This document shows, in pieces, positions 1 to 64,000 of a stretch of DNA of 64,000 nt. The stretch comes from Peptococcaceae bacterium (GTDB taxonomy: Bacteria; Bacillota; Peptococcia; DRI-13; PHAD01), in contig JANLFJ010000006.1 of assembly GCA_024655825.1 (NCBI GenBank), forward strand, positions 1-64,000, in the 5' to 3' direction. Numbering within the stretch: position 1 is the first letter of the stretch; the number at the start of each line of letters is the position of its first letter. Made by a program: the position numbers and the translations under genes. Below the pieces are notes generated by a model. That model saw only the letters and a program-made list of their open reading frames with translations. It was not told the DNA's origin and did not search any database.

Positions 1-284
1 GCAATCTGGCAGAACAGCCGCCAGGTGATGCTATCACCGACTTCCTTAACCAGACTCTCGTAGCCGAGTTGATAGCGCTGTTTCAAATACATTAACCGCA
101 AGTAGGTTTGAATGGCCAAAGTTGGCCTGCCTCTTTTGGTATTGAATCTCTCGAAAAACGGCTTCATAAAACGGGGATCGTTAAGTATTTCATCTACTTT
201 GGCCAACTCAACCGGCAAGGTTTTTACCGATTCGGGAAGGATGCTCTCCCAGATATTTATTTGATTGTCTCGAATCCTTAACAT
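1..284 (-). CDS. IS1182/ISNCY-type transposase, N-terminal part (runs off the window)
   Basis: The first ~94 residues of a DUF772-type transposase are readable from an ATG at 284 and continue past base 1. The translation contains TYLRLMYLKQRYQLGYESL, nearly the same as the matching stretch of the second copy at 24913-26226, which fixes the family. An AGGTGG-like ribosome site lies just upstream of the start. The element's outer inverted repeat is at about 429-452. The visible frame is intact, but whether the whole gene is functional cannot be seen. IS1182 versus ISNCY naming is from memory of the family and is uncertain. Confidence 0.85.
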   Translation of the reverse strand, partial: MLRIRDNQINIWESILPESVKTLPVELAKVDEILNDPRFMKPFFERFNTKRGRPTLAIQTYLRLMYLKQRYQLGYESLVKEVGDSITWRLFCQI

Positions 285-428
285 CAAGACCACCTCAAAA
301 AAGGATTTTCGAGGGGCCGTATAGAATTAACAATATGGAATTCGGCCCCTTGTTTGGATTTGTTAGCTATAATAACAATTTCCATTCAATGATCCGAGTT
401 CCTTCTAATTTTTGCGATTTTTATACGA

Positions 429-452
429 TTTTTTCAGGGGAAACTATCTAGT
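429..452. repeat. Terminal inverted repeat of the left IS1182/ISNCY element
   Basis: The bases match, apart from two or three positions, the terminal repeats of the other copy (24762-24785 and 26301-26323). The shared core on the element-inward strand is TAGTTTCCCCTGAAAAA. This marks the outer end of the element whose transposase starts at 284. Confidence 0.8.
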
Positions 453-1006
453 TGATGGGTGGAAATAAGTATCCCGGCCCCCCGTATTCTTTCTTCATTT
501 AAGAATCGCAAAAACTCCATAGTTGCGCGGGGGTCAAGCCCAACAAAGGGCTCGTCTATGATATAGACATCCGGCTCAATTAATAATCCTATAACAATCA
601 TGACTTTTTGCTGCATGCCCTTGGAAAAGGTTGCTGGAAAATGATGTTTTACTTCCTGCAAACGGAATATGTTGAGTAGGTTCTCGGCTTTTTCCAAAAA
701 AATGTTTCTTTCAATCTCATAAGCAGCTGCTACCAACTCCACATGTTCCCAGAAAGTTAGTTCTTCATAGAGAACCGGCTGTTCAGGTATATAGGCACAA
801 TTCCTATTTTGGCCCATAAATTGCACTTTTCCTACCATTTCGGGTAAAAGACCGACAATAGCCTTAAGAGTGGTGCTTTTACCGGCACCGTTAGGCCCGA
901 TTAAACCTGCTAGTTCACCTTTCTTAAGCGAAAAATTAATATTGTTGATGGCATTTCTTTTTCCTGTATAACCGGCCTGTTTAATTTCTACTTGCAATAC
1001 ATCCAT
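434..1006 (-). pseudogene. ABC transporter ATP-binding protein (EcsA-like), 3' end cut off by the IS
   Basis: This is the nucleotide-binding subunit of an ABC exporter of the EcsA/YthP kind. Visible in order are Walker A GPNGAGKST (about residues 38-46), signature FSKGMQQK, Walker B VYIIDEPF, D-loop GLDP and the H-loop STH. The protein then ends after only a few more residues (QLDSFP). Those last codons and the TGA stop come from the inverted repeat of the IS at 429-452, so the last ~40-60 residues normal for the family are lost. The reading frame is otherwise intact. No complete permease partner is visible; the membrane remnant at 1460-1588 could be its tail. Confidence 0.85.
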
Positions 1007-1024
1007 TAGTTATCACATCCTCGA

Positions 1025-1417
1025 TTATTCACTTTTGGCAGGCTTGTATAGGAGAAACAAACACCAACCAGCTGCTAGTACTACAAAAATATGAGGGAAA
1101 GAAAATCCCCAGTGAGCCATAAAGGAACTTGGTGGTGTACCGTCAGAAATGCCGTACCCGTGGAAAACAAACCATAATACTATTGGAGGGATTTGTATTA
1201 ATGTCGTTATTAAGAGTAATGATCCAAGTACCCGTTTAGTGATAAATACGTTTGTTGAACTAAATAAAATACCCACTCCCAGTATTATCGCCATATTCCC
1301 CCATGTTCGTACTTCAGCTTCAGTTGGGCCATAGAGACCCAGGACATAGGGAAGCCCTACCGCGATAGTAAGTATACCGGTCACAATATTCCATTTTTTT
1401 ATTGTATTTTGCATCAT
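1025..1417 (-). CDS. Small integral membrane protein, unknown function
   Basis: A 130-residue protein with about four hydrophobic segments (roughly residues 10-30, 40-55, 62-85, 105-125) and a short basic C terminus. It lies 18 bases upstream of the ABC ATPase gene on the same strand, so it was probably in its operon and may have been a transport or accessory membrane component. I recognise no family motif. The start is the first of two adjacent ATGs. Confidence 0.65.
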   Translation of the reverse strand: MMQNTIKKWNIVTGILTIAVGLPYVLGLYGPTEAEVRTWGNMAIILGVGILFSSTNVFITKRVLGSLLLITTLIQIPPIVLWFVFHGYGISDGTPPSSFMAHWGFSFPHIFVVLAAGWCLFLLYKPAKSE

Positions 1418-1459
1418 TACCCATCACTTCCCGACTGCCATTGTATAACTAGAACAATT

Positions 1460-1588
1460 TTATTTCAAAGCATTTTTTATGTTTTTATAACTCTTCCATA
1501 CAATTGCCATTCCGGAAATTACTAAAATGCTCATCATAATATAAGGCAAAACATAAAGAAAAAGGCTTCTATTTGTGTCTGGACCTCG
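1460..1588 (-). pseudogene. C-terminal remnant of a membrane protein
   Basis: An open frame without a start codon reads LFLYVLPYIMMSILVISGMA followed by IVWKSYKNIKNALK and a TAA. It is one transmembrane helix with a basic tail, typical of the end of a permease subunit. It sits directly upstream of the membrane protein gene at 1025-1417 and is bounded by an in-frame TAG at 1589-1591. It is read as the end of a gene whose front was deleted, possibly the ABC permease that partnered the truncated ATPase. Confidence 0.35.
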
Positions 1589-1615
1589 CTATTCCAGAGG
1601 GCGTTATGATAAAAA

Positions 1616-2503
1616 TCAAACCCCCAAATACCTGCTGCCAATAGCAATAAAATTCTGGGCCATCTCATTAGCAATCTTTTCAATAGCTTCTTTCTCTGTT
1701 TTGGGCTTGGAGAAATATTTTGCCCGTTGTTTTCGCTCTTTCTCTTGCAGCTCTGCTTCCTTCAATTCGGAAATGGCCACCCGCATGGCTAGAGAACCAT
1801 CTGGATTTAAACGGTAAAGCCGATCCATGCTGGAGACAAAAATATCGGTTGAATCGCCGGAGACTTGGAGATGGTATGGCGTCACCTCTATCCTGCCGAA
1901 CATGGTATCCATCTTTTCAGTAAAGCGAATACCCCACCGATATTCCCCTGTAAAAGAAAAACAGTACAGTTCCCCAGGCCCGTTATAGGTTTCCCGAGTA
2001 CCAATAAGCCAGTAGTCGTCAGCTAGAGCTTTTCTGAATGGCTGCCACTGGAACTCATAGATAGTCCCCTCGAAGGAATTAAAGTTAATAAAACCGATAC
2101 GTTCTTTATCCTCCAAAATAGCTCCCTTATCATTTGCCTCTTGCACATTCAGTCCTTCAAAAGGGCTATCTTTTAACAGAATCCTTTTTAAGTTTGATCT
2201 ACTAACTATTTCTATACAGTTAGCATGTTCTGCCACCAGCGAGTTAGAGCCATAATAATGAAGACGCGCTTTTTGCCCGGTCCTCCGGTCGAAACCTTCC
2301 AACTTTTCATTTGTTTTTGTACTGGAAAAGAAATTGTCCCAGGTATCTTCAGTTTCACTTGCCGGCTTGATTTTTAAAACTTGGTTGAATAACGGCTTTT
2401 TAACTCTTTGATAGCAAAGTTTTTCCCTCGATGAGGCTGGTGAGTTAGTTTTCTCTGGCTTAACATCAGAAAATAGTTTTTTTATTCCATCAAATAGACC
2501 CAT
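1616..2503 (-). CDS. Hypothetical cytoplasmic protein (295 aa)
   Basis: No signal peptide or membrane segment. The start resembles MGLFDGIKKLFSD, an amphipathic N terminus common in small Firmicutes proteins. The central part (about residues 140-240) is rich in beta-strand patterns with repeated aromatic-Gly-Asp turns (FTGEYRWGI, DRLYRLNPDG), like blades of a beta-propeller or WD-type fold, and residues 240-270 are a charged helix. Not recognised. It may belong with the secreted-protein genes that follow on the same strand, but spacing of over 100 bases argues for separate transcription. Confidence 0.6.
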   Translation of the reverse strand: MGLFDGIKKLFSDVKPEKTNSPASSREKLCYQRVKKPLFNQVLKIKPASETEDTWDNFFSSTKTNEKLEGFDRRTGQKARLHYYGSNSLVAEHANCIEIVSRSNLKRILLKDSPFEGLNVQEANDKGAILEDKERIGFINFNSFEGTIYEFQWQPFRKALADDYWLIGTRETYNGPGELYCFSFTGEYRWGIRFTEKMDTMFGRIEVTPYHLQVSGDSTDIFVSSMDRLYRLNPDGSLAMRVAISELKEAELQEKERKQRAKYFSKPKTEKEAIEKIANEMAQNFIAIGSRYLGV

Positions 2504-2649
2504 TTAATCTCCTCCCCGTTAATATAGCTACCAATTCTTCAGCTTCTTTAGACATTTCTCTATTTTTTCCAACTTCCTTTTATCCAAATGAAAAGCCTGA
2601 ACTTATCATAGGTCAGGCATGTGGGACTTATATTCCCAAGTATAGTACA

Positions 2650-3954
2650 TCATTTAATTATTCTTATCATGTCATCCTTGTCCTGCTCTTCAATCAATTC
2701 AACACGTTCGCCTGTGACTTTGTATTTCCAATAACTAACCGGCTGGCTGCCGTTTATTTTTATGCCCCAGGTTTTTGTCAATGTAACAAGATATTGACCT
2801 TCACTTGCAGAAATACAATCCGTTTCCAGTAAGCACCTTATTTTTATTCCAGGGGGGTTCCCTCCTGCATTGACCAAGATCTCTCTGGTACCATTCCACT
2901 CCGGAAACTCCCGCCTCATTATAGTAACGAGATAAATCGCCTTGCTTGCTTTTTCATCCGCTCTTTCTTTGGCGACATGGGATATTACCGGCGCACCTGC
3001 CCTGTTAATCTCCTCAAGATATTTTTGGGCCTTTTTCACCTGCATATCCCACAATTCTTTGTAGGTTTTTTCATCGCCTTTAATAACGACTTCAGCCAAA
3101 TCCTGGGGGAACATTTCCCTGATCGATTGTGCCCGTATTCCTCCGTCCATGGCCCGTTTGTATTCAAGCACCTCATATTCACCGTTGTCAGATTTTTTCA
3201 ATTGCATTCTCACAGGTTCACCTCCGCCCCCGGATACACTCGTAAAGATATTGTTTTCAAAACCAAACCAACGGAAACTCACCAACATATAAGCATTGAT
3301 TATCCCGTCTTTTTCCTCTGTCCTGTAGATCTTATGTGCTTCTATCGCCTTCTCTCCCATCCGGTATGCCCTTCTGTTTATGGAAAGAATGCAGTTGGCT
3401 ATAACATCCTCCATGTTTTTCATATCCGTATGTGCTGGTAAAACAAGTTTTGGCTTGCCGGACGTATCCTTAAACAATTCGTAGTCGGCATCAATTATGT
3501 GGAAGTCAGCATCTTTTGCAAACACCCCATACTTGTAAAACCATTCCCTACCGCTTTTAATTCCTATTCCCTTTTGTTCATCATATTTACCCATAATTTT
3601 GGCACAGGCAGAAGCCATAATGTATTCCTTTAATCCATCCTCATGGCTTTTCGCAAAGCTGTCAAACATATACTCCAGAGCAGGATTCCCCATAGCGACA
3701 AGCTCATCAAAAGCTTTACTGTCCTTGAGATAGTCGTAGGGATTCGAAGAAGCCACAGGACCATTGTCAATGATCTCTTTCAAAAGTTGGTCTACCTTAT
3801 TCTTTACATCAATGCTATCTGCTGTGGATATATTTGTGTTATTGGGTATAGCAGATGGTCCGGCAAGTATTATAACTGACACTGCCAGCAAAAAAACACT
3901 AGATACTGCTATGGCAGAAATAGAACATTTCCTATATTTCATCACATCTATCAC
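2650..3954 (-). CDS. Hypothetical exported or membrane-anchored protein (434 aa)
   Basis: The N terminus carries a basic stretch (MKYRKCS) and a hydrophobic segment (about residues 12-32), read as a signal peptide or single anchor. The rest is soluble. Residues about 50-140 are helical and look HEAT-like or scaffold-like (AMGNPALEYMF). The last ~120 residues alternate strands and end in charged residues. No catalytic motif is recognised. It sits just upstream of the serpin remnant on the same strand. Function unknown. Confidence 0.6.
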   Translation of the reverse strand: MIDVMKYRKCSISAIAVSSVFLLAVSVIILAGPSAIPNNTNISTADSIDVKNKVDQLLKEIIDNGPVASSNPYDYLKDSKAFDELVAMGNPALEYMFDSFAKSHEDGLKEYIMASACAKIMGKYDEQKGIGIKSGREWFYKYGVFAKDADFHIIDADYELFKDTSGKPKLVLPAHTDMKNMEDVIANCILSINRRAYRMGEKAIEAHKIYRTEEKDGIINAYMLVSFRWFGFENNIFTSVSGGGGEPVRMQLKKSDNGEYEVLEYKRAMDGGIRAQSIREMFPQDLAEVVIKGDEKTYKELWDMQVKKAQKYLEEINRAGAPVISHVAKERADEKASKAIYLVTIMRREFPEWNGTREILVNAGGNPPGIKIRCLLETDCISASEGQYLVTLTKTWGIKINGSQPVSYWKYKVTGERVELIEEQDKDDMIRIIK

Positions 3955-3993
3955 CCTCTTTCTTAAAGTGCTTTCTCGAATTGAACCACTAGA

Positions 3994-4902
3994 TTACTCA
4001 TTATCCAACGGGTTTTCTACCTTCCCCATAAAAAGGATTAAACCGGTCCGATGCTCCCGGATAAAAAATACAAAGGGCTTGTTTATATAGAACTCGGGAG
4101 GAACGATTTCCTTAGGCTTAGCGGCCCCTGCCAGAAATACCGACCTCAGTGCGGCTGCTTCTGCACCTTCCTCGTCTACGTTGATAAAACATTCCTGGGA
4201 GATATCGTCAATATAGATGTTGAAGCCTTCCGACCTGTCCGCAATCCCGGTAAAATCCGCATTCCTGCTGTCAAAGGCGGATACCATTCCCATGGCTTGC
4301 AGGTGGCTGCCCAGCTTGTTCTTCTGCTGGAAAATGAATTTGGGGAACTTGATCTTCACTTTTATATTCTCCAAGTTACTGCATACCCTTTGAATTTCTT
4401 TGTAATCCAGCTGGTGGACATATTTTCCCGTGTCTCCTTTAGGAAGGATGACAAGCATGCTGCAACCGTAATAATTGAACTCACCGGCCTGGATTTGCTC
4501 ATCCTCATAATAATTGATTCGCCTTTCGGCATTCATCATATCCACCATGACGGTATTCCCGCTGCTCAATTTGTGTTTTTGATTTATCGAAGGGGACCTG
4601 CCACTTACCGTTGAAGCACAAGGCGTTGAACACAAACATGGACGCCTGGGGATTGACATTGGTAATATGGTTTTGTATCCTGCCGTGGGTTTTATCCTCG
4701 ATCCACCGGTTCAAGGCCTCTTTTACACCGCTGCTTGCAAATCCGCACCATAATAGGTATTGGCGGTTTTCAAGAAGCTGTCTTTTAAGGGAATTAACCA
4801 GTTCCACAAGTGTGGTCCTGTTTCCATTTTCCTTATAACCCGCATTGTTTAAGTGATTAATAGTATTGTCAGCAGCAATCCCAGGAATTTTGTTGTTTTC
4901 AT
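3994..4902 (-). pseudogene. Serpin (serine protease inhibitor), decayed by several frameshifts
   Basis: Two overlapping frames carry clear serpin blocks. One has the WIEDKTHGRI and FNALCFNGKWQVPFD signatures. The other has VDEEGAEAAA, the reactive-centre-loop hinge, and the C-terminal FVFFIREHRTGLILFMG block. The shift between them falls near 4570-4590. A third frame shows a signal peptide (MKTTKFLGLLLTILL) from an ATG at 4902 that hits a stop at once. The N-terminal half of the fold is missing or scrambled. The family forms suicide complexes with serine proteases; bacterial members are usually secreted. This copy should be inactive. Confidence 0.85.
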
Positions 4903-4948
4903 TCTCTTTACCTTCTTTATATTGACATTTGTTCATATAATTTGAGTC

Positions 4949-5164
4949 TTATTTATCGGCTTTTTTATCCGACTTTAGTTCTTCTATAAGTTGAGCGATA
5001 TAACAAGTACAGCCAACAATTAAACCACTTAAGAAAACTATTCCCAAATATATGGGTTTAAGGTGGGACTCTGCCCACGGAAAAAGAAAATTCGCAAGTG
5101 GATAGCCTTGCCATAATACAAAGACATAAAAAAATATCGTTGTACCTAAAATTGCTTTTAACAT
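4949..5164 (-). CDS. Small two-helix membrane protein
   Basis: A 71-residue protein with hydrophobic segments at about 5-28 and 40-60 and a charged C-terminal tail (EELKSDKKADK), which would face the cytoplasm. A GGAGGG ribosome site stands 5-6 bases before the ATG at 5164, which supports real translation. No family recognised. It is between the serpin remnant and a large secreted protein gene, all on the same strand. Confidence 0.6.
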   Translation of the reverse strand: MLKAILGTTIFFYVFVLWQGYPLANFLFPWAESHLKPIYLGIVFLSGLIVGCTCYIAQLIEELKSDKKADK

Positions 5165-5216
5165 GGTTGCCCTCCTACCTAGACTTCAAATAATAGCTAC
5201 CTTTGCTCCGGGTCAA

Positions 5217-7130
5217 TTACTGTGCAGGAGCCACCTCTTTCCCTTCTATATCATAATACTTTCCGTTTTCTACATAATAGGTACCCTCGCCAAGAGATGC
5301 TCCCAGCACAACCTTTCCATCGGGAGGGACAGCATATTGGGCAAAGGTTACAACAATTTGTGCTCCCTGCTTCAGTCTATCTCTGATGCTGCCTGCACTT
5401 GCTAATTTTTCATCAAAAACTATTTCTATAATTTGTCCTGCTCGATAGTAGCTATCAACAGGGTCATTGGGTAGCTGGATATTTTTTGTCACCTTTAGCA
5501 CAACAGTCTTTAATTCATCCGAAGTCATATCAAGTTTAAGGATGGTCCCTTCCACCCTGCGGGTTCTTGATACCACTTCCCAATTTTTATGATCACTGTT
5601 TATATCCTTATTAGAAATGTCTTGTGATTTGCCCGTATCCTTGGTAAAAATTCCCACAGGATTTTTGGCAGGTACGTAAAGCAGGCCTTTTTGATTTTTA
5701 CCTTCTTTCTGCAAATGAAAAATAATGGTTGCTTTATCCGTATCGACAACTTTTCCGGTGTCTTCAATGAGCTTGTGGCTGAAGAAAGACCATTCATCAT
5801 CTATTGGTTTGACTTCATCGCTTTTGTGAATACCCCCTGATTGCATTTGTTGGCCTTTCTCATCCAAAAGGGTTAGGTATAGTTCACCTGCTGTATGTTT
5901 GAACCGCCCCTCGACCCAAATGATATGTTGACCATGGGCATAATCACTGACAGTTTTGGTTACCACAAGGACATTGGGGATTACCTCCCTCTCTTCTTCA
6001 ACAATTATTGCCTGGGCAGGGTCTGCTTTTTGAGATTCTTCCTGTATAAAGGCGGTTCCATTAAATAAATAAACCTTTGTGGATGTTTTTAAATCGCCTT
6101 TGGGAGACACTCCATCTTGGTCAAGCTGATGAGTCGTTTCCCACTGGTAAAGCCGTTTGCCCTCCACATCAACCTGATACCCGCCGACTTTCATGTAGAA
6201 AGTTTCTGGCCCTGCCATCATTGACCGCTCTTTTACAGTACCTTGCCAGGCTTCTATAAATTTACCCTGTTTAAGATACCAAAGGTGACCGGTAAAAACG
6301 TCAAGACCGGTACCGCCCGTTCGGGTCACGAGCTTAAAAATTCTTTTGTCTTCTATTTCTATAGGATTATTAAAATCCCACTGTTCGACTTTCCAATCCT
6401 CTTCTGCTATTAATTTATAAGCTCCGCTTAAGTCCTGATCAAAGATAAAAAATTGGCCCAGGTGTACAGCTCCATCAATTTTTGCCACTATTTCCCAAGC
6501 GGCATCATCATCCAAGTTGGCAAGCTCAAATGAAAGTCCTTCGATGTAAGAATCTTTATTATGTTTTCCCTGGGTCTGGATCAGTGTTGCAATTTGTTCT
6601 TTAGTCATTTTCCCGGTCTGTTCAAGGTCTGCTTTATCCTGGCGGTGAGATTGGTAGAAAGCATCGTAAGCTTTAGCGTAATCCTCCTGGGGCCAAGACT
6701 GGTCGTTAATGCCGATTTTAGAACCTTTGTAAAGCTCACTGACATGGCCATCTGCAACTACAGCTAAAAAGTTAAGATCTCCGGCCGGCCAGTAACCGTG
6801 GGTTTTATCCCCTCCCAGTAAGAGGAATATCTTAGCCCCTGGCTCTGGAAAGTCAAAACCTGTCCAGCCATATACATCATTTTTCTTTCTTTCTAGTTTT
6901 AGTTGTTTTTCCTCGATTGTTCCTTTGAGGACTTCGTTTATCTCAATAGTTACCTTACGTCGCTCATCCTCATAATTTCTTTCAATTACAGTACCCGTAA
7001 CAATGAGGTCGGCTCGCTTTAATGTCCCTTCTGGTGAAGAAACTGACAAACGGGCGTTAGCCACCCCTGGCAGCAATGCAAGTAATATTACAAGCAAGAT
7101 AAAACTGCTTAACAGCCATTTTTTGTACAT
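5217..7130 (-). CDS. Large secreted protein of unknown function (637 aa)
   Basis: A classical signal peptide is present (KK, then a run of Leu/Ile/Val, cleavage near VANA at ~26). The first domain (about 30-130) has the pattern RADLIVTGTVIE...EINEVLKG, an OB/NTR-like secreted beta-barrel pattern seen in many unassigned Firmicutes proteins. The centre (about 160-400) is rich in Asp, Trp and Tyr and strand-forming. The C-terminal ~110 residues repeat the VEGTILKLD / VVLKVTK strand pattern. No enzyme motif is seen. The next gene upstream at 7184 is also secreted, so the two may form a cell-surface module. Confidence 0.65.
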   Translation of the reverse strand: MYKKWLLSSFILLVILLALLPGVANARLSVSSPEGTLKRADLIVTGTVIERNYEDERRKVTIEINEVLKGTIEEKQLKLERKKNDVYGWTGFDFPEPGAKIFLLLGGDKTHGYWPAGDLNFLAVVADGHVSELYKGSKIGINDQSWPQEDYAKAYDAFYQSHRQDKADLEQTGKMTKEQIATLIQTQGKHNKDSYIEGLSFELANLDDDAAWEIVAKIDGAVHLGQFFIFDQDLSGAYKLIAEEDWKVEQWDFNNPIEIEDKRIFKLVTRTGGTGLDVFTGHLWYLKQGKFIEAWQGTVKERSMMAGPETFYMKVGGYQVDVEGKRLYQWETTHQLDQDGVSPKGDLKTSTKVYLFNGTAFIQEESQKADPAQAIIVEEEREVIPNVLVVTKTVSDYAHGQHIIWVEGRFKHTAGELYLTLLDEKGQQMQSGGIHKSDEVKPIDDEWSFFSHKLIEDTGKVVDTDKATIIFHLQKEGKNQKGLLYVPAKNPVGIFTKDTGKSQDISNKDINSDHKNWEVVSRTRRVEGTILKLDMTSDELKTVVLKVTKNIQLPNDPVDSYYRAGQIIEIVFDEKLASAGSIRDRLKQGAQIVVTFAQYAVPPDGKVVLGASLGEGTYYVENGKYYDIEGKEVAPAQ

Positions 7131-7183
7131 TTGTTTACCCCCTAGTATAGATTTCTAATGGTTATTTAATACTTGGGCGTCAA

Positions 7184-8650
7184 TCATCCTTCTAGTTTAG
7201 CCAGCAATTCCTTGACATACTTCATCATATTGTCCTCCCCAGATGGTACGATATATACCCCTTCGGAGGTATACCTTTCCTCTGCACTTTTCTTTCTTAT
7301 TTCAGCCAATAGCTCCTCATTAGCAGGGTCAGTTAACGTCACGTCTAAAATAGGAATATGGATAAAGGTTTCTCCCTGTTCTAGTTTCTGGATTAATAAA
7401 GGCCATATGGCTTCGCCTTGTTTCTTACAGTACTCGAAGAACTCTCTATATTGTTGGGATTGGGCATATGCTCTTGGATTGCTTTGCATACTGATTTTGG
7501 GGTCCTCCCATGTTTTTTTCCAGGCAACGTATTTAGTCTCAAATTCCTCTTTAACTGTTGGGGGAAGCATCCCGATCAGTTTTGCCAGCTTAGTTCTTTC
7601 CGCTTCCGAGAATGCCACCTTCTCATGTTCTACTCCGCTTTCGGTATTGTAGCCGTATTTTTTCAATGATAAATTTGCGATGGCTTCGCCCGTTGAACTA
7701 ACGAACAAAACACTTTCCGGTTCTTTCAACTCCCACTGTGGAATCTCTACTGCAACAAACTGGAAGGGGTGGGTTATAACCTCGGGTACCATTGTATTGG
7801 GGGATGGGGCTGTTTCTTCAAATAAAATGACCCATCTGTCCTTATCTACCCTGGCGCTCTTCACTAAAACACCGTATCTTCCGCTAGGTTTTTGACCCGC
7901 AAATACCCCAATATATATTTCATTTTCCTTAACCGACCCGAGCCGTTCTAAGGAAATTCCATGCTCTTGGGCAAAGGTTTGAAGGTCTTTTTTATCTGCA
8001 AAAACCAGAGCAGTTTTTTTCTCCGGCTCAAACTTTTCCATATGCCAGGATGTTGCTATTTCTCTAAATTTAAGCTCTGCTCCTTTAAAGACAGGTGAGT
8101 GAGGGAAAAGCGAATTCCCGAAGGCAACCATCTCCTCCAGAGTAAGACCTTGGCCTTTTAATTCGTACATCTCATTGTTTTTCTGCCAGGTAACTATAAG
8201 TCCTTGTCCAGTCTTGAACCATTTAGCCGGAATCCCTTGAATATCAACTTTTTTAAAAATATCATCAATCAGTTCTGACCCCTTCGGTTTTTGGAGAAAA
8301 ACGAGTTCCCGTTCCTCCCCTGAATAGATGGACACGACTTCTTGAGTGTCTTTCATGTACTGAATTCGTGTCAGCGCTAATCCTCGGGGTAAGTTTCCGG
8401 GAATCATGAGGGTATAAGACACGTCGTTAGCCAAGTCTTCATAGGAGTTATAAGAAACCCACTTAGGTTTCAGTGGGATTATTAGGTCCTTTTTCACTTC
8501 ATTCTTTTCCACTGGGAACACGTAGGATGGAGTATCAATGATAGTAACGCCAGTGGAAAGGGATTGGTTTGCCCAGGCCGCATTACTACTATAACCGGCA
8601 AGAATAATCAAACCGGCTACTATCAGTAACTTTAAGGTGCCTCCTTTCAT
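7184..8650 (-). CDS. Secreted protein with DUF4367-like and PrcB-like domains (488 aa)
   Basis: Signal peptide or lipoprotein-like N terminus (LIVAGLIILAGYSSNA). Residues about 75-175 have the pattern LPRGLALTRIQYM...SGEERELVFLQ, as in DUF4367 domains of anti-sigma or sporulation-type surface proteins. Residues about 245-310 read IYIGVFAGQKPSGRYGVLV...FEETAPSP, which fits the C-terminal domain of PrcB, a protease-complex partner. The remaining tail is helical. The start directly abuts the stop of the DUF6075-like gene at 8651. A role in protein-protein contact outside the cell is inferred from the domains only. Confidence 0.65.
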   Translation of the reverse strand: MKGGTLKLLIVAGLIILAGYSSNAAWANQSLSTGVTIIDTPSYVFPVEKNEVKKDLIIPLKPKWVSYNSYEDLANDVSYTLMIPGNLPRGLALTRIQYMKDTQEVVSIYSGEERELVFLQKPKGSELIDDIFKKVDIQGIPAKWFKTGQGLIVTWQKNNEMYELKGQGLTLEEMVAFGNSLFPHSPVFKGAELKFREIATSWHMEKFEPEKKTALVFADKKDLQTFAQEHGISLERLGSVKENEIYIGVFAGQKPSGRYGVLVKSARVDKDRWVILFEETAPSPNTMVPEVITHPFQFVAVEIPQWELKEPESVLFVSSTGEAIANLSLKKYGYNTESGVEHEKVAFSEAERTKLAKLIGMLPPTVKEEFETKYVAWKKTWEDPKISMQSNPRAYAQSQQYREFFEYCKKQGEAIWPLLIQKLEQGETFIHIPILDVTLTDPANEELLAEIRKKSAEERYTSEGVYIVPSGEDNMMKYVKELLAKLEG

Positions 8651-9049
8651 TTACTTACCTCCCTTTGAAAAAAAGACACTTTTAGTATTAGAGACGTTGA
8701 AAACATCCAAATTGTTCCTTCCTAAATAAGCCAACCGGTACTTAACAGATAAAAAGTTGGTTGAGTCCAGCCGGCAAAACACGTCATGCAGCGATACTTT
8801 CCAAAAAGTACTGTTGAATAGTGTGGCCGCCAATTTCACCAGGGCTTTTTCGCCGCTGCTCCACGGCCTGGCCTGTTTCACCAGGGCCGGAAAATCTATT
8901 TCCCGGGGCAGAACAAAGCGTTCAACCGGTTTATCCAGCGCAGCCAAAACATATAAAGAAGCCAGATACTCCCGTTCTCCCGCCTGGACCTGGGCCTTGT
9001 CGCAGAGTGCCCTATACAGCCTCTCCTGTTTTGCGTCTTTGAACCACAC
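8651..9049 (-). CDS. DUF6075-like protein, neighbour of RadC
   Basis: A 132-residue soluble protein that starts MWFKDAKQERLYRAL, the start pattern I associate with DUF6075 proteins, which often sit beside RadC-like genes on Firmicutes mobile elements. The GTG start at 9049 is preceded by AAAGGAGGGG at good spacing. It ends one base before the secreted-protein gene at 8650 and follows radC by 45 bases, so the three are probably co-transcribed. The C-terminal ~30 residues look less typical and may have been replaced. Biochemical role unknown. Confidence 0.55.
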   Translation of the reverse strand: MWFKDAKQERLYRALCDKAQVQAGEREYLASLYVLAALDKPVERFVLPREIDFPALVKQARPWSSGEKALVKLAATLFNSTFWKVSLHDVFCRLDSTNFLSVKYRLAYLGRNNLDVFNVSNTKSVFFSKGGK

Positions 9050-9094
9050 AGCAATCCCCTCCTTTCGGATTAAGAATAATGAGCAAGGACCGGC

Positions 9095-9628
9095 TTAAAT
9101 CAGTCCCTGCTCTTTGAAACTTACAAACCTGCCGTCATCGCCGAGAATTAAGTTGTCTAACACCTCAATCCCCAGAATGCGCCCGGCTTCGGCCAGCCGC
9201 CTGGCAATCTCCCTGTCTTCCGGGCTGGGGGTGGCATCCCCGCTGGGGTGGTTATGTCCCAGGATTACTGAAGCGGCATTGGCTAAAATAGCCGGTTTGA
9301 ACACTTCCCGGGGATGCACCATGGCCGAATTTAAACTGCCTATTGACACCACATTGATGGCGTTCACCACATTTTTGGTGTTCAGGCACAATAAAACGAA
9401 ATATTCCCTGTCCGCTCCGGCCAGGAAATCGGCCAGGATTGCGGCCGCGTCCCGCGGACTGCTGACCCTGTTTACAGCAAAGCTGACTGCCCGTTCCTTG
9501 ACCATTTCCACCCGCACCACCTGCACCTGTTTGCCCTTTTCGGCTCCTTCGCTGCTGCTTCCCTTGATTTTTTTACCATTGCCCATTCCCCCTTTTGGTT
9601 TTTCAACTGGCCTGCCGGCCTTAGTCAT
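9095..9628 (-). CDS. radC: RadC-like JAB/MPN domain protein
   Basis: The JAMM metal site is complete: HPREVFKPAI followed by GHNHPSGDATPSPED (His-x-His...Asp), about residues 105-140. The family is called RadC or UPF0758. A DNA-repair role is disputed, and copies on phages and integrative elements are common. At 177 residues it lacks the usual N-terminal helix-hairpin-helix, replaced here by a Lys/Gly-rich tail (residues 1-35), the short form typical of mobile elements. The partner gene at 8651-9049 supports that origin. Confidence 0.85.
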   Translation of the reverse strand: MTKAGRPVEKPKGGMGNGKKIKGSSSEGAEKGKQVQVVRVEMVKERAVSFAVNRVSSPRDAAAILADFLAGADREYFVLLCLNTKNVVNAINVVSIGSLNSAMVHPREVFKPAILANAASVILGHNHPSGDATPSPEDREIARRLAEAGRILGIEVLDNLILGDDGRFVSFKEQGLI

Positions 9629-9810
9629 GAAGACCCCTGGCGCGGGTGGACGGGCAAGGGCGGCCTCTCCACAGGCCGGGACGGGAGGGATAAATGGGGG
9701 AACCGTTTATGCTCACGGCCTTTACCCTTGTACGGACGGGTCCCGTGCCGGTATAATCCGGTCTGAACCGACAGCATTGTCTGTAAAGGAAACTCCCATT
9801 ATGCAAAAAA

Positions 9811-9844
9811 GAACCAGGTATGATACATTTATCATGCCTGGTTC
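9811..9844 (-). terminator. Rho-independent terminator
   Basis: A 14-bp stem (GAACCAGG... with one G-U pair) and a 6-base loop, followed on the minus strand by six U (9805-9810). Confidence 0.7.
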
Positions 9845-9964
9845 TTGCAACTACCGCTCTATTCAAGATGGGGATATAGGACGGGGGATTTCCCCGGGCC
9901 GCCGGCCAAGTATATACTTTCCGCAACAGAATTTCAGCGGAGAGTCTTCATTAAAAAAATATAC

Positions 9965-9989
9965 ACCCGAGATAGTAATTAGCTCGGGT
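9965..9989 (-). terminator. Probable Rho-independent terminator after the PIN operon
   Basis: ACCCGAG paired with CTCGGGT around an 11-base loop, with an AT-rich, U-rich tail on the minus strand. It lies about 130 bases past the PIN gene stop. Confidence 0.5.
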
Positions 9990-10000
9990 ATCTTCTCAAT

Positions 10001-10127
10001 TCAAACCTTTTCTATCTTGAATGTCGTATTAACCCTCTGGGCAACACTTCTGCGGAAAATCTCTTGCCCATGCCATACCCAAATCCTCCTTTCCCTAAGA
10101 TTATCGACCAGTTCATTTATGTCACCG
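10001..10127 (-). pseudogene. Orphan open frame after the PIN gene
   Basis: About 40 codons without a normal start codon read DINELVDNLRERRIWVWHGQ then EIFRRSVAQRV and stop at 10001-10003. The codon usage looks protein-like. It begins within the last codons of the PIN gene in another frame, so it may be the tail of a lost gene joined here by deletion. A GGAGG sequence within it precedes a 14-codon ATG frame, which is too short to judge. Confidence 0.25.
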
Positions 10128-10703
10128 GTTTATTTTTAAAGCCTTCGTCTCACCAAAGATGGGTGCTAGGCGTTTTTCAGCCATCTCAAGAAGTCTGGCA
10201 AAGGGTGTAGTGATAGGATGATCTACCACTTCATTAAGCATATCAAAGACAACTTGTCCCTCTTCAAGCGTTAGTTCCTTTAGTTGGATATTTAACCACA
10301 GGATTTCTGGCATAGACAATACGGTAACCCCTAGTGTTTCGATAATCCGGCGGGCAGCCTTATCGTCCGAGAGAATAATGGAGATGGATAACTCGTTGGC
10401 AAAAGCTGCTGCATAGCGTTCGCCTGTATCTAAAGTATATTGATGCTGCGATAAAAAAATCTCAAACAGCCTTCTCTGGTTTGCATCGAATATATCGGGA
10501 GTTAAGATCTCCAGCCAGTCTCCCTCGCATCTTTTTAAGGCATGGTATCTTTCCGGCGGGGTCTTGCGTTCCACCTCATTCAGTACGACCTGTGGCACCT
10601 TCACCATTGTAAAGACCTTTGGCAATATATGTACTACCCCAGCCTTGCACAACTTAATCAGAACATCTGCATCGCTGATGCAGGCTTCAAGTTTCATACT
10701 CAT
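10122..10703 (-). CDS. PIN-domain nuclease (toxin-like), third gene of a Xre-ImmA-PIN operon
   Basis: A 193-residue PIN-fold protein. Acidic positions fit the metal site: SDADVL near residue 11, EVERK near 45, DTGERYAAAF near 105 and LSDDKAARR near 125. PIN toxins are usually Mg-dependent RNases. It overlaps the stop of the ImmA/IrrE gene by 17 bases, so translation is coupled. The usual small antitoxin is not adjacent; the Xre and metallopeptidase genes take that place. Another reading is a regulatory or defence nuclease released when the protease cuts the Xre repressor. Confidence 0.75.
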   Translation of the reverse strand: MSMKLEACISDADVLIKLCKAGVVHILPKVFTMVKVPQVVLNEVERKTPPERYHALKRCEGDWLEILTPDIFDANQRRLFEIFLSQHQYTLDTGERYAAAFANELSISIILSDDKAARRIIETLGVTVLSMPEILWLNIQLKELTLEEGQVVFDMLNEVVDHPITTPFARLLEMAEKRLAPIFGETKALKINR

Positions 10704-11475
10704 AGTTAATCGCGAAATCCCGGGGCTTCTTGTCCCAAAGCGATAAGACCTCTTCCACTTTGGCGAAGGAAACCAGGTTTTTCTCGTAGTTTTCTTTCAA
10801 GGAGTATATTAGCAGTGCGGGTATGACTGGCTGGGTAGGTTTTAAAAGGGCGGTGTCGTAACCAAATTCCGCCGTGATTCTCTCCAGGTACTGGGCGTTT
10901 TCGTTTAAACCGGCTTTTTTCAGTTTACCGTATATCGGGGGAGTGATAATTCCACACTGCAGCATCCGGTAAAGCATCGCTGCGTAACTGACTTTAAAGC
11001 GGTGCTGCAGGTAGAGTACGTGCCCCTCGTGGATCAAGCGCGGCCTGCCAAACTTTTGGTAAAAGACCTTTCGCACCCCGTCATAGGGCATCAGGAAATG
11101 GGCCGCGAACAGGTCTGCTGTTATTTCTTCCTCCTTGTCCGTATCGTTTTCCCCCGGATTGCAGATGTACACAGAGTTTACTGTCATATCGTCAAAAAAC
11201 AGATGCTTTAATTCATGGGCGGTCGAATAGATCTGCCTGCCCAGATTCATATTGCTGTTGATATACATCACATGACGGCCTTTTTTTTGCGTTATAAAGG
11301 CCGATAGCTTATCATTGTCCGAGGGATAGCGCAGAAGCAAGACTTCCTGTCTTTCCGCCAGATCAAAGATGTCTGAAATGGGCTCAATTCCTAACCCCAA
11401 TTCTCCTCTTTTCTCCATAGCTCTTCGCTCAGCCCAGCGGTCAAGTTCTTCCCGACGAGCATTCTTTTTAGCCAT
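10687..11475 (-). CDS. ImmA/IrrE-family zinc metallopeptidase
   Basis: A 262-residue protein with the zincin motif AHELKHLFF (HExxH) near residues 86-93 and a downstream acidic block (EEEITADLFAAHFLMP) that supplies the third ligand in this family. ImmA-type enzymes cleave an Xre-family repressor, as in ICEBs1 and Deinococcus DdrO. Its gene overlaps the Xre gene by 8 bases and the PIN gene by 17, so it most likely acts on the Xre protein encoded just upstream. The C-terminal ~100 residues are specific to this protein and may sense a signal. Confidence 0.85.
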   Translation of the reverse strand: MAKKNARREELDRWAERRAMEKRGELGLGIEPISDIFDLAERQEVLLLRYPSDNDKLSAFITQKKGRHVMYINSNMNLGRQIYSTAHELKHLFFDDMTVNSVYICNPGENDTDKEEEITADLFAAHFLMPYDGVRKVFYQKFGRPRLIHEGHVLYLQHRFKVSYAAMLYRMLQCGIITPPIYGKLKKAGLNENAQYLERITAEFGYDTALLKPTQPVIPALLIYSLKENYEKNLVSFAKVEEVLSLWDKKPRDFAINYEYET

Positions 11476-11821
11476 TATTGTTCCTCCAGATATCTAATTG
11501 GCCGATTACCTCATCCATCACCAGGTCGATCCGGCTCACGGCGGCAGTAAGTTCCTCATCAACTACTCCAGCCTTGCGGAACTTGACTGCCAACTCTTCA
11601 TCCTCCGCATCCTGCAGCAGAATGTCCGCTGTAGTATCGAGGAAATCAGCAATCAGCCGAAGCTCCTGGGCGTTAACAGCCTTATTTCCGCCTTCAATTT
11701 TGGTCACTACGGGGCGGGTAACACCGAGGAAACATGCCAACTGCTGCTGGGACTTCCCCTTTTGCTCACGCAACTTTCGTATCCGCTCTCCAACCTCTTT
11801 AAACGTGGGTATCCTTGACAT
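11468..11821 (-). CDS. Xre-family HTH regulator
   Basis: A 117-residue repressor-like protein. The HTH (residues about 8-62) reads VGERIRKLREQKGKSQQQLA...VTRPVVTKIEGGNKAV, a standard Cro/C1 type. The C-terminal part (DEELTAAVSRIDLVMDEVI) is a helical dimerisation or cleavage tail. The start at 11821 is chosen because AGGAGGTG lies 8-9 bases before it; a longer form from further upstream has no such site. First gene of the Xre-ImmA-PIN operon, and probably its autorepressor. Confidence 0.85.
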   Translation of the reverse strand: MSRIPTFKEVGERIRKLREQKGKSQQQLACFLGVTRPVVTKIEGGNKAVNAQELRLIADFLDTTADILLQDAEDEELAVKFRKAGVVDEELTAAVSRIDLVMDEVIGQLDIWRNNNG

Positions 11822-11842
11822 CAGAGTTGCACCTCCTAACAT

Positions 11843-11875
11843 CATGTTATAATATGGAACACAAAAAATCAAGTA
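11843..11875 (-). promoter_or_regulatory. Probable promoter of the Xre-ImmA-PIN operon
   Basis: On the minus strand, TTGATT and TATAAC lie about 15 bases apart just upstream of the AGGAGGTG site. The spacing is short, so this is only a candidate. AT-rich DNA with the near-repeats CATGATG and CATGCTT around it could hold the operator. Confidence 0.35.
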
Positions 11876-12057
11876 TAAGCATGTATATGTAATAAAATAT
11901 TACCCATGATGTGTGAAGTTGTGTCATGCTTTTTTACCCTGACCATCTTGGGCAAAAGCCGGCAGGGGCCTCTTCTTTCAGTTTTGAGGCCACTACGGGC
12001 GCCACTTTCTTAAATCAAAAAAACCAGTGGTAGTCCCCTGCGCCCGGGGAGGTGAAG

Positions 12058-12568
12058 TCATTGGGGGGTGTCCCCCCCGTAATCCGTCCAGCTGCCGCCG
12101 GGGAGCTTGACCATCCGCCAGCTCCGCTGCACAATGGGGTCGCCGTTGGGGTCTTAGCTCAGATCATTGTATGTAAGCGTTTTGCCCAGGGGCAGGGGGT
12201 TGGGACTTACGGCAAACTGGGCCACCGGCGGCATGTTCAAAGAACTGGTGCTAACCGTCCGGACATTGGGCAAGGACCATTCCCCCACGCCGTCGGGGCC
12301 GTCAAGAGCCTGCACCCGGAGGGAAAAAAGATAGGTCTTGCCGTTCCGAAACCGTCCCTTTCGTGTTCTTTACAGCCAGGCGGACGCGGTAATCCCTCGG
12401 TTCCTTGAACAAGACCTGACGTGTTTTCAAATCCGTCGAAGTTACAATTTTGATAGTTTCAGCAGATACCCCCGCGGGGGGAATAAACTCCCACCGGTTT
12501 TGACTGAAGTCCACCGGGTAGCGTTCGGAACCGTAACTTTCCGAAGAATCAAAATCGCTACCGCTGGC
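12058..12568 (-). pseudogene. FN3/PKD-type surface protein remnant
   Basis: Three frame pieces read as one secreted-protein segment: VDFSQNRWEFIPPAGVS, then RNGKTYLFSLRVQALDG, then NMPPVAQFAVSPNPLPLGK and DPNGDPIVQRSW. These are fibronectin-III-like and PKD-like beta-sandwich patterns. There is one frameshift near 12330-12340, an in-frame TAA inside the PKD part, and the front is replaced at about 12560 by an IS4 transposase piece. It is a relic of a large extracellular protein. Confidence 0.65.
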
Positions 12569-12930
12569 AGATTGAGCTCTTTTTCAAATGGCTAAAGCAG
12601 CACTTGCATGTAAAAAATCTATACGGCTTAGGTAAGCAGGCGGTGGAAAACCAATTGTACATAGCGCTAGCAACTTACTGTCTGTTGATGATGCTCCGAC
12701 TTGAGTTCGGCTTTGAAGGCCCACTGCTCACTGTTAAACGACTGCTCTGCACCTGTCTCTACGAGCCCTTTGAAATATTCACCCAAAAAATCATTCACAA
12801 CCGCCAACGAAGCTCAAAGGGTCCACGAAGTATAAACCATGAACTCGTATTTAAACAGACACTAATTCAGGTAATGGTAGGTGAAACGGATTTCCTTTAT
12901 GATTTGACTTATGACCCCGTAATTCTCTAG
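12553..12930 (+). pseudogene. IS4-family transposase, C-terminal fragment
   Basis: The frame begins without a start and reads YRWQIELFFKWLKQHLHVK, the conserved YREK-side block of IS4-type (DDE) transposases, then VENQLYIALATYCLLMM. The catalytic Asp residues are absent. The left boundary coincides with the break in the FN3/PKD remnant. No clear inverted repeat was found at either end. Confidence 0.75.
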
Positions 12931-13098
12931 AAAACCATATGGTGGCAAAATGTGGAACGGGACTACTCTTTATTAGTTCTAGTCCTTTTAGCCACCGATG
13001 GGGAAAAGTTGTTTGCAATTATTATCATATATGGTTTATATAGTAAATCGAGGTCTAAAATATAGTGGTTTATTTTTTTGTTTGGTTTTTATGCAACG

Positions 13099-13308
13099 CT
13101 AGTGTTCACAATTGTAAATTCCCTGTTTAATCAAGTCATCAATGATAGATTTGTAGGGGTCGAGTTGGGATGGCCGTTTTGACCGAGGCTGGGATTCAGG
13201 AATGTCCTTGGAACGAAGGTACTTCCGGATGGTATTGCTGGATTGCAGAGAGGATATTCGACAGGAGTGGGTCATTTCTTTTTCGGCGCTAACAATCCCC
13301 ATTTGCAA
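13099..13308 (-). pseudogene. IS21-family istA fragment
   Basis: The frame contains NTIRKYLRSKD followed by KRPSQLDPYKSIIDDLIKQGIYNC, typical of the N-terminal region of IstA just after its helix-turn-helix. The HTH itself is scrambled and the catalytic core is missing. It is a short leftover just downstream of the MFS gene. Confidence 0.6.
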
Positions 13309-13326
13309 CTATTTATTAGCCTGCTC

Positions 13327-14583
13327 TCATTTTTTATCAAATCGTTGTATTACTAAATATCCCTTTAGACGTGGCGTATAAAATATTAAAAGGGTTATTA
13401 AAAATAGTGTAGATAAACCACTAAATATAAAACCCATGACAGCCCCACCATATTCCATCGCGGCGCCCGTGATAGCGTATCCCAAAGGCGTAGAGCCTTG
13501 ATTAATTAAATGGAAAATACTCATAATCCTGCCCCTGTAACTATCATTTGTATTAAGTTGAAGATTAGCATTGGCCCTATTTATAAAGGAAAGGTTAAAG
13601 AACCCCACTAACACCATAAGAAGCCAATTTAAGGGATAGTAAGTTGTAAAGGCAGCAGCTATCAGCAAAAATGACGTTATGAATGCATCATTTAACAGGG
13701 TTCTGATATGAACTAACTTATTTTGAGCCATATAAATCGCACCGATAAACGCCCCAATCCCTGTAGCCGCCAACAACGATGTGTACCCATCAACACCCCG
13801 TCGGAGAACAGTGTCAGAGAATACAGGAATAATAACCGCTACGTTCACTGCCAGAGTACAATATATAGCCATAATTAATAATGTGGTGCGGAGTATCTCG
13901 CTTTGCAGTATATGGGTAATTCCCTCTTTTACCTCAAATAACATATTTTTCTCCAGGTGAGTTTTTGGTAACCCTAAAGTTTTAATAAGGAATAGGCCGG
14001 TGAGCACTGCCACATAACTTAACCCATTGAAGAAAAAACAGGAGGCAATTCCGTAATTCACAATAACAAGTCCCGCTATGACAGGACCGATAATTTTACC
14101 CATAGTCACAATCGTTGCATTCAGAGAAATAGCGTTCGGCAAATCTTCTTTTCCAACCATTTCTATAAACCAGGACTGCCGTGCAGGTGCATCTAACGAA
14201 TGCAAACTTCCATAGATAATAGCTAACATTAAAACATGCCAGTATTTTACCAGCCCGGCCCAAACAATATACCCCAGGATCAATGACTGCAACATAAACC
14301 CAATCTGAGTGAAACAAATTATTGTTTTTTTGGGAAGGTGGTCTACAACAACTCCCGCAAATAAAGAAAACAGCAGTATGGGCAAAAACTGAAAAACCCC
14401 TAACAATCCCAGAAGCAGCGGGGAATTGGTAAGGGTATAAACTAACCAAACCTGAGCTGACCGCTGCATCCAGGTCCCTATCAAAGAGACACACTGACCC
14501 AGCCAAAAATACCGGAAATCCTTGTGTCTTAATGATTTAAATGTTATGTATAATTTGTCTGAGACAAATGCATATGAGCCCAA
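13327..14583 (-). CDS. MFS transporter (MFS_3/EntS-like exporter)
   Basis: A 418-residue protein with about 12 hydrophobic segments. The N terminus FRYFWLGQCVSLIGTWMQRSAQVWLVYTL is split by a short loop and matches the MFS_3/EntS group, as does the DAPARQSW motif after TM4 and the GRIMSIFHL region in the second half. These proteins export small molecules such as siderophores or drugs. The substrate cannot be told. It stands alone between an istA fragment and an MBL gene. Confidence 0.85.
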   Translation of the reverse strand: MGSYAFVSDKLYITFKSLRHKDFRYFWLGQCVSLIGTWMQRSAQVWLVYTLTNSPLLLGLLGVFQFLPILLFSLFAGVVVDHLPKKTIICFTQIGFMLQSLILGYIVWAGLVKYWHVLMLAIIYGSLHSLDAPARQSWFIEMVGKEDLPNAISLNATIVTMGKIIGPVIAGLVIVNYGIASCFFFNGLSYVAVLTGLFLIKTLGLPKTHLEKNMLFEVKEGITHILQSEILRTTLLIMAIYCTLAVNVAVIIPVFSDTVLRRGVDGYTSLLAATGIGAFIGAIYMAQNKLVHIRTLLNDAFITSFLLIAAAFTTYYPLNWLLMVLVGFFNLSFINRANANLQLNTNDSYRGRIMSIFHLINQGSTPLGYAITGAAMEYGGAVMGFIFSGLSTLFLITLLIFYTPRLKGYLVIQRFDKK

Positions 14584-14663
14584 TATAATTCATCCTTCTT
14601 TTAACTCGTATAATTCTTAATTAAAGCCCAATCGTGTCATTCCTTTATATAGCGATAACATAA

Positions 14664-15548
14664 CTAAACATTATAAATACTTCCACAAGTCATCTTATGG
14701 TATTGTTCCTGGAAAGCATTCTTTAACGCTACTTCGGCAAGAAAACCGGTGCAGTGACCTGAGGAAATCCAAGCAGGATTATATTGTTTCAGCGTTTGGA
14801 TTGTTTTTCCAATTATTTCCGGGGAGGATTTCAACAGATGCAAGCCGCCCAGTATTCCCTCTATTCGCTCTAAGCCGGTAATACTAACAGCTTGCTTGCA
14901 TATATTAATTATTCCGGCATGACTGCAGCCGGTAATAATAACTAAACCTTTTCCCGATACATTGGCAATTACCGCTAGTTCTTCTGTTACCATATAAGGC
15001 TGGATATGCCCGTTTTCCAGTGTATAACGGGATCTATCGAGGTTTTCGAATTCTGTTTCCCTGGAAATTTCCCCGCTCGTTATTAGTCCCTCCATTAGTT
15101 CGAATGGCTCTGAGACTAAAAACAGCCTACCTCCGCATCTCTCAATTTGGTCTTTGGCATCTTCCTTCCTTATACCTATATAGGATAGAAAAGGTCTAGT
15201 ACGAAAATTAAACCTGAATATTGAAGGATGTGCGATGACAGGGAGATCCTTTTTTCCTATTTCTGAAATAATCGTAGCTAAACCATGAGTGTGATCATGA
15301 TGACAATGAGTTAATACAACCAGATCTATTTTGCTGATATCCACCTTTAAAACTTCCATATTATTGAGTAAAACTTCAGGATCTCGTCCAACGTCAACTA
15401 AAATATGAATCGTTTTTCCGTTTTTCTTTGCTTCAACTAAGAAGGAAAGACCGTGTGCACCTAATAAGGCGCCGGAAGTTACTGTGTTTTCCATCAGAAC
15501 TGTAATTTTAAGACTTTCCAGTTCCCCTAAAGTAAAATTATTCAACAA
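14664..15548 (-). CDS. MBL-fold metallo-hydrolase (COG1237-like)
   Basis: A 294-residue metallo-beta-lactamase-fold protein. The metal motif THCHHDHTHG (about residues 79-88) is present, followed by ITGCSHAGI and a late SGHCTG. This set matches the family named after the methanopterin enzyme that makes ribofuranosyl-aminobenzene phosphate. Most bacterial members have no proven substrate. It lies downstream of the Opp operon on the same strand, 155 bases beyond it and past a hairpin, so cotranscription is uncertain. Confidence 0.8.
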   Translation of the reverse strand: MLNNFTLGELESLKITVLMENTVTSGALLGAHGLSFLVEAKKNGKTIHILVDVGRDPEVLLNNMEVLKVDISKIDLVVLTHCHHDHTHGLATIISEIGKKDLPVIAHPSIFRFNFRTRPFLSYIGIRKEDAKDQIERCGGRLFLVSEPFELMEGLITSGEISRETEFENLDRSRYTLENGHIQPYMVTEELAVIANVSGKGLVIITGCSHAGIINICKQAVSITGLERIEGILGGLHLLKSSPEIIGKTIQTLKQYNPAWISSGHCTGFLAEVALKNAFQEQYHKMTCGSIYNV

Positions 15549-15636
15549 TACATCACCCCACTCTTTATATAACCCAAATAAAGATCATTAGGCTTGCCCA
15601 AATCATGGAAATGCGTCCGTAATATCGCAAACAGGC

Positions 15637-15659
15637 GCGCTGCATATACTATGCAGCGC
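15637..15659. terminator. Perfect hairpin after the Opp operon
   Basis: A 10-bp perfect stem with a TAC loop 45 bases past the OppF stop. There is no U-run on the minus strand; ACTTTTT follows on the plus strand. It may stop transcription or stabilise the 3' end. Confidence 0.4.
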
Positions 15660-15703
15660 ACACTTTTTACGAGAACAGGGGTATGGCCTTTTGCCTTCCC
15701 GCT

Positions 15704-16687
15704 TTAGTCAAGGCCGTTAATCTCCCGGCAGTAATGGCATGCCACCAAATGCCCCGGCAGCTCCTCTTTCAGCGAGGGCTGCTCGACATGGCATTTGTCC
15801 TTTGCGTAGGGACACCGGTTGGCGAACCGGCATCCGGGCTTAGGATTGATGGGGGACGATAGTTCGCCCTGCATGATAACCTTCTTTCTCTGGACCGTGA
15901 TGTCCGGTATGGGGATCGCGGACAGAAGTCCTTTCGTATAGGGATGCAGCTGGTGCCGGAATAGCTCCTTTGAGCCGGATTTTTCCACCATACAGCCCAG
16001 ATACATAACGAGGATATCGTCGGATATATGCTTGACGACCGACATATCATGGGTGATGAAAATGTATGTGAGGTTATTCTGCACCTGCAGATCCTGAAGC
16101 AGGTTCAGGATCTGAGCCTGGATCGATACGTCCAGCGCCGATACGGGCTCGTCGCACACGATGAACTTGGGCATGAGGGCCAGCGCTCTTGCCACACCGA
16201 TCCGCTGCCGGCGTCCGCCGTCCAGTTCGTGCGGATAGCTGCCGGCAAGGCGGTCGTCCAGTCCCACCGTCTGCATCAGCTCGTATATGCGTTCGTTCAA
16301 CTCCGTCTTGTTTTTGCAGATACCGAATATCTTCAGAGGCTCCGCGATGCAGTCTGTAACGGTGAAGCGCGGATTCAGGGATGCCATCGGGTCCTGGAAG
16401 ATGATCTGCATATCCTTCCGCAGATTTTTCCAGCGCTTGCCCTTGGCATGGGTAATCTCCTGACCGTCAAACCAAATCTCGCCGGCCGTTGTCTCGAGCA
16501 GACCCAGGATCACTCTGCCGAGCGTGGACTTTCCGCAGCCGGATTCGCCGACCACGCCCAGCGTTTTGCCTCTTTCGATGGTAAAGCTTACATCGTCCAC
16601 CGCGTGCAGCGGGCCCCGTTTTGTTTTGAAATATTTCTTCAGACGTTTTACTTCCAGCAGTACGCCGTTCTCCTTAATCTCGCTCAT
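15704..16687 (-). CDS. Oligopeptide/dipeptide ABC importer, ATPase subunit (OppF/DppF type)
   Basis: A 327-residue ATPase with Walker A GESGCGKST (about 52-60), Walker B FIVCDEPVSALD and the OppF-type C-terminal cysteine cluster (CRFANRCPYAKDKC), which in relatives binds a [4Fe-4S] cluster. The signature is HELDGGRRQR rather than the usual LSGGQRQR, so Ser is replaced by Asp and Gln by Arg, an odd change that could weaken its catalytic half-site. The start overlaps the OppD-type gene by 14 bases. Together with OppD it energises the transporter at the inner face of the membrane. Confidence 0.9.
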   Translation of the reverse strand: MSEIKENGVLLEVKRLKKYFKTKRGPLHAVDDVSFTIERGKTLGVVGESGCGKSTLGRVILGLLETTAGEIWFDGQEITHAKGKRWKNLRKDMQIIFQDPMASLNPRFTVTDCIAEPLKIFGICKNKTELNERIYELMQTVGLDDRLAGSYPHELDGGRRQRIGVARALALMPKFIVCDEPVSALDVSIQAQILNLLQDLQVQNNLTYIFITHDMSVVKHISDDILVMYLGCMVEKSGSKELFRHQLHPYTKGLLSAIPIPDITVQRKKVIMQGELSSPINPKPGCRFANRCPYAKDKCHVEQPSLKEELPGHLVACHYCREINGLD

Positions 16688-17657
16688 TTTTCTTATCCTC
16701 TCTGCTGTAAAGATGACATCTTACGAAATGCCCGTCACCCAGTACTGTCTCCCCCGGAATGATCTTGCTGCATATCTCCATGGCATACGGACAGCGTGGA
16801 TGGAATTTGCAGCCCGCAGGCAGGTTCGCCGGGTTCGGCATCATCCCCTTGATGGGCTCCAGCCTATCCACATCCTTGGTCAAAGACGGGATTGAACCAA
16901 ACAGACCCTTGGTATAGGGATGGCTCCTCTCCAGGAAAATGTCCTTCAGCGAACCGTACTCGATAATCTCGCCGGCATACATGATGGCCACTTTATCGCA
17001 AATATCCGCCACCACGCCCAGATCGTGGGTAATAAAGATCATGGACATCTGATACTTTCGGCGCAGCTCGATCATCATCTCGATGACCTGCGCCTGTATC
17101 GTCACATCCAGCGCAGTGGTGGGCTCATCCGCCAGAAGCAGGTTGGGCTCGCAGGCCAGCGCGATGGCGATGATCACGCGCTGTTTCATACCGCCGGAAA
17201 ACTGGTGCGGGTATTCCGTAGCACGCTCCGCCCTGATGCCGACATCTTCCAGCATCTTGCAGGCCTTCCGGTACGCCTCCTCATTTGAGCAGTCCTGATG
17301 GTTCTTGATGACCTCGGCGATCTGGTCGCCCACGCGCTTGACAGGGTTCAGGGCTGTCATCGGGTCCTGGAAGATCATAGTTATATCATTGCCGCGGATC
17401 TTCTGCATTTCCTTCTCGTCCACCTTCAGCAAATCCTTCCCGTTGTACAGGATCTCGCCGTGGGAGACTTTCGCCGGGGGATCGGGCAGCAGGCGAATGA
17501 TGCTCAGCGCCGTGGTCGTCTTCCCGGCGCCGGTCTCGCCCACGAGGCCCAGGCACTCGCCCTTCTCCAGCTTAAAGCTGATACCATTTACCGCGCGGAC
17601 GACCTCCTCGGAGGTTACATACTGAACCTCCAACTCCTTCACTTCAAGTAAGCTCAT
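16674..17657 (-). CDS. Oligopeptide/dipeptide ABC importer, ATPase subunit (OppD/DppD type)
   Basis: A 327-residue ATPase with Walker A GETGAGKTT (about 37-45), a canonical FSGGMKQR signature, Walker B LLADEPTTALD and the C-terminal cysteine cluster CKFHPRCPYAMEIC of Opp/Dpp ATPases. It forms a heterodimer with the OppF-type protein. The gene starts 15 bases after the second permease gene. The canonical signature here contrasts with the altered one in its partner. Confidence 0.92.
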   Translation of the reverse strand: MSLLEVKELEVQYVTSEEVVRAVNGISFKLEKGECLGLVGETGAGKTTTALSIIRLLPDPPAKVSHGEILYNGKDLLKVDEKEMQKIRGNDITMIFQDPMTALNPVKRVGDQIAEVIKNHQDCSNEEAYRKACKMLEDVGIRAERATEYPHQFSGGMKQRVIIAIALACEPNLLLADEPTTALDVTIQAQVIEMMIELRRKYQMSMIFITHDLGVVADICDKVAIMYAGEIIEYGSLKDIFLERSHPYTKGLFGSIPSLTKDVDRLEPIKGMMPNPANLPAGCKFHPRCPYAMEICSKIIPGETVLGDGHFVRCHLYSREDKKNERD

Positions 17658-17672
17658 GCTCCACCTCCTACC

Positions 17673-18545
17673 TTATGACTTCAGCCGCGGGTCGAGAGCG
17701 TCGCGGACACCGTCGCCGATTAAATTGACGCTGATCAGCGTCGTCGCGATGGCCAGGCCGGGGAACGTGACCAGCGGCCAGTACTGGCGTATATAGAGCT
17801 TGCCCTCGTTTAAGATAGAGCCCCATTCCGGCGTGGGGGGCTGGACGCCCAGGCCGAAAAAGCTCAGGCTGGCGATCTGCGTGATACAGATACCGAGACG
17901 CAGCGTGACCTGCACAATGAGAGGAGCCAGACAATTCGGCACCACATACTTGAAGATGATCCGCATTCTGGACGCACCGCAGGCCCGCGCCGCCTCCAGA
18001 TACTCCTGGCCCATGACCGTCAGGGCACTGGAATACATGATCCTCGTCATGTTGGCCACCTGCGCCAGGCCGATGGCAAAGATTGATTTGTACACGCCCA
18101 CGCCCAGCGCCGTTGACACGCCGGCTGCGAGCAACAGAGCCGGAATGCTCATAAGGACGTCAATGGTACGCATGATGACGGACTCATACACGCCGCCGAA
18201 AAACGCCGCCGTGGATCCCAGAATCATGCTGACGACAGCCGCGAAAAGGACAGCTGAGGTGGCGACAAGCAGCGAAATCTGGCCGCCCTTCAGGATCCGG
18301 GTGAACAGGTCGCGCCCGTACTGGTCCGTTCCGCAGATGTGCTGCCAGCTGAGATCCGCAAAGCGGTTTGTGAGATCCTGCTTTGCATAATCATAGGATG
18401 TCAGCCACTGCTCCAATATGCAGGCAATAACGACGATGAGGAAGATGAAAAGTCCTACCATAGCCAACTTGTTCCGCTTGAACTGACGGACGGCAACCGC
18501 AAACTGGTTATTGCTTCTTCTCTTGATTTTATCTTTTTCCTTCAT
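17673..18545 (-). CDS. Oligopeptide/dipeptide ABC importer, permease (OppC/DppC type)
   Basis: A 290-residue permease. The N-terminal helix is followed by the OppC_N region, and the family motif HICGTDQYGRDLFTRIL is clear near residues 70-88. About six transmembrane segments follow, with the EAA loop EAARACGASRMRIIFKYVVPN near 185-205 that contacts the ATPases. It overlaps the OppB-type gene by 4 bases (ATGA). Confidence 0.92.
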   Translation of the reverse strand: MKEKDKIKRRSNNQFAVAVRQFKRNKLAMVGLFIFLIVVIACILEQWLTSYDYAKQDLTNRFADLSWQHICGTDQYGRDLFTRILKGGQISLLVATSAVLFAAVVSMILGSTAAFFGGVYESVIMRTIDVLMSIPALLLAAGVSTALGVGVYKSIFAIGLAQVANMTRIMYSSALTVMGQEYLEAARACGASRMRIIFKYVVPNCLAPLIVQVTLRLGICITQIASLSFFGLGVQPPTPEWGSILNEGKLYIRQYWPLVTFPGLAIATTLISVNLIGDGVRDALDPRLKS

Positions 18546-19534
18546 GACGCCTGCCCCCTCGCAACTTTTATCATATTCCGGTTTGCCCTCCGCGCCTTGG
18601 CGCTTGCGGATTCATACTTTTCCTTGATGCGCGGGTCGATGAAGGCGTAAACGATATCCGTCAGGAAGTTGAGGACGCACACTAATAAGGAGAACACCAA
18701 GACAGCTCCCTGTACGGCAGGATAATCCCCCACACCTATGGAGTAGATCATGTAGGAGCCGAGGCCGGGGATGTTGAACACGCTTTCTATGACCGCCGAG
18801 CTGCCGACGATAACCTCGAACGTGGTGCCCATCAGGGTCACAATGGGAATAGCCGCATTCTGCAGCGCATGCCCGATGATGACCTTTCTCTCTCTCAAGC
18901 CTTTGGAACGCGCGGTACGGATATAGTCCTGGCGGATAACCTCCAGCATGGTGGAGCGCGTCATGCGAGTGAAGCTCGCAACCGGACGGAGGCCAAGAGC
19001 AATGCAGGGCATTATATAGCCCAGCCATGAATCCAGGCCCGTTGCGGGCAGCCACTTGAGAACCAGGGAGAATAAAAGCATCAGCATCAAGCCCGCCCAG
19101 AAGTTCGGTATGGACGCCAGGAGCATGGCTGCAGTAGTCAGCGATACATCCGCCACGCTGTACTGCCTGACCGCTGATATCAGACCGCACAGTACGCCGA
19201 ACGGTATGGACCACAAAAGTGAGAACAAAGCGATCCTAAGGGAAATGGGCAAACGGTTCGCCACCTCTTCCCTGACCTCGCGTTTAGACTCGTACGATCT
19301 TCCCAGGTCAAATTGAGTCACAATGCCCTTGACGTATTTGAAATACTGAACGGGGTACGGATCGTCAAGTCCCAATTCCTTATACATGGCGTCGTACTGC
19401 TCCTGCGTATAGGTACCTCCGAGAAGCGCGGGAACAGGGTCTCCGGAGGCACGGCCCAGGATGAAGACGAAAAGCAATACACCCAGAACCACCAGGATCA
19501 TCATCAGGAGCCTATTTATTGTATATCGAAGCAT
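18542..19534 (-). CDS. Oligopeptide/dipeptide ABC importer, permease (OppB/DppB type)
   Basis: A 330-residue permease with the classic start YTINRLLMMILVVLGV and an insert before TM2 (GDPVPALLGG...LGLDDPYPVQYF). The EAA loop reads YIRTARSKGLRERKVIIGHA. About six membrane segments. The C terminus is longer and more basic (KEKYESASAKARRANR) than in many relatives. It is separated from the binding-protein gene by 119 bases that hold a long stem-loop. Confidence 0.92.
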   Translation of the reverse strand: MLRYTINRLLMMILVVLGVLLFVFILGRASGDPVPALLGGTYTQEQYDAMYKELGLDDPYPVQYFKYVKGIVTQFDLGRSYESKREVREEVANRLPISLRIALFSLLWSIPFGVLCGLISAVRQYSVADVSLTTAAMLLASIPNFWAGLMLMLLFSLVLKWLPATGLDSWLGYIMPCIALGLRPVASFTRMTRSTMLEVIRQDYIRTARSKGLRERKVIIGHALQNAAIPIVTLMGTTFEVIVGSSAVIESVFNIPGLGSYMIYSIGVGDYPAVQGAVLVFSLLVCVLNFLTDIVYAFIDPRIKEKYESASAKARRANRNMIKVARGQAS

Positions 19535-19571
19535 TTTATTACCTCTTTCTGTATAAGGTGATTGAAAAGTT

Positions 19572-19623
19572 CGATTGGGAGAGAGGCCTTCAGATACCTC
19601 CCCCCCATCGTTATAACCAATCG
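19572..19623 (-). promoter_or_regulatory. Stem-loop between the binding-protein gene and the permease gene
   Basis: CGATTGG (19572-19578) pairs with CCAATCG (19617-19623) around a ~38-base loop. In importer operons such structures often lower expression of the membrane genes relative to the abundant binding protein. That role is inferred here. Confidence 0.4.
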
Positions 19624-19653
19624 CCTAGCTGTGCGGGTAATACTCGGAAATCC

Positions 19654-21342
19654 TTATTGGGCAAGCTTCCAGGAAGCAAAACGGGGATGGTAGCCGCTCA
19701 GAAACTCGGTATTCTGCAGATAGCTGCGGCAGAGCACGTTGCTGGTTCTCACATTCAGAGGAATGACCCAACACTGATCATAAAACATTTGCTGGATTTC
19801 CTTGTAGATTTCTGCTCTTTTTGCCTCGTCAATGGTGGCGGAACCCTGTGCCATGAGGTCGCAGAGCTTCTGGTCGTCAATACCCATGTTGGCGCTGAAG
19901 GTGCCGGGCTGTTTCCCATAGGCGGCGCGTCCGGCTAGGAAGTCGTCGGGATCGCCGCTGCCGTAGTTAGTCGAGGTGAGGACGATATCCCACTTGCTGG
20001 GTATATTCTTGTCGTTGATGTCTTTGGTCATGGCCGTGGAATTCTGGGAAGTAACCGAAATCTTAATGCCGATCTCTGCTGCGTAGTTCTGCACGATTTG
20101 GGCGGCGGCCATGTTGTTGACGTTGTCGGAGGTCATAAGTTTGAGCTCAAGCGGTTTGTCTTTGCTGTAACCGGCCTCGGCAAGAAGCTGTTTGGCTTTC
20201 TCCGGGTTGTATTCGTAGGTACCCAGATTAATGGCGTACTTGATGCCGCCCATGAAGATGGATCTGGGCAGGTTGGCCATCTCTTCGCTCTCATAGGTAC
20301 CGACTATCAGGCTCTTGTAGTCGATGCAGTAAGCCAGAGCCTGGCGGATGCGCACGTCCTTCAGCGGGGTTCCGCCCAGGGTGGTCAGCTGCAGATGCTG
20401 GGAGCGGTTGACGCCGATGCGGTAGTAAGTAGTGTCGGTTATTTCGCCGTTCATAAAACGTTTAACGGTGTCGTAGTTGTTGTTGAGGGTGAAGTCAAGT
20501 TCGCCGTTCTGGTAAGCGATGGCCATGGCAGTGTAATCCTTGAAAAGCTTGTAGACAACGGCTTCAACTTCGGGTTTCTCGCCCCAGTACTCGTCGAAGC
20601 GCTTGAAGGTCTGGCTGTTGCCGGTAACGGTTTCCACCAGTTTGTAGGGGCCGGTGCCGGCATCGGCGTCCATGTAATCATAGTCCTTACCTTTGGATTC
20701 GACGAATTCCTTGCTCATGATACCGGCCCATCCGCTGGCCAGGACACTGATTAAAGCGCCGGAAGGCTCTTTGAACACGAGGGTCAGATGCGTGGCGTCT
20801 TTTTTGAAGGACTTCGCAAAGTCGATTTTGCTGGTTGCTTCAGCGATCTTGGACTTGGGATGTGTAGCTGTGCGCTTCAGGGTAAACAGGACGTCCTCCG
20901 CATCCAACGTGGTGCCGTCATGGAACTTGACGCCTTCGCGCAGGGTGATGTTCAGGTTGCCTTTGTCGTCATATTTCCATTCGGTAGCCAGGAGGCCCTT
21001 GATCTCCCCGGTTTTCCAGTCGCGGGTGAGCAGGCCCTCGTAAACGTTGTGGCTCCAGGGATACTCTTCCTGGGAATTCATGGGATCGGCGCCGATGATC
21101 TGGCCGGAAGTGGCGTAAACGACGGTGCCTGGCGGAGTCTTCTTTTTAAAGCCGGTGTCCTTCGACTGCATGACGGTTATCTCGCCGCGGTACCAGGGAA
21201 TGGTTGTCTTGGTGAGCTCAGTCTTTGCGGTAGGCGCACTGGCGGGTTCTGCGCTCTTGTCAGTGCTTTTTCCACATCCGGTGAGGGTGAAAAGCATAAC
21301 AAACACGAGAAGCAGAGAGATGATTGAAATAGACTTCCTCAT
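19654..21342 (-). CDS. Extracellular solute-binding lipoprotein (family 5, Opp/Dpp type)
   Basis: A 562-residue SBP_bac_5 protein. The signal peptide ends in a lipobox (LFTLTGC, Cys at about 23), so it is a lipoprotein outside the membrane. Typical blocks are WKYDDKGNLNITLREGVKFHDG, DAEDVLFTLKRT and VRIQALAYCIDY-like (DVRIRQALAYCID). It captures a peptide or other solute for the permease encoded downstream. AAAGGAGG lies before the ATG. It is likely to be the most strongly expressed gene of the set. The ligand is unknown; some relatives carry nickel, glutathione or sugars. Confidence 0.92.
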   Translation of the reverse strand: MRKSISIISLLLVFVMLFTLTGCGKSTDKSAEPASAPTAKTELTKTTIPWYRGEITVMQSKDTGFKKKTPPGTVVYATSGQIIGADPMNSQEEYPWSHNVYEGLLTRDWKTGEIKGLLATEWKYDDKGNLNITLREGVKFHDGTTLDAEDVLFTLKRTATHPKSKIAEATSKIDFAKSFKKDATHLTLVFKEPSGALISVLASGWAGIMSKEFVESKGKDYDYMDADAGTGPYKLVETVTGNSQTFKRFDEYWGEKPEVEAVVYKLFKDYTAMAIAYQNGELDFTLNNNYDTVKRFMNGEITDTTYYRIGVNRSQHLQLTTLGGTPLKDVRIRQALAYCIDYKSLIVGTYESEEMANLPRSIFMGGIKYAINLGTYEYNPEKAKQLLAEAGYSKDKPLELKLMTSDNVNNMAAAQIVQNYAAEIGIKISVTSQNSTAMTKDINDKNIPSKWDIVLTSTNYGSGDPDDFLAGRAAYGKQPGTFSANMGIDDQKLCDLMAQGSATIDEAKRAEIYKEIQQMFYDQCWVIPLNVRTSNVLCRSYLQNTEFLSGYHPRFASWKLAQ

Positions 21343-21397
21343 TCTTTTAATTTCCTCCTTTTATTTTTTACGTAATTTTATGAAAGTTAAAAACTTG

Positions 21398-21601
21398 TCA
21401 TCCGATAAAGCTAATGCTTAAAGACTCCTGAACCTTACGTATGTTCACATTGCGCGGGCGAACATTATCCCTGACCGAAATTGTCACCGCGGCACCTAGA
21501 TTAACTATTCTACGTTCCATTGGGTATGGCCTGTTGACAATAATTGGTAACTTAGATTCCTTCTTTAGAACCAATTCAAAATGGTCGACACTCGCTGGCA
21601 T
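21398..21601 (-). CDS. Possible small protein between flavoprotein and binding-protein genes
   Basis: A 67-residue frame begins inside the 3' end of the flavoprotein gene (ATG at 21601, GGGGAG just before it) and runs to 21398. The translation (FELVLKKESKLPIIVNRPYP, then RRIVNLGAAVTISVRDNVRP) looks like a soluble alpha/beta peptide rather than shadow sequence, and most of it lies outside the neighbour gene. No family recognised. It could also be a leftover of a longer gene. Confidence 0.35.
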   Translation of the reverse strand: MPASVDHFELVLKKESKLPIIVNRPYPMERRIVNLGAAVTISVRDNVRPRNVNIRKVQESLSISFIG

Positions 21602-23093
21602 TCTCCCCGGCGATTCGCCCAAAAGCTATGCACTCTGCTAGGTTCCCTCCGCCGGTAGGATATAACATGCCATAAATTGATCCCAGTTCTCCCGCGCTGT
21701 ACAGCCTGGGGACAGGAGTCCCATCCGCCCTTAACACCTGAGCTTTGCTGTTACGGCGAGGACCCCCTTGGGTATTTGGTCCACCAGGCCACAACTCTAT
21801 GGCATAGAAAGGCGGTGTTTTCAGCGGGATTAATGTGTGAAGCGGACGCCGGTATTCCACATCCTCCCCGTGTTCGCAGCAGAGGTTATATTTGTTAACC
21901 GTTGTTTCAAGTGTCTGGGGGTCTATACCCAATTTTAGGGCCAGTTCTTTCAGCGACTCTCCCTGCTTTATCCAACCCCGCTCCAGTTCTTTACTGTTAT
22001 CATCACTCCATCTATAGAAGCGAGCAGCGCCGGCAGCTCCAACCGTCCTGGTTACGAGAGAACCGCTTTCCATCCTCTTCCGGTCAAAGACCCAATAGCA
22101 GGGTACCCGGGGATAAAACACTCTCTGGCTGTCAAAATACGTCAATTCATAAAACAAGGAATGTGACTTGAAGTTTTCATTGGTAAATCGCTTTCCGTTA
22201 CGCTCTACCATGACATAACCCGCTTTGGCTCCTTCGCTCACTGCCTTTTCCGAACCCGGTGTATGCCGGGTCTCCCCGCCCAACATAACAGACATCCCTT
22301 GAGGAATATCAGGAATTTTTATAACCGCCCGGGCTGAGCAGCAGTTCATATGCCACAATTGAGCTCCCACCCCGAGACCCATCCTAATTCCATCCCCGGT
22401 TGCCGCCGTCGTGCCGGTGAAATAGGCCGGGTAGACTCTCAGGTATTGCAGCTTCATCTCTTCGTCAAACTCAAATCCACCTGTTGTTAAAATTACAGCG
22501 CGGCGGGCCTGGACGTTAATAACCTTCTTCTCATCCTTTTCATGAACATGTTGGGCAGCTTTTACCCCTATAACCTCGCCTTTGGAATTTATCAGAAGTT
22601 CATGGGCTGCCGTCCCATATTTCACCGGAATGCCCCGCGCATGAATCTGTTTGTCTAGAACCCGCATCAATCCTGGTCCCTTGCCAACAACACCATAGAC
22701 GTCGATGGACTCATAGCCCGGCAGTTTGTGCTCCCCGCCATGGCGTATGAATTTCATCTGTCCGCCCATGCTCTCGAACCATGACTTGTTTTCTGCGGTA
22801 TACTGGGCCCAGACCCGAATAACGTCGGGCTCAGTCCAGTACAAATCGCCACTGACCCTGTAGAGGGACTCCATATAGCGTCTTGCTTCCTGTATATCGC
22901 TGGGACAGATGACGGATCCGCCAGACATAAAGCTGCTGGTTATCACTAAAGGTGTTCCGGCTTCTTGTTTCTCCAATATTATTACACTAGCCCCTGCGTC
23001 ATGAGCAGTTATCGCCGCTACTGCCCCGGCAGCGCCGTAACCGATTACAACTACGTCCGCCTCCAGATCCCAATGATTCTGTAATGTCAGCAT
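21576..23093 (-). CDS. FAD-dependent oxidoreductase (fumarate reductase / ketosteroid dehydrogenase-like flavoprotein)
   Basis: A 505-residue FAD_binding_2 protein. The Rossmann start ADVVVIGYGAAGAVAAITA (about 13-31) binds FAD, with the acidic end of strand 2 at ILEK. A late block, LYSAGELGSIYGMLYPTGGGNL, near residues 460-482 is typical of fumarate/urocanate reductases and 3-ketosteroid dehydrogenases. There is no signal peptide, haem motif or FMN-binding domain, so it is probably cytoplasmic and uses another electron donor. AAGGAGG precedes the ATG. It lies between the CapA-like gene and the importer. The substrate is unknown. Confidence 0.85.
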   Translation of the reverse strand: MLTLQNHWDLEADVVVIGYGAAGAVAAITAHDAGASVIILEKQEAGTPLVITSSFMSGGSVICPSDIQEARRYMESLYRVSGDLYWTEPDVIRVWAQYTAENKSWFESMGGQMKFIRHGGEHKLPGYESIDVYGVVGKGPGLMRVLDKQIHARGIPVKYGTAAHELLINSKGEVIGVKAAQHVHEKDEKKVINVQARRAVILTTGGFEFDEEMKLQYLRVYPAYFTGTTAATGDGIRMGLGVGAQLWHMNCCSARAVIKIPDIPQGMSVMLGGETRHTPGSEKAVSEGAKAGYVMVERNGKRFTNENFKSHSLFYELTYFDSQRVFYPRVPCYWVFDRKRMESGSLVTRTVGAAGAARFYRWSDDNSKELERGWIKQGESLKELALKLGIDPQTLETTVNKYNLCCEHGEDVEYRRPLHTLIPLKTPPFYAIELWPGGPNTQGGPRRNSKAQVLRADGTPVPRLYSAGELGSIYGMLYPTGGGNLAECIAFGRIAGENASECRPF

Positions 23094-23157
23094 TTGCCTT
23101 GCCTCCTTTGCGCAACCGTAGCGTGATCAGCTATTGGTGCCGCCGACCGAGTTGACA

Positions 23158-24606
23158 CTAGGCTTTCCACCGGCCTATGTCACCGTCGATCTCGATAACG
23201 GTTCCAAACGGTTTCGAAAGGATCTGCAGCCGCTCCAGGATTCGTCGCGCGTTTTGTCCGGTCGCGATCATCGGTCGCCCTTCCGCATGCTCGGTGCTGC
23301 CCCGGCCGGTACGTCGGGTTACAGGTGCCGACGGGGACACGTCCCGACCCAACTCCACGGGATGGAACGTTATCGATTGAACGTGACCATCGGGATTGAA
23401 GTCCACTTCGATCAGCGCAGAGCTCCACCAAGTTTCCTGTGCCCTGTCGAGACCCGGGTGAAGGGGTTCGTCGGATGGATTGAGAGAGGGTAAACGGGTG
23501 ACGTCATGTCCCCACGTCTCATAGCTGTCGTATGGGATTCGCCGGATGAACTGGGATTGCGCGAAGAAGTTCCCTAAGCCGTAGAATATCGGCTTGCCTT
23601 TATATATCTCAACCCCAAGGGTCTTGTGCCAGCCGTGACCTAAGTACATGTCGGCTCCGGCATCGATGGCGGCATGCGCAAACTCACGGGCGAAGGCCGT
23701 TGGCACGTCGCCGCGGCTTCCCTCCGAGATGTTGTAGTGGTGCGCCACCATGACGAGATCGGCCATAGTATTGGCTTCTCGAACGGACCGGAGGTTTCCT
23801 TCAAGATCGCGCGGATGGCACACCGTCTCAATGCCGAAGTCCTCGCCCACATAGAAGACCCCGCTGCCCCGCTGCGACTGATCTCCCGGCATCACGATCC
23901 GGAATTCGCCGTCATCCAGCCCGACCGGAGTTGAACCTTCGATGGAAGCACCCTTTACCCGCAGCACACCCAGCTCGCGCCCGATACGGCGCAGGGTCTC
24001 GGCTTCTGCGGCGGGCACCCGGTATCGGGTCCGCACCCGCAAGGGATTCACACCAGGCCGCGCCGACATAGTTCCCTTCGGGAGGTTCGCCCACTCGTAA
24101 GGACCGTTGCCAGAAGTGGTCGACACCAGCGCCACGCGCCCCGCTGCTCCCTCCCAATAGCCGGGTTCTCTCGCCTCTTCCAGATCCCGGCCGGTGCCGG
24201 CGCAGGTCAACCCGGCTGCCCGGCAGTGCTTGATGGTCTCGAAGAGCCCAGGAGCACCGTAGTCAAAGCTGTGGTTGTTCGCCAGAGACATGACGTCAAT
24301 GCCGAGCCACCTCAGATCCTTGGCAATGGCCGGATCAGCGAGCATGTAGCTTCCCACCCAATCGCCGCGAGCTGGCCATCCGATGGTGGAGAAGTCGCCG
24401 AAATTCATCTCCAGATGGGCGTATGTGACATCTGCCGCGTGCATAATGCTCTTGATCTTCAGGAACTCTGGCTCCGAGTGCATGGCGAAGGTCCGGCTCA
24501 ACATACACTCGCCCGCTACGGCCACTTTCCAACCACGGTTCTGGTTCACAGAGTTTCCCTCAACCATCGTGTCTGCTCCCGTACGTTGAATGCTTTTACG
24601 TCCCAT
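23158..24606 (-). CDS. CapA-family (PGA_cap) metallophosphatase-fold protein
   Basis: A 482-residue protein of the poly-gamma-glutamate CapA family, a calcineurin-like phosphoesterase fold. Motifs in order are AGECMLSR (family: GD-x-ML), AHLEMNFGD, ANNHSFDYG, VAHHYN, GHGWHKTLGVEIYKGKPIFY and GLGNF. The start at 24606 is chosen because AGGAGG lies 9 bases upstream. No signal peptide is seen, unlike membrane-bound CapA. The gene looks more GC-rich than its neighbours, suggesting separate acquisition. It is first in the line CapA - flavoprotein - importer. A hydrolase acting on the imported compound is one possibility. Confidence 0.8.
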   Translation of the reverse strand: MGRKSIQRTGADTMVEGNSVNQNRGWKVAVAGECMLSRTFAMHSEPEFLKIKSIMHAADVTYAHLEMNFGDFSTIGWPARGDWVGSYMLADPAIAKDLRWLGIDVMSLANNHSFDYGAPGLFETIKHCRAAGLTCAGTGRDLEEAREPGYWEGAAGRVALVSTTSGNGPYEWANLPKGTMSARPGVNPLRVRTRYRVPAAEAETLRRIGRELGVLRVKGASIEGSTPVGLDDGEFRIVMPGDQSQRGSGVFYVGEDFGIETVCHPRDLEGNLRSVREANTMADLVMVAHHYNISEGSRGDVPTAFAREFAHAAIDAGADMYLGHGWHKTLGVEIYKGKPIFYGLGNFFAQSQFIRRIPYDSYETWGHDVTRLPSLNPSDEPLHPGLDRAQETWWSSALIEVDFNPDGHVQSITFHPVELGRDVSPSAPVTRRTGRGSTEHAEGRPMIATGQNARRILERLQILSKPFGTVIEIDGDIGRWKA

Positions 24607-24761
24607 TAAGTAATACCTCCTAAGCAATTTCTAGTAGCTTAACCCCCTCTTTTAGAGCCAATTTGCATTTCTTTTACTTCGTTTATCACTCCCCTATCAT
24701 AATGAACTCAAAAAACAAGACAGACAAAACGGGTAAAATTAAGTTATAATAAAACTATCAT

Positions 24762-26323
24762 ACTAGCTAGTTTCCCCTGAAAAAGTCGGCTTCAAAATCT
24801 CTCTAAAACCTTGAAAACATTATACTTTCAGGCTAAAACAGAAGGAGTTGCTATCCTCTGGATCGAATCTTGTAAATGATCACATCGCCTCCGTTTCCTG
24901 CGGGGTGAGCATATGTTAAGACTGAAAGATTCCCAGTTGACTGTCTGGGACGCGGTGCTCCCCGCTGAACTATTGGACGATGAAGCCTTTCTAGAACCGT
25001 TTATCGCCGGGCTTAATACCCGAACCGGTCGTCCCACGGTACCGGTAGAAACCTACCTGCGGTTAATGTATCTAAAGTTCCGGTACCAGCTGGGGTATGA
25101 AGTTCTGGTAGAGGAAGTCAAGGACAGTATCCAGTGGCGGCGCTTCTGCCGCATCCCCCTGGATGGGAAAATCCCTCACTCTACCACTCTAATCAAACCT
25201 ACCAAGCGGTATGGTCTGGAGACCATTGATAGCTTGAATGCCGCCCTAATAGCCAAAGCCAGGGAGCAAAAAGTTATCCGGGGCAGGAAACTTCGGGTTG
25301 ATACAACTGTTGTGGAAGCCGATATTCACTATCCCGCCGATGCCAGCCTGCTTTCTAACGGGGTCAAGGTAATTACCCGTACAGTAGCACAGTAAAGAAG
25401 CCGGTGTAGCTATCCGCCCCAAGTTTCAGGACCGGCGGCGGTCCGTCAAGAAACGGCTTCTGTCTATCACCAAAGTGGTTAAACGGCGTAGTGGGGAAGC
25501 CTGCAACGAAGTAAGGCAAATCACCGGAGAGATCCTGAAGGCCGCCCAGCAAGTGGCAGCTGAAGCGAAGCAGGTAATCAAGAACGCCAAGCAAAATCTA
25601 TATCGCCGCAAGGATGGTCTTGCCCCAAAAGCTCAGCAGGTAGTGCAATCACTGGAACAGGCTGTTGCATTTACCGAACAGATTATTAGCCAAACAATCG
25701 AAGTTCAGCAAGGGGGGACAAGACTTCCCCACCGAGTAGTCAGCATCTTTGACCCCGAGGCCCGTCCGATTAAGCGGGGAAAACTCCATGCTCCCACAGA
25801 ATTTGGCTACAAAGTATTGCTTCAAGAAACGGAAGAGAAGATGATTACCGGCTATCGGGTACTTGATGGCAATCCCAGTGACGATACCTTGTTAGTGGAT
25901 GCTGTGGACCGCCACATCAAGACCTTTAAACGACCTCCCCGGGCAGTGGCAACCGACCGGGGCTTTAGCAGTTCCAAGAACGAAAAGGCACTGAAAGAAC
26001 GAGGAGTTAAACGATGCAGTTTGCCCTACAAAGGAAAACTAAGTGAATCACGCAAGGAATAAAAAGGCTTCAACGCTGGCGTGCCGGTGGTGAGACTACG
26101 ATCAGTGTCCTTAAACGCAAGTTTGGACTGAGGTGTAGCCGGTTCCATGGGGTCAGCGGCACCAAATCATGGGTTGGATTGGGAATTCTGGCCTATAATT
26201 TGAGGATGATTGCCAGCTTGATTTGAACATTGAGAGGGTAATCAATCAGATATAGGGAATAGGCCACTGCCCGGTACCATCGCAGTTTTTCAAAAACAAT
26301 GTTTTTCAGGGAAAACTAGCTAG
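24762..26323 (+). mobile_element. Complete-length but inactive IS1182/ISNCY-type element
   Basis: About 1.56 kb bounded by imperfect inverted repeats of 23-24 bases (24762-24785 and 26301-26323) with core TAGTTT(C)CCCTGAAAAA. The transposase gene inside is broken. No clear target duplication is visible; TAGCTAG-like bases at both ends make the exact edge ambiguous. It sits between the divergent CapA-like and LysR genes. Confidence 0.85.
24913..26226 (+). pseudogene. IS1182/ISNCY-type transposase with two frameshifts
   Basis: The reading starts at ATG 24913 (MLRLKDSQLTVWDAVLP), with the DUF772 block TYLRLMYLKFRYQLGYEVL. A shift near 25390-25394 moves the frame (GTAGCACAG|T|AAAGAAGCC), and a second shift near 26055-26065 moves it again to WRAGGETTISVLKRKFGL and the end at 26226. 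All three segments together make the full ~437-residue enzyme. The product would be inactive unless both shifts are assembly errors. Confidence 0.85.
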
Positions 26324-26375
26324 CTAAGCTACTCCCCATATTCCAGAGATTTTCGCATCTGAAAGGAGCCATAGT

Positions 26376-27251
26376 ATGAGACTCAATCAACTCAAACTGT
26401 TCCTTACCGTATGCGATTGTGGAAGCTTGACCGCAGCGTCTGAGATTCTGCATATCTCACAGCCCTCGATTTCTGTAGCAATCCGTCAATTGGAGGAAGA
26501 ATTCGGGCTCAATCTTTTCTATCGGTCTAAGAAACGCTTGATTTTGACTGACGAGGGGAAAGAATTCCAGATAAAAGCATCTGAAATAATTAATAAAGTT
26601 AAACTGACGGAAGATTATATGAAAAACTTGGGGAAAAAAGTGAGTAGAATACGTCTCGGCGTCTCTGCCATGGCAAGCGTTTTTTTGTACCCCAAACTGA
26701 TAACTGCTTTTTGTAGACAATATCCTTCCATACATATTGAGACGCACGAACTCAGTTCGACAGATTCAGCACAGCAGGTCAGAGAAGGCAAACTTGACTT
26801 GGCTATTGTTAACAATGATGCTGTGCTTTCAGACCTGTTCGAGTTCACCCCTATTATTGAGACAAATATCCTGGGTTGTGTCAGTAGTGATCATCCGCTC
26901 GCTCGCAAAACCGGTGTTACGCCTCTGATGCTGAAGGATGAAAAGCTGGTCCTGGGCGGGGTAAAAGGAAAAACAATAAATTTGATACTACAGCGATTCA
27001 AAGAAATGGAAATGGAACCAAATGTATTTATGTACTCCCGCCAGGTTCTGCTTATTATGCAAGTGGTACTGCAATATGGTGCTGTGGCATTCTTGATGGA
27101 AGACCTGCTGAAATTGAACGATAAACTGGCTCCTTTTTCCATTCACCCTCCCATCCGGGTCGCACTGGGTATTATCAGGCGCAAAGACATTTTATTATCA
27201 AGCGATGCGCTCAAGTTTTTGTATTTTTGTAAGGACTATAAATACTCATGA
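26376..27251 (+). CDS. LysR-family transcriptional regulator
   Basis: A 291-residue LTTR. The N-terminal winged HTH (residues 1-60: LNQLKLFLTVCDCGSLTAAS...ISQPSISVAIRQLEEEFGLNLFYR) is standard. The rest is the effector-binding periplasmic-protein-like domain. AAAGGAGCC precedes the ATG. It is divergent from the CapA-flavoprotein-importer genes, with the IS inserted between them, and upstream of the carboxyltransferase gene on its own strand. By family habit it would control one or both, in response to an unknown small molecule. Confidence 0.9.
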   Translation: MRLNQLKLFLTVCDCGSLTAASEILHISQPSISVAIRQLEEEFGLNLFYRSKKRLILTDEGKEFQIKASEIINKVKLTEDYMKNLGKKVSRIRLGVSAMASVFLYPKLITAFCRQYPSIHIETHELSSTDSAQQVREGKLDLAIVNNDAVLSDLFEFTPIIETNILGCVSSDHPLARKTGVTPLMLKDEKLVLGGVKGKTINLILQRFKEMEMEPNVFMYSRQVLLIMQVVLQYGAVAFLMEDLLKLNDKLAPFSIHPPIRVALGIIRRKDILLSSDALKFLYFCKDYKYS

Positions 27252-27613
27252 TTTCTTGAGTTAATTGACAAGGTTATCAGAGTGCTTTGCAAAGAACCAA
27301 CCTTAAAATAACCATAATTCGAAAATTTATAACCGTCAAATATGAAAAAATTATGAGTTGATAGACAGAGATAATAGATAATCGAACAGTAAATGTGCGT
27401 ATGATAGAAAGCCCGGACACTTACCTATAAGAAGGGGTGACCGGGCTTTTCGATATTTATAACATGGCATCGGTTTTCTATTATTCCATTCTATTAACTC
27501 ATTAAAAATTAGTATTTGACATATTATAATTTTCGAACTATTTTTAAGAAGTCAACCGCCACTGAACTGGACTGGCTTAATAACTGTTTAAATAAATCAA
27601 GCAGCAGAAAGGA
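27252..27613. other. Intergenic region with a terminator
   Basis: AT-rich DNA without a coding frame. It holds the terminator at 27408-27449 and, after it, the likely promoter region of the carboxyltransferase gene (AT-rich around 27470-27560), in which I see no clear -35/-10 pair. Confidence 0.5.
27408..27449 (+). terminator. Rho-independent terminator after the LysR gene
   Basis: AAAGCCCGG (27408-27416) pairs with CCGGGCTTT (27441-27449), followed by TCGATATTT on the plus strand. Confidence 0.75.
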
Positions 27614-27622
27614 ATGACTAAA

Positions 27623-28999
27623 TTGACACAGAACGAATTTAAGATATGTTTCACGTCTTCGACACCGATGAAGCTGTCGTCCTGTGATTTTCGTGATGGA
27701 CAGCAATCTATCATGGCGACGAGGATGCGCACCGAGGACATGGTGCCGGTCCTTTCGAAGATGGATGAGTTTGGCTTTGACTGCATAGAGATGTGGGGAG
27801 GCGCGACTTTTGATACCTGTATCAGGTATCTGAAGGAGGACCCATGGGACCGGGTCCGAACATTCAAACAGTACGTCAAAAAAACCCCGCTCAGGATGCT
27901 GTTGCGTGGACAGAACCTGTTGGGTTATACGCATTATCCGGACGATATAGTGGATCGTTTTGTAACTGCCGCCGCGAAAGCTGGTATAGATATATTCCTG
28001 ATTTTTGACGGTCTCAATGATATTCGCAACTGTGAGACAGCTGCCAAGGCAGCGCTTCGTTCCGGAAAACTGGTGGAAGGCAACATCCAGTTTACATCAA
28101 GCCCCGTACATACTATTGATTCATTTATTAAAACAGCGCAGGAGTATGTGGAGATTGGCGCAACGGCTGTCCATCTTGAGGATATGGGCGGCATGATCGA
28201 TCCCGTAACAGCAGGCAAGACTGTTGCGGCGATCAAGGCTGCTTTAGATGTTCCGGTGCACTACCACGCGCATTGCACCGGCGGAATGACAGAAATCACC
28301 TATTGGGAAGTTATAAAGGCCGGCGCGGATGTAATAGATGTGGATGTTTCAGCTTTTGCGCTCGGAACCAGCCATCCGGCGGCAGAAAGCATGATTGCGG
28401 CGCTGAAAAATACGCCGCGGGATACCGGGCTGGACTACAATAAGCTGTTGGAGATAAACAATTATCTCAAACAGATGCGCAAAAAATACGAGGAGTTTGA
28501 GACAAAACTCTGCGGCGTTGATATTAAAGTCGTGCAGCATCAGATTCCGGGCGGTATGTATTCTAACCTGGAACACCAGCTAAAGGGAATGAATGCATTA
28601 GATCGTATGGATGAGGTGCTGGAGGAGATTGTGAGAGTCCGTAGGGATCTAGGATATCCGCCGCTCGGGACACCGTTCTCGCAACTTTGCGGAACTCTGG
28701 CGGCAATGAATGTATTGGCGGGTGAACGTTATAAGATGATCCCGAAAGAAGCGAAGGCCTATGTGAGAGGTCAATACGGCCGCATACCTGGACCTATCAG
28801 TGAGGAGTTGAAGAAAAAGGTCCTCGCTGAAGGGGAGGAGCCGATCACATGCCGTCCGGCGGATTTGATCGAGCCGGGATACGAAAGGATCAAATCAGAG
28901 GTGGAAGAAATTGCCCGCACCGAGGAGGACGTCCTTACCTATGCGATGTTCCCACAGGAAGGTCTGGCTTTTCTGAAAGAAAAGTACGGAATCAAGTAG
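27623..28999 (+). CDS. Carboxyltransferase subunit (pyruvate carboxylase B / oxaloacetate decarboxylase alpha type)
   Basis: A ~458-residue enzyme of the HMGL-like carboxyltransferase family with the trailing PYC/OADA conserved domain. Key blocks are SSCDFRDGQQSIMATRM at the active-site start (family: LRDGHQS), VHYHAHCTGG for metal binding, and DVSAFALGTSHPA. There is no biotinyl domain, so a separate biotin carrier would be needed, and none is seen nearby. TTG at 27623 is chosen because AAAGGA lies 9 bases before it; an ATG at 27614 has no spacing. It would move carboxyl groups between biotin and pyruvate/oxaloacetate. Confidence 0.88.
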   Translation: MTQNEFKICFTSSTPMKLSSCDFRDGQQSIMATRMRTEDMVPVLSKMDEFGFDCIEMWGGATFDTCIRYLKEDPWDRVRTFKQYVKKTPLRMLLRGQNLLGYTHYPDDIVDRFVTAAAKAGIDIFLIFDGLNDIRNCETAAKAALRSGKLVEGNIQFTSSPVHTIDSFIKTAQEYVEIGATAVHLEDMGGMIDPVTAGKTVAAIKAALDVPVHYHAHCTGGMTEITYWEVIKAGADVIDVDVSAFALGTSHPAAESMIAALKNTPRDTGLDYNKLLEINNYLKQMRKKYEEFETKLCGVDIKVVQHQIPGGMYSNLEHQLKGMNALDRMDEVLEEIVRVRRDLGYPPLGTPFSQLCGTLAAMNVLAGERYKMIPKEAKAYVRGQYGRIPGPISEELKKKVLAEGEEPITCRPADLIEPGYERIKSEVEEIARTEEDVLTYAMFPQEGLAFLKEKYGIK

Positions 29000-29001
29000 T
29001 T

Positions 29002-29243
29002 CAAAAATAACCAACGCTTCGGGAATTCTGATCCGCGGTTCTTTTCATAATCTTATTCTAAATCAATACTGTAAAAGGGACTTAACCCTCCCGCTGATTC
29101 TGCAACGGCATCGGCGGGTAAAATGCACCAACTATGATGAATGGGTTTGGAGCAACGTTATGGAATCGCTTTGTGGTGCCGAGAAAGAAATGAAGATCGC
29201 GCGTGATAAAGTAGTCAAAATATTTCTCCTTATCAAGGATTGA
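29002..29243 (+). other. Orphan open frame without a start codon
   Basis: About 80 codons stay open after the carboxyltransferase stop and read LILQRHRRVKCTNYDEWVWS then NVMESLCGAEKEMKIARDK before a TGA at 29241-29243. No ATG, GTG or TTG with a ribosome site starts it; an internal ATG gives only 25 residues. It may be the tail of a deleted gene. Family not recognised. Confidence 0.25.
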
Positions 29244-29270
29244 GGACTTGTATTACAATATCATCCGAAT

Positions 29271-29660
29271 TTAAAACCATTGCTGGTTATCCTCAATAAA
29301 CTTCAAGCACTCATCCAGGTTTCCTTTATGTACGTCATACCACTGTCCAGTATGTCTCAGCCAATCTGCCGTACATTGTTCGCCTCTAGCATCGAATAAA
29401 GTAATTCTAGCCATAGGATACTCCACATACTTACCGTCAATAAGAGACTTTATAAACTGTACTTCTATTCCTGCAGGTATAAACTGCTCTACTAAGTGAA
29501 ACATATATATGCGGCCTGCACGTATGTCTATCCTATTAACTTCCTTGCTCAATCGTTCCGAAGAAGCTACAAAATTATTCACTCTTTTTAACAGAAAATC
29601 CTTTGCATTCTGCGTTAGTTTAGCTGGTTTCGGGTTATATACCCACATACCTTTTCCCAT
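29271..29660 (-). CDS. Hypothetical protein, DUF3024-like
   Basis: A small soluble protein starting near MWVYNPKPAKLT and ending WLRHTGQWYDVHKGNLDECL plus an acidic helix. This start and the RHTGQW block remind me of DUF3024 proteins; that match is from memory and weak. ATG starts at 29660 and 29648 are both possible. It follows the 211-residue gene by about 15 bases, so the two are probably co-expressed. No catalytic motif seen. Confidence 0.6.
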   Translation of the reverse strand: MGKGMWVYNPKPAKLTQNAKDFLLKRVNNFVASSERLSKEVNRIDIRAGRIYMFHLVEQFIPAGIEVQFIKSLIDGKYVEYPMARITLFDARGEQCTADWLRHTGQWYDVHKGNLDECLKFIEDNQQWF

Positions 29661-29675
29661 ATGCACCACCGTCCA

Positions 29676-30311
29676 TCATCTTACTCGTTGATATTTTACA
29701 AGTAGCCCTTCTGTCCTGTTTAATTCAAAAAAAGCTGCAAACCTAGCAGTCGCTTCATCTTGAGCTTTATATTTTCTCCTAATCCTCCTGTAGCGTCTTA
29801 AAAGATATTCCTCTCGGCCAGCAGGAAAAAGAAAAGATAAACCTGATGTCATATTAAAATTATCGAATGGCACTATTCTCGTAAAAAGTAGCATTTCAGG
29901 AGATGCCGTTTCACTAAAGCCTATATCTGTTAATTTTATTTCATTTCTCTCATTCAAAATATCATTTAGTATGATTACTTTTTCATCTCTGAGTATTGAT
30001 TCAATTTTGAAAAGCGATGTGTAAGAAGAAATTAATGCATTTAATATATCTCTCTCCACATCATTTTCCAGACTCTGAGATTGTAAGAAAGTTTCAGCAA
30101 CACTTTTATCTCCATTTATCCGCTCGTTTATTATGAAATCCATTAAAACATCCCGTTCATAATCTTCTTCGAGTACAATGGTGTTATCTTCAAGCATATT
30201 CAATAATGCTGCTGCCTTACCAAATAGCTCCTTATCTGCACTTTCTATAATTCTACTGTTTAGCTGCATACCCACTTTTCTGCATTGCCTATATTGTTTA
30301 ACAATATCCAA
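29676..30311 (-). CDS. Hypothetical helical protein (211 aa)
   Basis: Mainly alpha-helical and acidic in the first half (ALLNMLEDNTIVLEEDYERDVLMD), then strand-rich, then strongly basic (YLLRRYRRIRRKYKAQDEA) near the C terminus, which suggests nucleic-acid or membrane-surface contact. GAGGAG lies about 10 bases before the ATG. It overlaps the short frame upstream and lies in a tight run of minus-strand genes. Not recognised. Confidence 0.6.
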   Translation of the reverse strand: MDIVKQYRQCRKVGMQLNSRIIESADKELFGKAAALLNMLEDNTIVLEEDYERDVLMDFIINERINGDKSVAETFLQSQSLENDVERDILNALISSYTSLFKIESILRDEKVIILNDILNERNEIKLTDIGFSETASPEMLLFTRIVPFDNFNMTSGLSFLFPAGREEYLLRRYRRIRRKYKAQDEATARFAAFFELNRTEGLLVKYQRVR

Positions 30312-30529
30312 TCTCGTTTCTCCTCAAGATAAATCACTATAATTTCCCAATCAATATTATCTCCAAAAGTAAAAAATGTAAATGATACTTTAAATTTATC
30401 TTCAGCATCCGCGTTGTATACTAGCGAGTAAAATTGAGTTACTACAATATTATTCCTAAAACCTTGTCCTCTCTGCCGCTCTTCAAGCCGAGTCGAACTC
30501 TTTAATACGGCAAAAAGCTCTGAAATCAA
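30260..30529 (-). CDS. Short hypothetical protein overlapping the next gene
   Basis: Up to 89 residues from a TTG at 30529, overlapping the start of the 211-residue gene by 52 bases. The translation (FRNNIVVTQFYSLVYNADAE, then FKVSFTFFTFGDNIDWEIIV) looks like a beta-sheet domain. No strong ribosome site. It might be the second half of a gene whose first half is the frame at 30483-30698, split by a shift. Confidence 0.4.
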   Translation of the reverse strand: MISELFAVLKSSTRLEERQRGQGFRNNIVVTQFYSLVYNADAEDKFKVSFTFFTFGDNIDWEIIVIYLEEKRDWILLNNIGNAEKWVCS

Positions 30530-30698
30530 TTATTCCAGAGCTTTTCCCAATTTCTGGGTGGAAAGTTAGGTAAAAAAAGATGCCAAGCTCCTTGATACAG
30601 TTGACAAAATAATCATATAGTTTTGAACCTATTTCAGGTGCTATTGCACTTGATAAGCAGCCAGACAAGAAATGGCTGAAATCCTGACGGTAATAAAA
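30483..30698 (-). pseudogene. Probable gene fragment after the DUF3791 gene
   Basis: An open frame without a normal start reads GFYYRQDFSHFLSGCLSSAI then KELGIFFYLTFHPEIGKSSG and ends at 30483. It begins right after the DUF3791 stop, in the position where its toxin-like partner gene would be expected, so it may be what is left of that partner. Identity not established. Confidence 0.35.
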
Positions 30699-30700
30699 TC

Positions 30701-30901
30701 CTATTGTCTTGCTGCTATAAACATGTCAATATCTTCAACGATGTACTTTGCTCCCGTGGAGTGCAGTACATCAAAGAATGAACCTAGATAATCGAAAACA
30801 CCAAATTCTTTAAACCTTTTCACTGTCTCGGCTCCGGTCATGTTATGCTTTTTTTTGTACTGCTCAATGCAGAACACCTTAAATTGCATTGTCTTGCTCA
30901 T
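30701..30901 (-). CDS. DUF3791 small protein
   Basis: A 66-residue protein reading MQFKVFCIEQYKKKHNMTGA, VKRFKEFGVFDYLGSFFDVLH and ending in IVEDIDMFIAARQ. The pattern (short helical domain with a Phe/Asp-rich centre and a closing 'ED-I' helix) fits DUF3791, whose genes usually sit next to DUF3990 genes in predicted toxin-antitoxin cassettes. The ATG at 30901 has GAGGTGG 5 bases upstream. It follows the next upstream gene by about 10 bases. Confidence 0.7.
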   Translation of the reverse strand: MSKTMQFKVFCIEQYKKKHNMTGAETVKRFKEFGVFDYLGSFFDVLHSTGAKYIVEDIDMFIAARQ

Positions 30902-30911
30902 ATGGTCCACC

Positions 30912-31151
30912 TCAATATCCGGGAAGTTCCAGTTTTCCCGTTTCTATTTCCGTCTTGTATAAGTCAAAGATCTTATCCACGCTATAGTGCCACACCTTTG
31001 TTTTTTCATCTTCCAAATACGAATACAACTGAGTTGAGTATAGCTTTTCAATCGCTGCGTTTTCATCCAGATGGTATTCTGTAGCAATCTTGTCTGTTAC
31101 AGCCGCCACTATCATTGGGAGAATAGCAGAAAACTTTTCAATATCCATCAT
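30912..31151 (-). CDS. Small hypothetical protein of the DUF3791 cassette
   Basis: A 79-residue helical, acidic protein (FSAILPMIVAAVTDKIATEY, DENAAIEKLYSTQLYSYLED). The gene starts with ATG overlapping the stop of the gene upstream (TGATG) and is followed at once by the DUF3791 gene, so the three are translated as a set. Proteins of this look are common in Clostridia beside DUF3791; possibly an antitoxin-like helical partner. Confidence 0.6.
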   Translation of the reverse strand: MMDIEKFSAILPMIVAAVTDKIATEYHLDENAAIEKLYSTQLYSYLEDEKTKVWHYSVDKIFDLYKTEIETGKLELPGY

Positions 31152-31456
31152 TTTTCACCCTCCAAAATTCTTTTGGCGACACTGAGTTCCCGATTTAATT
31201 GCTGCAGAATATCTTCCACGTGTTTTCGCTTTTCCAAGCTCTCTCTGAGTTCATTAATCTTTTTTTCATCCTTGCCAACATAATCTGTAATAACCTTTTC
31301 GCCTTCTCGAAAAGACAAATAATAATACTCGTGTTTTCCTCGTCTGCGCGTTCGCAGAGTACCTTTCGGAAGCAATGATAGCTGCTGTTCATAGCTTTCT
31401 TTTAGCGCCTTGATCCGCTTTGCTTCGTCAGCAATTAAATTTATAACATAGCCCAT
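31148..31456 (-). CDS. Small basic coiled-coil protein of the DUF3791 cassette (DUF6788-like)
   Basis: The conserved part reads LPKGTLRTRRRGKHEYYYLS then FREGEKVITDYVGKDEKK, flanked by helices with heptad-like Leu/Lys/Glu on both sides. This 'LP-G-L...YYY..REG-KV...YVG' core is a small family I associate with toxin-antitoxin-like cassettes. The start at 31456 (MGYVINL) is preferred because the core family begins here; the frame is open to 31603. It overlaps the next gene by 4 bases. Function unknown. Confidence 0.55.
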   Translation of the reverse strand: MGYVINLIADEAKRIKALKESYEQQLSLLPKGTLRTRRRGKHEYYYLSFREGEKVITDYVGKDEKKINELRESLEKRKHVEDILQQLNRELSVAKRILEGEK

Positions 31457-31692
31457 AACATCACCGTCAATATCATTTCTACTTATATTATGCCCAACAT
31501 AATTAAAAAAACAAGGATAATGTAGGGCATAACTGTAGATGGTAAGGTTCATGCCATACGCATCGGATCCCGTAACTCTTGTCAGTGGCCGGTGGATTTC
31601 CAACGAAATCGCTTCTCGGCAACGAACAAACCATTAAAGTACTGGTTCACAGACAGTAAAATTATATTATTTTATCTGGATTTTACCAAAAA

Positions 31693-31728
31693 GAAAGAAG
31701 CCAACCGCAACAGCAATCGACTTCTTTC
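31693..31728 (-). terminator. Rho-independent terminator
   Basis: GAAAGAAG pairs with CTTCTTTC, followed on the minus strand by a U-rich tract (TTTTTGG). It lies between the P-loop kinase-like gene and the DUF3791 cassette. Confidence 0.6.
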
Positions 31729-31791
31729 GACAAATATTCTGGCAAGTTAGGTGAATATAGATGCCGCCAATATTTTATCATATCTATTATT

Positions 31792-32358
31792 CTACTTTTC
31801 GGAATCAGGTTGAATATGAGCCTCTACAAGCAGCTTCGCCAAAAAGTCTGTAGCTTGTTTTGCATCCATTCCATTGATATGACATTGTATTTTTGCCTTT
31901 TTATGAGTGTCACGAAAGTATTCGATATCCTCCTTGACCTCTCTCAAGTATCTCCAGTAATTGTCATCATTTACGATTTCTTCTTCAATTAAGTTGGAGT
32001 CTTCATCAGTAAATATTAGCCTCTTCATAATATTTTCAGCTGAGTCCTTAAGCGCAACTGTCGTCACATCGGGATGCTTTTTTAAAATGTTTAGATACTG
32101 TCTGAACAAACCCCCTGGCGGCATTGCTATAACAATATTGTCCTTATAATCATTAAGTATTTCTGCCAGCAAATGCTTAACCTTATCACGATACGCATGT
32201 TCATTAAAACAAGTGTTTTTAATGCGCTCTACAGAATTGCCAAACCGCTTCTCGACATAAAGATCAAAATCTACAAAATCATAACCAAACTTCTCAGCCA
32301 ACAGCATACCAACAGTGCTTTTTCCAACACACGAAACTCCGACAATATAGATTCTCAT
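31792..32358 (-). CDS. Shikimate-kinase-like P-loop protein
   Basis: A 188-residue protein with Walker A GVSCVGKST (residues 7-15) and the DFDLYVEKRFG block that follows strand 2 in shikimate and gluconate kinases, plus a MPPGGLF loop near residue 79. The shikimate-specific residues further on are not obvious, so the substrate is open; RNA, nucleotide or small-molecule kinases share this fold. It stands alone between accessory genes, unlike a biosynthetic aroK. Confidence 0.7.
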   Translation of the reverse strand: MRIYIVGVSCVGKSTVGMLLAEKFGYDFVDFDLYVEKRFGNSVERIKNTCFNEHAYRDKVKHLLAEILNDYKDNIVIAMPPGGLFRQYLNILKKHPDVTTVALKDSAENIMKRLIFTDEDSNLIEEEIVNDDNYWRYLREVKEDIEYFRDTHKKAKIQCHINGMDAKQATDFLAKLLVEAHIQPDSEK

Positions 32359-32436
32359 AATTTTTTGAACCTCTTTATCTGCATCAATCTATTCATCAAA
32401 ATACTTTACCTTCTTTACAGTTTTAGTTCAGGACCT

Positions 32437-32574
32437 TCACTCGCCTTTTGGTTCGTAAAGAGCGTCAATATCCTTTGTGGTAAGATTTAATCTTGCGGCA
32501 GCCATAGCTTTCAGGTATAAATCATAAATGAGCCGGACTTCGTGACGGATCCCAACCCAGAAATTCCAATTATA
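32437..32574 (-). pseudogene. Unidentified C-terminal gene fragment
   Basis: A start-less frame directly after the SWIM gene stop reads NFWVGIRHEVRLIYDLYLKA then RLNLTTKDIDALYEPKGE and a TGA at 32437-32439. It looks like the tail of a real protein, left by a deletion. Family not recognised. Confidence 0.3.
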
Positions 32575-32582
32575 TCATCCGC

Positions 32583-34283
32583 CTATACTTTTGACAGCTC
32601 ATCTCTGAACGCCGGTCTATTGGCATATTTGTTAAAAAGCTTCTGTTTGATTTCCGAGACCTGCTTTTGCCCGCCTGCTTTTTTTAGATTACGGATAATT
32701 GCGCATACCCTCTGATAATCTTTCCTGCTGCCAGCTCTGGCAGCAGTCTGCTCAATATGCTGCAAAAACAGGGTGTAAACCTCATCTTTAAATTCGGGAA
32801 TAAGCTGTTTATAAAAAATCTCTACCATTGACGGCCTCGGCTTAACATAGGCAAGAAGCTTTTGTTTTTCCCCTTCTTCTATTAAAATACGGGTGTATAT
32901 GTCATGATTTGTTTTCTTCTGGTTTTCCAGCAGAAGAATAATCTGGGGGTAAACAGAAAGCCACTCGCTGAAATCATAAGTCTTTTTTAATTCCTTGTAG
33001 TATTCAAAACTACCATCCAGAATAAATTCCATGGCAATCCCGCGCAAATCATCAAGTTTGCCGGAAAGCTGAAACGCCTTGTACCGGTATTTCTTCCACT
33101 GATCTACCAGCCCGCGCCTGTCTTTATCTTCCTCTTCTCCATCAAGCGTAAGCTTGATCACCGAGTCATAGTCCTTTTTCTTCATGGCATTTTCTATCGC
33201 CATTTTCCTAAATTCCGAATATCGCAGATTCTGTCCAATAAATTCCTGCGCTTTTTTTCGTCCGTCATACTGTTCAATCATATGGTATCTGATGAGATTA
33301 ACTCTTTCCGCCAAGTAACTGCCGCTCCATGAATCCTCTCTTTCGTTTTTTATGATTGATACCAAATGATTTTCCAATTTATTGCGTAAAACCGGAGTGT
33401 CTGCAAGCTCCGAACAGCTGCCCAAAAGATCGAGCCTCCAGTCGGTCCAATCTTCATATCGTCTATGCGCCGCTTCTTCTATCAGCTTCTGAAAAATACT
33501 TTCTTTATCAGCCGGGCTTAATGATTCATCCTCAACTATTTCACGGATAAAAGCCAGGCTTTCTTCAATTTCTCCGCCGATTACCCCGTCGGAATCATCC
33601 GCGCCCTCAAGCAGATCCATCATTTCATGGATAACACAAAGGGACAGTTCTAAAGCATGCATGGTTTTTTTCTTGGTCAAAGCAGAGCGGGCTTTTTCCA
33701 ACACCAAGTCAGCCCCCTTGACCGCCTCCCAGGCGTCTCCGTAAGCGACAAACCCATGCCGATCCGAATTGTTTCTGATAAAGGTGCGCATAAGCATCAT
33801 GGATTTACGTATTTCGTCCTCATCATTTCCTTCGTTAAAATCCAGTTCTATCCGCTGCTTGATTTCTTCATACTCGGCTGCGATCGCCAGGAGAAATTCA
33901 ATAAGTTCATCTTTTGTCCTCTCCGAAAGTATTTTCTTCATATCAGGCGTTTTTCTTTTCTTGGGAACGGACTTATAAACCGCTTCAGCGTCCGCATTGT
34001 TCGAGTCTTTTTTGTTCTTGATATCCCGTAAGGCAAAAAATACCGCCGCCTGGTGCTTGCAATACTCCCCCCAATCATAAGGGCAATCGCATTGACTGTC
34101 CGCGATCTCCTCCTGATCATCAAGCTCAACTTCCACTGTGTACAGCTCACTGCCTTCAACTTCCGCCACATAAACATTTTTCTCGGGTTCTTCCACTGAT
34201 ATTACACAGTCATTTTTGTAATAATCATAGCCCCGGGCAACAATTTTTTTATCAATCCAGCTTTCAAAGTTGTGGAGATTCAT
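32583..34283 (-). CDS. SWIM zinc-finger protein (566 aa), third gene of the KilA-N/RQC/SWIM operon
   Basis: The N-terminal domain contains CDCPYDWGEYCKH (C65, C67, C75, H77), a CxCx7CxH SWIM zinc finger that usually binds DNA or a protein partner. It is followed by an acidic/basic linker (SVPKKRKTPD) and ~450 residues of helical repeats (about 100-566), TPR- or HEAT-like, a scaffold shape. There is no nuclease or helicase motif. Its ATG lies within the stop of the RQC gene (ATGA) and GAAGGA is placed just before, so it is translationally coupled. Its natural partner would be a helicase/DNA-binding module, here the RQC-minor protein. Confidence 0.85.
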   Translation of the reverse strand: MNLHNFESWIDKKIVARGYDYYKNDCVISVEEPEKNVYVAEVEGSELYTVEVELDDQEEIADSQCDCPYDWGEYCKHQAAVFFALRDIKNKKDSNNADAEAVYKSVPKKRKTPDMKKILSERTKDELIEFLLAIAAEYEEIKQRIELDFNEGNDEDEIRKSMMLMRTFIRNNSDRHGFVAYGDAWEAVKGADLVLEKARSALTKKKTMHALELSLCVIHEMMDLLEGADDSDGVIGGEIEESLAFIREIVEDESLSPADKESIFQKLIEEAAHRRYEDWTDWRLDLLGSCSELADTPVLRNKLENHLVSIIKNEREDSWSGSYLAERVNLIRYHMIEQYDGRKKAQEFIGQNLRYSEFRKMAIENAMKKKDYDSVIKLTLDGEEEDKDRRGLVDQWKKYRYKAFQLSGKLDDLRGIAMEFILDGSFEYYKELKKTYDFSEWLSVYPQIILLLENQKKTNHDIYTRILIEEGEKQKLLAYVKPRPSMVEIFYKQLIPEFKDEVYTLFLQHIEQTAARAGSRKDYQRVCAIIRNLKKAGGQKQVSEIKQKLFNKYANRPAFRDELSKV

Positions 34284-34864
34284 ATTGTTCCTTCTTTCAC
34301 CAGATAATCAATAACCCTCTGAATTTCAGCCTGTACCTTCTTGTATTCAATCTCCTTCCAAGCTTTAAGGAGCGGTATAAACCGGGCATTGCCCGTTTGC
34401 CTGATTTTCTCAAGCAACAGCAGGATCATTCCTCTGTTTCTATCCTTCAAATCCTGAGTAAAGCCATAATCTTTTCCCTCCAGCAGCTTTGTAAGTTTTT
34501 GCAGCAGCTCCTCGGCATGGGTTTCCCGCTCTATTTCCCAACCTCTCTCAGAGAAGACAAGCATGGGAAGCCTATCCCTGTATTCAATTTCCAGGTAATC
34601 TTTCTTGATCAGCCAATCAATTCGGTTCGTTATTTCCTGCAGGGTTAACGCTTGATAGTATCCGTAGGCAGGGCATTGGTGCAGTCCATGTTCCAGTACC
34701 TTTTTATCTTTGGAGCCTTTGAGGATTTTGGCCAACATACTTCTGCCGCCAATGGCAATCAGTTCATCAGCCGCACGAAGTATAGCCCTGATTTCTTCAT
34801 CGGTTAAATCTTTTACATCACCGCTGTTCAGCGCATATCTTACTCTTGATTTTTTGCTGCTCAT
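34280..34864 (-). CDS. RQC-minor-1-like DNA-binding protein
   Basis: A 194-residue protein. Residues about 20-130 resemble the RQC winged-helix domain of RecQ helicases without the helicase (LTDEEIRAILRAADELIAIG, ILKGSKDKKVLEHGLHQCPA, LTLQEITNRIDWLIKKDYLE). I associate this with the RQC-minor-1 name. The C-terminal ~60 residues are a separate helical domain (LEKIRQTGNARFIPLLKAWK). It overlaps both neighbours by ATGA: the KilA-N gene upstream and the SWIM gene downstream. A duplex-end or fork-binding adaptor is the likely role. Confidence 0.75.
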   Translation of the reverse strand: MSSKKSRVRYALNSGDVKDLTDEEIRAILRAADELIAIGGRSMLAKILKGSKDKKVLEHGLHQCPAYGYYQALTLQEITNRIDWLIKKDYLEIEYRDRLPMLVFSERGWEIERETHAEELLQKLTKLLEGKDYGFTQDLKDRNRGMILLLLEKIRQTGNARFIPLLKAWKEIEYKKVQAEIQRVIDYLVKEGTI

Positions 34865-35679
34865 GCCTGACTCTTTTCATCCAGAGCTATTATCCTGTGA
34901 TCGTCCGTCAGCAGTTTCATCTGACTGATTGCAATGATGTTCAATTTTTTAAGGCGTTCCGACTGGGGCATTCCGTCTGCAATGAATACTGCATTCAGAT
35001 TCTCCATGTTAGAAAGGCAGACAAGCTGCGAAACATTTGCATAATCCCGAATATTGCCTTTTAGCTCCGGATTGCTGTCTCGCCATTGTTTGGCGGTCAT
35101 ACCGAACAACGCAACATTCAGGACGTCCGCTTCGCTGGCATATATCTGGTTGACTTGTTGTGGCGTAAGCTCAGGCGGGATAAGATTTTCCTTGATTGCG
35201 TCCGTATGGATACGATAATTGATTTTTGCCAGATTGCGTTTGATATCCCAGCCGAGTTGCCGTTGTTCTTCGGCCTTCATCCTTTCAAATTCTTTAATCA
35301 GATAAATTTTGAACTCTGGGCTGATCCACATGCCAAACTCAAAGGCGATGTCCTTGTAGGCGTAAGTTCCGCCATAACGGCCGGCAGTCGCTTTGAGGCC
35401 AATAGCATTTGTCTTTGCCACCCATTCTTTAACGCTGATTTTATAACTGTTCAAGCCAGCCTGACTTCTAATTATGGCGAATTCGCCATAATTAAAATTG
35501 GGGTTGTGGATTTGCTCCCATATTCCCAAAAACTCAATGGTGTTGCGATTGCGAAGCCAATCCGAGATGAAAAAATCGCCGTCCTTAGCTTTCAGCATAT
35601 CTGTCAGGGAGATATAATCCTTTTCCTCCATCGTTGCAACGGTAATTTTTGCTCCGTTCACACTGAGGTAATTTACCAT
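34861..35679 (-). CDS. KilA-N domain protein (copy 1)
   Basis: A 272-residue protein with an N-terminal KilA-N DNA-binding domain (SLTDMLKAKDGDFFISDWLR, then TIEFLGIWEQIHNPNFNYGE, and YKDIAFEFGMWISPEFKIYL). The C-terminal half (LGWDIKRNLAKINYRIHTDA, LIPPELTPQQVNQIYASEAD) matches long KilA-N proteins of bacteria and phage. ATG 35679 has AGAAGGTG before it. The stop overlaps the RQC-minor start (ATGA). KilA-N domains occur in phage anti-repressors and host defence regulators. Confidence 0.85.
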   Translation of the reverse strand: MVNYLSVNGAKITVATMEEKDYISLTDMLKAKDGDFFISDWLRNRNTIEFLGIWEQIHNPNFNYGEFAIIRSQAGLNSYKISVKEWVAKTNAIGLKATAGRYGGTYAYKDIAFEFGMWISPEFKIYLIKEFERMKAEEQRQLGWDIKRNLAKINYRIHTDAIKENLIPPELTPQQVNQIYASEADVLNVALFGMTAKQWRDSNPELKGNIRDYANVSQLVCLSNMENLNAVFIADGMPQSERLKKLNIIAISQMKLLTDDHRIIALDEKSQA

Positions 35680-35749
35680 CTGCCGCACCTTCTGTTTCTA
35701 TCCTAATTTTTTGGCTTACTTTTTTAAGTGTGCATTTTTAATAGACATT

Positions 35750-36346
35750 CTACTTCTCTATGCTTGCCATACGAAACTTCTTAACGACGTCCAGCCTGTA
35801 TGCCGGGTCAATCCACATGCTGAATTCACAGGCAATGTCCGGATGGGCAAAGGTACCGCCGTTTTTACCCTGCTTCGATGTAATCCCTACCGCACCTGTA
35901 TTGGCGATCCACTGCTTAAGCGTCAGTCTAAAAGAGCTGGATTTCATTCTTTCAATTAACGCCGTGCAGGCTTCATCTACGAATTTAGGATTGCTCTCCT
36001 TTTCCCATAGACGGAGGAATTCAATTGTCACGTAGTTGCGCAGCCAGCTTTGAATCACATAGCTGGGCGCATCGGTATTTTTCTGCCGGGCTATTTCAGT
36101 CAGCGATATGTAGGTGTCGTCTGGAGAAACGATCTGGATATGTTTGGCAATCATGGCTTCACCGATTGATGAGCGGCGGAATCCGGGGACAAAACTTGCG
36201 TTCAACTGCTCAAACATCCTTTCGGAGAGCGTGTCCGCAAGGTCTTGGGTCATAAGGTCCTTTGAAACCAAGTGTTTTAAGATTTTTTCCCTTGATATGC
36301 AATATGTCCAAATCGCTTCCGCGCGCTTTTCTTCCTCGGTCACCAT
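35750..36346 (-). CDS. KilA-N domain protein (copy 2), C-terminally short
   Basis: Residues about 60-190 hold the KilA-N core (SLTEIARQKNTDAPSYVIQS, TIEFLRLWEKESNPKF, HPDIACEFSMWIDPAYRLDV), clearly related to copy 1 at 34861-35679. The N terminus is different, with an extra helical region. It ends shortly after the core (KKFRMASIEK), lacking the ~100-residue tail of copy 1, so it is truncated or a natural short form. GGGAG 6 bases before ATG 36346 supports that start. 70 bases separate it from copy 1. Confidence 0.8.
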   Translation of the reverse strand: MVTEEEKRAEAIWTYCISREKILKHLVSKDLMTQDLADTLSERMFEQLNASFVPGFRRSSIGEAMIAKHIQIVSPDDTYISLTEIARQKNTDAPSYVIQSWLRNYVTIEFLRLWEKESNPKFVDEACTALIERMKSSSFRLTLKQWIANTGAVGITSKQGKNGGTFAHPDIACEFSMWIDPAYRLDVVKKFRMASIEK

Positions 36347-36439
36347 GCTCATCTCCCGTCCAAACAAAACCTGAATATATTCATAATTATACTTTGTACG
36401 AGAGAGTTTGAATAGTGCTGATTAGAAAAAGTAAAAGCG

Positions 36440-36703
36440 TTGGATATGCCTGTACTCGAAAGAGATAGAGCCATTCGGCAGAGCATGAGCCGTAAGGGCA
36501 ACTGTCTGGACAATGCTGTTATGGAAAACTTCTTCGGTCTGCTCAAGAGCGAGCTCCTCTACCTGCAAGACTTCATATCTATCGAGCATTTTATCGCAGA
36601 ACTCATCGAATATCTTGATTACCACAATAATCGCCGTATCAAGGCAAAACTGAAGGGCCTGCCGCCCGTTCTTCACAGACAGCAAGCCCTCATGACCGCT
36701 TAA
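36440..36703 (+). pseudogene. IS3-family (IS150-like) transposase C-terminal fragment
   Basis: The frame carries IRQSMSRKGNCLDNAVMENF then FGLLKSELLYLQ and NNRRIKAKLKGLPPVLHR, the catalytic Glu end of IS3-type OrfB. The preceding Asp motifs are gone. TTGTCTAACTTTTTGGG just after the stop resembles the right end of an IS150-type element. The left end is lost. Confidence 0.8.
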
Positions 36704-36815
36704 TTTGAATATTTGTCTAACTTTTTGGGATCACTTCACACAAATTGCTTCAGAGCTTAAATTTTCTTATACATTTTTCCGCAGTTTAATTGTAATATGG
36801 TTTTATTGTGCCGAA

Positions 36816-37826
36816 CTAATGATAAAGTTTTCCAAATAAATCCATGCTATAATCCTTAATATCAGATGTATTCAGCATGTTGTACTTTGCTTTGATCCCG
36901 CTGAAATAGTCGGTAATCAGTTCTTTTGCGATAATCCTGTCGGACCCTTCCTGATCACCGAGTCCTTTTCTCGTCACCCTCCAAGGGGTTTCGATGTGCG
37001 TCATCCTTTCCAGTATCTTACCACTATAGCAGCCAAAATTAGTAATGATACTATCGAGGATCTCTTCCTCGGTTTCAGTGAGTTCAATGCTGCCATACTC
37101 AAACGTGTTTTCTTCGATAGGATTGTAGCCATGGTCTTTATATTTGTAGTAAATATTTCTGTAAACAGGACCGTGCACCCACGCTTCACAATCATCGGCA
37201 AACAGATACTCTCCATTAAAAGCTTTATAGAATCCCTGGGCATAATAAAGAAGCTTTTGCAGTGCCATCGGTGTGATCTCTGCGCAATGGATCAGCAAAT
37301 ATTTTACAACACTGTCAATCTTACCTTCATTTTCAAGCTTACATGTCTTCCGGGCAGTTTCACGTTCAATTATTTCCAGAGCCTGTTTGCAAAGACCATA
37401 GGCATGATCTGTAATCTGATTTTTGTTCTGTTCTAATATTTCAGCCATATAATTTGCATCAGCTAGAATCCGCCTAAGTATGTCGGAATACTGTTTGGTA
37501 GGAATATCACCATTCAGATACCTGGTGACAGTGCCTTCTCCCCAGCCCAGCAGCAAGGACAATGGCCTTTTGCCGATATTGTATTTTTTCAATATGCTTT
37601 CGATGTCCGACACTGAGATGAGTTTTTCTTGCTCCCTAAAAGCCTTATCCAGCATCTGCAAATTATAATCGCGAATTTCCGCCACAAATATTTCGTCGCC
37701 GCATTCACGGCAATATGCTTCTTTGCCGGTGTACCTGATCTCCTTTCCTTTTATGCATTTGGTTTTTTCCCCTTCTCTAACGGTGTATTCCACCACATCA
37801 CGGCATTTTTCGCAAAAACCCGTCAT
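36816..37826 (-). CDS. Panacea (DUF4065/SocA-like) antitoxin with zinc ribbon and HTH
   Basis: A 336-residue three-part protein. Residues 5-45 hold two CxxC pairs (CEKC and CREC), a MqsA-type zinc ribbon. Residues about 65-110 are an Xre-type HTH (SVSDIESILKKYNIGKRPLS, LGWGEGTVTRYLNGD). Residues about 165-330 are the Panacea domain (KLLYYAQGFYKAFNGEYLFA, ADDCEAWVHGPVYRNIY). Such proteins neutralise diverse toxins and can repress their own operon. The gene lies 55 bases downstream of the likely toxin gene. A toxin-first order with a regulator antitoxin is typical. Confidence 0.85.
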   Translation of the reverse strand: MTGFCEKCRDVVEYTVREGEKTKCIKGKEIRYTGKEAYCRECGDEIFVAEIRDYNLQMLDKAFREQEKLISVSDIESILKKYNIGKRPLSLLLGWGEGTVTRYLNGDIPTKQYSDILRRILADANYMAEILEQNKNQITDHAYGLCKQALEIIERETARKTCKLENEGKIDSVVKYLLIHCAEITPMALQKLLYYAQGFYKAFNGEYLFADDCEAWVHGPVYRNIYYKYKDHGYNPIEENTFEYGSIELTETEEEILDSIITNFGCYSGKILERMTHIETPWRVTRKGLGDQEGSDRIIAKELITDYFSGIKAKYNMLNTSDIKDYSMDLFGKLYH

Positions 37827-37881
37827 TTAAATCGCCCCCTTATTAAATTACCGTTTTTGATCAGCCTCTGAATCAAATTAT

Positions 37882-38307
37882 TTATTTAAAAAGATACGTA
37901 ATTGGCTTATTTCGTTTATGGAAGGATACAACGAAGAGAAAATCATCTCCTCGTCTTGTTTGGGTCATATTGGTTTTGATATATATGTCAACAGGCTCCA
38001 AATCTCCCCAACTGTCCAGTTCATAACTTTTGCAGAATATATATAGACGCTCGTGGGCAAAGGTTTCTTTTTCGTTATCAACAGCATAGCAAAAATCATC
38101 GTGCTGCAGGCTTAATAGGATTTCTTTTTCCTTCTTGGAATCAATTTTGTAGTCTTCGATAAAATCCATATTTTCTTTTCTGTTCTCATTGATCGATATC
38201 GTGTATTTGCCATCAAGGACTGCTCTTCTCAAATCATTAAGGTATTTTTTTATATCATCCGGAGTGAAATCCGTATATTTCTTTGTCTCTCGGTTCTCGG
38301 GACTCAA
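37882..38307 (-). CDS. Toxin-like protein paired with Panacea antitoxin (MqsR-like fold)
   Basis: A 141-residue protein with the order helix-strand-strand and the blocks IKKYLNDLRRAVLDGKY, EKEILLSLQHDDFCYAV, RLYIFCKSYELDSWG and DFLFVVSFHKR. This resembles MqsR/BrnT-type small RNase toxins, but the homology is weak and from pattern only. TTG 38307 has AAAGGAG 10 bases before it. Coupling with a Panacea plus MqsA-like zinc ribbon protein makes a PanAT or MqsRA-like pair the best reading. Confidence 0.7.
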   Translation of the reverse strand: MSPENRETKKYTDFTPDDIKKYLNDLRRAVLDGKYTISINENRKENMDFIEDYKIDSKKEKEILLSLQHDDFCYAVDNEKETFAHERLYIFCKSYELDSWGDLEPVDIYIKTNMTQTRRGDDFLFVVSFHKRNKPITYLFK

Positions 38308-38321
38308 ATTCTAATCGCTCC

Positions 38322-38360
38322 TTTACTTATATTATATTCAAATGATACGCTTTGTATACT
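38322..38360 (-). promoter_or_regulatory. Probable promoter of the toxin-antitoxin pair
   Basis: TATAAT at 38331-38336 (minus strand) upstream of the AAAGGAG site. Around 38345-38360, GTATAC and GTATCA form an imperfect palindrome where an HTH antitoxin could bind. No convincing -35 box. Confidence 0.35.
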
Positions 38361-38485
38361 AAAAAAATAAGATTAATGTATTAATTGATACATTTTTAAT
38401 TTAAAACCTACAAGTTTTTGAAAAAGCAACTTTCTGTTTGAAAAGTGAAGCTGCCGAAACCCAAAACTTATATCCGCGATATTAA

Positions 38486-38518
38486 AAAATGAACCCGAAA
38501 TGGTTATGGGTCCATTTT
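38486..38518 (-). terminator. Terminator after the stalk-domain gene
   Basis: AAAATG-ACCC pairs with GGGT-CATTTT (one mismatch) around an 11-base loop, about 10 bases past the stop at 38528. Confidence 0.6.
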
Positions 38519-38527
38519 AAGTATTTG

Positions 38528-39676
38528 TTACAAAACCTGATGGGACAATCGTTTGCTAATCTTAATCTGCTGTTTTTCCGGGTCCCATACCACGTCGTAA
38601 TGCAGGTTTTCCGCCACGAAACGCAGAGGAATCAAGGTCCTTCCATTTTTGATCTCGGCCGGCTTAAGAAGAGGTACTTCGGCTTCGTTGATGAAAGCTT
38701 TACCCGCTCCGATTGTAAGCCTTACGAGAATATTGCCGTCCTGCACCTTAACCGTTCCTGACGGCCCGTCATAATCCAGTGTTGCCCCCAAAAAATCCAG
38801 CACTCCCCGCAGGGGGACCATGGTTACACCCCCGGGTGCTTCAGGTGCCACATCCAAAGTATGAACCTCCGCTGTACCCTCCCGGTAGACCATGACCTCT
38901 CTTTTGCCCAGGGTAAGAAGAACCTGGTTTGCCCGCACCGCGGTCTGTTCAGAGGAAGGTGGAGTTGTTTTCTGTTCCATGGCCTCAATGGTTTCTTTTG
39001 CTTGGCCGTTATAGTCCGGGTTCAAGAACACTTCCCAGTATTGGGGGCTGCTGACAAGGGGGTCGGAAGGATAGAGTCGCTCACGAATATGGTCAACAAT
39101 ATAATCTTTCCATGATGTTTCCTGCCAGGGTTAGCCGTTAATGGATACAATAGGCTCGATCGGGCCGCCTCCGCCCCGTCCAAAGGGATATTCCCAATAA
39201 TCACCCAGGAAATCATCAATCGTAGACTGCAAAGCGGCTTGATATGCGTTTTGAATTGACTGTTCTAGTTGCTCTTCGGAAATATATTCATTAGGCTTTA
39301 TACTAAGATATTTAAAGAATACATCCGTTTCCGGCTCCTTTTTTTCAAACATATCGAAAATTAGATAAGAACCGTTCTTATACCGGGAAACGATGACGAG
39401 ATCCTTCCACTTCTGTCCGTTCAAGGTAACGGTTCGTTCCAGTTTGTCCGGTGAGAAAATATATTTTTCCGGTATTTTGACATAAGTCTGTGGAGGCAAA
39501 CCATCCTTGAAATCAAAGAGGTTAATCTCAACCACATCCTTATAAGACGCTTCTTGATAATTGCCCAATCTGGTATCTTCGGCGGCCAGTACCCCGGAGG
39601 GGACAGCCAACAACGCAAGCAAGATCAACAAAGCTTTCCAAGACCTTTTCAGGCATAAAGCCACTCCACTCAGCAT
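38528..39676 (-). pseudogene. Stalk-domain (copper amine oxidase N-like) surface protein split by one in-frame TAA
   Basis: Two frames in the same register are separated only by a TAA at 39131-39133. Before it is a secreted N-terminal part (signal peptide WKALLILLALLAVPSGVLAA, cleavage near 31, then domain to ...PIVSING). After it the frame continues PWQETSWKDYIVDHIRERLY and the stalk/CuAO-N domain (LTLGKREVMVY, MVPLRGVLDFLGATLDYD, LIPLRFVAENLHYDVVWD). Read through, it is 382 residues. One base change would restore it. Such domains decorate Firmicutes surface proteins. It is last in the Tad pilus region. Confidence 0.75.
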
Positions 39677-39761
39677 TTGACTACCTCCCCATATCAGTTA
39701 ATTTACCATACTTTACCTAATATTATCTCAGATATTGTCTAAATTGGCAATAAATATAGGA

Positions 39762-40265
39762 CTAGGGCAGCCCTTCCGGTATATCGGTGGTGATGGCCAC
39801 CTGTACCGGGATGGCGGCAAAAAGTCCGGCAAAGAGCGGCTTCACCGGCACCCTGACCCGGGAATAAACCGACACTTCCGTGACAGGGTTGCCCAGGCCA
39901 TCAGTATTGGGCAGATCCTCGGGATTGAACACCCGGAAATCCGCTACCTGCACCGGCCCTGCGGCCAGACTGCCCGGCAAAGGGTTAAGATTGCCGTCCA
40001 GACGCAGGTTTTGCGCCAGAAACTCCCGGAAGGTGTCTTGGGCGGCGATTTCTTCTATTGCCAGGAGGCGATCCGCCAGCTTTTCCCGGTCCAGATTCCG
40101 GTACACGGCCATGTTGCTGTAGTCCAAAGCTTGCTTGATTGCGTCCCTCCGGGCATACAAATACGCCGTATCAAAGGCCAGGGCCAGAAGCATCATGGCG
40201 ATCATCACTGTAATTGCCCCTGTAACAGCTGACGCTCCGCCCTTTTGATCACGCCAAAACAGCAT
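39762..40265 (-). CDS. TadE/TadG-like pilus protein
   Basis: A 167-residue pseudopilin-like protein. The N-terminal hydrophobic helix (QKGGASAVTGAITVMIAMMLLALAFDTAYLY is split by polar residues) follows a GG that may be a prepilin peptidase site. The rest is extracellular, ending in repeated strands (VSVYSRVRVPVKPLFAGLFA). It is assigned to the TadE/TadG type by form and by position with DUF4320, prepilin peptidase and Flp genes. It lies 11 bases after the next upstream gene. Confidence 0.75.
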   Translation of the reverse strand: MLFWRDQKGGASAVTGAITVMIAMMLLALAFDTAYLYARRDAIKQALDYSNMAVYRNLDREKLADRLLAIEEIAAQDTFREFLAQNLRLDGNLNPLPGSLAAGPVQVADFRVFNPEDLPNTDGLGNPVTEVSVYSRVRVPVKPLFAGLFAAIPVQVAITTDIPEGLP

Positions 40266-40276
40266 ATTTACCCTCC

Positions 40277-40699
40277 TTACTTCTCAAAATTAAAGCTCAC
40301 CGAGGACCCGGCAGCCTCCATCACCCGCGGCGTATTCACCGCATAAATGAGAAAATTGCTCAAGGCATAGGTGTCATAGGAGTAGGTGTAACGGATGACC
40401 AGGTCTATCGTTTCGCCATAGTCTACAACCGCGTTTGTCCCGGCAATATCAACCCGGTTATCATCAAAACCCATTTGCACCAACTCATCCCGCGCCTTCT
40501 GCTCAATGGCCGGGGTCAGTCCTCCTGCCACCTCCATTCTCAACATTGTCTCCCGGTGCACATGGGTAAGATTGGCGTACATGAAAGCCGTTTTAACGGG
40601 GGGCAGCAAATTCAGCACAACGAGCATAAGCAATAGCAGCACTATGGCAAAGGCAATTGCTTCACTGCCTCCCTGCCGGTCCTGTACAAAATTGAGCAA
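40277..40699 (-). CDS. DUF4320-like pseudopilin
   Basis: A 140-residue protein with an N-terminal helix (RQGGSEAIAFAIVLLLLMLVV) that begins with G-SEAI, much like a type-IV prepilin cut site with Glu at +5 nearby. It is then extracellular, with a beta-sheet tail (YGETIDLVIRYTYSYDTYAL). Known as DUF4320 in Firmicutes Tad-like loci; a minor pilin or pseudopilin. It starts one base before the prepilin peptidase gene ends. Confidence 0.7.
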   Translation of the reverse strand: MLNFVQDRQGGSEAIAFAIVLLLLMLVVLNLLPPVKTAFMYANLTHVHRETMLRMEVAGGLTPAIEQKARDELVQMGFDDNRVDIAGTNAVVDYGETIDLVIRYTYSYDTYALSNFLIYAVNTPRVMEAAGSSVSFNFEK

Positions 40700-40700
40700 A

Positions 40701-41108
40701 TTAAGGCACCCCCTTCCCAGAAACCCATAAAACCCCTGCCAGAATAGCTATGGCGTAGGGTACACGGGGATTTGTCATCTTGTCCTTAACCATATAGAAG
40801 AAAAAAAGCGGCAGGGCCGCCAAAAGGCTGGCGTAAAATACCGCCAGACCATACAACGGCCCTCCCGTCAGGGCTAAACCCAACAATAATTTCAAGTCCC
40901 CGCCGCCCAAGGCATTGAGACGGTAGCAAAGCTCACAGAGGATACATCCCAAGAACAGAGTAGCCGCCGTAAGCCCCAAGCCCAGGTCAACCAGGGAAAA
41001 AACAATCCCGGCCAGGATCAATGTCAGCGTGATCCAGTCCGGGATTTCCCTTGTTTTGGCGTCATGCCAAGCCGCCAGCGCCGCGGCGGCTATCATGGCC
41101 GTTTCCAT
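40701..41108 (-). CDS. tadV: Prepilin peptidase (A24, CpaA/TadV type)
   Basis: A short 135-residue integral membrane aspartic protease with both catalytic Asp blocks, WHDAKTREIPDW (near residue 15) and GGGDLKLLLGLAL (GxGD near residue 68), and about five membrane segments. It cuts Flp and TadE-type prepilins at the cytoplasmic face of the membrane. The N-methyltransferase domain of larger PilD enzymes is absent, as usual for CpaA. Confidence 0.85.
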   Translation of the reverse strand: METAMIAAAALAAWHDAKTREIPDWITLTLILAGIVFSLVDLGLGLTAATLFLGCILCELCYRLNALGGGDLKLLLGLALTGGPLYGLAVFYASLLAALPLFFFYMVKDKMTNPRVPYAIAILAGVLWVSGKGVP

Positions 41109-41113
41109 AGTTT

Positions 41114-41335
41114 TTAAGGATTAACCTGGTTATTCAGGTTCGTGCTCAAAGAGGTAAAAACGTTGCCGATGGCCTCGCCGATATCCCTGAGGTAAGGGAA
41201 CAGCGCCAAGGCGATAAAGGCGATAATGGCCACCGTCTCAATGGACGGGGTGCCTCTTTTGTCCTTCAGGAAACGTGCGGCGCGCGGGAAAACCGTTTTC
41301 AGGCAGGGTAAAGCATGGCGAACCAGGGAAAACAT
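41114..41335 (-). CDS. flp: Flp pilin precursor
   Basis: A 73-residue prepilin. After a basic leader (CLKTVFPRAARFLKDKRG) comes the cut site G|TPSIE with Glu at +5, then one helix (TVAIIAFIALALFPYL) and a short tail. The standard 'G-x4-EY' has Thr in place of Tyr. It is the main shaft subunit of the Tad pilus. The leader is longer than typical, which is unusual. Confidence 0.8.
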   Translation of the reverse strand: MFSLVRHALPCLKTVFPRAARFLKDKRGTPSIETVAIIAFIALALFPYLRDIGEAIGNVFTSLSTNLNNQVNP

Positions 41336-41367
41336 TCAATCAGCCTCCTTCATAATTCTTTTTGTAA

Positions 41368-42207
41368 TCAAAATTGACCGAAACTACTGGTGAACTGAAT
41401 GAGCAAGGGCATGGCAATCAAGATCATGATGTTGGCCACCACCATTACGCTGATCAGGTGCAAGAAATTAGCCCGGTTTTTCAGGCCTTTTTCAATCCCG
41501 GCCTGCTTGCGCGCTTTCAGTACTTCCGCCTGGTGGGCCAGCAGTGATTTCACCCGGCCGGTCGCCTCGCTTTGTTTTAAGGCCAGAACCAAATGATCCA
41601 CCTCCTCCAAGCCGATTCTGGCTGCAAAGGCGTCCAGGCAACAGGGCAAATTCAAAGTAAGGGCGTAATGGGCGGCGAGCTGTATCACCTCCTTTCTTAA
41701 AGGGCCTGAGACCCGCTGAGGCAGGGCGGAAAGGGTTTCCCGCATGCCGTTGCCGCCGGCCAAGGAACGCCGCAAGAAATCCAGCATCTCCGGCAATACC
41801 CGGAGAATCTCCTCTTTTCTTCTCCTGGCGGCCAGGTACAAAAGCCCGTCCGGGAGCATAAAACCAACCACACCAAAGAATAAGAGAGAAGGACCGCTGC
41901 CGCCAAAGCACAGGCCCGCTGCAACGGCCAGGAGCAGCTTGGCCGTGTAGAAATGAGCCGGGCTTGCGCCGATCAACCCGGGATTCCCGGCCCGGGCCAG
42001 CCGGTCGGGAAGAGCAGGACCGCCATACCATCCCAGCAGCCGCCCGGCCACATGCAGGAGCAGGTTTCCTTGCTTGTTCCCCCTGGAGTTGATGCCAGCC
42101 AGCAGGCGGCGCATCCTTTGCTTTTCCAGGACAATCTCCCATCCCGTATATATGGCAACAAACAGCGCCGCAATTAACGGCACGCCCAGCCACTTGCCTG
42201 CTTCCAT
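41368..42207 (-). CDS. tadC: Tad pilus inner-membrane platform protein TadC
   Basis: A T2SSF-fold platform protein (279 residues) with N- and C-terminal membrane segments and the conserved middle LDFLRRSLAGGNGMRETLSA plus a late LHLISVMVVANIMILIAMPL. ATG at 42207 overlaps the tadB stop (ATGA) and GGGGGG is upstream of it. Partner of TadB in the assembly platform. Confidence 0.85.
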   Translation of the reverse strand: MEAGKWLGVPLIAALFVAIYTGWEIVLEKQRMRRLLAGINSRGNKQGNLLLHVAGRLLGWYGGPALPDRLARAGNPGLIGASPAHFYTAKLLLAVAAGLCFGGSGPSLLFFGVVGFMLPDGLLYLAARRRKEEILRVLPEMLDFLRRSLAGGNGMRETLSALPQRVSGPLRKEVIQLAAHYALTLNLPCCLDAFAARIGLEEVDHLVLALKQSEATGRVKSLLAHQAEVLKARKQAGIEKGLKNRANFLHLISVMVVANIMILIAMPLLIQFTSSFGQF

Positions 42208-43136
42208 CAATCATCCCCCCTCTCCAGGACCATTAATTTAAGAAAATAGCCGGCTGCGAGAAAGATCACGGCCATCAAGGCAACTGCCGCCTTCCCCCTT
42301 GAGTCCGACACCAAAAAGCCCATCAGTTCCGGCTGACTGCGGGACAGGGTCGCCAGGACCGCGAGATATACGCCCAGCAGGACAAAAAAGACGGTCAGGG
42401 TGCTGCCCCCGTCGCTGCTCCCCCGGGTCGTGTTGATCTCCCGCCGGTAAACCTGGTGCACATGTTCCGTCACGCACTCCTGGAAATCACCGCCCCGTTC
42501 GGCAAAGAAGACCACATCGTCCCAGAACTGCCGCAAAACCGGATCGGGCAGGCGGCTTTTTACTGTTTCCGCGCAGGCAGGCAAAGGCAGCCCGCCTTTG
42601 CAGGCGGTGAGAAACCAGCGCACCTGGCTGCGCAGGGGGTCTTTCAAGCGGGGAAGGGCTTCCTCCAGGGCCACCAGCGGGTCGCCATACACGCCGCAGA
42701 GGTTCCCTACCGTCAGCAAAAAGGAGGCCGCCTGTCGCCTGAGTTTTTTCCGCCGGCGGTAATAGGCAACTTCTAAGACCTGGTAGGGCAAAGATACTCC
42801 CGCCCCAAACAGCAGCAACATCACCAGAGGATTTCGCAAAATAACAGCAGCCGATACAGCCATAATTATCCCTACCAGCAAGGAGACGAGTAGAAAAAAG
42901 CATACGCTGAACGGTTTCCCACCAGGCCTGAAGGACACGGCTGCCAGCATCTTTTGCAGCTTTTGTCCCCAAACCCGGGAATGCTCATTTCGTTCCATAG
43001 CTAGCATCACTTTTCGGTCTAAGCCCTTTACATGGAACCAATTGAGGGAATTACGTTTGAAAAACGAAAGTACAGTTATGAAGAAGATAAACCAGGCCGC
43101 TGCAGTCAGGACTAGTAAAGCAAAATCCCTGGTCAT
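42207..43136 (-). CDS. tadB: Tad pilus inner-membrane platform protein TadB
   Basis: A 309-residue T2SSF-type protein: an N-terminal membrane helix, cytoplasmic region, two membrane helices, the core (SFLLTVGNLCGVYGDPLVAL), and C-terminal helices ending in LMAVIFLAAGYFLKLMVL. It overlaps tadA by 4 bases (ATGA) and tadC by one or a few bases, so tadABC are translationally coupled. Forms the inner-membrane platform with TadC. Confidence 0.85.
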   Translation of the reverse strand: MTRDFALLVLTAAAWFIFFITVLSFFKRNSLNWFHVKGLDRKVMLAMERNEHSRVWGQKLQKMLAAVSFRPGGKPFSVCFFLLVSLLVGIIMAVSAAVILRNPLVMLLLFGAGVSLPYQVLEVAYYRRRKKLRRQAASFLLTVGNLCGVYGDPLVALEEALPRLKDPLRSQVRWFLTACKGGLPLPACAETVKSRLPDPVLRQFWDDVVFFAERGGDFQECVTEHVHQVYRREINTTRGSSDGGSTLTVFFVLLGVYLAVLATLSRSQPELMGFLVSDSRGKAAVALMAVIFLAAGYFLKLMVLERGDD

Positions 43137-44437
43137 GGCATGGCCACCCCCCTTCGCCAGAAGAGTTTTTTGGCGCTGTCACTCAATGGATGCCAGACAT
43201 AAACCAGGCTGCCGGAAGAGTCCCGTTCCGTTTCCAGGATAGGCTCCAAGAGGACTTCCTGCCGACGGTGGTCATAGCCGGCCACAAAGGCGATATCGGT
43301 GATCCGGTAGTTTTCCATGTAGATGATGAGGTCCAAGGCCTGGGCAATCAGGAGTTTCAGGTGCTCGTACTTAAGTGGCGCGGCGGCATACAGCATCATC
43401 ACGGCAACCTGGTCCAAGGCATTGTAGAGATCATTGGCGTGAACCGTGACCATTCCCCCGTCGTGGCCGGTACCAAAGGCACGGATCAGGGCAAAGGCCT
43501 CTTTCCCCCGGAATTCCCCCAAAAGGATGCGCCGCATGGCCATGCGCAAGCCGTTGCGCACCAGGTCATCGAGCGTGATCTCCTCATCATCTTCCCCGGC
43601 CTTTTTCTTCGCTTCCAGGAATACCTGGTTGTGGTGGGTGATTCTCAGCTCCTCTTCTTCCTCCAGCACCACGATGCGCTCGTCATCGGGGATAAAATTG
43701 GAGGCCATAAAGCGCATCAACGTGGTCTTGCCGCTGCCGGTGGGACCGGCAATCAGGGTGTTTAACCTGGCTTTCACGGCTTGCCGGATAAAACCGCTTA
43801 TTTCCGGGGTGAAAGTAGCTGTACGGTAAAAGTCGTCCTCTGTAAAGTCGGCCACCGTGTGCTTGCGGATACACAGGTAAGGAATTTTGGCTGCCGGCCC
43901 GATCCCGGCGTTGATGCGCAGGTGGTTTGGCACGTCCCGCGTGTCCACCAGGCACTCAGCCTGGGTAATACACCGGCCTGCTTTGGCCAAGATGGTACGG
44001 ATATACTGCTCCAGGTGCTGGTTATCCCGGAAACGCACCTTCGGACAGAAAATATCCTCATTGTTCACCCGCTTGTACACGTTTTGCGGGCCGTTGACGA
44101 AAATATCGGTTACCGCAGGGTCGTCGATCAGATCCTGGAGGATTCCGTAACGGAGGATGTTATCGCAAACCGTCTTGATGGTTTCTTCCTTCCCGCCCCG
44201 GAGAAGGTATCCTTTTTCCGTCACGATCCAGGACACAAGGCGTTCCAGGTCCCCGGGCGCTTTTGCTCCCGTGCTGACGGCATAGACCACGTCGGCATAA
44301 TCACGGAGGATCTCTTCAGTGACCATAAATATGACATCGTGATCATGCCGGTCTTGCGAGGACTGGGCCTCGGGAATCGCCCCGGCCGGTTTGTTCCGGC
44401 GGCGGTAGCTTTCCTCAGCCAAGCTCACTGCACCCAT
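43133..44437 (-). CDS. tadA: Tad pilus assembly ATPase TadA/CpaF
   Basis: A VirB11/GspE-type secretion ATPase (434 residues from the chosen ATG). Blocks in order are DIFVNGPQNVY, HLRINAGIGPA, Walker A GPTGSGKTTLM, Walker B-like RIVVLEEEEELRITHH, and LLGEFRGKEAFALIRAFGTG then HDGGMVTVHAND. ATG 44437 has AAGGAGG 8 bases before it and overlaps the end of cpaE. It powers pilus assembly at the cytoplasmic face. Confidence 0.9.
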   Translation of the reverse strand: MGAVSLAEESYRRRNKPAGAIPEAQSSQDRHDHDVIFMVTEEILRDYADVVYAVSTGAKAPGDLERLVSWIVTEKGYLLRGGKEETIKTVCDNILRYGILQDLIDDPAVTDIFVNGPQNVYKRVNNEDIFCPKVRFRDNQHLEQYIRTILAKAGRCITQAECLVDTRDVPNHLRINAGIGPAAKIPYLCIRKHTVADFTEDDFYRTATFTPEISGFIRQAVKARLNTLIAGPTGSGKTTLMRFMASNFIPDDERIVVLEEEEELRITHHNQVFLEAKKKAGEDDEEITLDDLVRNGLRMAMRRILLGEFRGKEAFALIRAFGTGHDGGMVTVHANDLYNALDQVAVMMLYAAAPLKYEHLKLLIAQALDLIIYMENYRITDIAFVAGYDHRRQEVLLEPILETERDSSGSLVYVWHPLSDSAKKLFWRRGVAMP

Positions 44438-45239
44438 CGGATGTCGCCTCCTTTCCGGGCATGACTGGGACAGGCACCGACACCAGGCTAAGCAATACGT
44501 CTTCCCAGCCTGTTGCAGTCTGCAGCGCATCTCCCCGCCATTCCGCCCAATGCGGGCAATAGGGGATTTCCGCCTCTATTTTTCTGCCCAGCAAGGCCTC
44601 GATTTGACCGGCGGAAAGAGCGGGTTTCTCCCTGCCATGATTCAACACCAGCCGGAATTTGTTAATGTCAAAACAGAGGTCATGGACCAGTATGCTTAGG
44701 TAACGCCCGATGTGCCGCACCGGGCCGTCCCCCAGAATGACCGGTATTACAACCAGATCGGCCGCATCCAAGGCGGCCAAGGTAGCCTCCATGGCCAGGT
44801 TCCGATTGGTGTCCAGAACCACGACATCAAATTGTCCGGCCAAGCCGCTCACCATGCTTAGCAATTCGACCCTCCCCAGGTTTTCAGCCCGCACGATGTC
44901 GCCGGGACCGGAGAGGAGATGGACTCCTGTAGGTTTCAGACAAGAAAGCTTTGAAGCTGTTTTGGCCGGATCGAAGTCGCCCCGCAGTATATCGCTTGCA
45001 ACCTGGTCCAGGCTATAACCCCCGTGGGGGAAGTCCGGGGTCAGCAGGTCAAAGTCCACGCAGACGACCCGTTTTTTTGCCCCCGCTAAGGTGGCGGAAA
45101 CGGCAGCGGCCAGAACAGTTTTTCCCGTTGCCTTGGGCGACCAGAAGGCAATCACGCGGGGAATGGCACTGTGCTTTTCCCCGGAACCATCGCTTTTTTT
45201 CTTCTGCCTCCTTATAGCGGATAATTTGTTTATTATCAT
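44415..45239 (-). CDS. cpaE: CpaE/TadZ-like ParA-type ATPase
   Basis: A 274-residue MinD/ParA-type protein. The P-loop is KATGKT, a variant lacking the usual GG, in SPKATGKTVLAAAVSATLAG. Later blocks are VVCVDFDLLTPDFPHGG and FDVVVLDTNRNLAMEATLA. It would place the pilus machinery at the pole or membrane. The start at 45239 uses the ATGA that overlaps the cpaB stop at 45236-45238. The frame runs without a stop into upstream DNA only because cpaB is shifted, so a single 502-residue fusion is not real. Confidence 0.85.
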   Translation of the reverse strand: MIINKLSAIRRQKKKSDGSGEKHSAIPRVIAFWSPKATGKTVLAAAVSATLAGAKKRVVCVDFDLLTPDFPHGGYSLDQVASDILRGDFDPAKTASKLSCLKPTGVHLLSGPGDIVRAENLGRVELLSMVSGLAGQFDVVVLDTNRNLAMEATLAALDAADLVVIPVILGDGPVRHIGRYLSILVHDLCFDINKFRLVLNHGREKPALSAGQIEALLGRKIEAEIPYCPHWAEWRGDALQTATGWEDVLLSLVSVPVPVMPGKEATSDGCSELG

Positions 45240-45923
45240 TGAATGCTGCCCCCTGTCACAATAAAGGTAGGTACGTCTTTGACCGGCTGGCTCTGCGGCA
45301 AGTACCGGGCTAAAGACAGTTCCCCCGTATTGGCGGCGGCGTTCAGCAGGTTGGCCTGGACTGCCGTCACCAGCACTTGAACCACACTCGGCACTGCCGC
45401 AGACCCCCTGGGTTTTCCCTTCTTTCCCGCTGATGGCCTGTCCGTTCTGGTTGAGGATTCCCACGATTGTGATGCCGGAAAGAAGCAATTTGCTCTCACC
45501 CCCTCCCCGGTTGGATCGATCAGCCGCAAATAGAAAAACATCCACCCGGTCGCCCGGCTGGATGCCTCCCGCTGATTGCAAGGTTGCAGGGATGGAAAAA
45601 ACCCGGTTCCCGGGTTCGGGCAGTGTGACCGGATGGTCCTTGACCATGGGCGGAAGCAGGTATTCGCCCTTCCAGATTTTCTGGCCGGCCAGTTTTCCGC
45701 CGGGAATAGCCGAGAAGGCTTTTTCGGGCACCGCGGCGGCCGGGATGCTCCGCACTTCCAGGTTCTCGGGAGTAAGGGGCGCGTTGGCTTCGATGTCTCT
45801 GGTTGCCACAGCTACAGGAACATAGGCCACTTGCTTGTCCGACGTGCTCACCATCAATAGGCAGGTAATGGCCAGAGCAGCCACCAGGGAAACCGCCAGG
45901 CGTACGACACGTTTGTTAAACAA
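45236..45923 (-). pseudogene. cpaB: CpaB/RcpC-like SAF-domain pilus protein with a +1 frameshift
   Basis: An N-terminal membrane helix, then a SAF domain (VPVAVATRDIEANAPLTPEN, GKLAGQKIWKGEYLLPPMVK) and the RcpC domain (FSIPATLQSAGGIQPGDRVD). Beyond residue ~170 the frame goes wrong. The right continuation, AAVPSVVQVLVTAVQANLLN and SLARYLPQSQPVKDVPTFIV, is in another frame and ends at 45236. The join lies in a run of five G (45404-45408 on the plus strand as C), where one extra base explains it. It could be a true lesion, a sequencing error or a phase-variable site. TTG start with GGAGGTG. Confidence 0.8.
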
Positions 45924-45963
45924 TTACAGACACCTCCGTTTTTTTATTGGGGAAAATAAAAAA

Positions 45964-45990
45964 TCCCCTCACTGTTCTCCAGTGAAGGGA
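45964..45990 (-). terminator. Terminator just upstream of cpaB (possible attenuator)
   Basis: TCCC-TCACTG paired with CAGTGA-GGGA, then a long U-tract (TTTTTTATTTT) on the minus strand. It ends only ~40 bases before the cpaB start, leaving little room for a promoter, so it must be read through or regulated. Confidence 0.65.
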
Positions 45991-46010
45991 ATATGAAACA
46001 ATATGTGATC

Positions 46011-46030
46011 CGCATTATATGGATAATGCG
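46011..46030 (-). other. Perfect 8-bp hairpin in the cpaB leader
   Basis: CGCATTAT and ATAATGCG around ATGG. It lies just before the terminator at 45964-45990 in the direction of transcription. Confidence 0.5.
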
Positions 46031-46630
46031 TAGTTCAGGCATGGAGCAACAAGACCAGGTACGCTGTTAGTTATAGGGTGTAACATACGTCCCACAACCC
46101 CGATAAAAAAGTGTTTCTGCTAAAGGTAAATGCCATATATCTGCTCACAATAATTGACCAAATGTAATCTTGAAACTGCTGTATTCCTTTCAGGCACCTG
46201 TGTTGCAGCCTGTCAAGGGCGAGCGTAGCGAGTTCATTTTACCCTTGACGGGCATCACCCAGCCAAAACCCTTTTGCCCAGGTTCAGGGCTAACCTGACC
46301 CCTGCCACCCGGCGAAGGGCGGGGGTTTGGGGGTAGCGCCCCCAAAACTAAACTGCGGACAGCGGTCATGAGCAGTAGGATTTTCCAGAAAAATCACGGC
46401 AATGCAATGTTAGTATTTGGCAATAATAAATCGTTACTTAATGCTCGAATGTATTGAAGTTACTAAGTTTTGAAGGTGGTCATATATCATAAGCAATTTA
46501 TTCGGCCAAGCATATTGAGTCAATTGCGGTCATATAGCCTGAGCAGCGACAATAAAAGAGCCTGCATTACGTCTGATTACAGCTTTTACCTAATCTCAGT
46601 TAATCTCAGTCAAACGTTACCATATACAAT

Positions 46631-48094
46631 CTATCTTATTTTAATAAACTTTCGACCCGTGCGAGCTAAACAAACCCCATCTTTAATAACGAATGCCTCT
46701 ATCCAATGAGTCCCTTTATATAAAGTATGTTCCCAATGATATGGACTATAATTATTACCTTCTGCGAGAAAACCGCCACGCAAGTCACCTGCTTTAGTTG
46801 CTTCTTCCCCGGTGTTAACTATCTGCCATTGTATCTCATATGGAGCAGGCACATTTGTATTAACACGGAATCTTAACCAAACATTTGCTGGTACTGGACG
46901 TTCCGAAATTGTCCATAATTTTTTAAGTGTTTTTCGATTAAAATGAACAGAACCACTAATATCGGCTTTATAAAGAAGATTTTGAGGCCATATCGGCGGT
47001 TTACAATGATCAGTTTTGCCGAGAGGAGGAATTTGAGGCTGCTTAGTCAGCAAGAACGTAGAACCAGAAGATAAACCCATATCAAATGCGACTTTTTCCA
47101 TTATACTTTTCCCTAGAATAGGACTTAATGATTTTGTCATTTCAGTGATATGTTGTTCTTTGACTGTAGCAAAGTCACTTCGAACTCTGTCCAACCACAT
47201 TATAAATACTGTCCGTCTTTCAGGGTATTCGTTCCATTTATCTGCAAAATTCTCTTCCGCAACGGGATTAGTAACCCACCATTTATCACCTTTTCGTTCA
47301 ATAAATTTTGGCATATCCTGAACAATACTCTCTAAAGCATCATAAATATCTGCTTGTCCACGGTATGCTTTAGCTGCAAGTGTCGTTATTATTATAGAAA
47401 TTGGTTTGTTGTCAGGTTGATCTTGAAAATATATATCACGATGCCGTTTTAAAATTTGAACAGCTATCTGAAGTGGTGTTTTAACTTGCCATTCGGGCAC
47501 GTCTTCAACTTTGGCATTAAAAGATTTTGCAAGAGCAGCTCTCTTTTCAAGAAAAATTACTTCCATTCGCTTATAGAACCATTCTGCATAAGCCTTGGGA
47601 TTACTTTTCTGCCATAGTTTAAGCTCTGTGTCAGTAAGCAAAATACCTGTAGGTTCGTCTTCCAAGTTATGAATAGATGGGAGAATATCCATATGGAATT
47701 TAGGTAGTGAGTTTTGCGCAGGATAGTTTAGCGTCCAACACCTTCGTGATTGTTCCAGCATGCTGTTAAAATCAGGACGTAATTTAAGCCTGTTTCCTAC
47801 AATTGTTTTTAAATTATCCTGCGTCGTTTGTTCTTTTGCCAGATTAAGAGTACAAACTAAGTCAATATCATATTCATCTTCACCATTGATTGGACGAACT
47901 ACTGTACCAAGTCGGAAAGAACCCTGTGGATAAATTTCCGGGGAATACTTTTTCAGTTCAGATGAATCATCTCCCAACCATGCCCCTACATCTTCATATT
48001 TTATTGTAGCATCTTCGTATACATAATCTGGAATATCTAGGGCAGAAGATACTCTGGTTAGAATATCACTTATCGGATTACCATTTGCTAACAT
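46631..48094 (-). CDS. CBASS cyclic-oligonucleotide synthase (CD-NTase with AGS-C domain)
   Basis: A 487-residue nucleotidyltransferase. The catalytic core is GSFRLGT (58-64), the metal pair EYDID (D76, D78) and a third acidic residue in FHMDILPS near 136. Residues about 370-487 form the AGS-C sensor domain (WPQNLLYKADISG, RFRVNTNVPAPYEIQWQIVN, HWEHTLYKGTHWIEAFV). On phage infection it would make a cyclic di- or trinucleotide that activates CapV. AAGGAGG precedes the ATG. It overlaps capV by 7 bases. Confidence 0.9.
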   Translation of the reverse strand: MLANGNPISDILTRVSSALDIPDYVYEDATIKYEDVGAWLGDDSSELKKYSPEIYPQGSFRLGTVVRPINGEDEYDIDLVCTLNLAKEQTTQDNLKTIVGNRLKLRPDFNSMLEQSRRCWTLNYPAQNSLPKFHMDILPSIHNLEDEPTGILLTDTELKLWQKSNPKAYAEWFYKRMEVIFLEKRAALAKSFNAKVEDVPEWQVKTPLQIAVQILKRHRDIYFQDQPDNKPISIIITTLAAKAYRGQADIYDALESIVQDMPKFIERKGDKWWVTNPVAEENFADKWNEYPERRTVFIMWLDRVRSDFATVKEQHITEMTKSLSPILGKSIMEKVAFDMGLSSGSTFLLTKQPQIPPLGKTDHCKPPIWPQNLLYKADISGSVHFNRKTLKKLWTISERPVPANVWLRFRVNTNVPAPYEIQWQIVNTGEEATKAGDLRGGFLAEGNNYSPYHWEHTLYKGTHWIEAFVIKDGVCLARTGRKFIKIR

Positions 48095-49074
48095 ACGCTT
48101 TCCTCCTTACCTACGGAATAAAGCGGAGTATACTGAATTGCTTTATGTTCTTTAAATATTTTTTCAAATATAGGTATAAATTGTCGGCTTGCATGAGAAG
48201 CTTTCCCAATTAAGTCATCAGCCTTATTAGCACCATCTAGTGTAAATTCTCCTGCTGCCACTTTTGGATTAATCCTATGGACTTTCTCTTTCCCAAGTAG
48301 TAATCCTGCCTGGTTGTTTGCTGCTATACTTTGTCCTCTCATAATTACATCAATTACATCATTACCCCTTACCCAGGCGAATTTACCACCTTTATTTAGG
48401 CGTTCATGACGTGCTATTACCTCATCTGATGTTCCGATACTAAGTACAGACAATGCATCTAAATGTACACCTAACAACTTGTATGCTTCAATTATCCCAA
48501 CCATTGTCGGATTGTTTGCCCATACTCCCCCGTCTATCAAGCGTATATTGTCAACTTCACGTGTACAAGGGAAAAAAGTTGGTGCTGCTGTGGTTGCGAG
48601 TGCAACTTTCCATGCAGGTACTTTATAGTCTCGTCTGAGTTTTTCATGATGTGGGGTCTTAAATAGATAAACATCATCATCCCCGATATTATAGGACGGT
48701 ATGACCAGACGAACTTTACTATCTCCTAATGTTTTATCACCAAAACACTTCTGTAATGCTTCTTTAAGTGGCTGATTAGAATACTTATAGCGAAACCATT
48801 GTATGAGTCCTTTATAAAAAGGTATTGGTGGGAATATTTGCTGACCATAATCCAAATAGAAATTTACAATTTCTCGTGGTCTCATACCTAATCCCAATCC
48901 CAATGCAATAATACCACCTGTAGATGTACCAGTTATTAAATCAAAATGTTCAATAATGTTAACACCGGTATCTTCTTCTATCGCAGCAAGTATTGCAGCT
49001 GAAAAAAGGCCTTTAATACCTCCGCCATCAAGAGAAAGGATGTGAAACTTTTTAGATAAAGGGCCCTGCTGCAT
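48088..49074 (-). CDS. CBASS effector CapV, patatin-like phospholipase
   Basis: A 328-residue patatin. The oxyanion hole is DGGGIKG near residues 13-19, the nucleophile elbow is GTSTG near residue 50, and the catalytic Asp is in LIDGGVWANNPT. When a cyclic nucleotide binds, such enzymes cut membrane phospholipids and kill the infected cell. ATG 49074 has GGAGG 8 bases ahead. It is immediately upstream of the CD-NTase gene. No Cap2/Cap3 (E1/E2/JAB) genes follow, so this is a minimal type I CBASS. Confidence 0.9.
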   Translation of the reverse strand: MQQGPLSKKFHILSLDGGGIKGLFSAAILAAIEEDTGVNIIEHFDLITGTSTGGIIALGLGLGMRPREIVNFYLDYGQQIFPPIPFYKGLIQWFRYKYSNQPLKEALQKCFGDKTLGDSKVRLVIPSYNIGDDDVYLFKTPHHEKLRRDYKVPAWKVALATTAAPTFFPCTREVDNIRLIDGGVWANNPTMVGIIEAYKLLGVHLDALSVLSIGTSDEVIARHERLNKGGKFAWVRGNDVIDVIMRGQSIAANNQAGLLLGKEKVHRINPKVAAGEFTLDGANKADDLIGKASHASRQFIPIFEKIFKEHKAIQYTPLYSVGKEESVC

Positions 49075-49323
49075 GTTATTATCCTCCATATAATATTTAA
49101 AATGATATAACCTCTATTCCTATGAGTCGGTTTAACGCATTGATGGTATATACTACTTAAGCCTAAATAATTACTATTTAGAGAACATATGTTGCCTCAT
49201 TCAAACTTCCCATTATAAACATTAGCTCACGTTGCCATTTGTGATATTATTCTGACAAGCCCTGTCTGTATATCAAATATACTTTTATACTTTGTTAAAG
49301 TCTTGTACACACATAATTACCTG

Positions 49324-49347
49324 CTAAAAATATTCTCCACAAGCCAT
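49324..49347 (-). other. Eight-codon leader-like frame
   Basis: AGGAGG at a good distance before ATG GCT TGT GGA GAA TAT TTT TAG. The site is too good to ignore, but the frame is too short to be a protein. It may be the front of a deleted gene or a leader. Confidence 0.3.
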
Positions 49348-49414
49348 AATTTTCCTCCTAATGATAAATACTTACATTTTTCATCTTTGTATAATCAATT
49401 TAGCCTTTAGTAAA

Positions 49415-49441
49415 AAGGCCCGACAATATATGCCGGACCTT
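49415..49441 (-). terminator. Terminator after parB
   Basis: AAGGCCCG-C pairs with G-CGGACCTT with two mismatches, followed on the minus strand by TTTTTACT. It is about 25 bases past the parB stop. Confidence 0.55.
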
Positions 49442-49465
49442 AAGTATTTTGTAATTCTATTTTCT

Positions 49466-50458
49466 TCAGCCTTCACTCTTGGCTTCCTTCTTTTTCTCAA
49501 AGTAAAGGATTAGCGCCTTTTCGATAATCTCTTCAATCTCAGCCTGCTTCTGTCCGGAGGAGAAGAATTTTGCCACAAGCTTGGCCTTAAGCTTGAAGGC
49601 AACAGGCTTATCCGACTTCTTCTTTTTATCAAGCTCGCCGGCCAATACTGAATATACTATGTCTTTATCAAGCTTTCCGGCTTCTGAATATGAACGCAGA
49701 ATTTCGGCTTTGCTCATATCAACCTTAAAACCATTTTCAGCCATAATGGCTTCAACATCCCTCTGCTCATTTTCCCGCAAATAAGAAAGCGCTACTGCCG
49801 GAATAAAGGCAATTTCTTCTTTATCCACTCTTGCAAGGAGTTCAGGAATAAGCTCATTTAGCCGTAAATACCGGGCAACAGTTGGCCTTGAGAGACTGTA
49901 TTTTATGCCTGTTTTTCCTAGGCTTGTTAACCTCGTCTCAACTTGAGACGAAGTTCTATTTCCCCTTATTTCATGCGGGTTCAGGAGCTTTTCCAGCTCA
50001 TTTATCAGGTCTGTTCGAGCCCCTTGTTTTTTTAGCGTCTTATGATGCATTGCCAAGGCAATGGCCCTTTCTGAATGGCACAGATCAGCGAATGAACGTT
50101 GCATCAGGTTGGTTTCGGTTACAATCAAGGCCGCCTCTTCATCGGTAAGCTTGTCTTTTATTACCGCCGGTATCGTTTGTAATCCGGCGGTTTTGGCTGC
50201 GTTGACCCGGTTATGCCCTGACAAGATTTCATATTTTTCCTCGCCTTTGGGCCGGACAATAATCGGCACAATCACGCCAAGCTCCTTGACGCTCCGTACT
50301 ATGTCGTCGAACCGCTCTCCCGAATACAACTTGAACGGATGATTTTCATAAGGCTGGAGTGTGGATAGGGGGAGCTCCTTTACCCCCTCGGCTTCTTTCG
50401 TCTCATCGCCGAAAATATCTTTGAAGGATTGAATTCTTCCCTTTTCTCTAATTTCCAT
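49466..50458 (-). CDS. parB: ParB-like partition protein
   Basis: A 330-residue ParB/RepB-type protein. The N-terminal ParB/sulfiredoxin-like domain is clear (LSTLQPYENHPFKLYSGERF, YEILSGHNRVNAAKTAGLQT, TNLMQRSFADLCHSERAIAL), followed by a HTH (SRPTVARYLRLNELIPEL) and a C-terminal dimerisation helix. It starts inside the parA stop (overlap of 11 bases). It differs from the oriC-linked Spo0J type and fits plasmid or element partition systems. Confidence 0.85.
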   Translation of the reverse strand: MEIREKGRIQSFKDIFGDETKEAEGVKELPLSTLQPYENHPFKLYSGERFDDIVRSVKELGVIVPIIVRPKGEEKYEILSGHNRVNAAKTAGLQTIPAVIKDKLTDEEAALIVTETNLMQRSFADLCHSERAIALAMHHKTLKKQGARTDLINELEKLLNPHEIRGNRTSSQVETRLTSLGKTGIKYSLSRPTVARYLRLNELIPELLARVDKEEIAFIPAVALSYLRENEQRDVEAIMAENGFKVDMSKAEILRSYSEAGKLDKDIVYSVLAGELDKKKKSDKPVAFKLKAKLVAKFFSSGQKQAEIEEIIEKALILYFEKKKEAKSEG

Positions 50459-51242
50459 AGCTCAGATACTCCCTTCCAAAGTTTTTGTACGCTTGGGCCA
50501 CCTTGCTTTTGCCGTCGTATTCCAGAATGCTTTGTGAATTGTAGCTGGCTTCTCCGACCTTGACGGATACCGGTATTTTGCTGTCGAAGATCCTTAAGCC
50601 CCCCTTGTAAGCGTCGTTCAACAGGTTCATTATTTCTTTGGCCAGCTTTGTCCTGCCGGCAAACATGGTAATCAGGATACCGTCAATTTTGATGCCGGGA
50701 TTGATGCGTTTCTTGACCCTGGCAATTGTTTTGAGCAGAAGCTCCAGGCCTTTGGCTGAAAGGTACTGCGCTGTGGCGGGGATAAGAACGCTTTCGCAGG
50801 CCGCAAGGGCGTTGATGGTCAGCATGCCGAGCGCAGGCATGCAGTCAATAATGATGTAATCGTACCGGTCCCGCAGCTTCTCTAATACGGAAAGCAAGAT
50901 CATTTCCCGGCTCATTACATTGACCAGGCTCATTTCAACTGCCGAAAGCTCTATACTGCTGGGAAGAAGGTCAAGATTGCTGAAAGAAAGCAGGTATTCA
51001 CCCCTGTCCGGCAGTTCCTTATCTTCCACCGCCGCCATCATTAAGTGGTAGATGGTGGTTTTCAGCTCATCGGGACGGTCAATGCCAAAACACATTGTCA
51101 GGTTGGCCTGGGGATCGAAGTCGGTTAAGAGCACCTTTTTCCCAAGCTCCGACAAAACATAAGCCAGGTTTAAGGCTGTTGTGGTTTTTCCCACGCCGCC
51201 CTTCTGGTTGGCGATTGCCACAATTTTGCACTTGTTGCTCAT
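50448..51242 (-). CDS. parA: ParA-like partition ATPase
   Basis: A 264-residue ParA/Soj family ATPase. Walker A is deviant KGGVGKTTT (NQKGGVGKTT, residues 10-19), Walker A' YDYIIIDCMPALG, and the fold ends in a lysine-rich region. ATG 51242 has GGAAGGAGATAAAA in front, which makes it better than a start 36 bases upstream. Coupled to parB. It partitions or stabilises an element, possibly the integrated element bounded by the tRNA. Confidence 0.88.
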   Translation of the reverse strand: MSNKCKIVAIANQKGGVGKTTTALNLAYVLSELGKKVLLTDFDPQANLTMCFGIDRPDELKTTIYHLMMAAVEDKELPDRGEYLLSFSNLDLLPSSIELSAVEMSLVNVMSREMILLSVLEKLRDRYDYIIIDCMPALGMLTINALAACESVLIPATAQYLSAKGLELLLKTIARVKKRINPGIKIDGILITMFAGRTKLAKEIMNLLNDAYKGGLRIFDSKIPVSVKVGEASYNSQSILEYDGKSKVAQAYKNFGREYLSYGN

Positions 51243-51303
51243 TTTTATCTCCTTCCGTTTTGCTAATTTTTCATTCACATCAGATTCCGGTGAAAAACAA
51301 AAA

Positions 51304-51333
51304 GACTACGCGGTGCAAAGAAACCGCATAGTC
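51304..51333 (-). terminator. Terminator upstream of parA
   Basis: GACTA-GCGGT paired with ACCGC-TAGTC (one mismatch) and a U-rich tail TTTTTGTTTTT on the minus strand. It lies only ~60 bases before the parA start, so it may insulate or attenuate parAB. Confidence 0.75.
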
Positions 51334-51471
51334 CCAATAGTGAAGCCTTATTTAATTCTTATACTAAACCTAAACTCAAGATGACAAACGCAAGTTTCTT
51401 TGATGTTCACACTTAGCAGCCTGTCATCGTCAATTCGGTTTGGCCAACATGCCATTTTATTAAAATGAAAA

Positions 51472-51493
51472 CTGAGACCGCAATCGACCTCAG
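51472..51493 (-). terminator. Terminator just after tRNA-Ala
   Basis: CTGAG paired with CTCAG plus inner weak pairs, followed by TTTTCATTTT on the minus strand, 13 bases past the CCA end. Confidence 0.5.
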
Positions 51494-51505
51494 ATGTTTT
51501 TGATA

Positions 51506-51581
51506 TGGTGGAGCATAGCGGACTTGAACCGCTGACCTCTTGACTGCCAGTCAAGCGTTCTCCCAGCTGAACTAATGCCCC
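51506..51581 (-). tRNA. tRNA-Ala (anticodon GGC)
   Basis: The cloverleaf is complete, including CCA at 51506-51508. The acceptor stem GGGGCAT pairs with ATGCTCC, with the G3-U70 pair that identifies tRNA-Ala. The anticodon loop is CTGGCAG, giving anticodon GGC. The T loop reads GGTTCAAGTCC. It lies at the junction between core genes (above 51.7 kb) and the accessory segment, and a second tRNA fragment sits 65 bases upstream, so it may be an integration site. Confidence 0.93.
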
Positions 51582-51645
51582 AGTTATTCCCTTTTCTGGT
51601 ATTAATTTCCTGTTGCGCTTTTCCGGGGTGCGTAACTGTATCATC

Positions 51646-51671
51646 CACGCTCCCAACTGCGCTAATGCCCC
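51646..51671 (-). repeat. 5' fragment of a tRNA gene (possible attachment scar)
   Basis: GGGGCATTAGCGCAGTTGGGAG matches the first ~22 bases of a tRNA (acceptor 5' strand and D arm) and is like the start of tRNA-Ala at 51581 but with a different D arm. The sequence then departs from any tRNA. It could be what is left of a tRNA after recombination. Confidence 0.6.
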
Positions 51672-51764
51672 GGTATTCGTATAAATATGGTCACAGTTAA
51701 GATTATATGTATTAAAGGCGTTCTTGTCAACGCGAATAATCTGGCATAAACTGGGTTGGGCCGC

Positions 51765-52109
51765 TCATTCCTCGAAAGGAACCTGCGGAGCGTCGGCCCA
51801 GAGCCTCTCCAGGCTGTAAAAGTTTCTTTCCTCATCCTGGAAGATATGGACGATCACCACACCGAAATCCATTAAAATCCACCTGCCTTCGGGGTAACCT
51901 TCCCTTCTGGCCAAGGGCAGGCCGGCTTTGTTCATTTCCTCTTCCACGTGATCCGCAATGGCCTGGGTTTGCACGCGTGAATTCCCGCTGGCAAGGACAA
52001 AGTAATCGGTTAAAAGCGACAATTCCTCCAGCTTTAAAATGCTGATCTCTCTTCCTTTTTTTTCGGCTATGGCCCGTGCAGCCAGTACAGCCAGTTCTCT
52101 GCTTTTCAT
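51765..52109 (-). CDS. rsfS: Ribosome silencing factor RsfS
   Basis: A 114-residue RsfS/YbeB/iojap protein with KKGREISILKLEELSLLTDYFVLASGNS and QTQAIADHVEEE... split by turns, then EGRWILMDFGVVIVHIF, the conserved iojap core. It binds ribosomal protein uL14 and blocks 30S joining in poor conditions. It follows yqeK by one base, the usual Firmicutes order. Confidence 0.95.
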   Translation of the reverse strand: MKSRELAVLAARAIAEKKGREISILKLEELSLLTDYFVLASGNSRVQTQAIADHVEEEMNKAGLPLARREGYPEGRWILMDFGVVIVHIFQDEERNFYSLERLWADAPQVPFEE

Positions 52110-52110
52110 A

Positions 52111-52689
52111 TCATTCCCCCAGGTTTAGTTTGCTGGCAAGCAGCCAGTTTCTCGCCTCAATGGTCAGCGGGTGGATCAGGAACTCTCTTTCCAAGACATA
52201 CCTGATCGTGGAATCAAAGGCGCAAAGCATTCCCCTCGCCAGGTCGCTTGCACAGACACTTCTCAATTTATCGACACCTTGGTATTTGCGCCCGGGCTCC
52301 ACCAGGTCCGCCAGGTAAATGATTATATCCAGCATGCTCATGTTAACCCTTCCCGTGGTGTGATAGTGGATGGCCAGCAAAACCTCCTCGTCATCCACCC
52401 GCAAATCGTTTCGGCAAAGCCATGCGCCGACAGGCCCGTGCAGCAGATCCGGCTGCATTTCTTCGGCCTGGCAGGTTAAGAGATGGTTCTGCCGGGCCAC
52501 GGCAAGCAGTTCCTGGGGAGGCAGGTCCTTGGCATAATCGTGAAGAAGAGCCGCAAGATAAACCTTGTCTTTATCGACTTTTTTTCCGTCCGCCATTTTC
52601 AGCGCGGTTTTCACGACCCGCAGGGAGTGGGCCGCGCGCGATGGGCTGAGCCTCTCCTTAATAATATTGACATAATTATTAAAATTCAT
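52111..52689 (-). CDS. yqeK: YqeK-type HD phosphohydrolase (bis(5'-nucleosyl)-tetraphosphatase)
   Basis: A 192-residue HD-domain enzyme. Metal ligands are AHSLRV, LLHDYAKDL and the late IHYHTTG; these are the YqeK pattern. It hydrolyses Ap4A-type alarmones, symmetrically in relatives. ATG 52689 with GGAGAGG before it is chosen, since the longer frame has no family sequence. It is next to rsfS and downstream of the RRM gene. Confidence 0.93.
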   Translation of the reverse strand: MNFNNYVNIIKERLSPSRAAHSLRVVKTALKMADGKKVDKDKVYLAALLHDYAKDLPPQELLAVARQNHLLTCQAEEMQPDLLHGPVGAWLCRNDLRVDDEEVLLAIHYHTTGRVNMSMLDIIIYLADLVEPGRKYQGVDKLRSVCASDLARGMLCAFDSTIRYVLEREFLIHPLTIEARNWLLASKLNLGE

Positions 52690-52713
52690 CAGCTGAACCT
52701 CTCCATATAAAAA

Positions 52714-52732
52714 CCCCCTTGAGGAGAGGGGG
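52714..52732 (-). terminator. Terminator after the RRM gene
   Basis: CCCCCT pairs with AGGGGG around a 7-base loop, followed by TTTTTATA on the minus strand, 19 bases past the RRM stop. It separates the RRM gene from yqeK. Confidence 0.75.
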
Positions 52733-52750
52733 CAAATCAACCGGGGTTTA

Positions 52751-53020
52751 TCACTGTTCCCGCGATTTTGCTTCATTGACTGACAGTATGCGCCCGTTAA
52801 ATTCTTTTCCGTCAACGGAGGCGATCATGTTTTCCACGTCTTCGTCAGCAACTTCTACAAAACCAAAGCCCCGGGAACGATTGGTTTCCTTATCCTTGAT
52901 AATACGGGTGCTGATAACCTGCCCGTATGAACTGAAAAGATCCGCCAACTCCTGCGGGCTTGTTGCCCAGGGCAAATTGCCCACATATAAGGTTTTCGAC
53001 AACTGGTTCACCTCGCTCAC
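52751..53020 (-). CDS. RRM-domain RNA-binding protein
   Basis: An 89-residue single RRM protein with RNP2 LYVGNL (near 11-16) and RNP1 RGFGFVEV (near 49-56), both well conserved. Bacterial one-domain RRMs of this kind are cold-shock or stress RNA chaperones in Clostridia and cyanobacteria. It is alone, bounded by a terminator and by nadD. Confidence 0.93.
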   Translation of the reverse strand: MSEVNQLSKTLYVGNLPWATSPQELADLFSSYGQVISTRIIKDKETNRSRGFGFVEVADEDVENMIASVDGKEFNGRILSVNEAKSREQ

Positions 53021-53089
53021 CTCTGAATCATAAATCTTTTTTTATTATGCGTTATTGCTTCATTATTATACTCAGAGGCGAGCAATGCC

Positions 53090-53734
53090 TCAGCAGTGGT
53101 ATAACCCGTTTTTCCTGATAAAGTTTTCTACGGCTTCGGGCAACAGGTATTTAATGGTGCGATCATTCCTCACCCTGTGGCGAATGTCCGTGGAGGATAT
53201 GGCCATAGCAGGTACTTCCAGGGGAATGATTTTTTTAAGCAGCGCAGCCGGCAAGTTTTGGGCCAGTTTTTCGTGCAATTCGTTTAAATCAAACCCAGGC
53301 CTGGTTGCAGCGATAAAAGCGGTCTCTTTCAGGAGTTCACTTACGTTTTTCCAGGTTATTATCTCCAGAATGGCATCGGCGCCGGTGATAAAAAACAGTT
53401 CGCCGCCGGCCTTCATCTTGCTTTTAATATACATAACCGTATCGATGGCATATGATTCGCCCGGTCTGTCGATTTCCGTGCGGGAAACCTCGAAATACGG
53501 GTTGGCTGCGGTAGCCAGGACCGTCATCAGGTAGCGGTGTTCCTTGCTGCTGATGGCGACCCCTTTTTTGTGAGGCGGCTGGCCGGAAGGGACAAAGATG
53601 ACCTTGTCCAGGTTAAATTCGGAACGAGCCGCTTCCGCCGTTACAAGGTGACCCTGGTGGATCGGGTCGAAAGTACCGCCCATGATTCCGACCCTGCTTG
53701 CTCTCTGCAGGTGTAAATCCTCATGATATTCCAT
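53090..53734 (-). CDS. nadD: Nicotinate-nucleotide adenylyltransferase NadD
   Basis: A 214-residue enzyme of NAD synthesis, NaMN + ATP to NaAD + PPi. The nucleotidyltransferase motif GGTFDPIHQGH and the late ISSTDIRHRV (ISSTxIR) are clear. ATG 53734, with GGGGAG ahead, is chosen; the open frame further upstream has no family sequence. It stands in the usual rsfS-yqeK-nadD-proA neighbourhood. Confidence 0.95.
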   Translation of the reverse strand: MEYHEDLHLQRASRVGIMGGTFDPIHQGHLVTAEAARSEFNLDKVIFVPSGQPPHKKGVAISSKEHRYLMTVLATAANPYFEVSRTEIDRPGESYAIDTVMYIKSKMKAGGELFFITGADAILEIITWKNVSELLKETAFIAATRPGFDLNELHEKLAQNLPAALLKKIIPLEVPAMAISSTDIRHRVRNDRTIKYLLPEAVENFIRKNGLYHC

Positions 53735-53860
53735 AACCTGCTCCCCTGACGGTTTTATCTTAGTATAACATTTGCCAACATTCACGAACAAGAAAAATTT
53801 CCAATAGCAATAACGAAGGCAAAGCATAACATAGATACGGGAGAAAAGAGGTGGAAGAGC

Positions 53861-53977
53861 ATGTTGAAGCACCTTACAAGAAGATTTTTATGGAAAATAA
53901 GGTCTTTGCTTTACTGGCAACACCCTCACGCGCGTTTGTATTACAAATTGAAAAACGCAATCAGGAGGCTGCGTTAA
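53861..53977 (+). CDS. Small basic protein (38 aa)
   Basis: From ATG 53861 a 38-residue peptide rich in Arg, Lys and aromatic residues (LTRRFLWKIRSLLYWQHPHA, then RLYYKLKNAIRRLR) is read. GAGGTGGAAGAG precedes it, and a perfect terminator follows at 53986-54004. The position between the minus-strand nadD and proA genes, with its own terminator, suggests a real transcript. Function unknown; membrane- or RNA-binding fits its charge. Confidence 0.55.
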   Translation: MLKHLTRRFLWKIRSLLYWQHPHARLYYKLKNAIRRLR

Positions 53978-53985
53978 GCAAAAGG

Positions 53986-54004
53986 AGGAGCCGGTTCGGC
54001 TCCT
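53986..54004 (+). terminator. Terminator after the 38-aa gene
   Basis: AGGAGCCG pairs perfectly with CGGCTCCT around GTT, followed by GTTTTATTT on the plus strand. It may also end proA transcripts. Confidence 0.8.
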
Positions 54005-54007
54005 GTT

Positions 54008-55261
54008 TTATTTCCTTACTTGCCCGTTTCCGTAAACAACATATTTTATGGTAGTCAGTTCCTTTAAGCCCATGGGACCCCGGGCGTGCAGTTTCTGCGT
54101 GCTGATGCCTATTTCCGCCCCGAACCCGAACTGGAAACCGTCGGTAAACCGTGTCGAGGCATTAACATAGACGGCGGCGGCATCTACCCCCTGCAGGAAA
54201 GCCCGCGCGTTGGCATAACTTTCGGTAACAATGGCTTCCGAGTGCTTCGTGCCGTAACGGCGGATATGAGCCATCGCCTCCTCCAGGCCGGCGACCACTC
54301 TGACCGACAGGATCAAATCGAGAAATTCAGCCGCATAATCCTCTTCGGTAGCCGGTTTTGCTCCTGGAATCAGTTCCAGTGTTTTTGGACAGCCCCGGAT
54401 TTCTACTCCCATTTCCACCAACCGTTTCCCGGCCCGTGGCAGAAATTCCCCGGCAACTTTTTCATGAACCAGAAGCGACTCGGCCGCGTTGCAGACCGCC
54501 GGGCGCTGGGTCTTGGCATTGATAATGATTTTCTCCGCCATTTCCAAATCAGCCCAGCTGTCCACGTAAACATGGCAGTTGCCAATCCCCGTTTCAATTA
54601 CGGGAACAGACGCGTTCTCGAGTACCGACCGGATCAGGCCGGCACCTCCCCTGGGGATCAGAACATCCAGGTACTGGTTTAACCTCATCATCTCAACGGC
54701 CACCTCGCGGCGGGGGTCTTCAACCAGCTGGATGCAGCCGCGGGGCGCCCCCGCCGACTCCGCGGCCGCCGCAATAACCCCTGTTATTGTGCGGTTTGAC
54801 TGCAGGGCGTCTGAACTGCCGCGCAGGATGACGGCATTCCCCGTTTTAAGGCAGAGTCCCGCCGCGTCAACCGTCACGTTGGGACGTGCCTCGTAAATGA
54901 TGCCGACGACACCCAAAGGAACCCTCATTTTCCCTATTTCGATATCCTGCGCACCTTTCCACATGCTTTCGATCTCTCCAACGGGATCGGGCAGCGATAC
55001 CAGCGCCCGCAGCCCGTTGGCCATTTCCTTAATCCTGGCCGGCGTCAAAAGGAGCCGGTCCAGCAAGGCCTTGCTCATGCCGCGCTCCCGTCCCGCTGTC
55101 ATGTCTTTTTCGTTGGCTTCAAGGATCAGTCCTTCTTTTTCTTCCAGGTCCGCGGCCATAGCCGAGAGAGCCCTGTTTTTTTGTTCCGCGGAAAGGCCGG
55201 CCAATACATAGCTTGCCTCTTTGGCCAGTTCCCCTTTAACCCGTAATTCTTCGCAAACCAT
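54008..55261 (-). CDS. proA: Gamma-glutamyl phosphate reductase ProA
   Basis: A 417-residue aldehyde-dehydrogenase-fold enzyme that reduces gamma-glutamyl phosphate to glutamate semialdehyde, the second step of proline synthesis. Key blocks are YEARPNVTVDAAGLCLKTGN, ILRGSSDALQSN, catalytic Cys in QRPAVCNAAE, and FGFGAEIGISTQ. It follows proB by 20 bases in a proB-proA operon. Confidence 0.97.
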   Translation of the reverse strand: MVCEELRVKGELAKEASYVLAGLSAEQKNRALSAMAADLEEKEGLILEANEKDMTAGRERGMSKALLDRLLLTPARIKEMANGLRALVSLPDPVGEIESMWKGAQDIEIGKMRVPLGVVGIIYEARPNVTVDAAGLCLKTGNAVILRGSSDALQSNRTITGVIAAAAESAGAPRGCIQLVEDPRREVAVEMMRLNQYLDVLIPRGGAGLIRSVLENASVPVIETGIGNCHVYVDSWADLEMAEKIIINAKTQRPAVCNAAESLLVHEKVAGEFLPRAGKRLVEMGVEIRGCPKTLELIPGAKPATEEDYAAEFLDLILSVRVVAGLEEAMAHIRRYGTKHSEAIVTESYANARAFLQGVDAAAVYVNASTRFTDGFQFGFGAEIGISTQKLHARGPMGLKELTTIKYVVYGNGQVRK

Positions 55262-55281
55262 CGTCTACCTCCTCCAGGCTT

Positions 55282-56427
55282 TTAACTTACAGCAGGCTGC
55301 GTCAGGCTGAGATTATCGCGGTGAATCACCTCGTCCTCGTCCTTGTAGCCCAAAACAGCCGCTATCTCCTTGCTCTGCCGCCCTTTTATCTTTTCCAGCT
55401 CGTTTGAGCCGTAATTGACTATCCCGCGGCCTATTTCTCCCGAGCTACCCATAATGCAAACCACGTGCCCGCGCTGGAACTGCCCCTCGATCCTGGTAAT
55501 GCCGCTCGGCAGCAAGCTTTTTCCTTTTTCCAGAATCGCCTTTTGCGCGCCTTCGTCCAACCAGATGGTCCCTTTCGTTTTGGAAGCATGGGCAATCCAG
55601 CTCTTGCGCGAACTGTTCCGGTGATCGCCCGGCAAAAAAAGCGTTCCGGGGTTATTTCCTGACACAATCTCCCGCAGGACGTTGTGTCTGGCGCCGTTAG
55701 CCACGATCATGGGTATGCCGTAGCCTGTGGCTATTTTGGCGGCGTTGATCTTGGTAGCCATGCCTCCGCAAGCTATTTTCGTCCCGGAAGGACCAGCCAG
55801 CATCTCGATCTCCGGAGTTATTTTTTTCACCAGGGGAATCAAACAGGCGGAAGCGTCTTTATGAGGGTCCGCCGTGTAAAGCCCGTCGATGTCCGATAAA
55901 AGCACCAGCAGATCTGCATCCGCCAGGCCGGCCACCAGCGCGGAAAGCGTATCGTTTTCGCCGAATTTTATTTCTTCGACAACCACCGTGTCGTTTTCAT
56001 TGATAATCGGGATGGCTCCTAGCCTGAACAAGGCCAGAAGAGTATTCCTGGCGTTCAAATACCTTTCCCGGTGGGTGACATCATCTCTCGTTAACAAGAC
56101 CTGGGCCACCACTTCACCGTATTCGCCGAAAAGCTTTTCATACATGTGCATTAGAATACCCTGCCCGATGGCAGCCAGAGCCTGCTTTTCCGGCATGGAC
56201 TTGGGTTTTTCCACAAGTCCCATTTTCCCCATACCGGCTCCGATAGCCCCTGAAGTAACAAGTACTATTTCCAGACCCCGGTGCCTGAGGTCCGCTATCT
56301 CACGGACAAGACGTTCCAGTTGAAATAAATTAAGCTTACCAGTAGAATAAGTCAGGGTACTCGTTCCAACCTTGACTACCAACCGGTGAGCTTTTGTTAG
56401 TAATTCACTGTCTTTAACAACCATCAT
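55282..56427 (-). CDS. proB: Glutamate 5-kinase ProB
   Basis: A 381-residue kinase, glutamate + ATP to gamma-glutamyl phosphate. Blocks are LVVKVGTSTLTY, VTSGAIGAGMGKMGL, NENDTVVVEEIKFGENDTLS and LSDIDGLYTADP, and the C-terminal ~100 residues form the PUA domain. The family is feedback-inhibited by proline through the kinase domain. Its stop is 20 bases before proA. Confidence 0.97.
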   Translation of the reverse strand: MMVVKDSELLTKAHRLVVKVGTSTLTYSTGKLNLFQLERLVREIADLRHRGLEIVLVTSGAIGAGMGKMGLVEKPKSMPEKQALAAIGQGILMHMYEKLFGEYGEVVAQVLLTRDDVTHRERYLNARNTLLALFRLGAIPIINENDTVVVEEIKFGENDTLSALVAGLADADLLVLLSDIDGLYTADPHKDASACLIPLVKKITPEIEMLAGPSGTKIACGGMATKINAAKIATGYGIPMIVANGARHNVLREIVSGNNPGTLFLPGDHRNSSRKSWIAHASKTKGTIWLDEGAQKAILEKGKSLLPSGITRIEGQFQRGHVVCIMGSSGEIGRGIVNYGSNELEKIKGRQSKEIAAVLGYKDEDEVIHRDNLSLTQPAVS

Positions 56428-56451
56428 CCATCACCTGCTATCAGGTAAAAA

Positions 56452-56745
56452 TCAGCTGGGAAGCTCAAGAGAAGGTTTTTCCATGGACCTGCGGTAAAAC
56501 AAAATGTTGCGGCCGATGATTTGGACAGTCTCCGCCCGTACAGCTTCCGCCAGCCGGGGGGCAACCTCGCGCGGGTCAACAGGGGCATTGGCGATCACGC
56601 GAACCTTGACCAGTTCCCTGGCTTCCAGGGCTTCATCCAGATGACGAACGACAGCCTCACCCCAGCCGGCCTTGCCGATTTGGATAATCGGGTCAAGACC
56701 CGTGCCCATCGCCCTCAAGAATCTCCTCTGTTTACCAGTAAGCAT
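56452..56745 (-). CDS. yhbY: YhbY (CRM-domain) ribosome assembly RNA-binding protein
   Basis: A 97-residue CRM-domain protein: LTGKQRRFLRAMGTGLDPII, QIGKAGWGEAVV (GxxG loop) and VKVRVIANAPVDPREVA. It is linked to 50S/pre-ribosome maturation. It is 24 bases upstream of proB in a common Clostridia order, here without obg. Confidence 0.93.
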   Translation of the reverse strand: MLTGKQRRFLRAMGTGLDPIIQIGKAGWGEAVVRHLDEALEARELVKVRVIANAPVDPREVAPRLAEAVRAETVQIIGRNILFYRRSMEKPSLELPS

Positions 56746-56924
56746 CTTTATTTGCCGGCATTTTTCTTATTGAAAAACAGCCGCTTTAAAAATGCCGGGT
56801 ACACCTCCTTTGTGTATTGTAAGGTTATTATAACAGTATTTCCCTCTATCCGCCAGAGCAACGAGCATTTACGACTTATACCGCAGATAAAAACTATGGA
56901 AAAGCCGCCCTTTTTTATGTATCA

Positions 56925-56930
56925 TATAAT
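56925..56930 (+). promoter_or_regulatory. -10 box of the MBL hydrolase gene
   Basis: TATAAT 7 bases before AAGGAG and 22 bases before the ATG. No good -35 is seen, and the leader would be very short. Confidence 0.4.
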
Positions 56931-56951
56931 CATTACAAGGAGTAACGAAAC

Positions 56952-57665
56952 ATGAATCTGCATTTCCTCACCGCTGGATCGTGCTGCCTTGACGGCGCAA
57001 TAAATCTGGGGGTTTTGGTAAAAAATAAAAAGGCGCTGCTGGTTGACTCCGGGCTGGATGAAGCGGCAGCCAAAAAGGCCCTCAGGATTCTAAAAGATAA
57101 CGGCCTGAACCTGACCGGCCTTATCCTGACTCATGCTCATGCCGACCACACCGGCGGGGCCGCGTATTTAAGAAAAACCACACAAATCCCGGTCATCGCC
57201 TCACCCCGGGAAAAACCTTTAATCGAGTGGCCGGACCTCGAGCCGTTCTATCTTTTTGGCGGGGCTAAACCTCTTAAATCCATGGAAAACAAATTTTTGC
57301 AGGCGTCTCCTTGCCCTGTCGATATTTGCCTTCAGGAAGGCAAACAGGAGTTGTTTTCCTTTTCCCTTGAAGTCATACCCCTCCCCGGTCATACTCCCGG
57401 CCAGGTTGGGATAATTCACGAAGGAACCTTCTTCCTGGCGGACGCCGTTTTCAGCCCGGAAATCCTCGCCAAGCACGGCCTGCCTTATCACGCGGACATC
57501 GGCAGCGCACTGCAAACAATCGAAAGAAAAGGACTTTCCATCACCAATCCCGGCCAGTATTTCTTGTTGAAGGCAAGTCTTCACGCCTTTTTAAGCTGCC
57601 TGGCAAATGCCGGAGATATTGGTTTCGTTATTAAAGATAATGATATATTCTGGTGCAGATGCTAA
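56952..57665 (+). CDS. MBL-fold hydrolase
   Basis: A 237-residue metallo-beta-lactamase-fold protein with the full THAHADHTGG motif (near 58-67), a PLPGHTPGQVGI block and a LADAVFSP block. These are glyoxalase II-like positions, but the substrate is not known. The C-terminal part is distinctive (LSCLANAGDIGFV). AAGGAG precedes the ATG. It is divergent from yhbY. Confidence 0.88.
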   Translation: MNLHFLTAGSCCLDGAINLGVLVKNKKALLVDSGLDEAAAKKALRILKDNGLNLTGLILTHAHADHTGGAAYLRKTTQIPVIASPREKPLIEWPDLEPFYLFGGAKPLKSMENKFLQASPCPVDICLQEGKQELFSFSLEVIPLPGHTPGQVGIIHEGTFFLADAVFSPEILAKHGLPYHADIGSALQTIERKGLSITNPGQYFLLKASLHAFLSCLANAGDIGFVIKDNDIFWCRC

Positions 57666-57717
57666 AAAATTTCCTGTTTCGTTAAAAAAATTTTTATCCT
57701 TTCCGCTGATAATATGC

Positions 57718-57723
57718 TATAAT
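57718..57723 (+). promoter_or_regulatory. Extended -10 promoter of the glycosyltransferase gene
   Basis: TGCTATAAT, an extended -10 form, about 70 bases before the chosen start. The -35 region is weak. Confidence 0.5.
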
Positions 57724-57792
57724 CTTCCAGTGTAATTATTGAAACTTTTCTATCCGTACCATTTTTCAACCATGACCGGAGGGGGGTCGTCG

Positions 57793-59052
57793 GTGGACGC
57801 AAAAGAAATCATGTTGATGCCCATGGATGTAATCATGATCCCGGCACAAATACTCTTTTCCTTGATTGCCGTTTATTTCTTTATCCTCGGCATATCCGGT
57901 CTTTTCCAGTTCCGGTTGCCGGCGCAGCACCAGCCTCAAAAGGTGTTTGCCGTTATTGTCCCGGCCCACAACGAGGAAATCGTCGTCGGCCCACTGGTAG
58001 AGAACCTGCTGGCCCTCGATTACCCCCAAGAGCTTTATGACGTTTTAGTAATTGCCGACAACTGCGAGGATAGAACAGCTGAGGTGGCCCGGCAGAAAGG
58101 CGCCATCGTTTACGAGCGCTTTGACAGGAATAACAAAGGAAAGGGCTACGCCCTGGAATGGCTCTTCAACAAGCTTTACAATATGCCCAAAAAATACGAT
58201 GCCGTGGTGATTTTTGACGCCGACAACCTAGTGGATACGCAATTCTTAAGGCACATGAACAACCGCCTCTGCGACGGGGCCAAGCTGGTCCAGGGTTATA
58301 TCGACGCCAAAAACCCAACCGATACTTGGGTTACGGCCTCTTTCGCCATGGCTTTCTGGGTCGCCAACCGCATGCTGCAGCTGGCCAGGTACAACCTGGG
58401 ATTATCCAATTACCTGGGCGGCACGGGAATGGCCATTTCCCTGGATGTCCTAAGAGAAATTGGGTGGGGAGCCACTTCACTCACGGAAGACCTGGAATTC
58501 AGCTTAAAAGCGCTGCTGCTTGGCTATAAAACGACCTGGGCCCACGAAGCAGTCGTCTACGACGAAAAACCCCTCACTTTCAAACAGGCCTGGAACCAGC
58601 GAAAAAGATGGGCCCTGGGACACGTGGAACTTTTCCGCACATACAGCCTTGAATTTTTTAAACAGGCCTGGCTTAAAAAAGACCTTGTCCTGTTCGACGG
58701 AGCAATCGTAACTTTCCAGCCACTGCTGGTTGTAATCATGGGATTTTTCTCCATCGTCGGGATTATTGACACTTTTGTCTATGATGTTTACACGTCGATC
58801 TTCAAGTACATCTGGCCCCCGCTTCTGTGGGAGCTGGTAAGCACCCTGCAGGTGCTCTATCCCTTCCTGGTCATCTGGATGGATGGGCTTCCCAGGCGCG
58901 TCATCAAATGGACGTTCCTGCATTATCTTCTTTTTGTTTACAGCTGGATTCCCATCGTCTTTATCAGTTTCTTCGCCAAAACGCGCGCTTCCTGGTCGCA
59001 TACCGTCCATACCCGCAATATCAGCTACGCGGACATACTAAGGGAGAGATGA
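57793..59052 (+). CDS. Membrane-bound family-2 glycosyltransferase
   Basis: A ~419-residue GT2 enzyme. An N-terminal membrane helix (residues 15-38) is followed by the GT-A domain: VIVPAHNEEIVVGPLVENLL, DADN (DxD) and TSLTEDLEFSLKAL, then QRKRW, the acceptor motif of processive-type transferases. Three or four helices close it. GTG 57793 is chosen because a GGAGGGGGG site lies 7 bases before it; a longer form exists. Probably forms a cell-surface or exopolysaccharide sugar bond. Expressed alone. Confidence 0.88.
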   Translation: MDAKEIMLMPMDVIMIPAQILFSLIAVYFFILGISGLFQFRLPAQHQPQKVFAVIVPAHNEEIVVGPLVENLLALDYPQELYDVLVIADNCEDRTAEVARQKGAIVYERFDRNNKGKGYALEWLFNKLYNMPKKYDAVVIFDADNLVDTQFLRHMNNRLCDGAKLVQGYIDAKNPTDTWVTASFAMAFWVANRMLQLARYNLGLSNYLGGTGMAISLDVLREIGWGATSLTEDLEFSLKALLLGYKTTWAHEAVVYDEKPLTFKQAWNQRKRWALGHVELFRTYSLEFFKQAWLKKDLVLFDGAIVTFQPLLVVIMGFFSIVGIIDTFVYDVYTSIFKYIWPPLLWELVSTLQVLYPFLVIWMDGLPRRVIKWTFLHYLLFVYSWIPIVFISFFAKTRASWSHTVHTRNISYADILRER

Positions 59053-59080
59053 TAACCCGCTGAAAGCAAAACGAACATCA

Positions 59081-59110
59081 AAAAACCGGGGGGTAATCCC
59101 GCCGGTTTTT
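59081..59110. terminator. Bidirectional terminator
   Basis: AAAAACCGG pairs with CCGGTTTTT with an inner GGG/CCC stem, so A-runs and U-runs flank both sides. It ends the glycosyltransferase gene on the plus strand and the MOSC-MogA gene on the minus strand. Confidence 0.85.
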
Positions 59111-59114
59111 CAAT

Positions 59115-60038
59115 TCATTCCGGGCTGGCGCACTCGCCGCAGCGGCCGGTGAGGACCTCGAGGGCATGGTCGAGTGCCGGCAGGAAAACGGCAAGATTCT
59201 CCCGCACAGCCTTCGGGCTTCCCGGGAGATTGATGATCAGGGTGCGGCCGCGGATACCGGCCACCGCCCTGGACAGCATGGCTTTCGGCGTAATTTTCAG
59301 GCTTTCTAAACGCATGGCCTCGGGGATGCCCGGAACCTCTTTCTCGATAACCTGGCGGGTGGCCTCCGGCGTAACGTCGCGGGGACTTACGCCCGTCCCG
59401 CCCGTTGTAAAGACAACTTCCGCCCTGTTTTGGTCCGCCAGTGATCTCAGCATTTTTGCCAAGGGTTCCTTTTCGTCCGGTATAATATGGTATTCCGCTA
59501 CGTCTCCCCAGGGAAGCAGCATTTCGGCCAGCAGCGGACCGCTCCTGTCTTCCCTGAGACCGGCAGCTCCCCTGTCGCTTACGGTAATTACGGCAAAACG
59601 GCAGGCTGGATAGATGTCGATAGGATCGCCGGTGCTGACCTTCCCTCCCCTCAAAACCTCGGTAAAGATGCCTTCGCGCGGCATCACGCAGTCGCCTGCC
59701 TGCTGGTAGATAGCGCAGCGGCTATGGCACTCCTTGCCGATCTGGGTGACGCGAAGATAGACCTCCTTGCCGGCCTTCAGCCGGGTGCCCACGGGCAGGG
59801 AAACAAGATCAAGCCCTTCGGTGGTCAGGTTCTCGGCAAAGTCCCCCGGGTATACATCAAATCCCTTATCCTGCATTTTTTTAATGCTTTCCAGGGCCAG
59901 CAGGCTTACCTGGCGGTGGGCGAAACCGACATGGGCGTCCCCTTCCAAACCCTGGTCTTTGATAAACAAAGCGCTGCCTACGTTTTTCTTGCGTTCACCT
60001 TTGTTTGCGCTGGTACAGACAGCCACTATTTTCCCCAT
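59115..60038 (-). CDS. MOSC domain fused to MogA-type molybdopterin adenylyltransferase
   Basis: A 307-residue fusion. Residues about 1-145 form a MOSC domain (GLEGDAHVGFAHRQVSLLAL, PGDFAENLTTEGLDL, and the Cys near IGKECHSRCAIYQ), a sulfur-carrier domain that moves sulfur to Moco. Residues about 148-300 are MogA/MoaB (VITVSDRGAAGLREDRSGPL, TTGGTGVSPRDVTPEA, PGSPKAVRENL). MogA adenylates molybdopterin before metal insertion. It is last in the minus-strand Moco operon. Confidence 0.92.
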   Translation of the reverse strand: MGKIVAVCTSANKGERKKNVGSALFIKDQGLEGDAHVGFAHRQVSLLALESIKKMQDKGFDVYPGDFAENLTTEGLDLVSLPVGTRLKAGKEVYLRVTQIGKECHSRCAIYQQAGDCVMPREGIFTEVLRGGKVSTGDPIDIYPACRFAVITVSDRGAAGLREDRSGPLLAEMLLPWGDVAEYHIIPDEKEPLAKMLRSLADQNRAEVVFTTGGTGVSPRDVTPEATRQVIEKEVPGIPEAMRLESLKITPKAMLSRAVAGIRGRTLIINLPGSPKAVRENLAVFLPALDHALEVLTGRCGECASPE

Positions 60039-60116
60039 TTATCATCACTCCATTCTTGTTCTACTCACTTGATATTTGTATTTCGCCAGGTACGTATCAC
60101 CCTACATCCATGACTT

Positions 60117-60638
60117 TTACTCCGCCCGCACATAGTGCCCGGAACGTCCGCCTTTTTTTTCCAGCAGCCTGATGTTTCCTATCACCATTTGCTTGTCCAC
60201 GGCCTTGCACATGTCGTAGATGGTCAGCAGCGCGGCGCTAACCCCTGTCAGGGCCTCCATCTCGACACCGGTCTGCCCGTTGGTCTTAACTTTCACGGTA
60301 ACTTCGATTTTCACGTTTTCGTCGTCCAGGTTGAATTCCACGGCAACACCGCCGATCAGCAGGGGGTGGCACATGGGAATAAGGCGGCTGGTTTCCTTTA
60401 CGCCCGTCACCGCGGCCACCTGGGCAACGGCAAGCACGTCTCCTTTGGACAGCTGGCCGTCTTTTACCAGCCGCAGCGTCTCTTTTTCCATGAGGATCTC
60501 TCCCCGGGCGACTGCTTCGCGGGCGGTAGTTTCCTTTCCCGTCACGTCCACCATGCGCGCCCGGCCGCAGTCGTCAAAGTGAGAAAAACGTCTCTGTTCC
60601 GAACCAGTCAACTTGCTCACCTCTTTAAAAATCATCAA
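60117..60638 (-). CDS. moaC: Cyclic pyranopterin monophosphate synthase MoaC
   Basis: A 173-residue enzyme. Blocks are MVDVTGKETTAREAVARGEI, KGDVLAVAQVAAVTGVKETS, LIPMCHPLLIGGVAVEFNLD and GVEMEALTGVSAALLTIYDM. With MoaA it turns GTP into cPMP, the first step of Moco. It is followed by moaA's product gene 9 bases upstream in the same operon. A GGC/E-rich front agrees with the family start. Confidence 0.95.
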   Translation of the reverse strand: MMIFKEVSKLTGSEQRRFSHFDDCGRARMVDVTGKETTAREAVARGEILMEKETLRLVKDGQLSKGDVLAVAQVAAVTGVKETSRLIPMCHPLLIGGVAVEFNLDDENVKIEVTVKVKTNGQTGVEMEALTGVSAALLTIYDMCKAVDKQMVIGNIRLLEKKGGRSGHYVRAE

Positions 60639-60647
60639 CAGGCCGCC

Positions 60648-61649
60648 TCAACCGCCAATCATCGACATGCCCCTTTGTGGGGTTTCTTTGCTTTTTTGAC
60701 CGCAGCCGCGCGCGCTCATGCCGTGCTTTTCTTTTTTACGCTCCAGGGCGTCCCCAAAAAGCTTTTTCAAAGCGGCTTTGTCGCCCAAAACGGGACGGAC
60801 ATAGAATTCTTCCTCCCAGTACAGGCACGGCTTGAGATAACCGTCCGCCGTCAGCCGCAGCCGGTTGCACCTGGAACAAAAATGCCCGCTGATCGGGTGG
60901 ATAAGCCCTACCAACCCGAGTGCACCCGGTATGCGGTACATTTCGGCCGGCCCGCAGCAATCGCTGCTGTCCGCTGGTTCCAGGGGATATCCCAGGTCCG
61001 CGGCCCTATTCAGCACGGCCTGGAGCGGCAAATATTTTTCCGTCCAGCCGCCATCATGATAATCGATCGGCATGTATTCGATGAACCGAATGCTGATGGG
61101 ATATTCAATGGCCAGGCGGAAGAAAGAGTCAATCTCCAGGTCATTAACCCCCTTCATCAGCACGACGTTAACTTTTACCGGATCCAGCCCGCAGTCGAGA
61201 GCGGCTTTTATCCCGGCCAGGACATCTGGCAGGTTTCCGCAGCGGGTAATGCGGCGGTATGTCCCGGTTACCAGGGAATCGAGGCTGATATTGACCCTTT
61301 TAAGGCCGGCCTCTTTTAAGGCGCGGGCCATGCCCGCCAGGAGCACCCCGTTGGTGGTCATGGACAGGTCGGTAATCCCCGGAACGGCCGCAATGCCTTT
61401 TACCAGTGTTTCGATCCCTTTCCGCACAAGCGGCTCACCGCCGGTAAGCCTAATCCTGGTAACTCCCAGTTCCGCCGCAGCTTCCACTACCCTGACGATC
61501 TCTTCGTAGCGCAGGATTTGCCTGTGTTCGATAAGCCGGACTCCTTCCGCCGGCATGCAGTAAACGCAGCGCAGGTTGCACCGGTCCGTAACGGAAATTC
61601 TCAAGTAGTCGTGTTTTCTTCCGAACCTGTCCGTAAGACGTTCTTTCAT
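60648..61649 (-). CDS. moaA: GTP 3',8-cyclase MoaA (radical SAM)
   Basis: A 333-residue radical SAM enzyme. The N-terminal cluster is CNLRCVYC (C24, C28, C31), the C-terminal cluster is CSRCNRLRLTADGYLKPC, and the GGEP motif (TGGEPLV) is intact. The C terminus keeps the essential GG (MSMIGG). An insert of ~20 residues before that tail (KKEKHGMSARGCGQKSKETP) is longer than usual. It makes 3',8-cyclo-GTP, which MoaC converts. Confidence 0.96.
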   Translation of the reverse strand: MKERLTDRFGRKHDYLRISVTDRCNLRCVYCMPAEGVRLIEHRQILRYEEIVRVVEAAAELGVTRIRLTGGEPLVRKGIETLVKGIAAVPGITDLSMTTNGVLLAGMARALKEAGLKRVNISLDSLVTGTYRRITRCGNLPDVLAGIKAALDCGLDPVKVNVVLMKGVNDLEIDSFFRLAIEYPISIRFIEYMPIDYHDGGWTEKYLPLQAVLNRAADLGYPLEPADSSDCCGPAEMYRIPGALGLVGLIHPISGHFCSRCNRLRLTADGYLKPCLYWEEEFYVRPVLGDKAALKKLFGDALERKKEKHGMSARGCGQKSKETPQRGMSMIGG

Positions 61650-61658
61650 CTTCTTCCC

Positions 61659-62366
61659 TCACAGTTCTCCCGAAATGAATTTCCTGGTTTTGGCCGAACG
61701 GGGATTTCCAAACACCTGCTCTGTCGGACCGTGTTCTTCCAGGACCCCGTCCCGGATAAACAGCGTTTCGTCGGCAATTCTTTTGGCCTGGAACATGTCG
61801 TGGGTAACGATAATTACCGTCATACCCTCCTCCCGGCAGGTCCAGCGAAGCGAGTTCTCCAGGAGGAGAGTGTGAAAAGGGTCCAGGCTTGCCGCCGGCT
61901 CATCCAGGACCAGGAGCCTCGGCCTGGGCGCCACCGTCCTCGCCAGGGCCACACGCGCCGTTTCTCCCCCCGAAAGGCTGCCGACCGGCTGCTTGGCCAG
62001 TTCCGCCAGCCTGAAGTTTTCCAGCAGGTAAGCCAGGCGCTTTTCCTGCTCCCGCCTGGGCCAGCGCCGTATCTTCAACCCGTACAAGATATTATCGCTT
62101 ACCGTGCTTTGAAAAAGGTAATGCTTCTGCCACACGCACGCTATCTGGGGATTGGGTTCTTCCAAGAGCCTGCCTTCCCAAAAAACATGGCCTTCTTCCG
62201 GTTTTTCCATCCCCGCCATGATGCGCAGCAGAGTGCTTTTTCCTGCACCGTTGGGCCCAATGATACCGTATATTATGCCTTCATCAAAACGGAAGCTGAT
62301 CCCTTTTAACACCCGTCGCTCTCCGTAGCTGTGGGAAACGTTGTCTATTTCCAGCGCCATTTTCAT
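61659..62366 (-). CDS. tupC: Tungstate/molybdate ABC importer, ATPase TupC
   Basis: A 235-residue ABC ATPase with Walker A GPNGAGKST, Q-loop CVWQKHYLFQ, signature LSGGETARVALA (the GGET pattern seen in TupC/ModC-like proteins) and Walker B LLVLDEPAASLD. It overlaps tupB by 4 bases and is in a Moco operon, so tungstate is the preferred guess; the ATPase alone cannot tell W from Mo. Confidence 0.85.
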   Translation of the reverse strand: MKMALEIDNVSHSYGERRVLKGISFRFDEGIIYGIIGPNGAGKSTLLRIMAGMEKPEEGHVFWEGRLLEEPNPQIACVWQKHYLFQSTVSDNILYGLKIRRWPRREQEKRLAYLLENFRLAELAKQPVGSLSGGETARVALARTVAPRPRLLVLDEPAASLDPFHTLLLENSLRWTCREEGMTVIIVTHDMFQAKRIADETLFIRDGVLEEHGPTEQVFGNPRSAKTRKFISGEL

Positions 62367-63055
62367 GACCTCCGGTACTGCCAGGCGTAGAGCAGGCTGT
62401 TTATCAAAAAAGATAGGGCCAACAGCACGATACCCAGGGCAAGGGCCAGGGAAAAATTCCCCTTGCGTGTTTCCAGAACGATAGCCGTCGTAAGTACGCG
62501 CGTGTAACCTTCAATGTCTCCTCCCACCAGCATCACCGCTCCAACCTCGGCAATAACGCGCCCGAAGGCCGTTGCCACAGCGGTAATCAGCGGTATTTTC
62601 AGCTCCCTGACCAGGGTGAAAAGGGCTTGCCTCATGCTGGCTCCCAGTCCCCTGGCCGTGAGAAGGATAAGTGCGGCGCGCTCTTCCACGGCATGAACCG
62701 TCAGGCCTGTTGCTATCGGCACGGCCAGGATGAACTGGGCCAAGATCATGGCCTGCGGAGTAAACAGGATATAGATGACAGGGGCGACCGGCCCGCTCCG
62801 GGAAAGAAGCAAAAAGACGAGCAGCCCCACCAAAACAGGCGGCAGTCCCATGCACACATAAACCAGTTTCAACACGGTGTTTCTGCCTTTAAAATCCCCA
62901 AGCCCCAGCATAATTCCGGCGGGGATCCCCACCAGTCCAGCCAGGCAAACGGCTGTAAGCGAAACACAGAGGGAACGGGCGATAACTCCGTACAGTTCGG
63001 TGTCTCCGGACAGTACAAGCCCCACCGCGGACCAGAATGATTCGAGCAGGACCAT
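62363..63055 (-). CDS. tupB: Tungstate/molybdate ABC importer, permease TupB
   Basis: A 230-residue permease with about five or six membrane segments, an EAA-like loop (ARGLGASMRQALFTLVRELK) and the start LTAVCLAGLVGIPAGIMLGL. Members of this ModB/TupB type form a homodimer with TupC. The usual TupA binding-protein gene is not in the window; upstream is the MoeA-PBP fusion instead. Confidence 0.85.
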   Translation of the reverse strand: MVLLESFWSAVGLVLSGDTELYGVIARSLCVSLTAVCLAGLVGIPAGIMLGLGDFKGRNTVLKLVYVCMGLPPVLVGLLVFLLLSRSGPVAPVIYILFTPQAMILAQFILAVPIATGLTVHAVEERAALILLTARGLGASMRQALFTLVRELKIPLITAVATAFGRVIAEVGAVMLVGGDIEGYTRVLTTAIVLETRKGNFSLALALGIVLLALSFLINSLLYAWQYRRS

Positions 63056-63087
63056 CTTAATCTCTCGCTTTCAACCTTTTTTTGTGG

Positions 63088-64000
63088 TCAGCGGACGGCG
63101 GGCGGCGGATATAACACCTTCCCCGCGTCTCTCATGCTGTATCCGCCCAGGGCTTCCACCTCTTTTTTGAAAGCAGGCTCAGCCACTACCTCAAGTAGCG
63201 CTTTCCCGCGTTCTGATTCGTAAAATTCCCGGGACATAAGAAGGTCGTATCTTTCTTCTCCCACCGGAATAAAATCAAGGTCATACGCCCTGGCCGCGGA
63301 AAGTATGCCCAGGCCTACCCGTGCGGTGCCAGCCGCTACGGCTGCTGCCACGTTCAGATGAGAGTATTCCTCGCGGTTGTAACCGTAAACATCCGAAGGG
63401 TTGAGTCCATCCCGCCGTAGCAAGTAATCAAAAAGCAGGCGTGTACCGGCCCCTTTTTGCCTGTTGATAAACGGCGCTTTTTTTTCGACAATATCCCTGA
63501 CATCCTTTATACCCAATGGATTCCCCTTTTCCACGATCCAGCCCTGCAGGCGGTATACAAGGTTGACAAGCACCACCTCTTCACCGGCCAGGTATTTCCT
63601 GACATAAGGAAGATTATACTCGCCCGTCTCGCTGTCAAAAAGGTGAATCCCGGCAAAATGGGCTTCTCCCTTTTTGATGGCCATGATCCCGCCCATGCTT
63701 CCCACATGCGAAGAGGAAAGACGAAGCGCCGGGTTAATCCTCTTTACTGCCGTCGCCAAAAGGTCCAGGGCCAGGTCATGGCTTCCCACGGCCACAAGGG
63801 TGTTTTTTAATTCGCGTTCAGGACGGTACAACTCTATTTCAACCTCCTGGCCCTCTTCGTATCCCAGGGAATCGCCGGGGATCACGAGGAGCCCGTCGGC
63901 CCTTACCATGGACATGGTAACGCCGGCCCCCCTGCCGAGCGGGTTGGCAACATACCTGCCCTTCACATACCCTACCGTCATGCGGACAAATTCCTCGCTC
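63088..64000 (-). CDS. moeA: MoeA C-terminal part fused to a periplasmic-binding-protein-like domain (open at window end)
   Basis: The first visible residues (EEFVRMTVGYVKGRYVANPL, then RGAGVTMSMVRADGLLVIPG and LGYEEGQEVEIELYR) are the last, barrel-like domain of MoeA, the enzyme that inserts Mo or W into adenylated molybdopterin. About 215 further residues follow (GSHDLALDLLATAVKRINPA, SSSHVGSMGGIMAIKKGEAH, PFINRQKGAGTRLLFDYLLR) and form a PBP-like domain known in MoeA fusions of Firmicutes; it may bind a pterin or the oxyanion. The 5' part lies beyond base 64000. Confidence 0.85.
   Translation of the reverse strand, partial: SEEFVRMTVGYVKGRYVANPLGRGAGVTMSMVRADGLLVIPGDSLGYEEGQEVEIELYRPERELKNTLVAVGSHDLALDLLATAVKRINPALRLSSSHVGSMGGIMAIKKGEAHFAGIHLFDSETGEYNLPYVRKYLAGEEVVLVNLVYRLQGWIVEKGNPLGIKDVRDIVEKKAPFINRQKGAGTRLLFDYLLRRDGLNPSDVYGYNREEYSHLNVAAAVAAGTARVGLGILSAARAYDLDFIPVGEERYDLLMSREFYESERGKALLEVVAEPAFKKEVEALGGYSMRDAGKVLYPPPAVR

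Follow-up and report, generated by a model that had tools for sequence, protein, structure and literature searches.

A tRNA-Ala(GGC) gene split in its D-loop beside a complete, divergent tRNA-Ala: a probable integration scar of a large serine recombinase in a Peptococcaceae bacterium

Serine recombinases that integrate into tRNA genes were called rare in 2011: one tRNA-Leu gene is the target of eight mycobacterial AICE serine recombinases, and phiRSM1 uses a tRNA-Ser gene (PMC3218068, accessible text). The integrase of the Ralstonia filamentous phage phiRSM belongs to the resolvase/invertase subfamily, and its attP is a 13-base piece of tRNA-Ser(UCG), which the accessible text of PMC4471427 assigns once to the 3' end of the gene and once to the 5' end. 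Since these cases precede ours, the use of a tRNA gene by a serine integrase is not in itself new. According to Islander, an island resource in wide use, no integrases other than tyrosine integrases are known to target tRNA genes (PMC4383910, accessible text); the corresponding part of the earlier PMC3218068 contradicts this statement. For M. abscessus, the accessible portions of PMC10654092 and PMC8092301 do not describe the Int-S sites as tRNA genes.

The locus described here lies in the window, the whole stretch of 64,000 nucleotides that was analyzed. Like the AICEs and phiRSM, it appears to be a case of a serine recombinase integrating into a tRNA gene. However, phiRSM uses a 13-bp piece at the gene end, and for neither the AICEs nor phiRSM do the accessible parts of PMC3218068 and PMC4471427 describe a D-loop split together with a complete replacement tRNA. 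The recombinases at loci equivalent to ours share the Resolvase, Recombinase, and zinc-ribbon domains, a tiny shared core, and paired half-sites with phages TP901-1, phiC31, and Bxb1 and with streptococcal ICEs. The usual targets of elements with such large serine recombinases (LSRs), in contrast, are protein genes, e.g., rumA, mutT, traG, and hsdM in streptococci (PMC4701971, accessible text). As in tRNA/tmRNA islands of the Islander type, which use tyrosine integrases, the tRNA gene is split and its function is kept, but those islands restore the gene by a gene fragment, whereas here the host gene is left unrepaired and a complete one comes with the element. The window has a 5' stump and a separate whole gene in place of the Islander layout, and no tyrosine integrase is seen among 39 scanned proteins. 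We found no earlier description of a D-loop split with a whole replacement tRNA in the accessible texts of the literature searched, to which subscription journals largely do not belong, and such an arrangement may have been described before.

We suggest that the tRNA pieces in the window are very probably the attL scar of an LSR-inserted element that carried a complete replacement tRNA. The features of the locus are collected in Table 1. In what follows, G000 is the own genome of the window strain, an assembly of 98 contigs with possible gaps, and the other G codes are compared genomes.

Table 1. Features at and around the tRNA-Ala locus, in positions of the window.
Feature	Position	Strand	Basis
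SMODS/CD-NTase cyclase of CBASS, probable cargo	46631..48094	(-)	family scans
Patatin-like phospholipase, CBASS effector, probable cargo	48088..49089	(-)	family scans
ParB N-terminal-domain protein, probable cargo	49466..50458	(-)	Pfam
ParA-like ATPase, first gene behind replacement tRNA, probable cargo	50448..51242	(-)	Pfam
Terminator-like hairpin 3' of intact tRNA	51472..51493	(-)	sequence
tRNA-Ala(GGC), intact, divergent, element-brought in the proposed reading	51506..51581	(-)	ARAGORN, Rfam, DNA searches
Proposed element DNA from stump to intact tRNA	51582..51649	(-)	own promoter not found, best 7/12
Putative attP half-site ACAGTTACGCACCCCGGAAAAGCG, registered A 22 nt from crossover	51616..51639	(-)	profile from 7 sites
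5' stump of native tRNA-Ala, nt 1-22 to 24, proposed attB left half	51648..51671	(-)	sequence comparison
Predicted crossover at the dinucleotide A|G, nt 21-22 of the tRNA, at the end of the D-loop	51650..51651	(-)	half-site spacing
Native tRNA-Ala promoter TTGACA-17-TATAAT, 12/12 consensus	51702..51730	(-)	promoter comparison with relatives
RsfS, first core gene to the right, near tRNA-Ala in relatives	51765..52109	(-)	domain/relatives comparison

ARAGORN found a single tRNA in the window, the tRNA-Ala(GGC) at 51506-51581(-) that the original prediction had reported as intact. Rfam model RF00005 supports it with 65.5 bits, above its gathering score of 29, and G3:U70 and an encoded CCA can be read in the sequence. 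On the minus strand, from 51671 to 51648, there is a second tRNA-Ala start, GGGGCATTAGCGCAGTTGGGAGCG, followed by a break. This stump matches nt 1-24 of the tRNA-Ala of G002 at 92%, and its 21-mer occurs once in the own genome with two mismatches allowed. No Rfam tRNA match was obtained at the stump at E ≤ 1 in a scan of 46000-54000, and therefore the fragment is truncated at about nt 22-24, very close to the base, about 22, at which the resemblance to a tRNA had been said to break.

The stump lies 30 nt behind a promoter that matches the consensus at 12 of 12 positions, while the distance from this promoter to the intact tRNA is 120 nt. The same 12/12 TTGACA-17-TATAAT promoter is found 13-49 nt before a whole tRNA-Ala in G001, G002, G003, G005, G008, G010, G014, and G018, and a ninth relative, G012, has an 11/12 promoter there. 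Judged by this shared position behind the promoter, the stump is not a chance match. Furthermore, the DNA upstream of the stump can be aligned with that upstream of tRNA-Ala in G001, G005, and G002, and no promoter better than 7/12 lies nearer to the intact tRNA than the native one. Since the ancestral promoter and upstream DNA belong to the stump and not to the intact copy, this comparison identifies the stump as the native tRNA-Ala gene, split in the D-loop, and the intact divergent copy as the newcomer. The relatives G005, G008, G012, G014, and G018 carry a single tRNA-Ala just after the promoter and no second tRNA-Ala piece in the 3.1-15 kb examined; the fragment, which would have refuted the original prediction if present in relatives without the left genes, is thus not in place there. 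The promoters before the stumps of G021 and G026 (8/12) and of G258 (9/12) are weaker.

The intact copy shares 59-64 of 76 positions with 11 other tRNA-Ala genes and differs at 12-17 in an ungapped count, with changes in the acceptor, D-, and T-stems. Because of these differences, we read it as a foreign yet sound gene. Its D-stem is GTTC/GAAC, while the stump has GCGC, as do seven of the 10 other tRNA-Ala genes compared; the tRNA-Ala of G012 has GTTC on the 5' side of the D-stem, like the intact copy. The original prediction had left it between an element bringing tRNA-Ala and one rebuilding it, and bringing fits, since the stump keeps the native promoter and the D-stem of the intact copy is different. 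Two DNA searches of G000 did not find a second tRNA-Ala(GGC) gene, and therefore the host cell probably depends on the intact copy.

Other tRNA-Ala pieces were seen in two genomes. In G002, a tRNA-Ala remnant at C1:1454682-1454702 (L056 about 9703, minus) lies 1.7 kb behind the intact gene. Its nt 1-20 equal those of the window stump, and an acceptor-like ATGCTCCA follows within about 8 bp, as if the middle of the tRNA had been deleted; a 26-bp 3' end and its terminator are duplicated near the remnant. In G028:C114 (L083), two opposed tRNA-Ala-like matches, at 1118-1190(+) and 1661-1589(-), are 0.4 kb apart.

The layout of a stump, 55-111 bp, and a whole tRNA is also found in G021, G007, G026, G023, G258, and G495, where the stumps end at nt 22-26. 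LSRs of one family are present at this kind of locus in G021, G007, G026, G258, G407, and G495. In G021, one gene from rsfS, the stump and an intact tRNA-Ala are followed by a convergent intact recombinase of 554 aa, and in G007 by a 559-aa recombinase that is 53% identical to that of G021; in both genomes, the intact LSR is directly behind the intact tRNA. The relative with a stump near rsfS, G021, carries an integrase at that place, the kind of gene that the original prediction proposed to look for. G026 has a stump, then an intact tRNA, then a convergent recombinase. In G258, two consecutive stumps precede the intact tRNA, and a recombinase with one internal stop, together with a 3' half, lies about 17.5 kb off. 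Within 2.9 kb, G495 has a stump, an intact tRNA-Ala(CGC), a convergent recombinase interrupted by one internal stop, and a 3' half; since its stump does not pair with this outer half, more than one event is needed to explain the locus.

Two loci retain halves that can be matched with each other. In G023, a 12/12 promoter with an 18-nt spacer precedes a stump of nt 1-22; the element copy has its own 9/12 promoter-like site and is followed by 5.2 kb and then a 3' half from nt 16/17, and no LSR lies between the ends of this element. Together, the outer halves form the acceptor stem GGGGGTG/CATCTCC, whereas the copy that they enclose has GGGGCTA/TAGCTCC. In G407, a single-contig genome of 6.57 Mb, a tRNA-Val(GAC) gene is in two halves with the stem GATCTGT/ACAGATC, and only a whole tRNA-Val and a recombinase, about 2 kb, lie between them; this is the smallest element, one tRNA gene and one recombinase. 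Because the outer halves in G023 and G407 pair mutually and not with the inner copy, they are the halves of one split gene.

The recombinase gene ends shortly before displaced tRNA 3' pieces in G001, G249, G258, G292, and G447. In G249, the closest of these is short (27 bp, E = 0.002), and two longer pieces are found further on. The recombinase of G001 is a frameshifted remnant that has lost the N-terminal domain, and this genome has two copies, 90% identical, of the tRNA 3' part plus the roughly 195 bp that follow it. G001, G003, and G010 have a 3' half and no stump; a later recombination between the repeated 5' ends may have deleted the stump in these genomes.

In G003 (C9:58365-59259, L080) and G010 (C58:71781-72681, L081), an insert of about 0.8 kb from tRNA-Ala to the displaced 3' half reads as a small two-gene toxin-antitoxin-like module, and an integrase is absent from it. 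The DNA 3' of the G003 tRNA-Ala resembles that 3' of the intact tRNA in the window, with 86% identity over 56 bp.

To place the crossover, distances were counted outward from the A|G of GGGAG. At the left ends, the A of a motif like CGGTNACNNACCCC lies at +22 in the window, G021, and G007, and at +21 in G026. At right ends, where the motif is inverted, the A is at +22 in G001, +21 in G258 and G292, and +24 in G249c. Since the spacing of the left and right half-sites is similar, with registration shifts from +21 to +24, the crossover is placed at A|G. Twelve half-sites from outside the window were aligned, with the right junctions G249b and G407 outside the alignment. Seven of the 12, from seven genomes, form the profile; in the other five (G023 left and right, G003, G010, and G249a), the motif is invisible and they were omitted. 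This profile, which excludes the window although the motif was chosen with the window sequence already seen, scores the window junction at 15.8 bits, rank 1 of 127,954 positions, followed by 12.1. In leave-one-out scoring, fewer than 2 in 10,000 window positions outscored the omitted site for six of the seven, and 1.4 in 1,000 did so for G021. The proposed attL junction in the window consists of stump nt 1-22 and the first-ranked attP half-site around a short core.

Sites found later gave mixed scores: G447, which is closely related to G258, reached 17.1, the two left sites of G258 had 9.3 and 4.3, and both G495 sites were negative. G495 was found after the center had been placed, and its own motif, TTTTCTGCCC, is equidistant from that center on both sides. 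At shift 0, there are 15 matches in 20 compared positions, which were chosen after being seen; among the 12 shifts, no other gave more than nine, and none of 20,000 shuffles was as good. The sites of G023, G003, G010, and G249a that lack the motif may belong to integrases with other half-sites, may be decayed ends, or may have arisen by another mechanism.

These observations bear on a rival account of the locus, in which tRNA-Ala was duplicated in tandem and the upstream copy then decayed, with no mobile element involved. The 3' end of the stump is just 66 bp upstream of the intact tRNA-Ala, 19 of the first 22 positions are common to both, and in G007 about 25 bp of upstream sequence is apparently duplicated too, all of which such a duplication would explain. 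However, the stem positions differ, so the intact copy is not a recent duplicate. The breakpoint at nt 22-26 recurs beside an LSR in unrelated genomes, an attP half-site is found at the junction, and other genomes have displaced 3' halves. We therefore consider a duplication highly unlikely. The claim that an element integrated at a tRNA and left the fragment is instead supported by the promoter on the stump and by the scars of the relatives.

The recombinases at these scars form a distinct group. The G021 and G007 proteins have the Resolvase (PF00239), Recombinase (PF07508), and zinc-ribbon (PF13408) domains, all above the cut-off, and the closest solved structure by sequence is that of TP901-1 integrase (3bvp). 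Homologs of the family occur in 3/25 genomes of the order (E ≤ 1e-40), in 4/46 of the class (E ≤ 1e-60), in at least 6/398 of a phylum draw (E ≤ 1e-70, up to three candidates scored per genome), and in 2/35, 1/9, and 2/73 genomes of three neighborhoods (E ≤ 1e-90). These sets overlap, and the distinct genomes number 10: G001, G007, G021, G026, G249, G258, G292, G407, G447, and G495. Split tRNA pieces lie beside the family LSR in all 10, in eight cases from tRNA-Ala(GGC) and in one each from tRNA-Ala(CGC) and tRNA-Val(GAC). Loci were obtained for 30 of 73 LSR matches, two of them family members and 28 controls. None of the 28 control loci has a D-loop-split tRNA-Ala, in a comparison that covered whole tRNAs of any kind and pieces of tRNA-Ala only; two have a tRNA gene (Ser, Leu), and two an apparent tmRNA end. 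In a tree with the 26 controls whose ORF length was sufficient, 13 family recombinases are on one side of a branch with 100/100 support, although six of the 26 others are long branches and the point at which L115 joins the family is marked as unsafe. The G001 LSR, a pseudogene, was excluded from the tree.

L115 (G002) and L121 (G003) were not counted as members, and the 32-bp tRNA-like 3' ends beside them were read as tmRNA ends. Such neighborhoods of tmRNA 3' ends may be a second RNA-gene target of other LSRs. Outside chromosomes, pRUMAL02 of Ruminococcus albus has a recombinase followed by an apparent 3' half of tRNA-Asn(GTT), with no whole tRNA and no 5' half in the 49.9 kb examined of 352.6 kb. 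MT839225 ends about 58 bp behind a recombinase, and its final 13 bases look like the 3' end of a convergent tRNA, MT835765 ends within the recombinase gene, and no tRNA piece was seen in MT838362. A scan of viral contigs with two LSRs gave no relative, and a two-sided attP had no convincing match in three phage contigs and pRUMAL02.

From this distribution, it seems likely that the family is a phylum-wide LSR clade specialized on tRNA-gene D-loops (Ala-GGC, Ala-CGC, Val-GAC, and probably Asn-GTT), whose elements replace the host gene with their own complete tRNA. The relatives also suggest that the integrase at the window scar was a serine and not a tyrosine recombinase. Integration at tRNA-Ala by a tyrosine recombinase would be the usual route, since the majority of tRNA-gene islands depend on tyrosine integrases (PMC4383910, accessible text). 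Prophages with such integrases can restore a 5' end, as with tRNA-Met in M. abscessus (PMC8092301, accessible text), and the 39 window proteins scanned with Pfam include no integrase of either kind. The usual product of that route, however, is an intact hybrid gene with a displaced fragment, and not a stump with a separate whole gene (PMC4383910, accessible text). The two ends in G023, G495, and G258 share just 3-8 bp or so, and the integrases at equivalent scars are serine recombinases. A tyrosine recombinase at this locus is accordingly very improbable.

The far end of the element was expected outside the window, and it was also not found by searching the whole assembly. With the host-type tRNA-Ala of G002 as query (E ≤ 10), the matches in G000 were the intact gene, the stump, and six weak ones, with no native 3' half among them, and blastn (word 7) over C6:1-104000 gave no additional tRNA-Ala piece at E < 0.05. 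The second repeat copy that had been anticipated to the left was thus not recovered, nor was an attR junction in this 98-contig, possibly gapped assembly. G000:C49:265-349 proved to be a tRNA-Val(TAC) and was rejected. An LSR of the G021/G007 family is absent from the G000 matches at E ≤ 1e-40; G000 has four LSR loci of other kinds, of which two fall outside the family in the tree. Since no family LSR was found in G000, the window locus is called a scar and not a complete element. The proposed integrase search was fruitless among the window proteins scanned and, for this family, in G000, and successful at the scars of the relatives.

In the relatives, tRNA-Ala(GGC) comes after rsfS on the same strand, at times with one or two genes between, and an RsfS query against the genome contigs gave seven loci, which were left out of the comparison. 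RsfS, an HD/YqeK-like gene, and further genes on the right flank are collinear in the relatives, in agreement with the core character assigned to this side. When the 68 window ORFs were compared with 19 stretches, which are short and do not all extend far behind the tRNA, those on the left gave just generic ABC-transporter matches; one of the ORFs overlaps the tRNA itself. Between the replacement tRNA and the start of ParA, 263 bp behind it, we read no sign of a further junction. ParAB, the CBASS pair, and further genes to the left are probably cargo of the element. It is quite conceivable, if somewhat short of probable, that a later deletion or IS removed most of the element and that the block at 51-29 kb is unrelated to it, which is compatible with the scar as proposed. 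The attR and the family LSR were not found in the assembly, base composition in the region is patchy, and the block is a mixture of ParAB, CBASS, and Tad-like pilus genes with transposase pieces beyond. The short distance from the tRNA to ParA, with no other junction visible between, argues against such a loss.

Two further features were noted in the left part of the window. At 34861-35688, a KilA-N protein matches the PADLOC candidate PDC-S22 (3.5e-130), and its neighbors are a second KilA-N gene and an RQC-domain protein. At 24913-26062, there are transposase pieces in two adjacent ORFs (DUF772; sub-threshold DDE_Tnp_1), probably a broken IS.

The attB and attP sites of serine integrases differ outside a short core, and therefore integration does not bring the 3' part of the gene to the junction. 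We propose that the LSR recombined the element's attP with an attB lying within the native tRNA-Ala(GGC), at the D-loop A|G of nt 21-22. The native gene would end as a 5' stump and a displaced 3' half, and the element would compensate with a complete tRNA-Ala gene just inside its end. Transcription of the foreign tRNA probably starts at the native promoter and runs through the stump, and RNase P would then free the tRNA. In the window strain, the far end, with the native 3' half, the second attP half, and the integrase gene, may have been deleted or may lie in an assembly gap.

If this mechanism is correct, the elements destroy the host tRNA gene and bring their own, and therefore the clade would swap essential tRNA genes between lineages, a route for the horizontal replacement of an essential tRNA gene. 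The host would be made dependent on the element, and elements can stack, as the two stumps of G258 indicate. Island finders that are built on a tRNA plus a displaced fragment may misread the layout of a 5' stump and a whole gene. The loci also yield candidate integrase/attB pairs with a conserved tRNA target. As a large case that spans the phylum, the clade would represent another solution to integration at a tRNA gene, in which the host gene is left broken and a whole one is brought.
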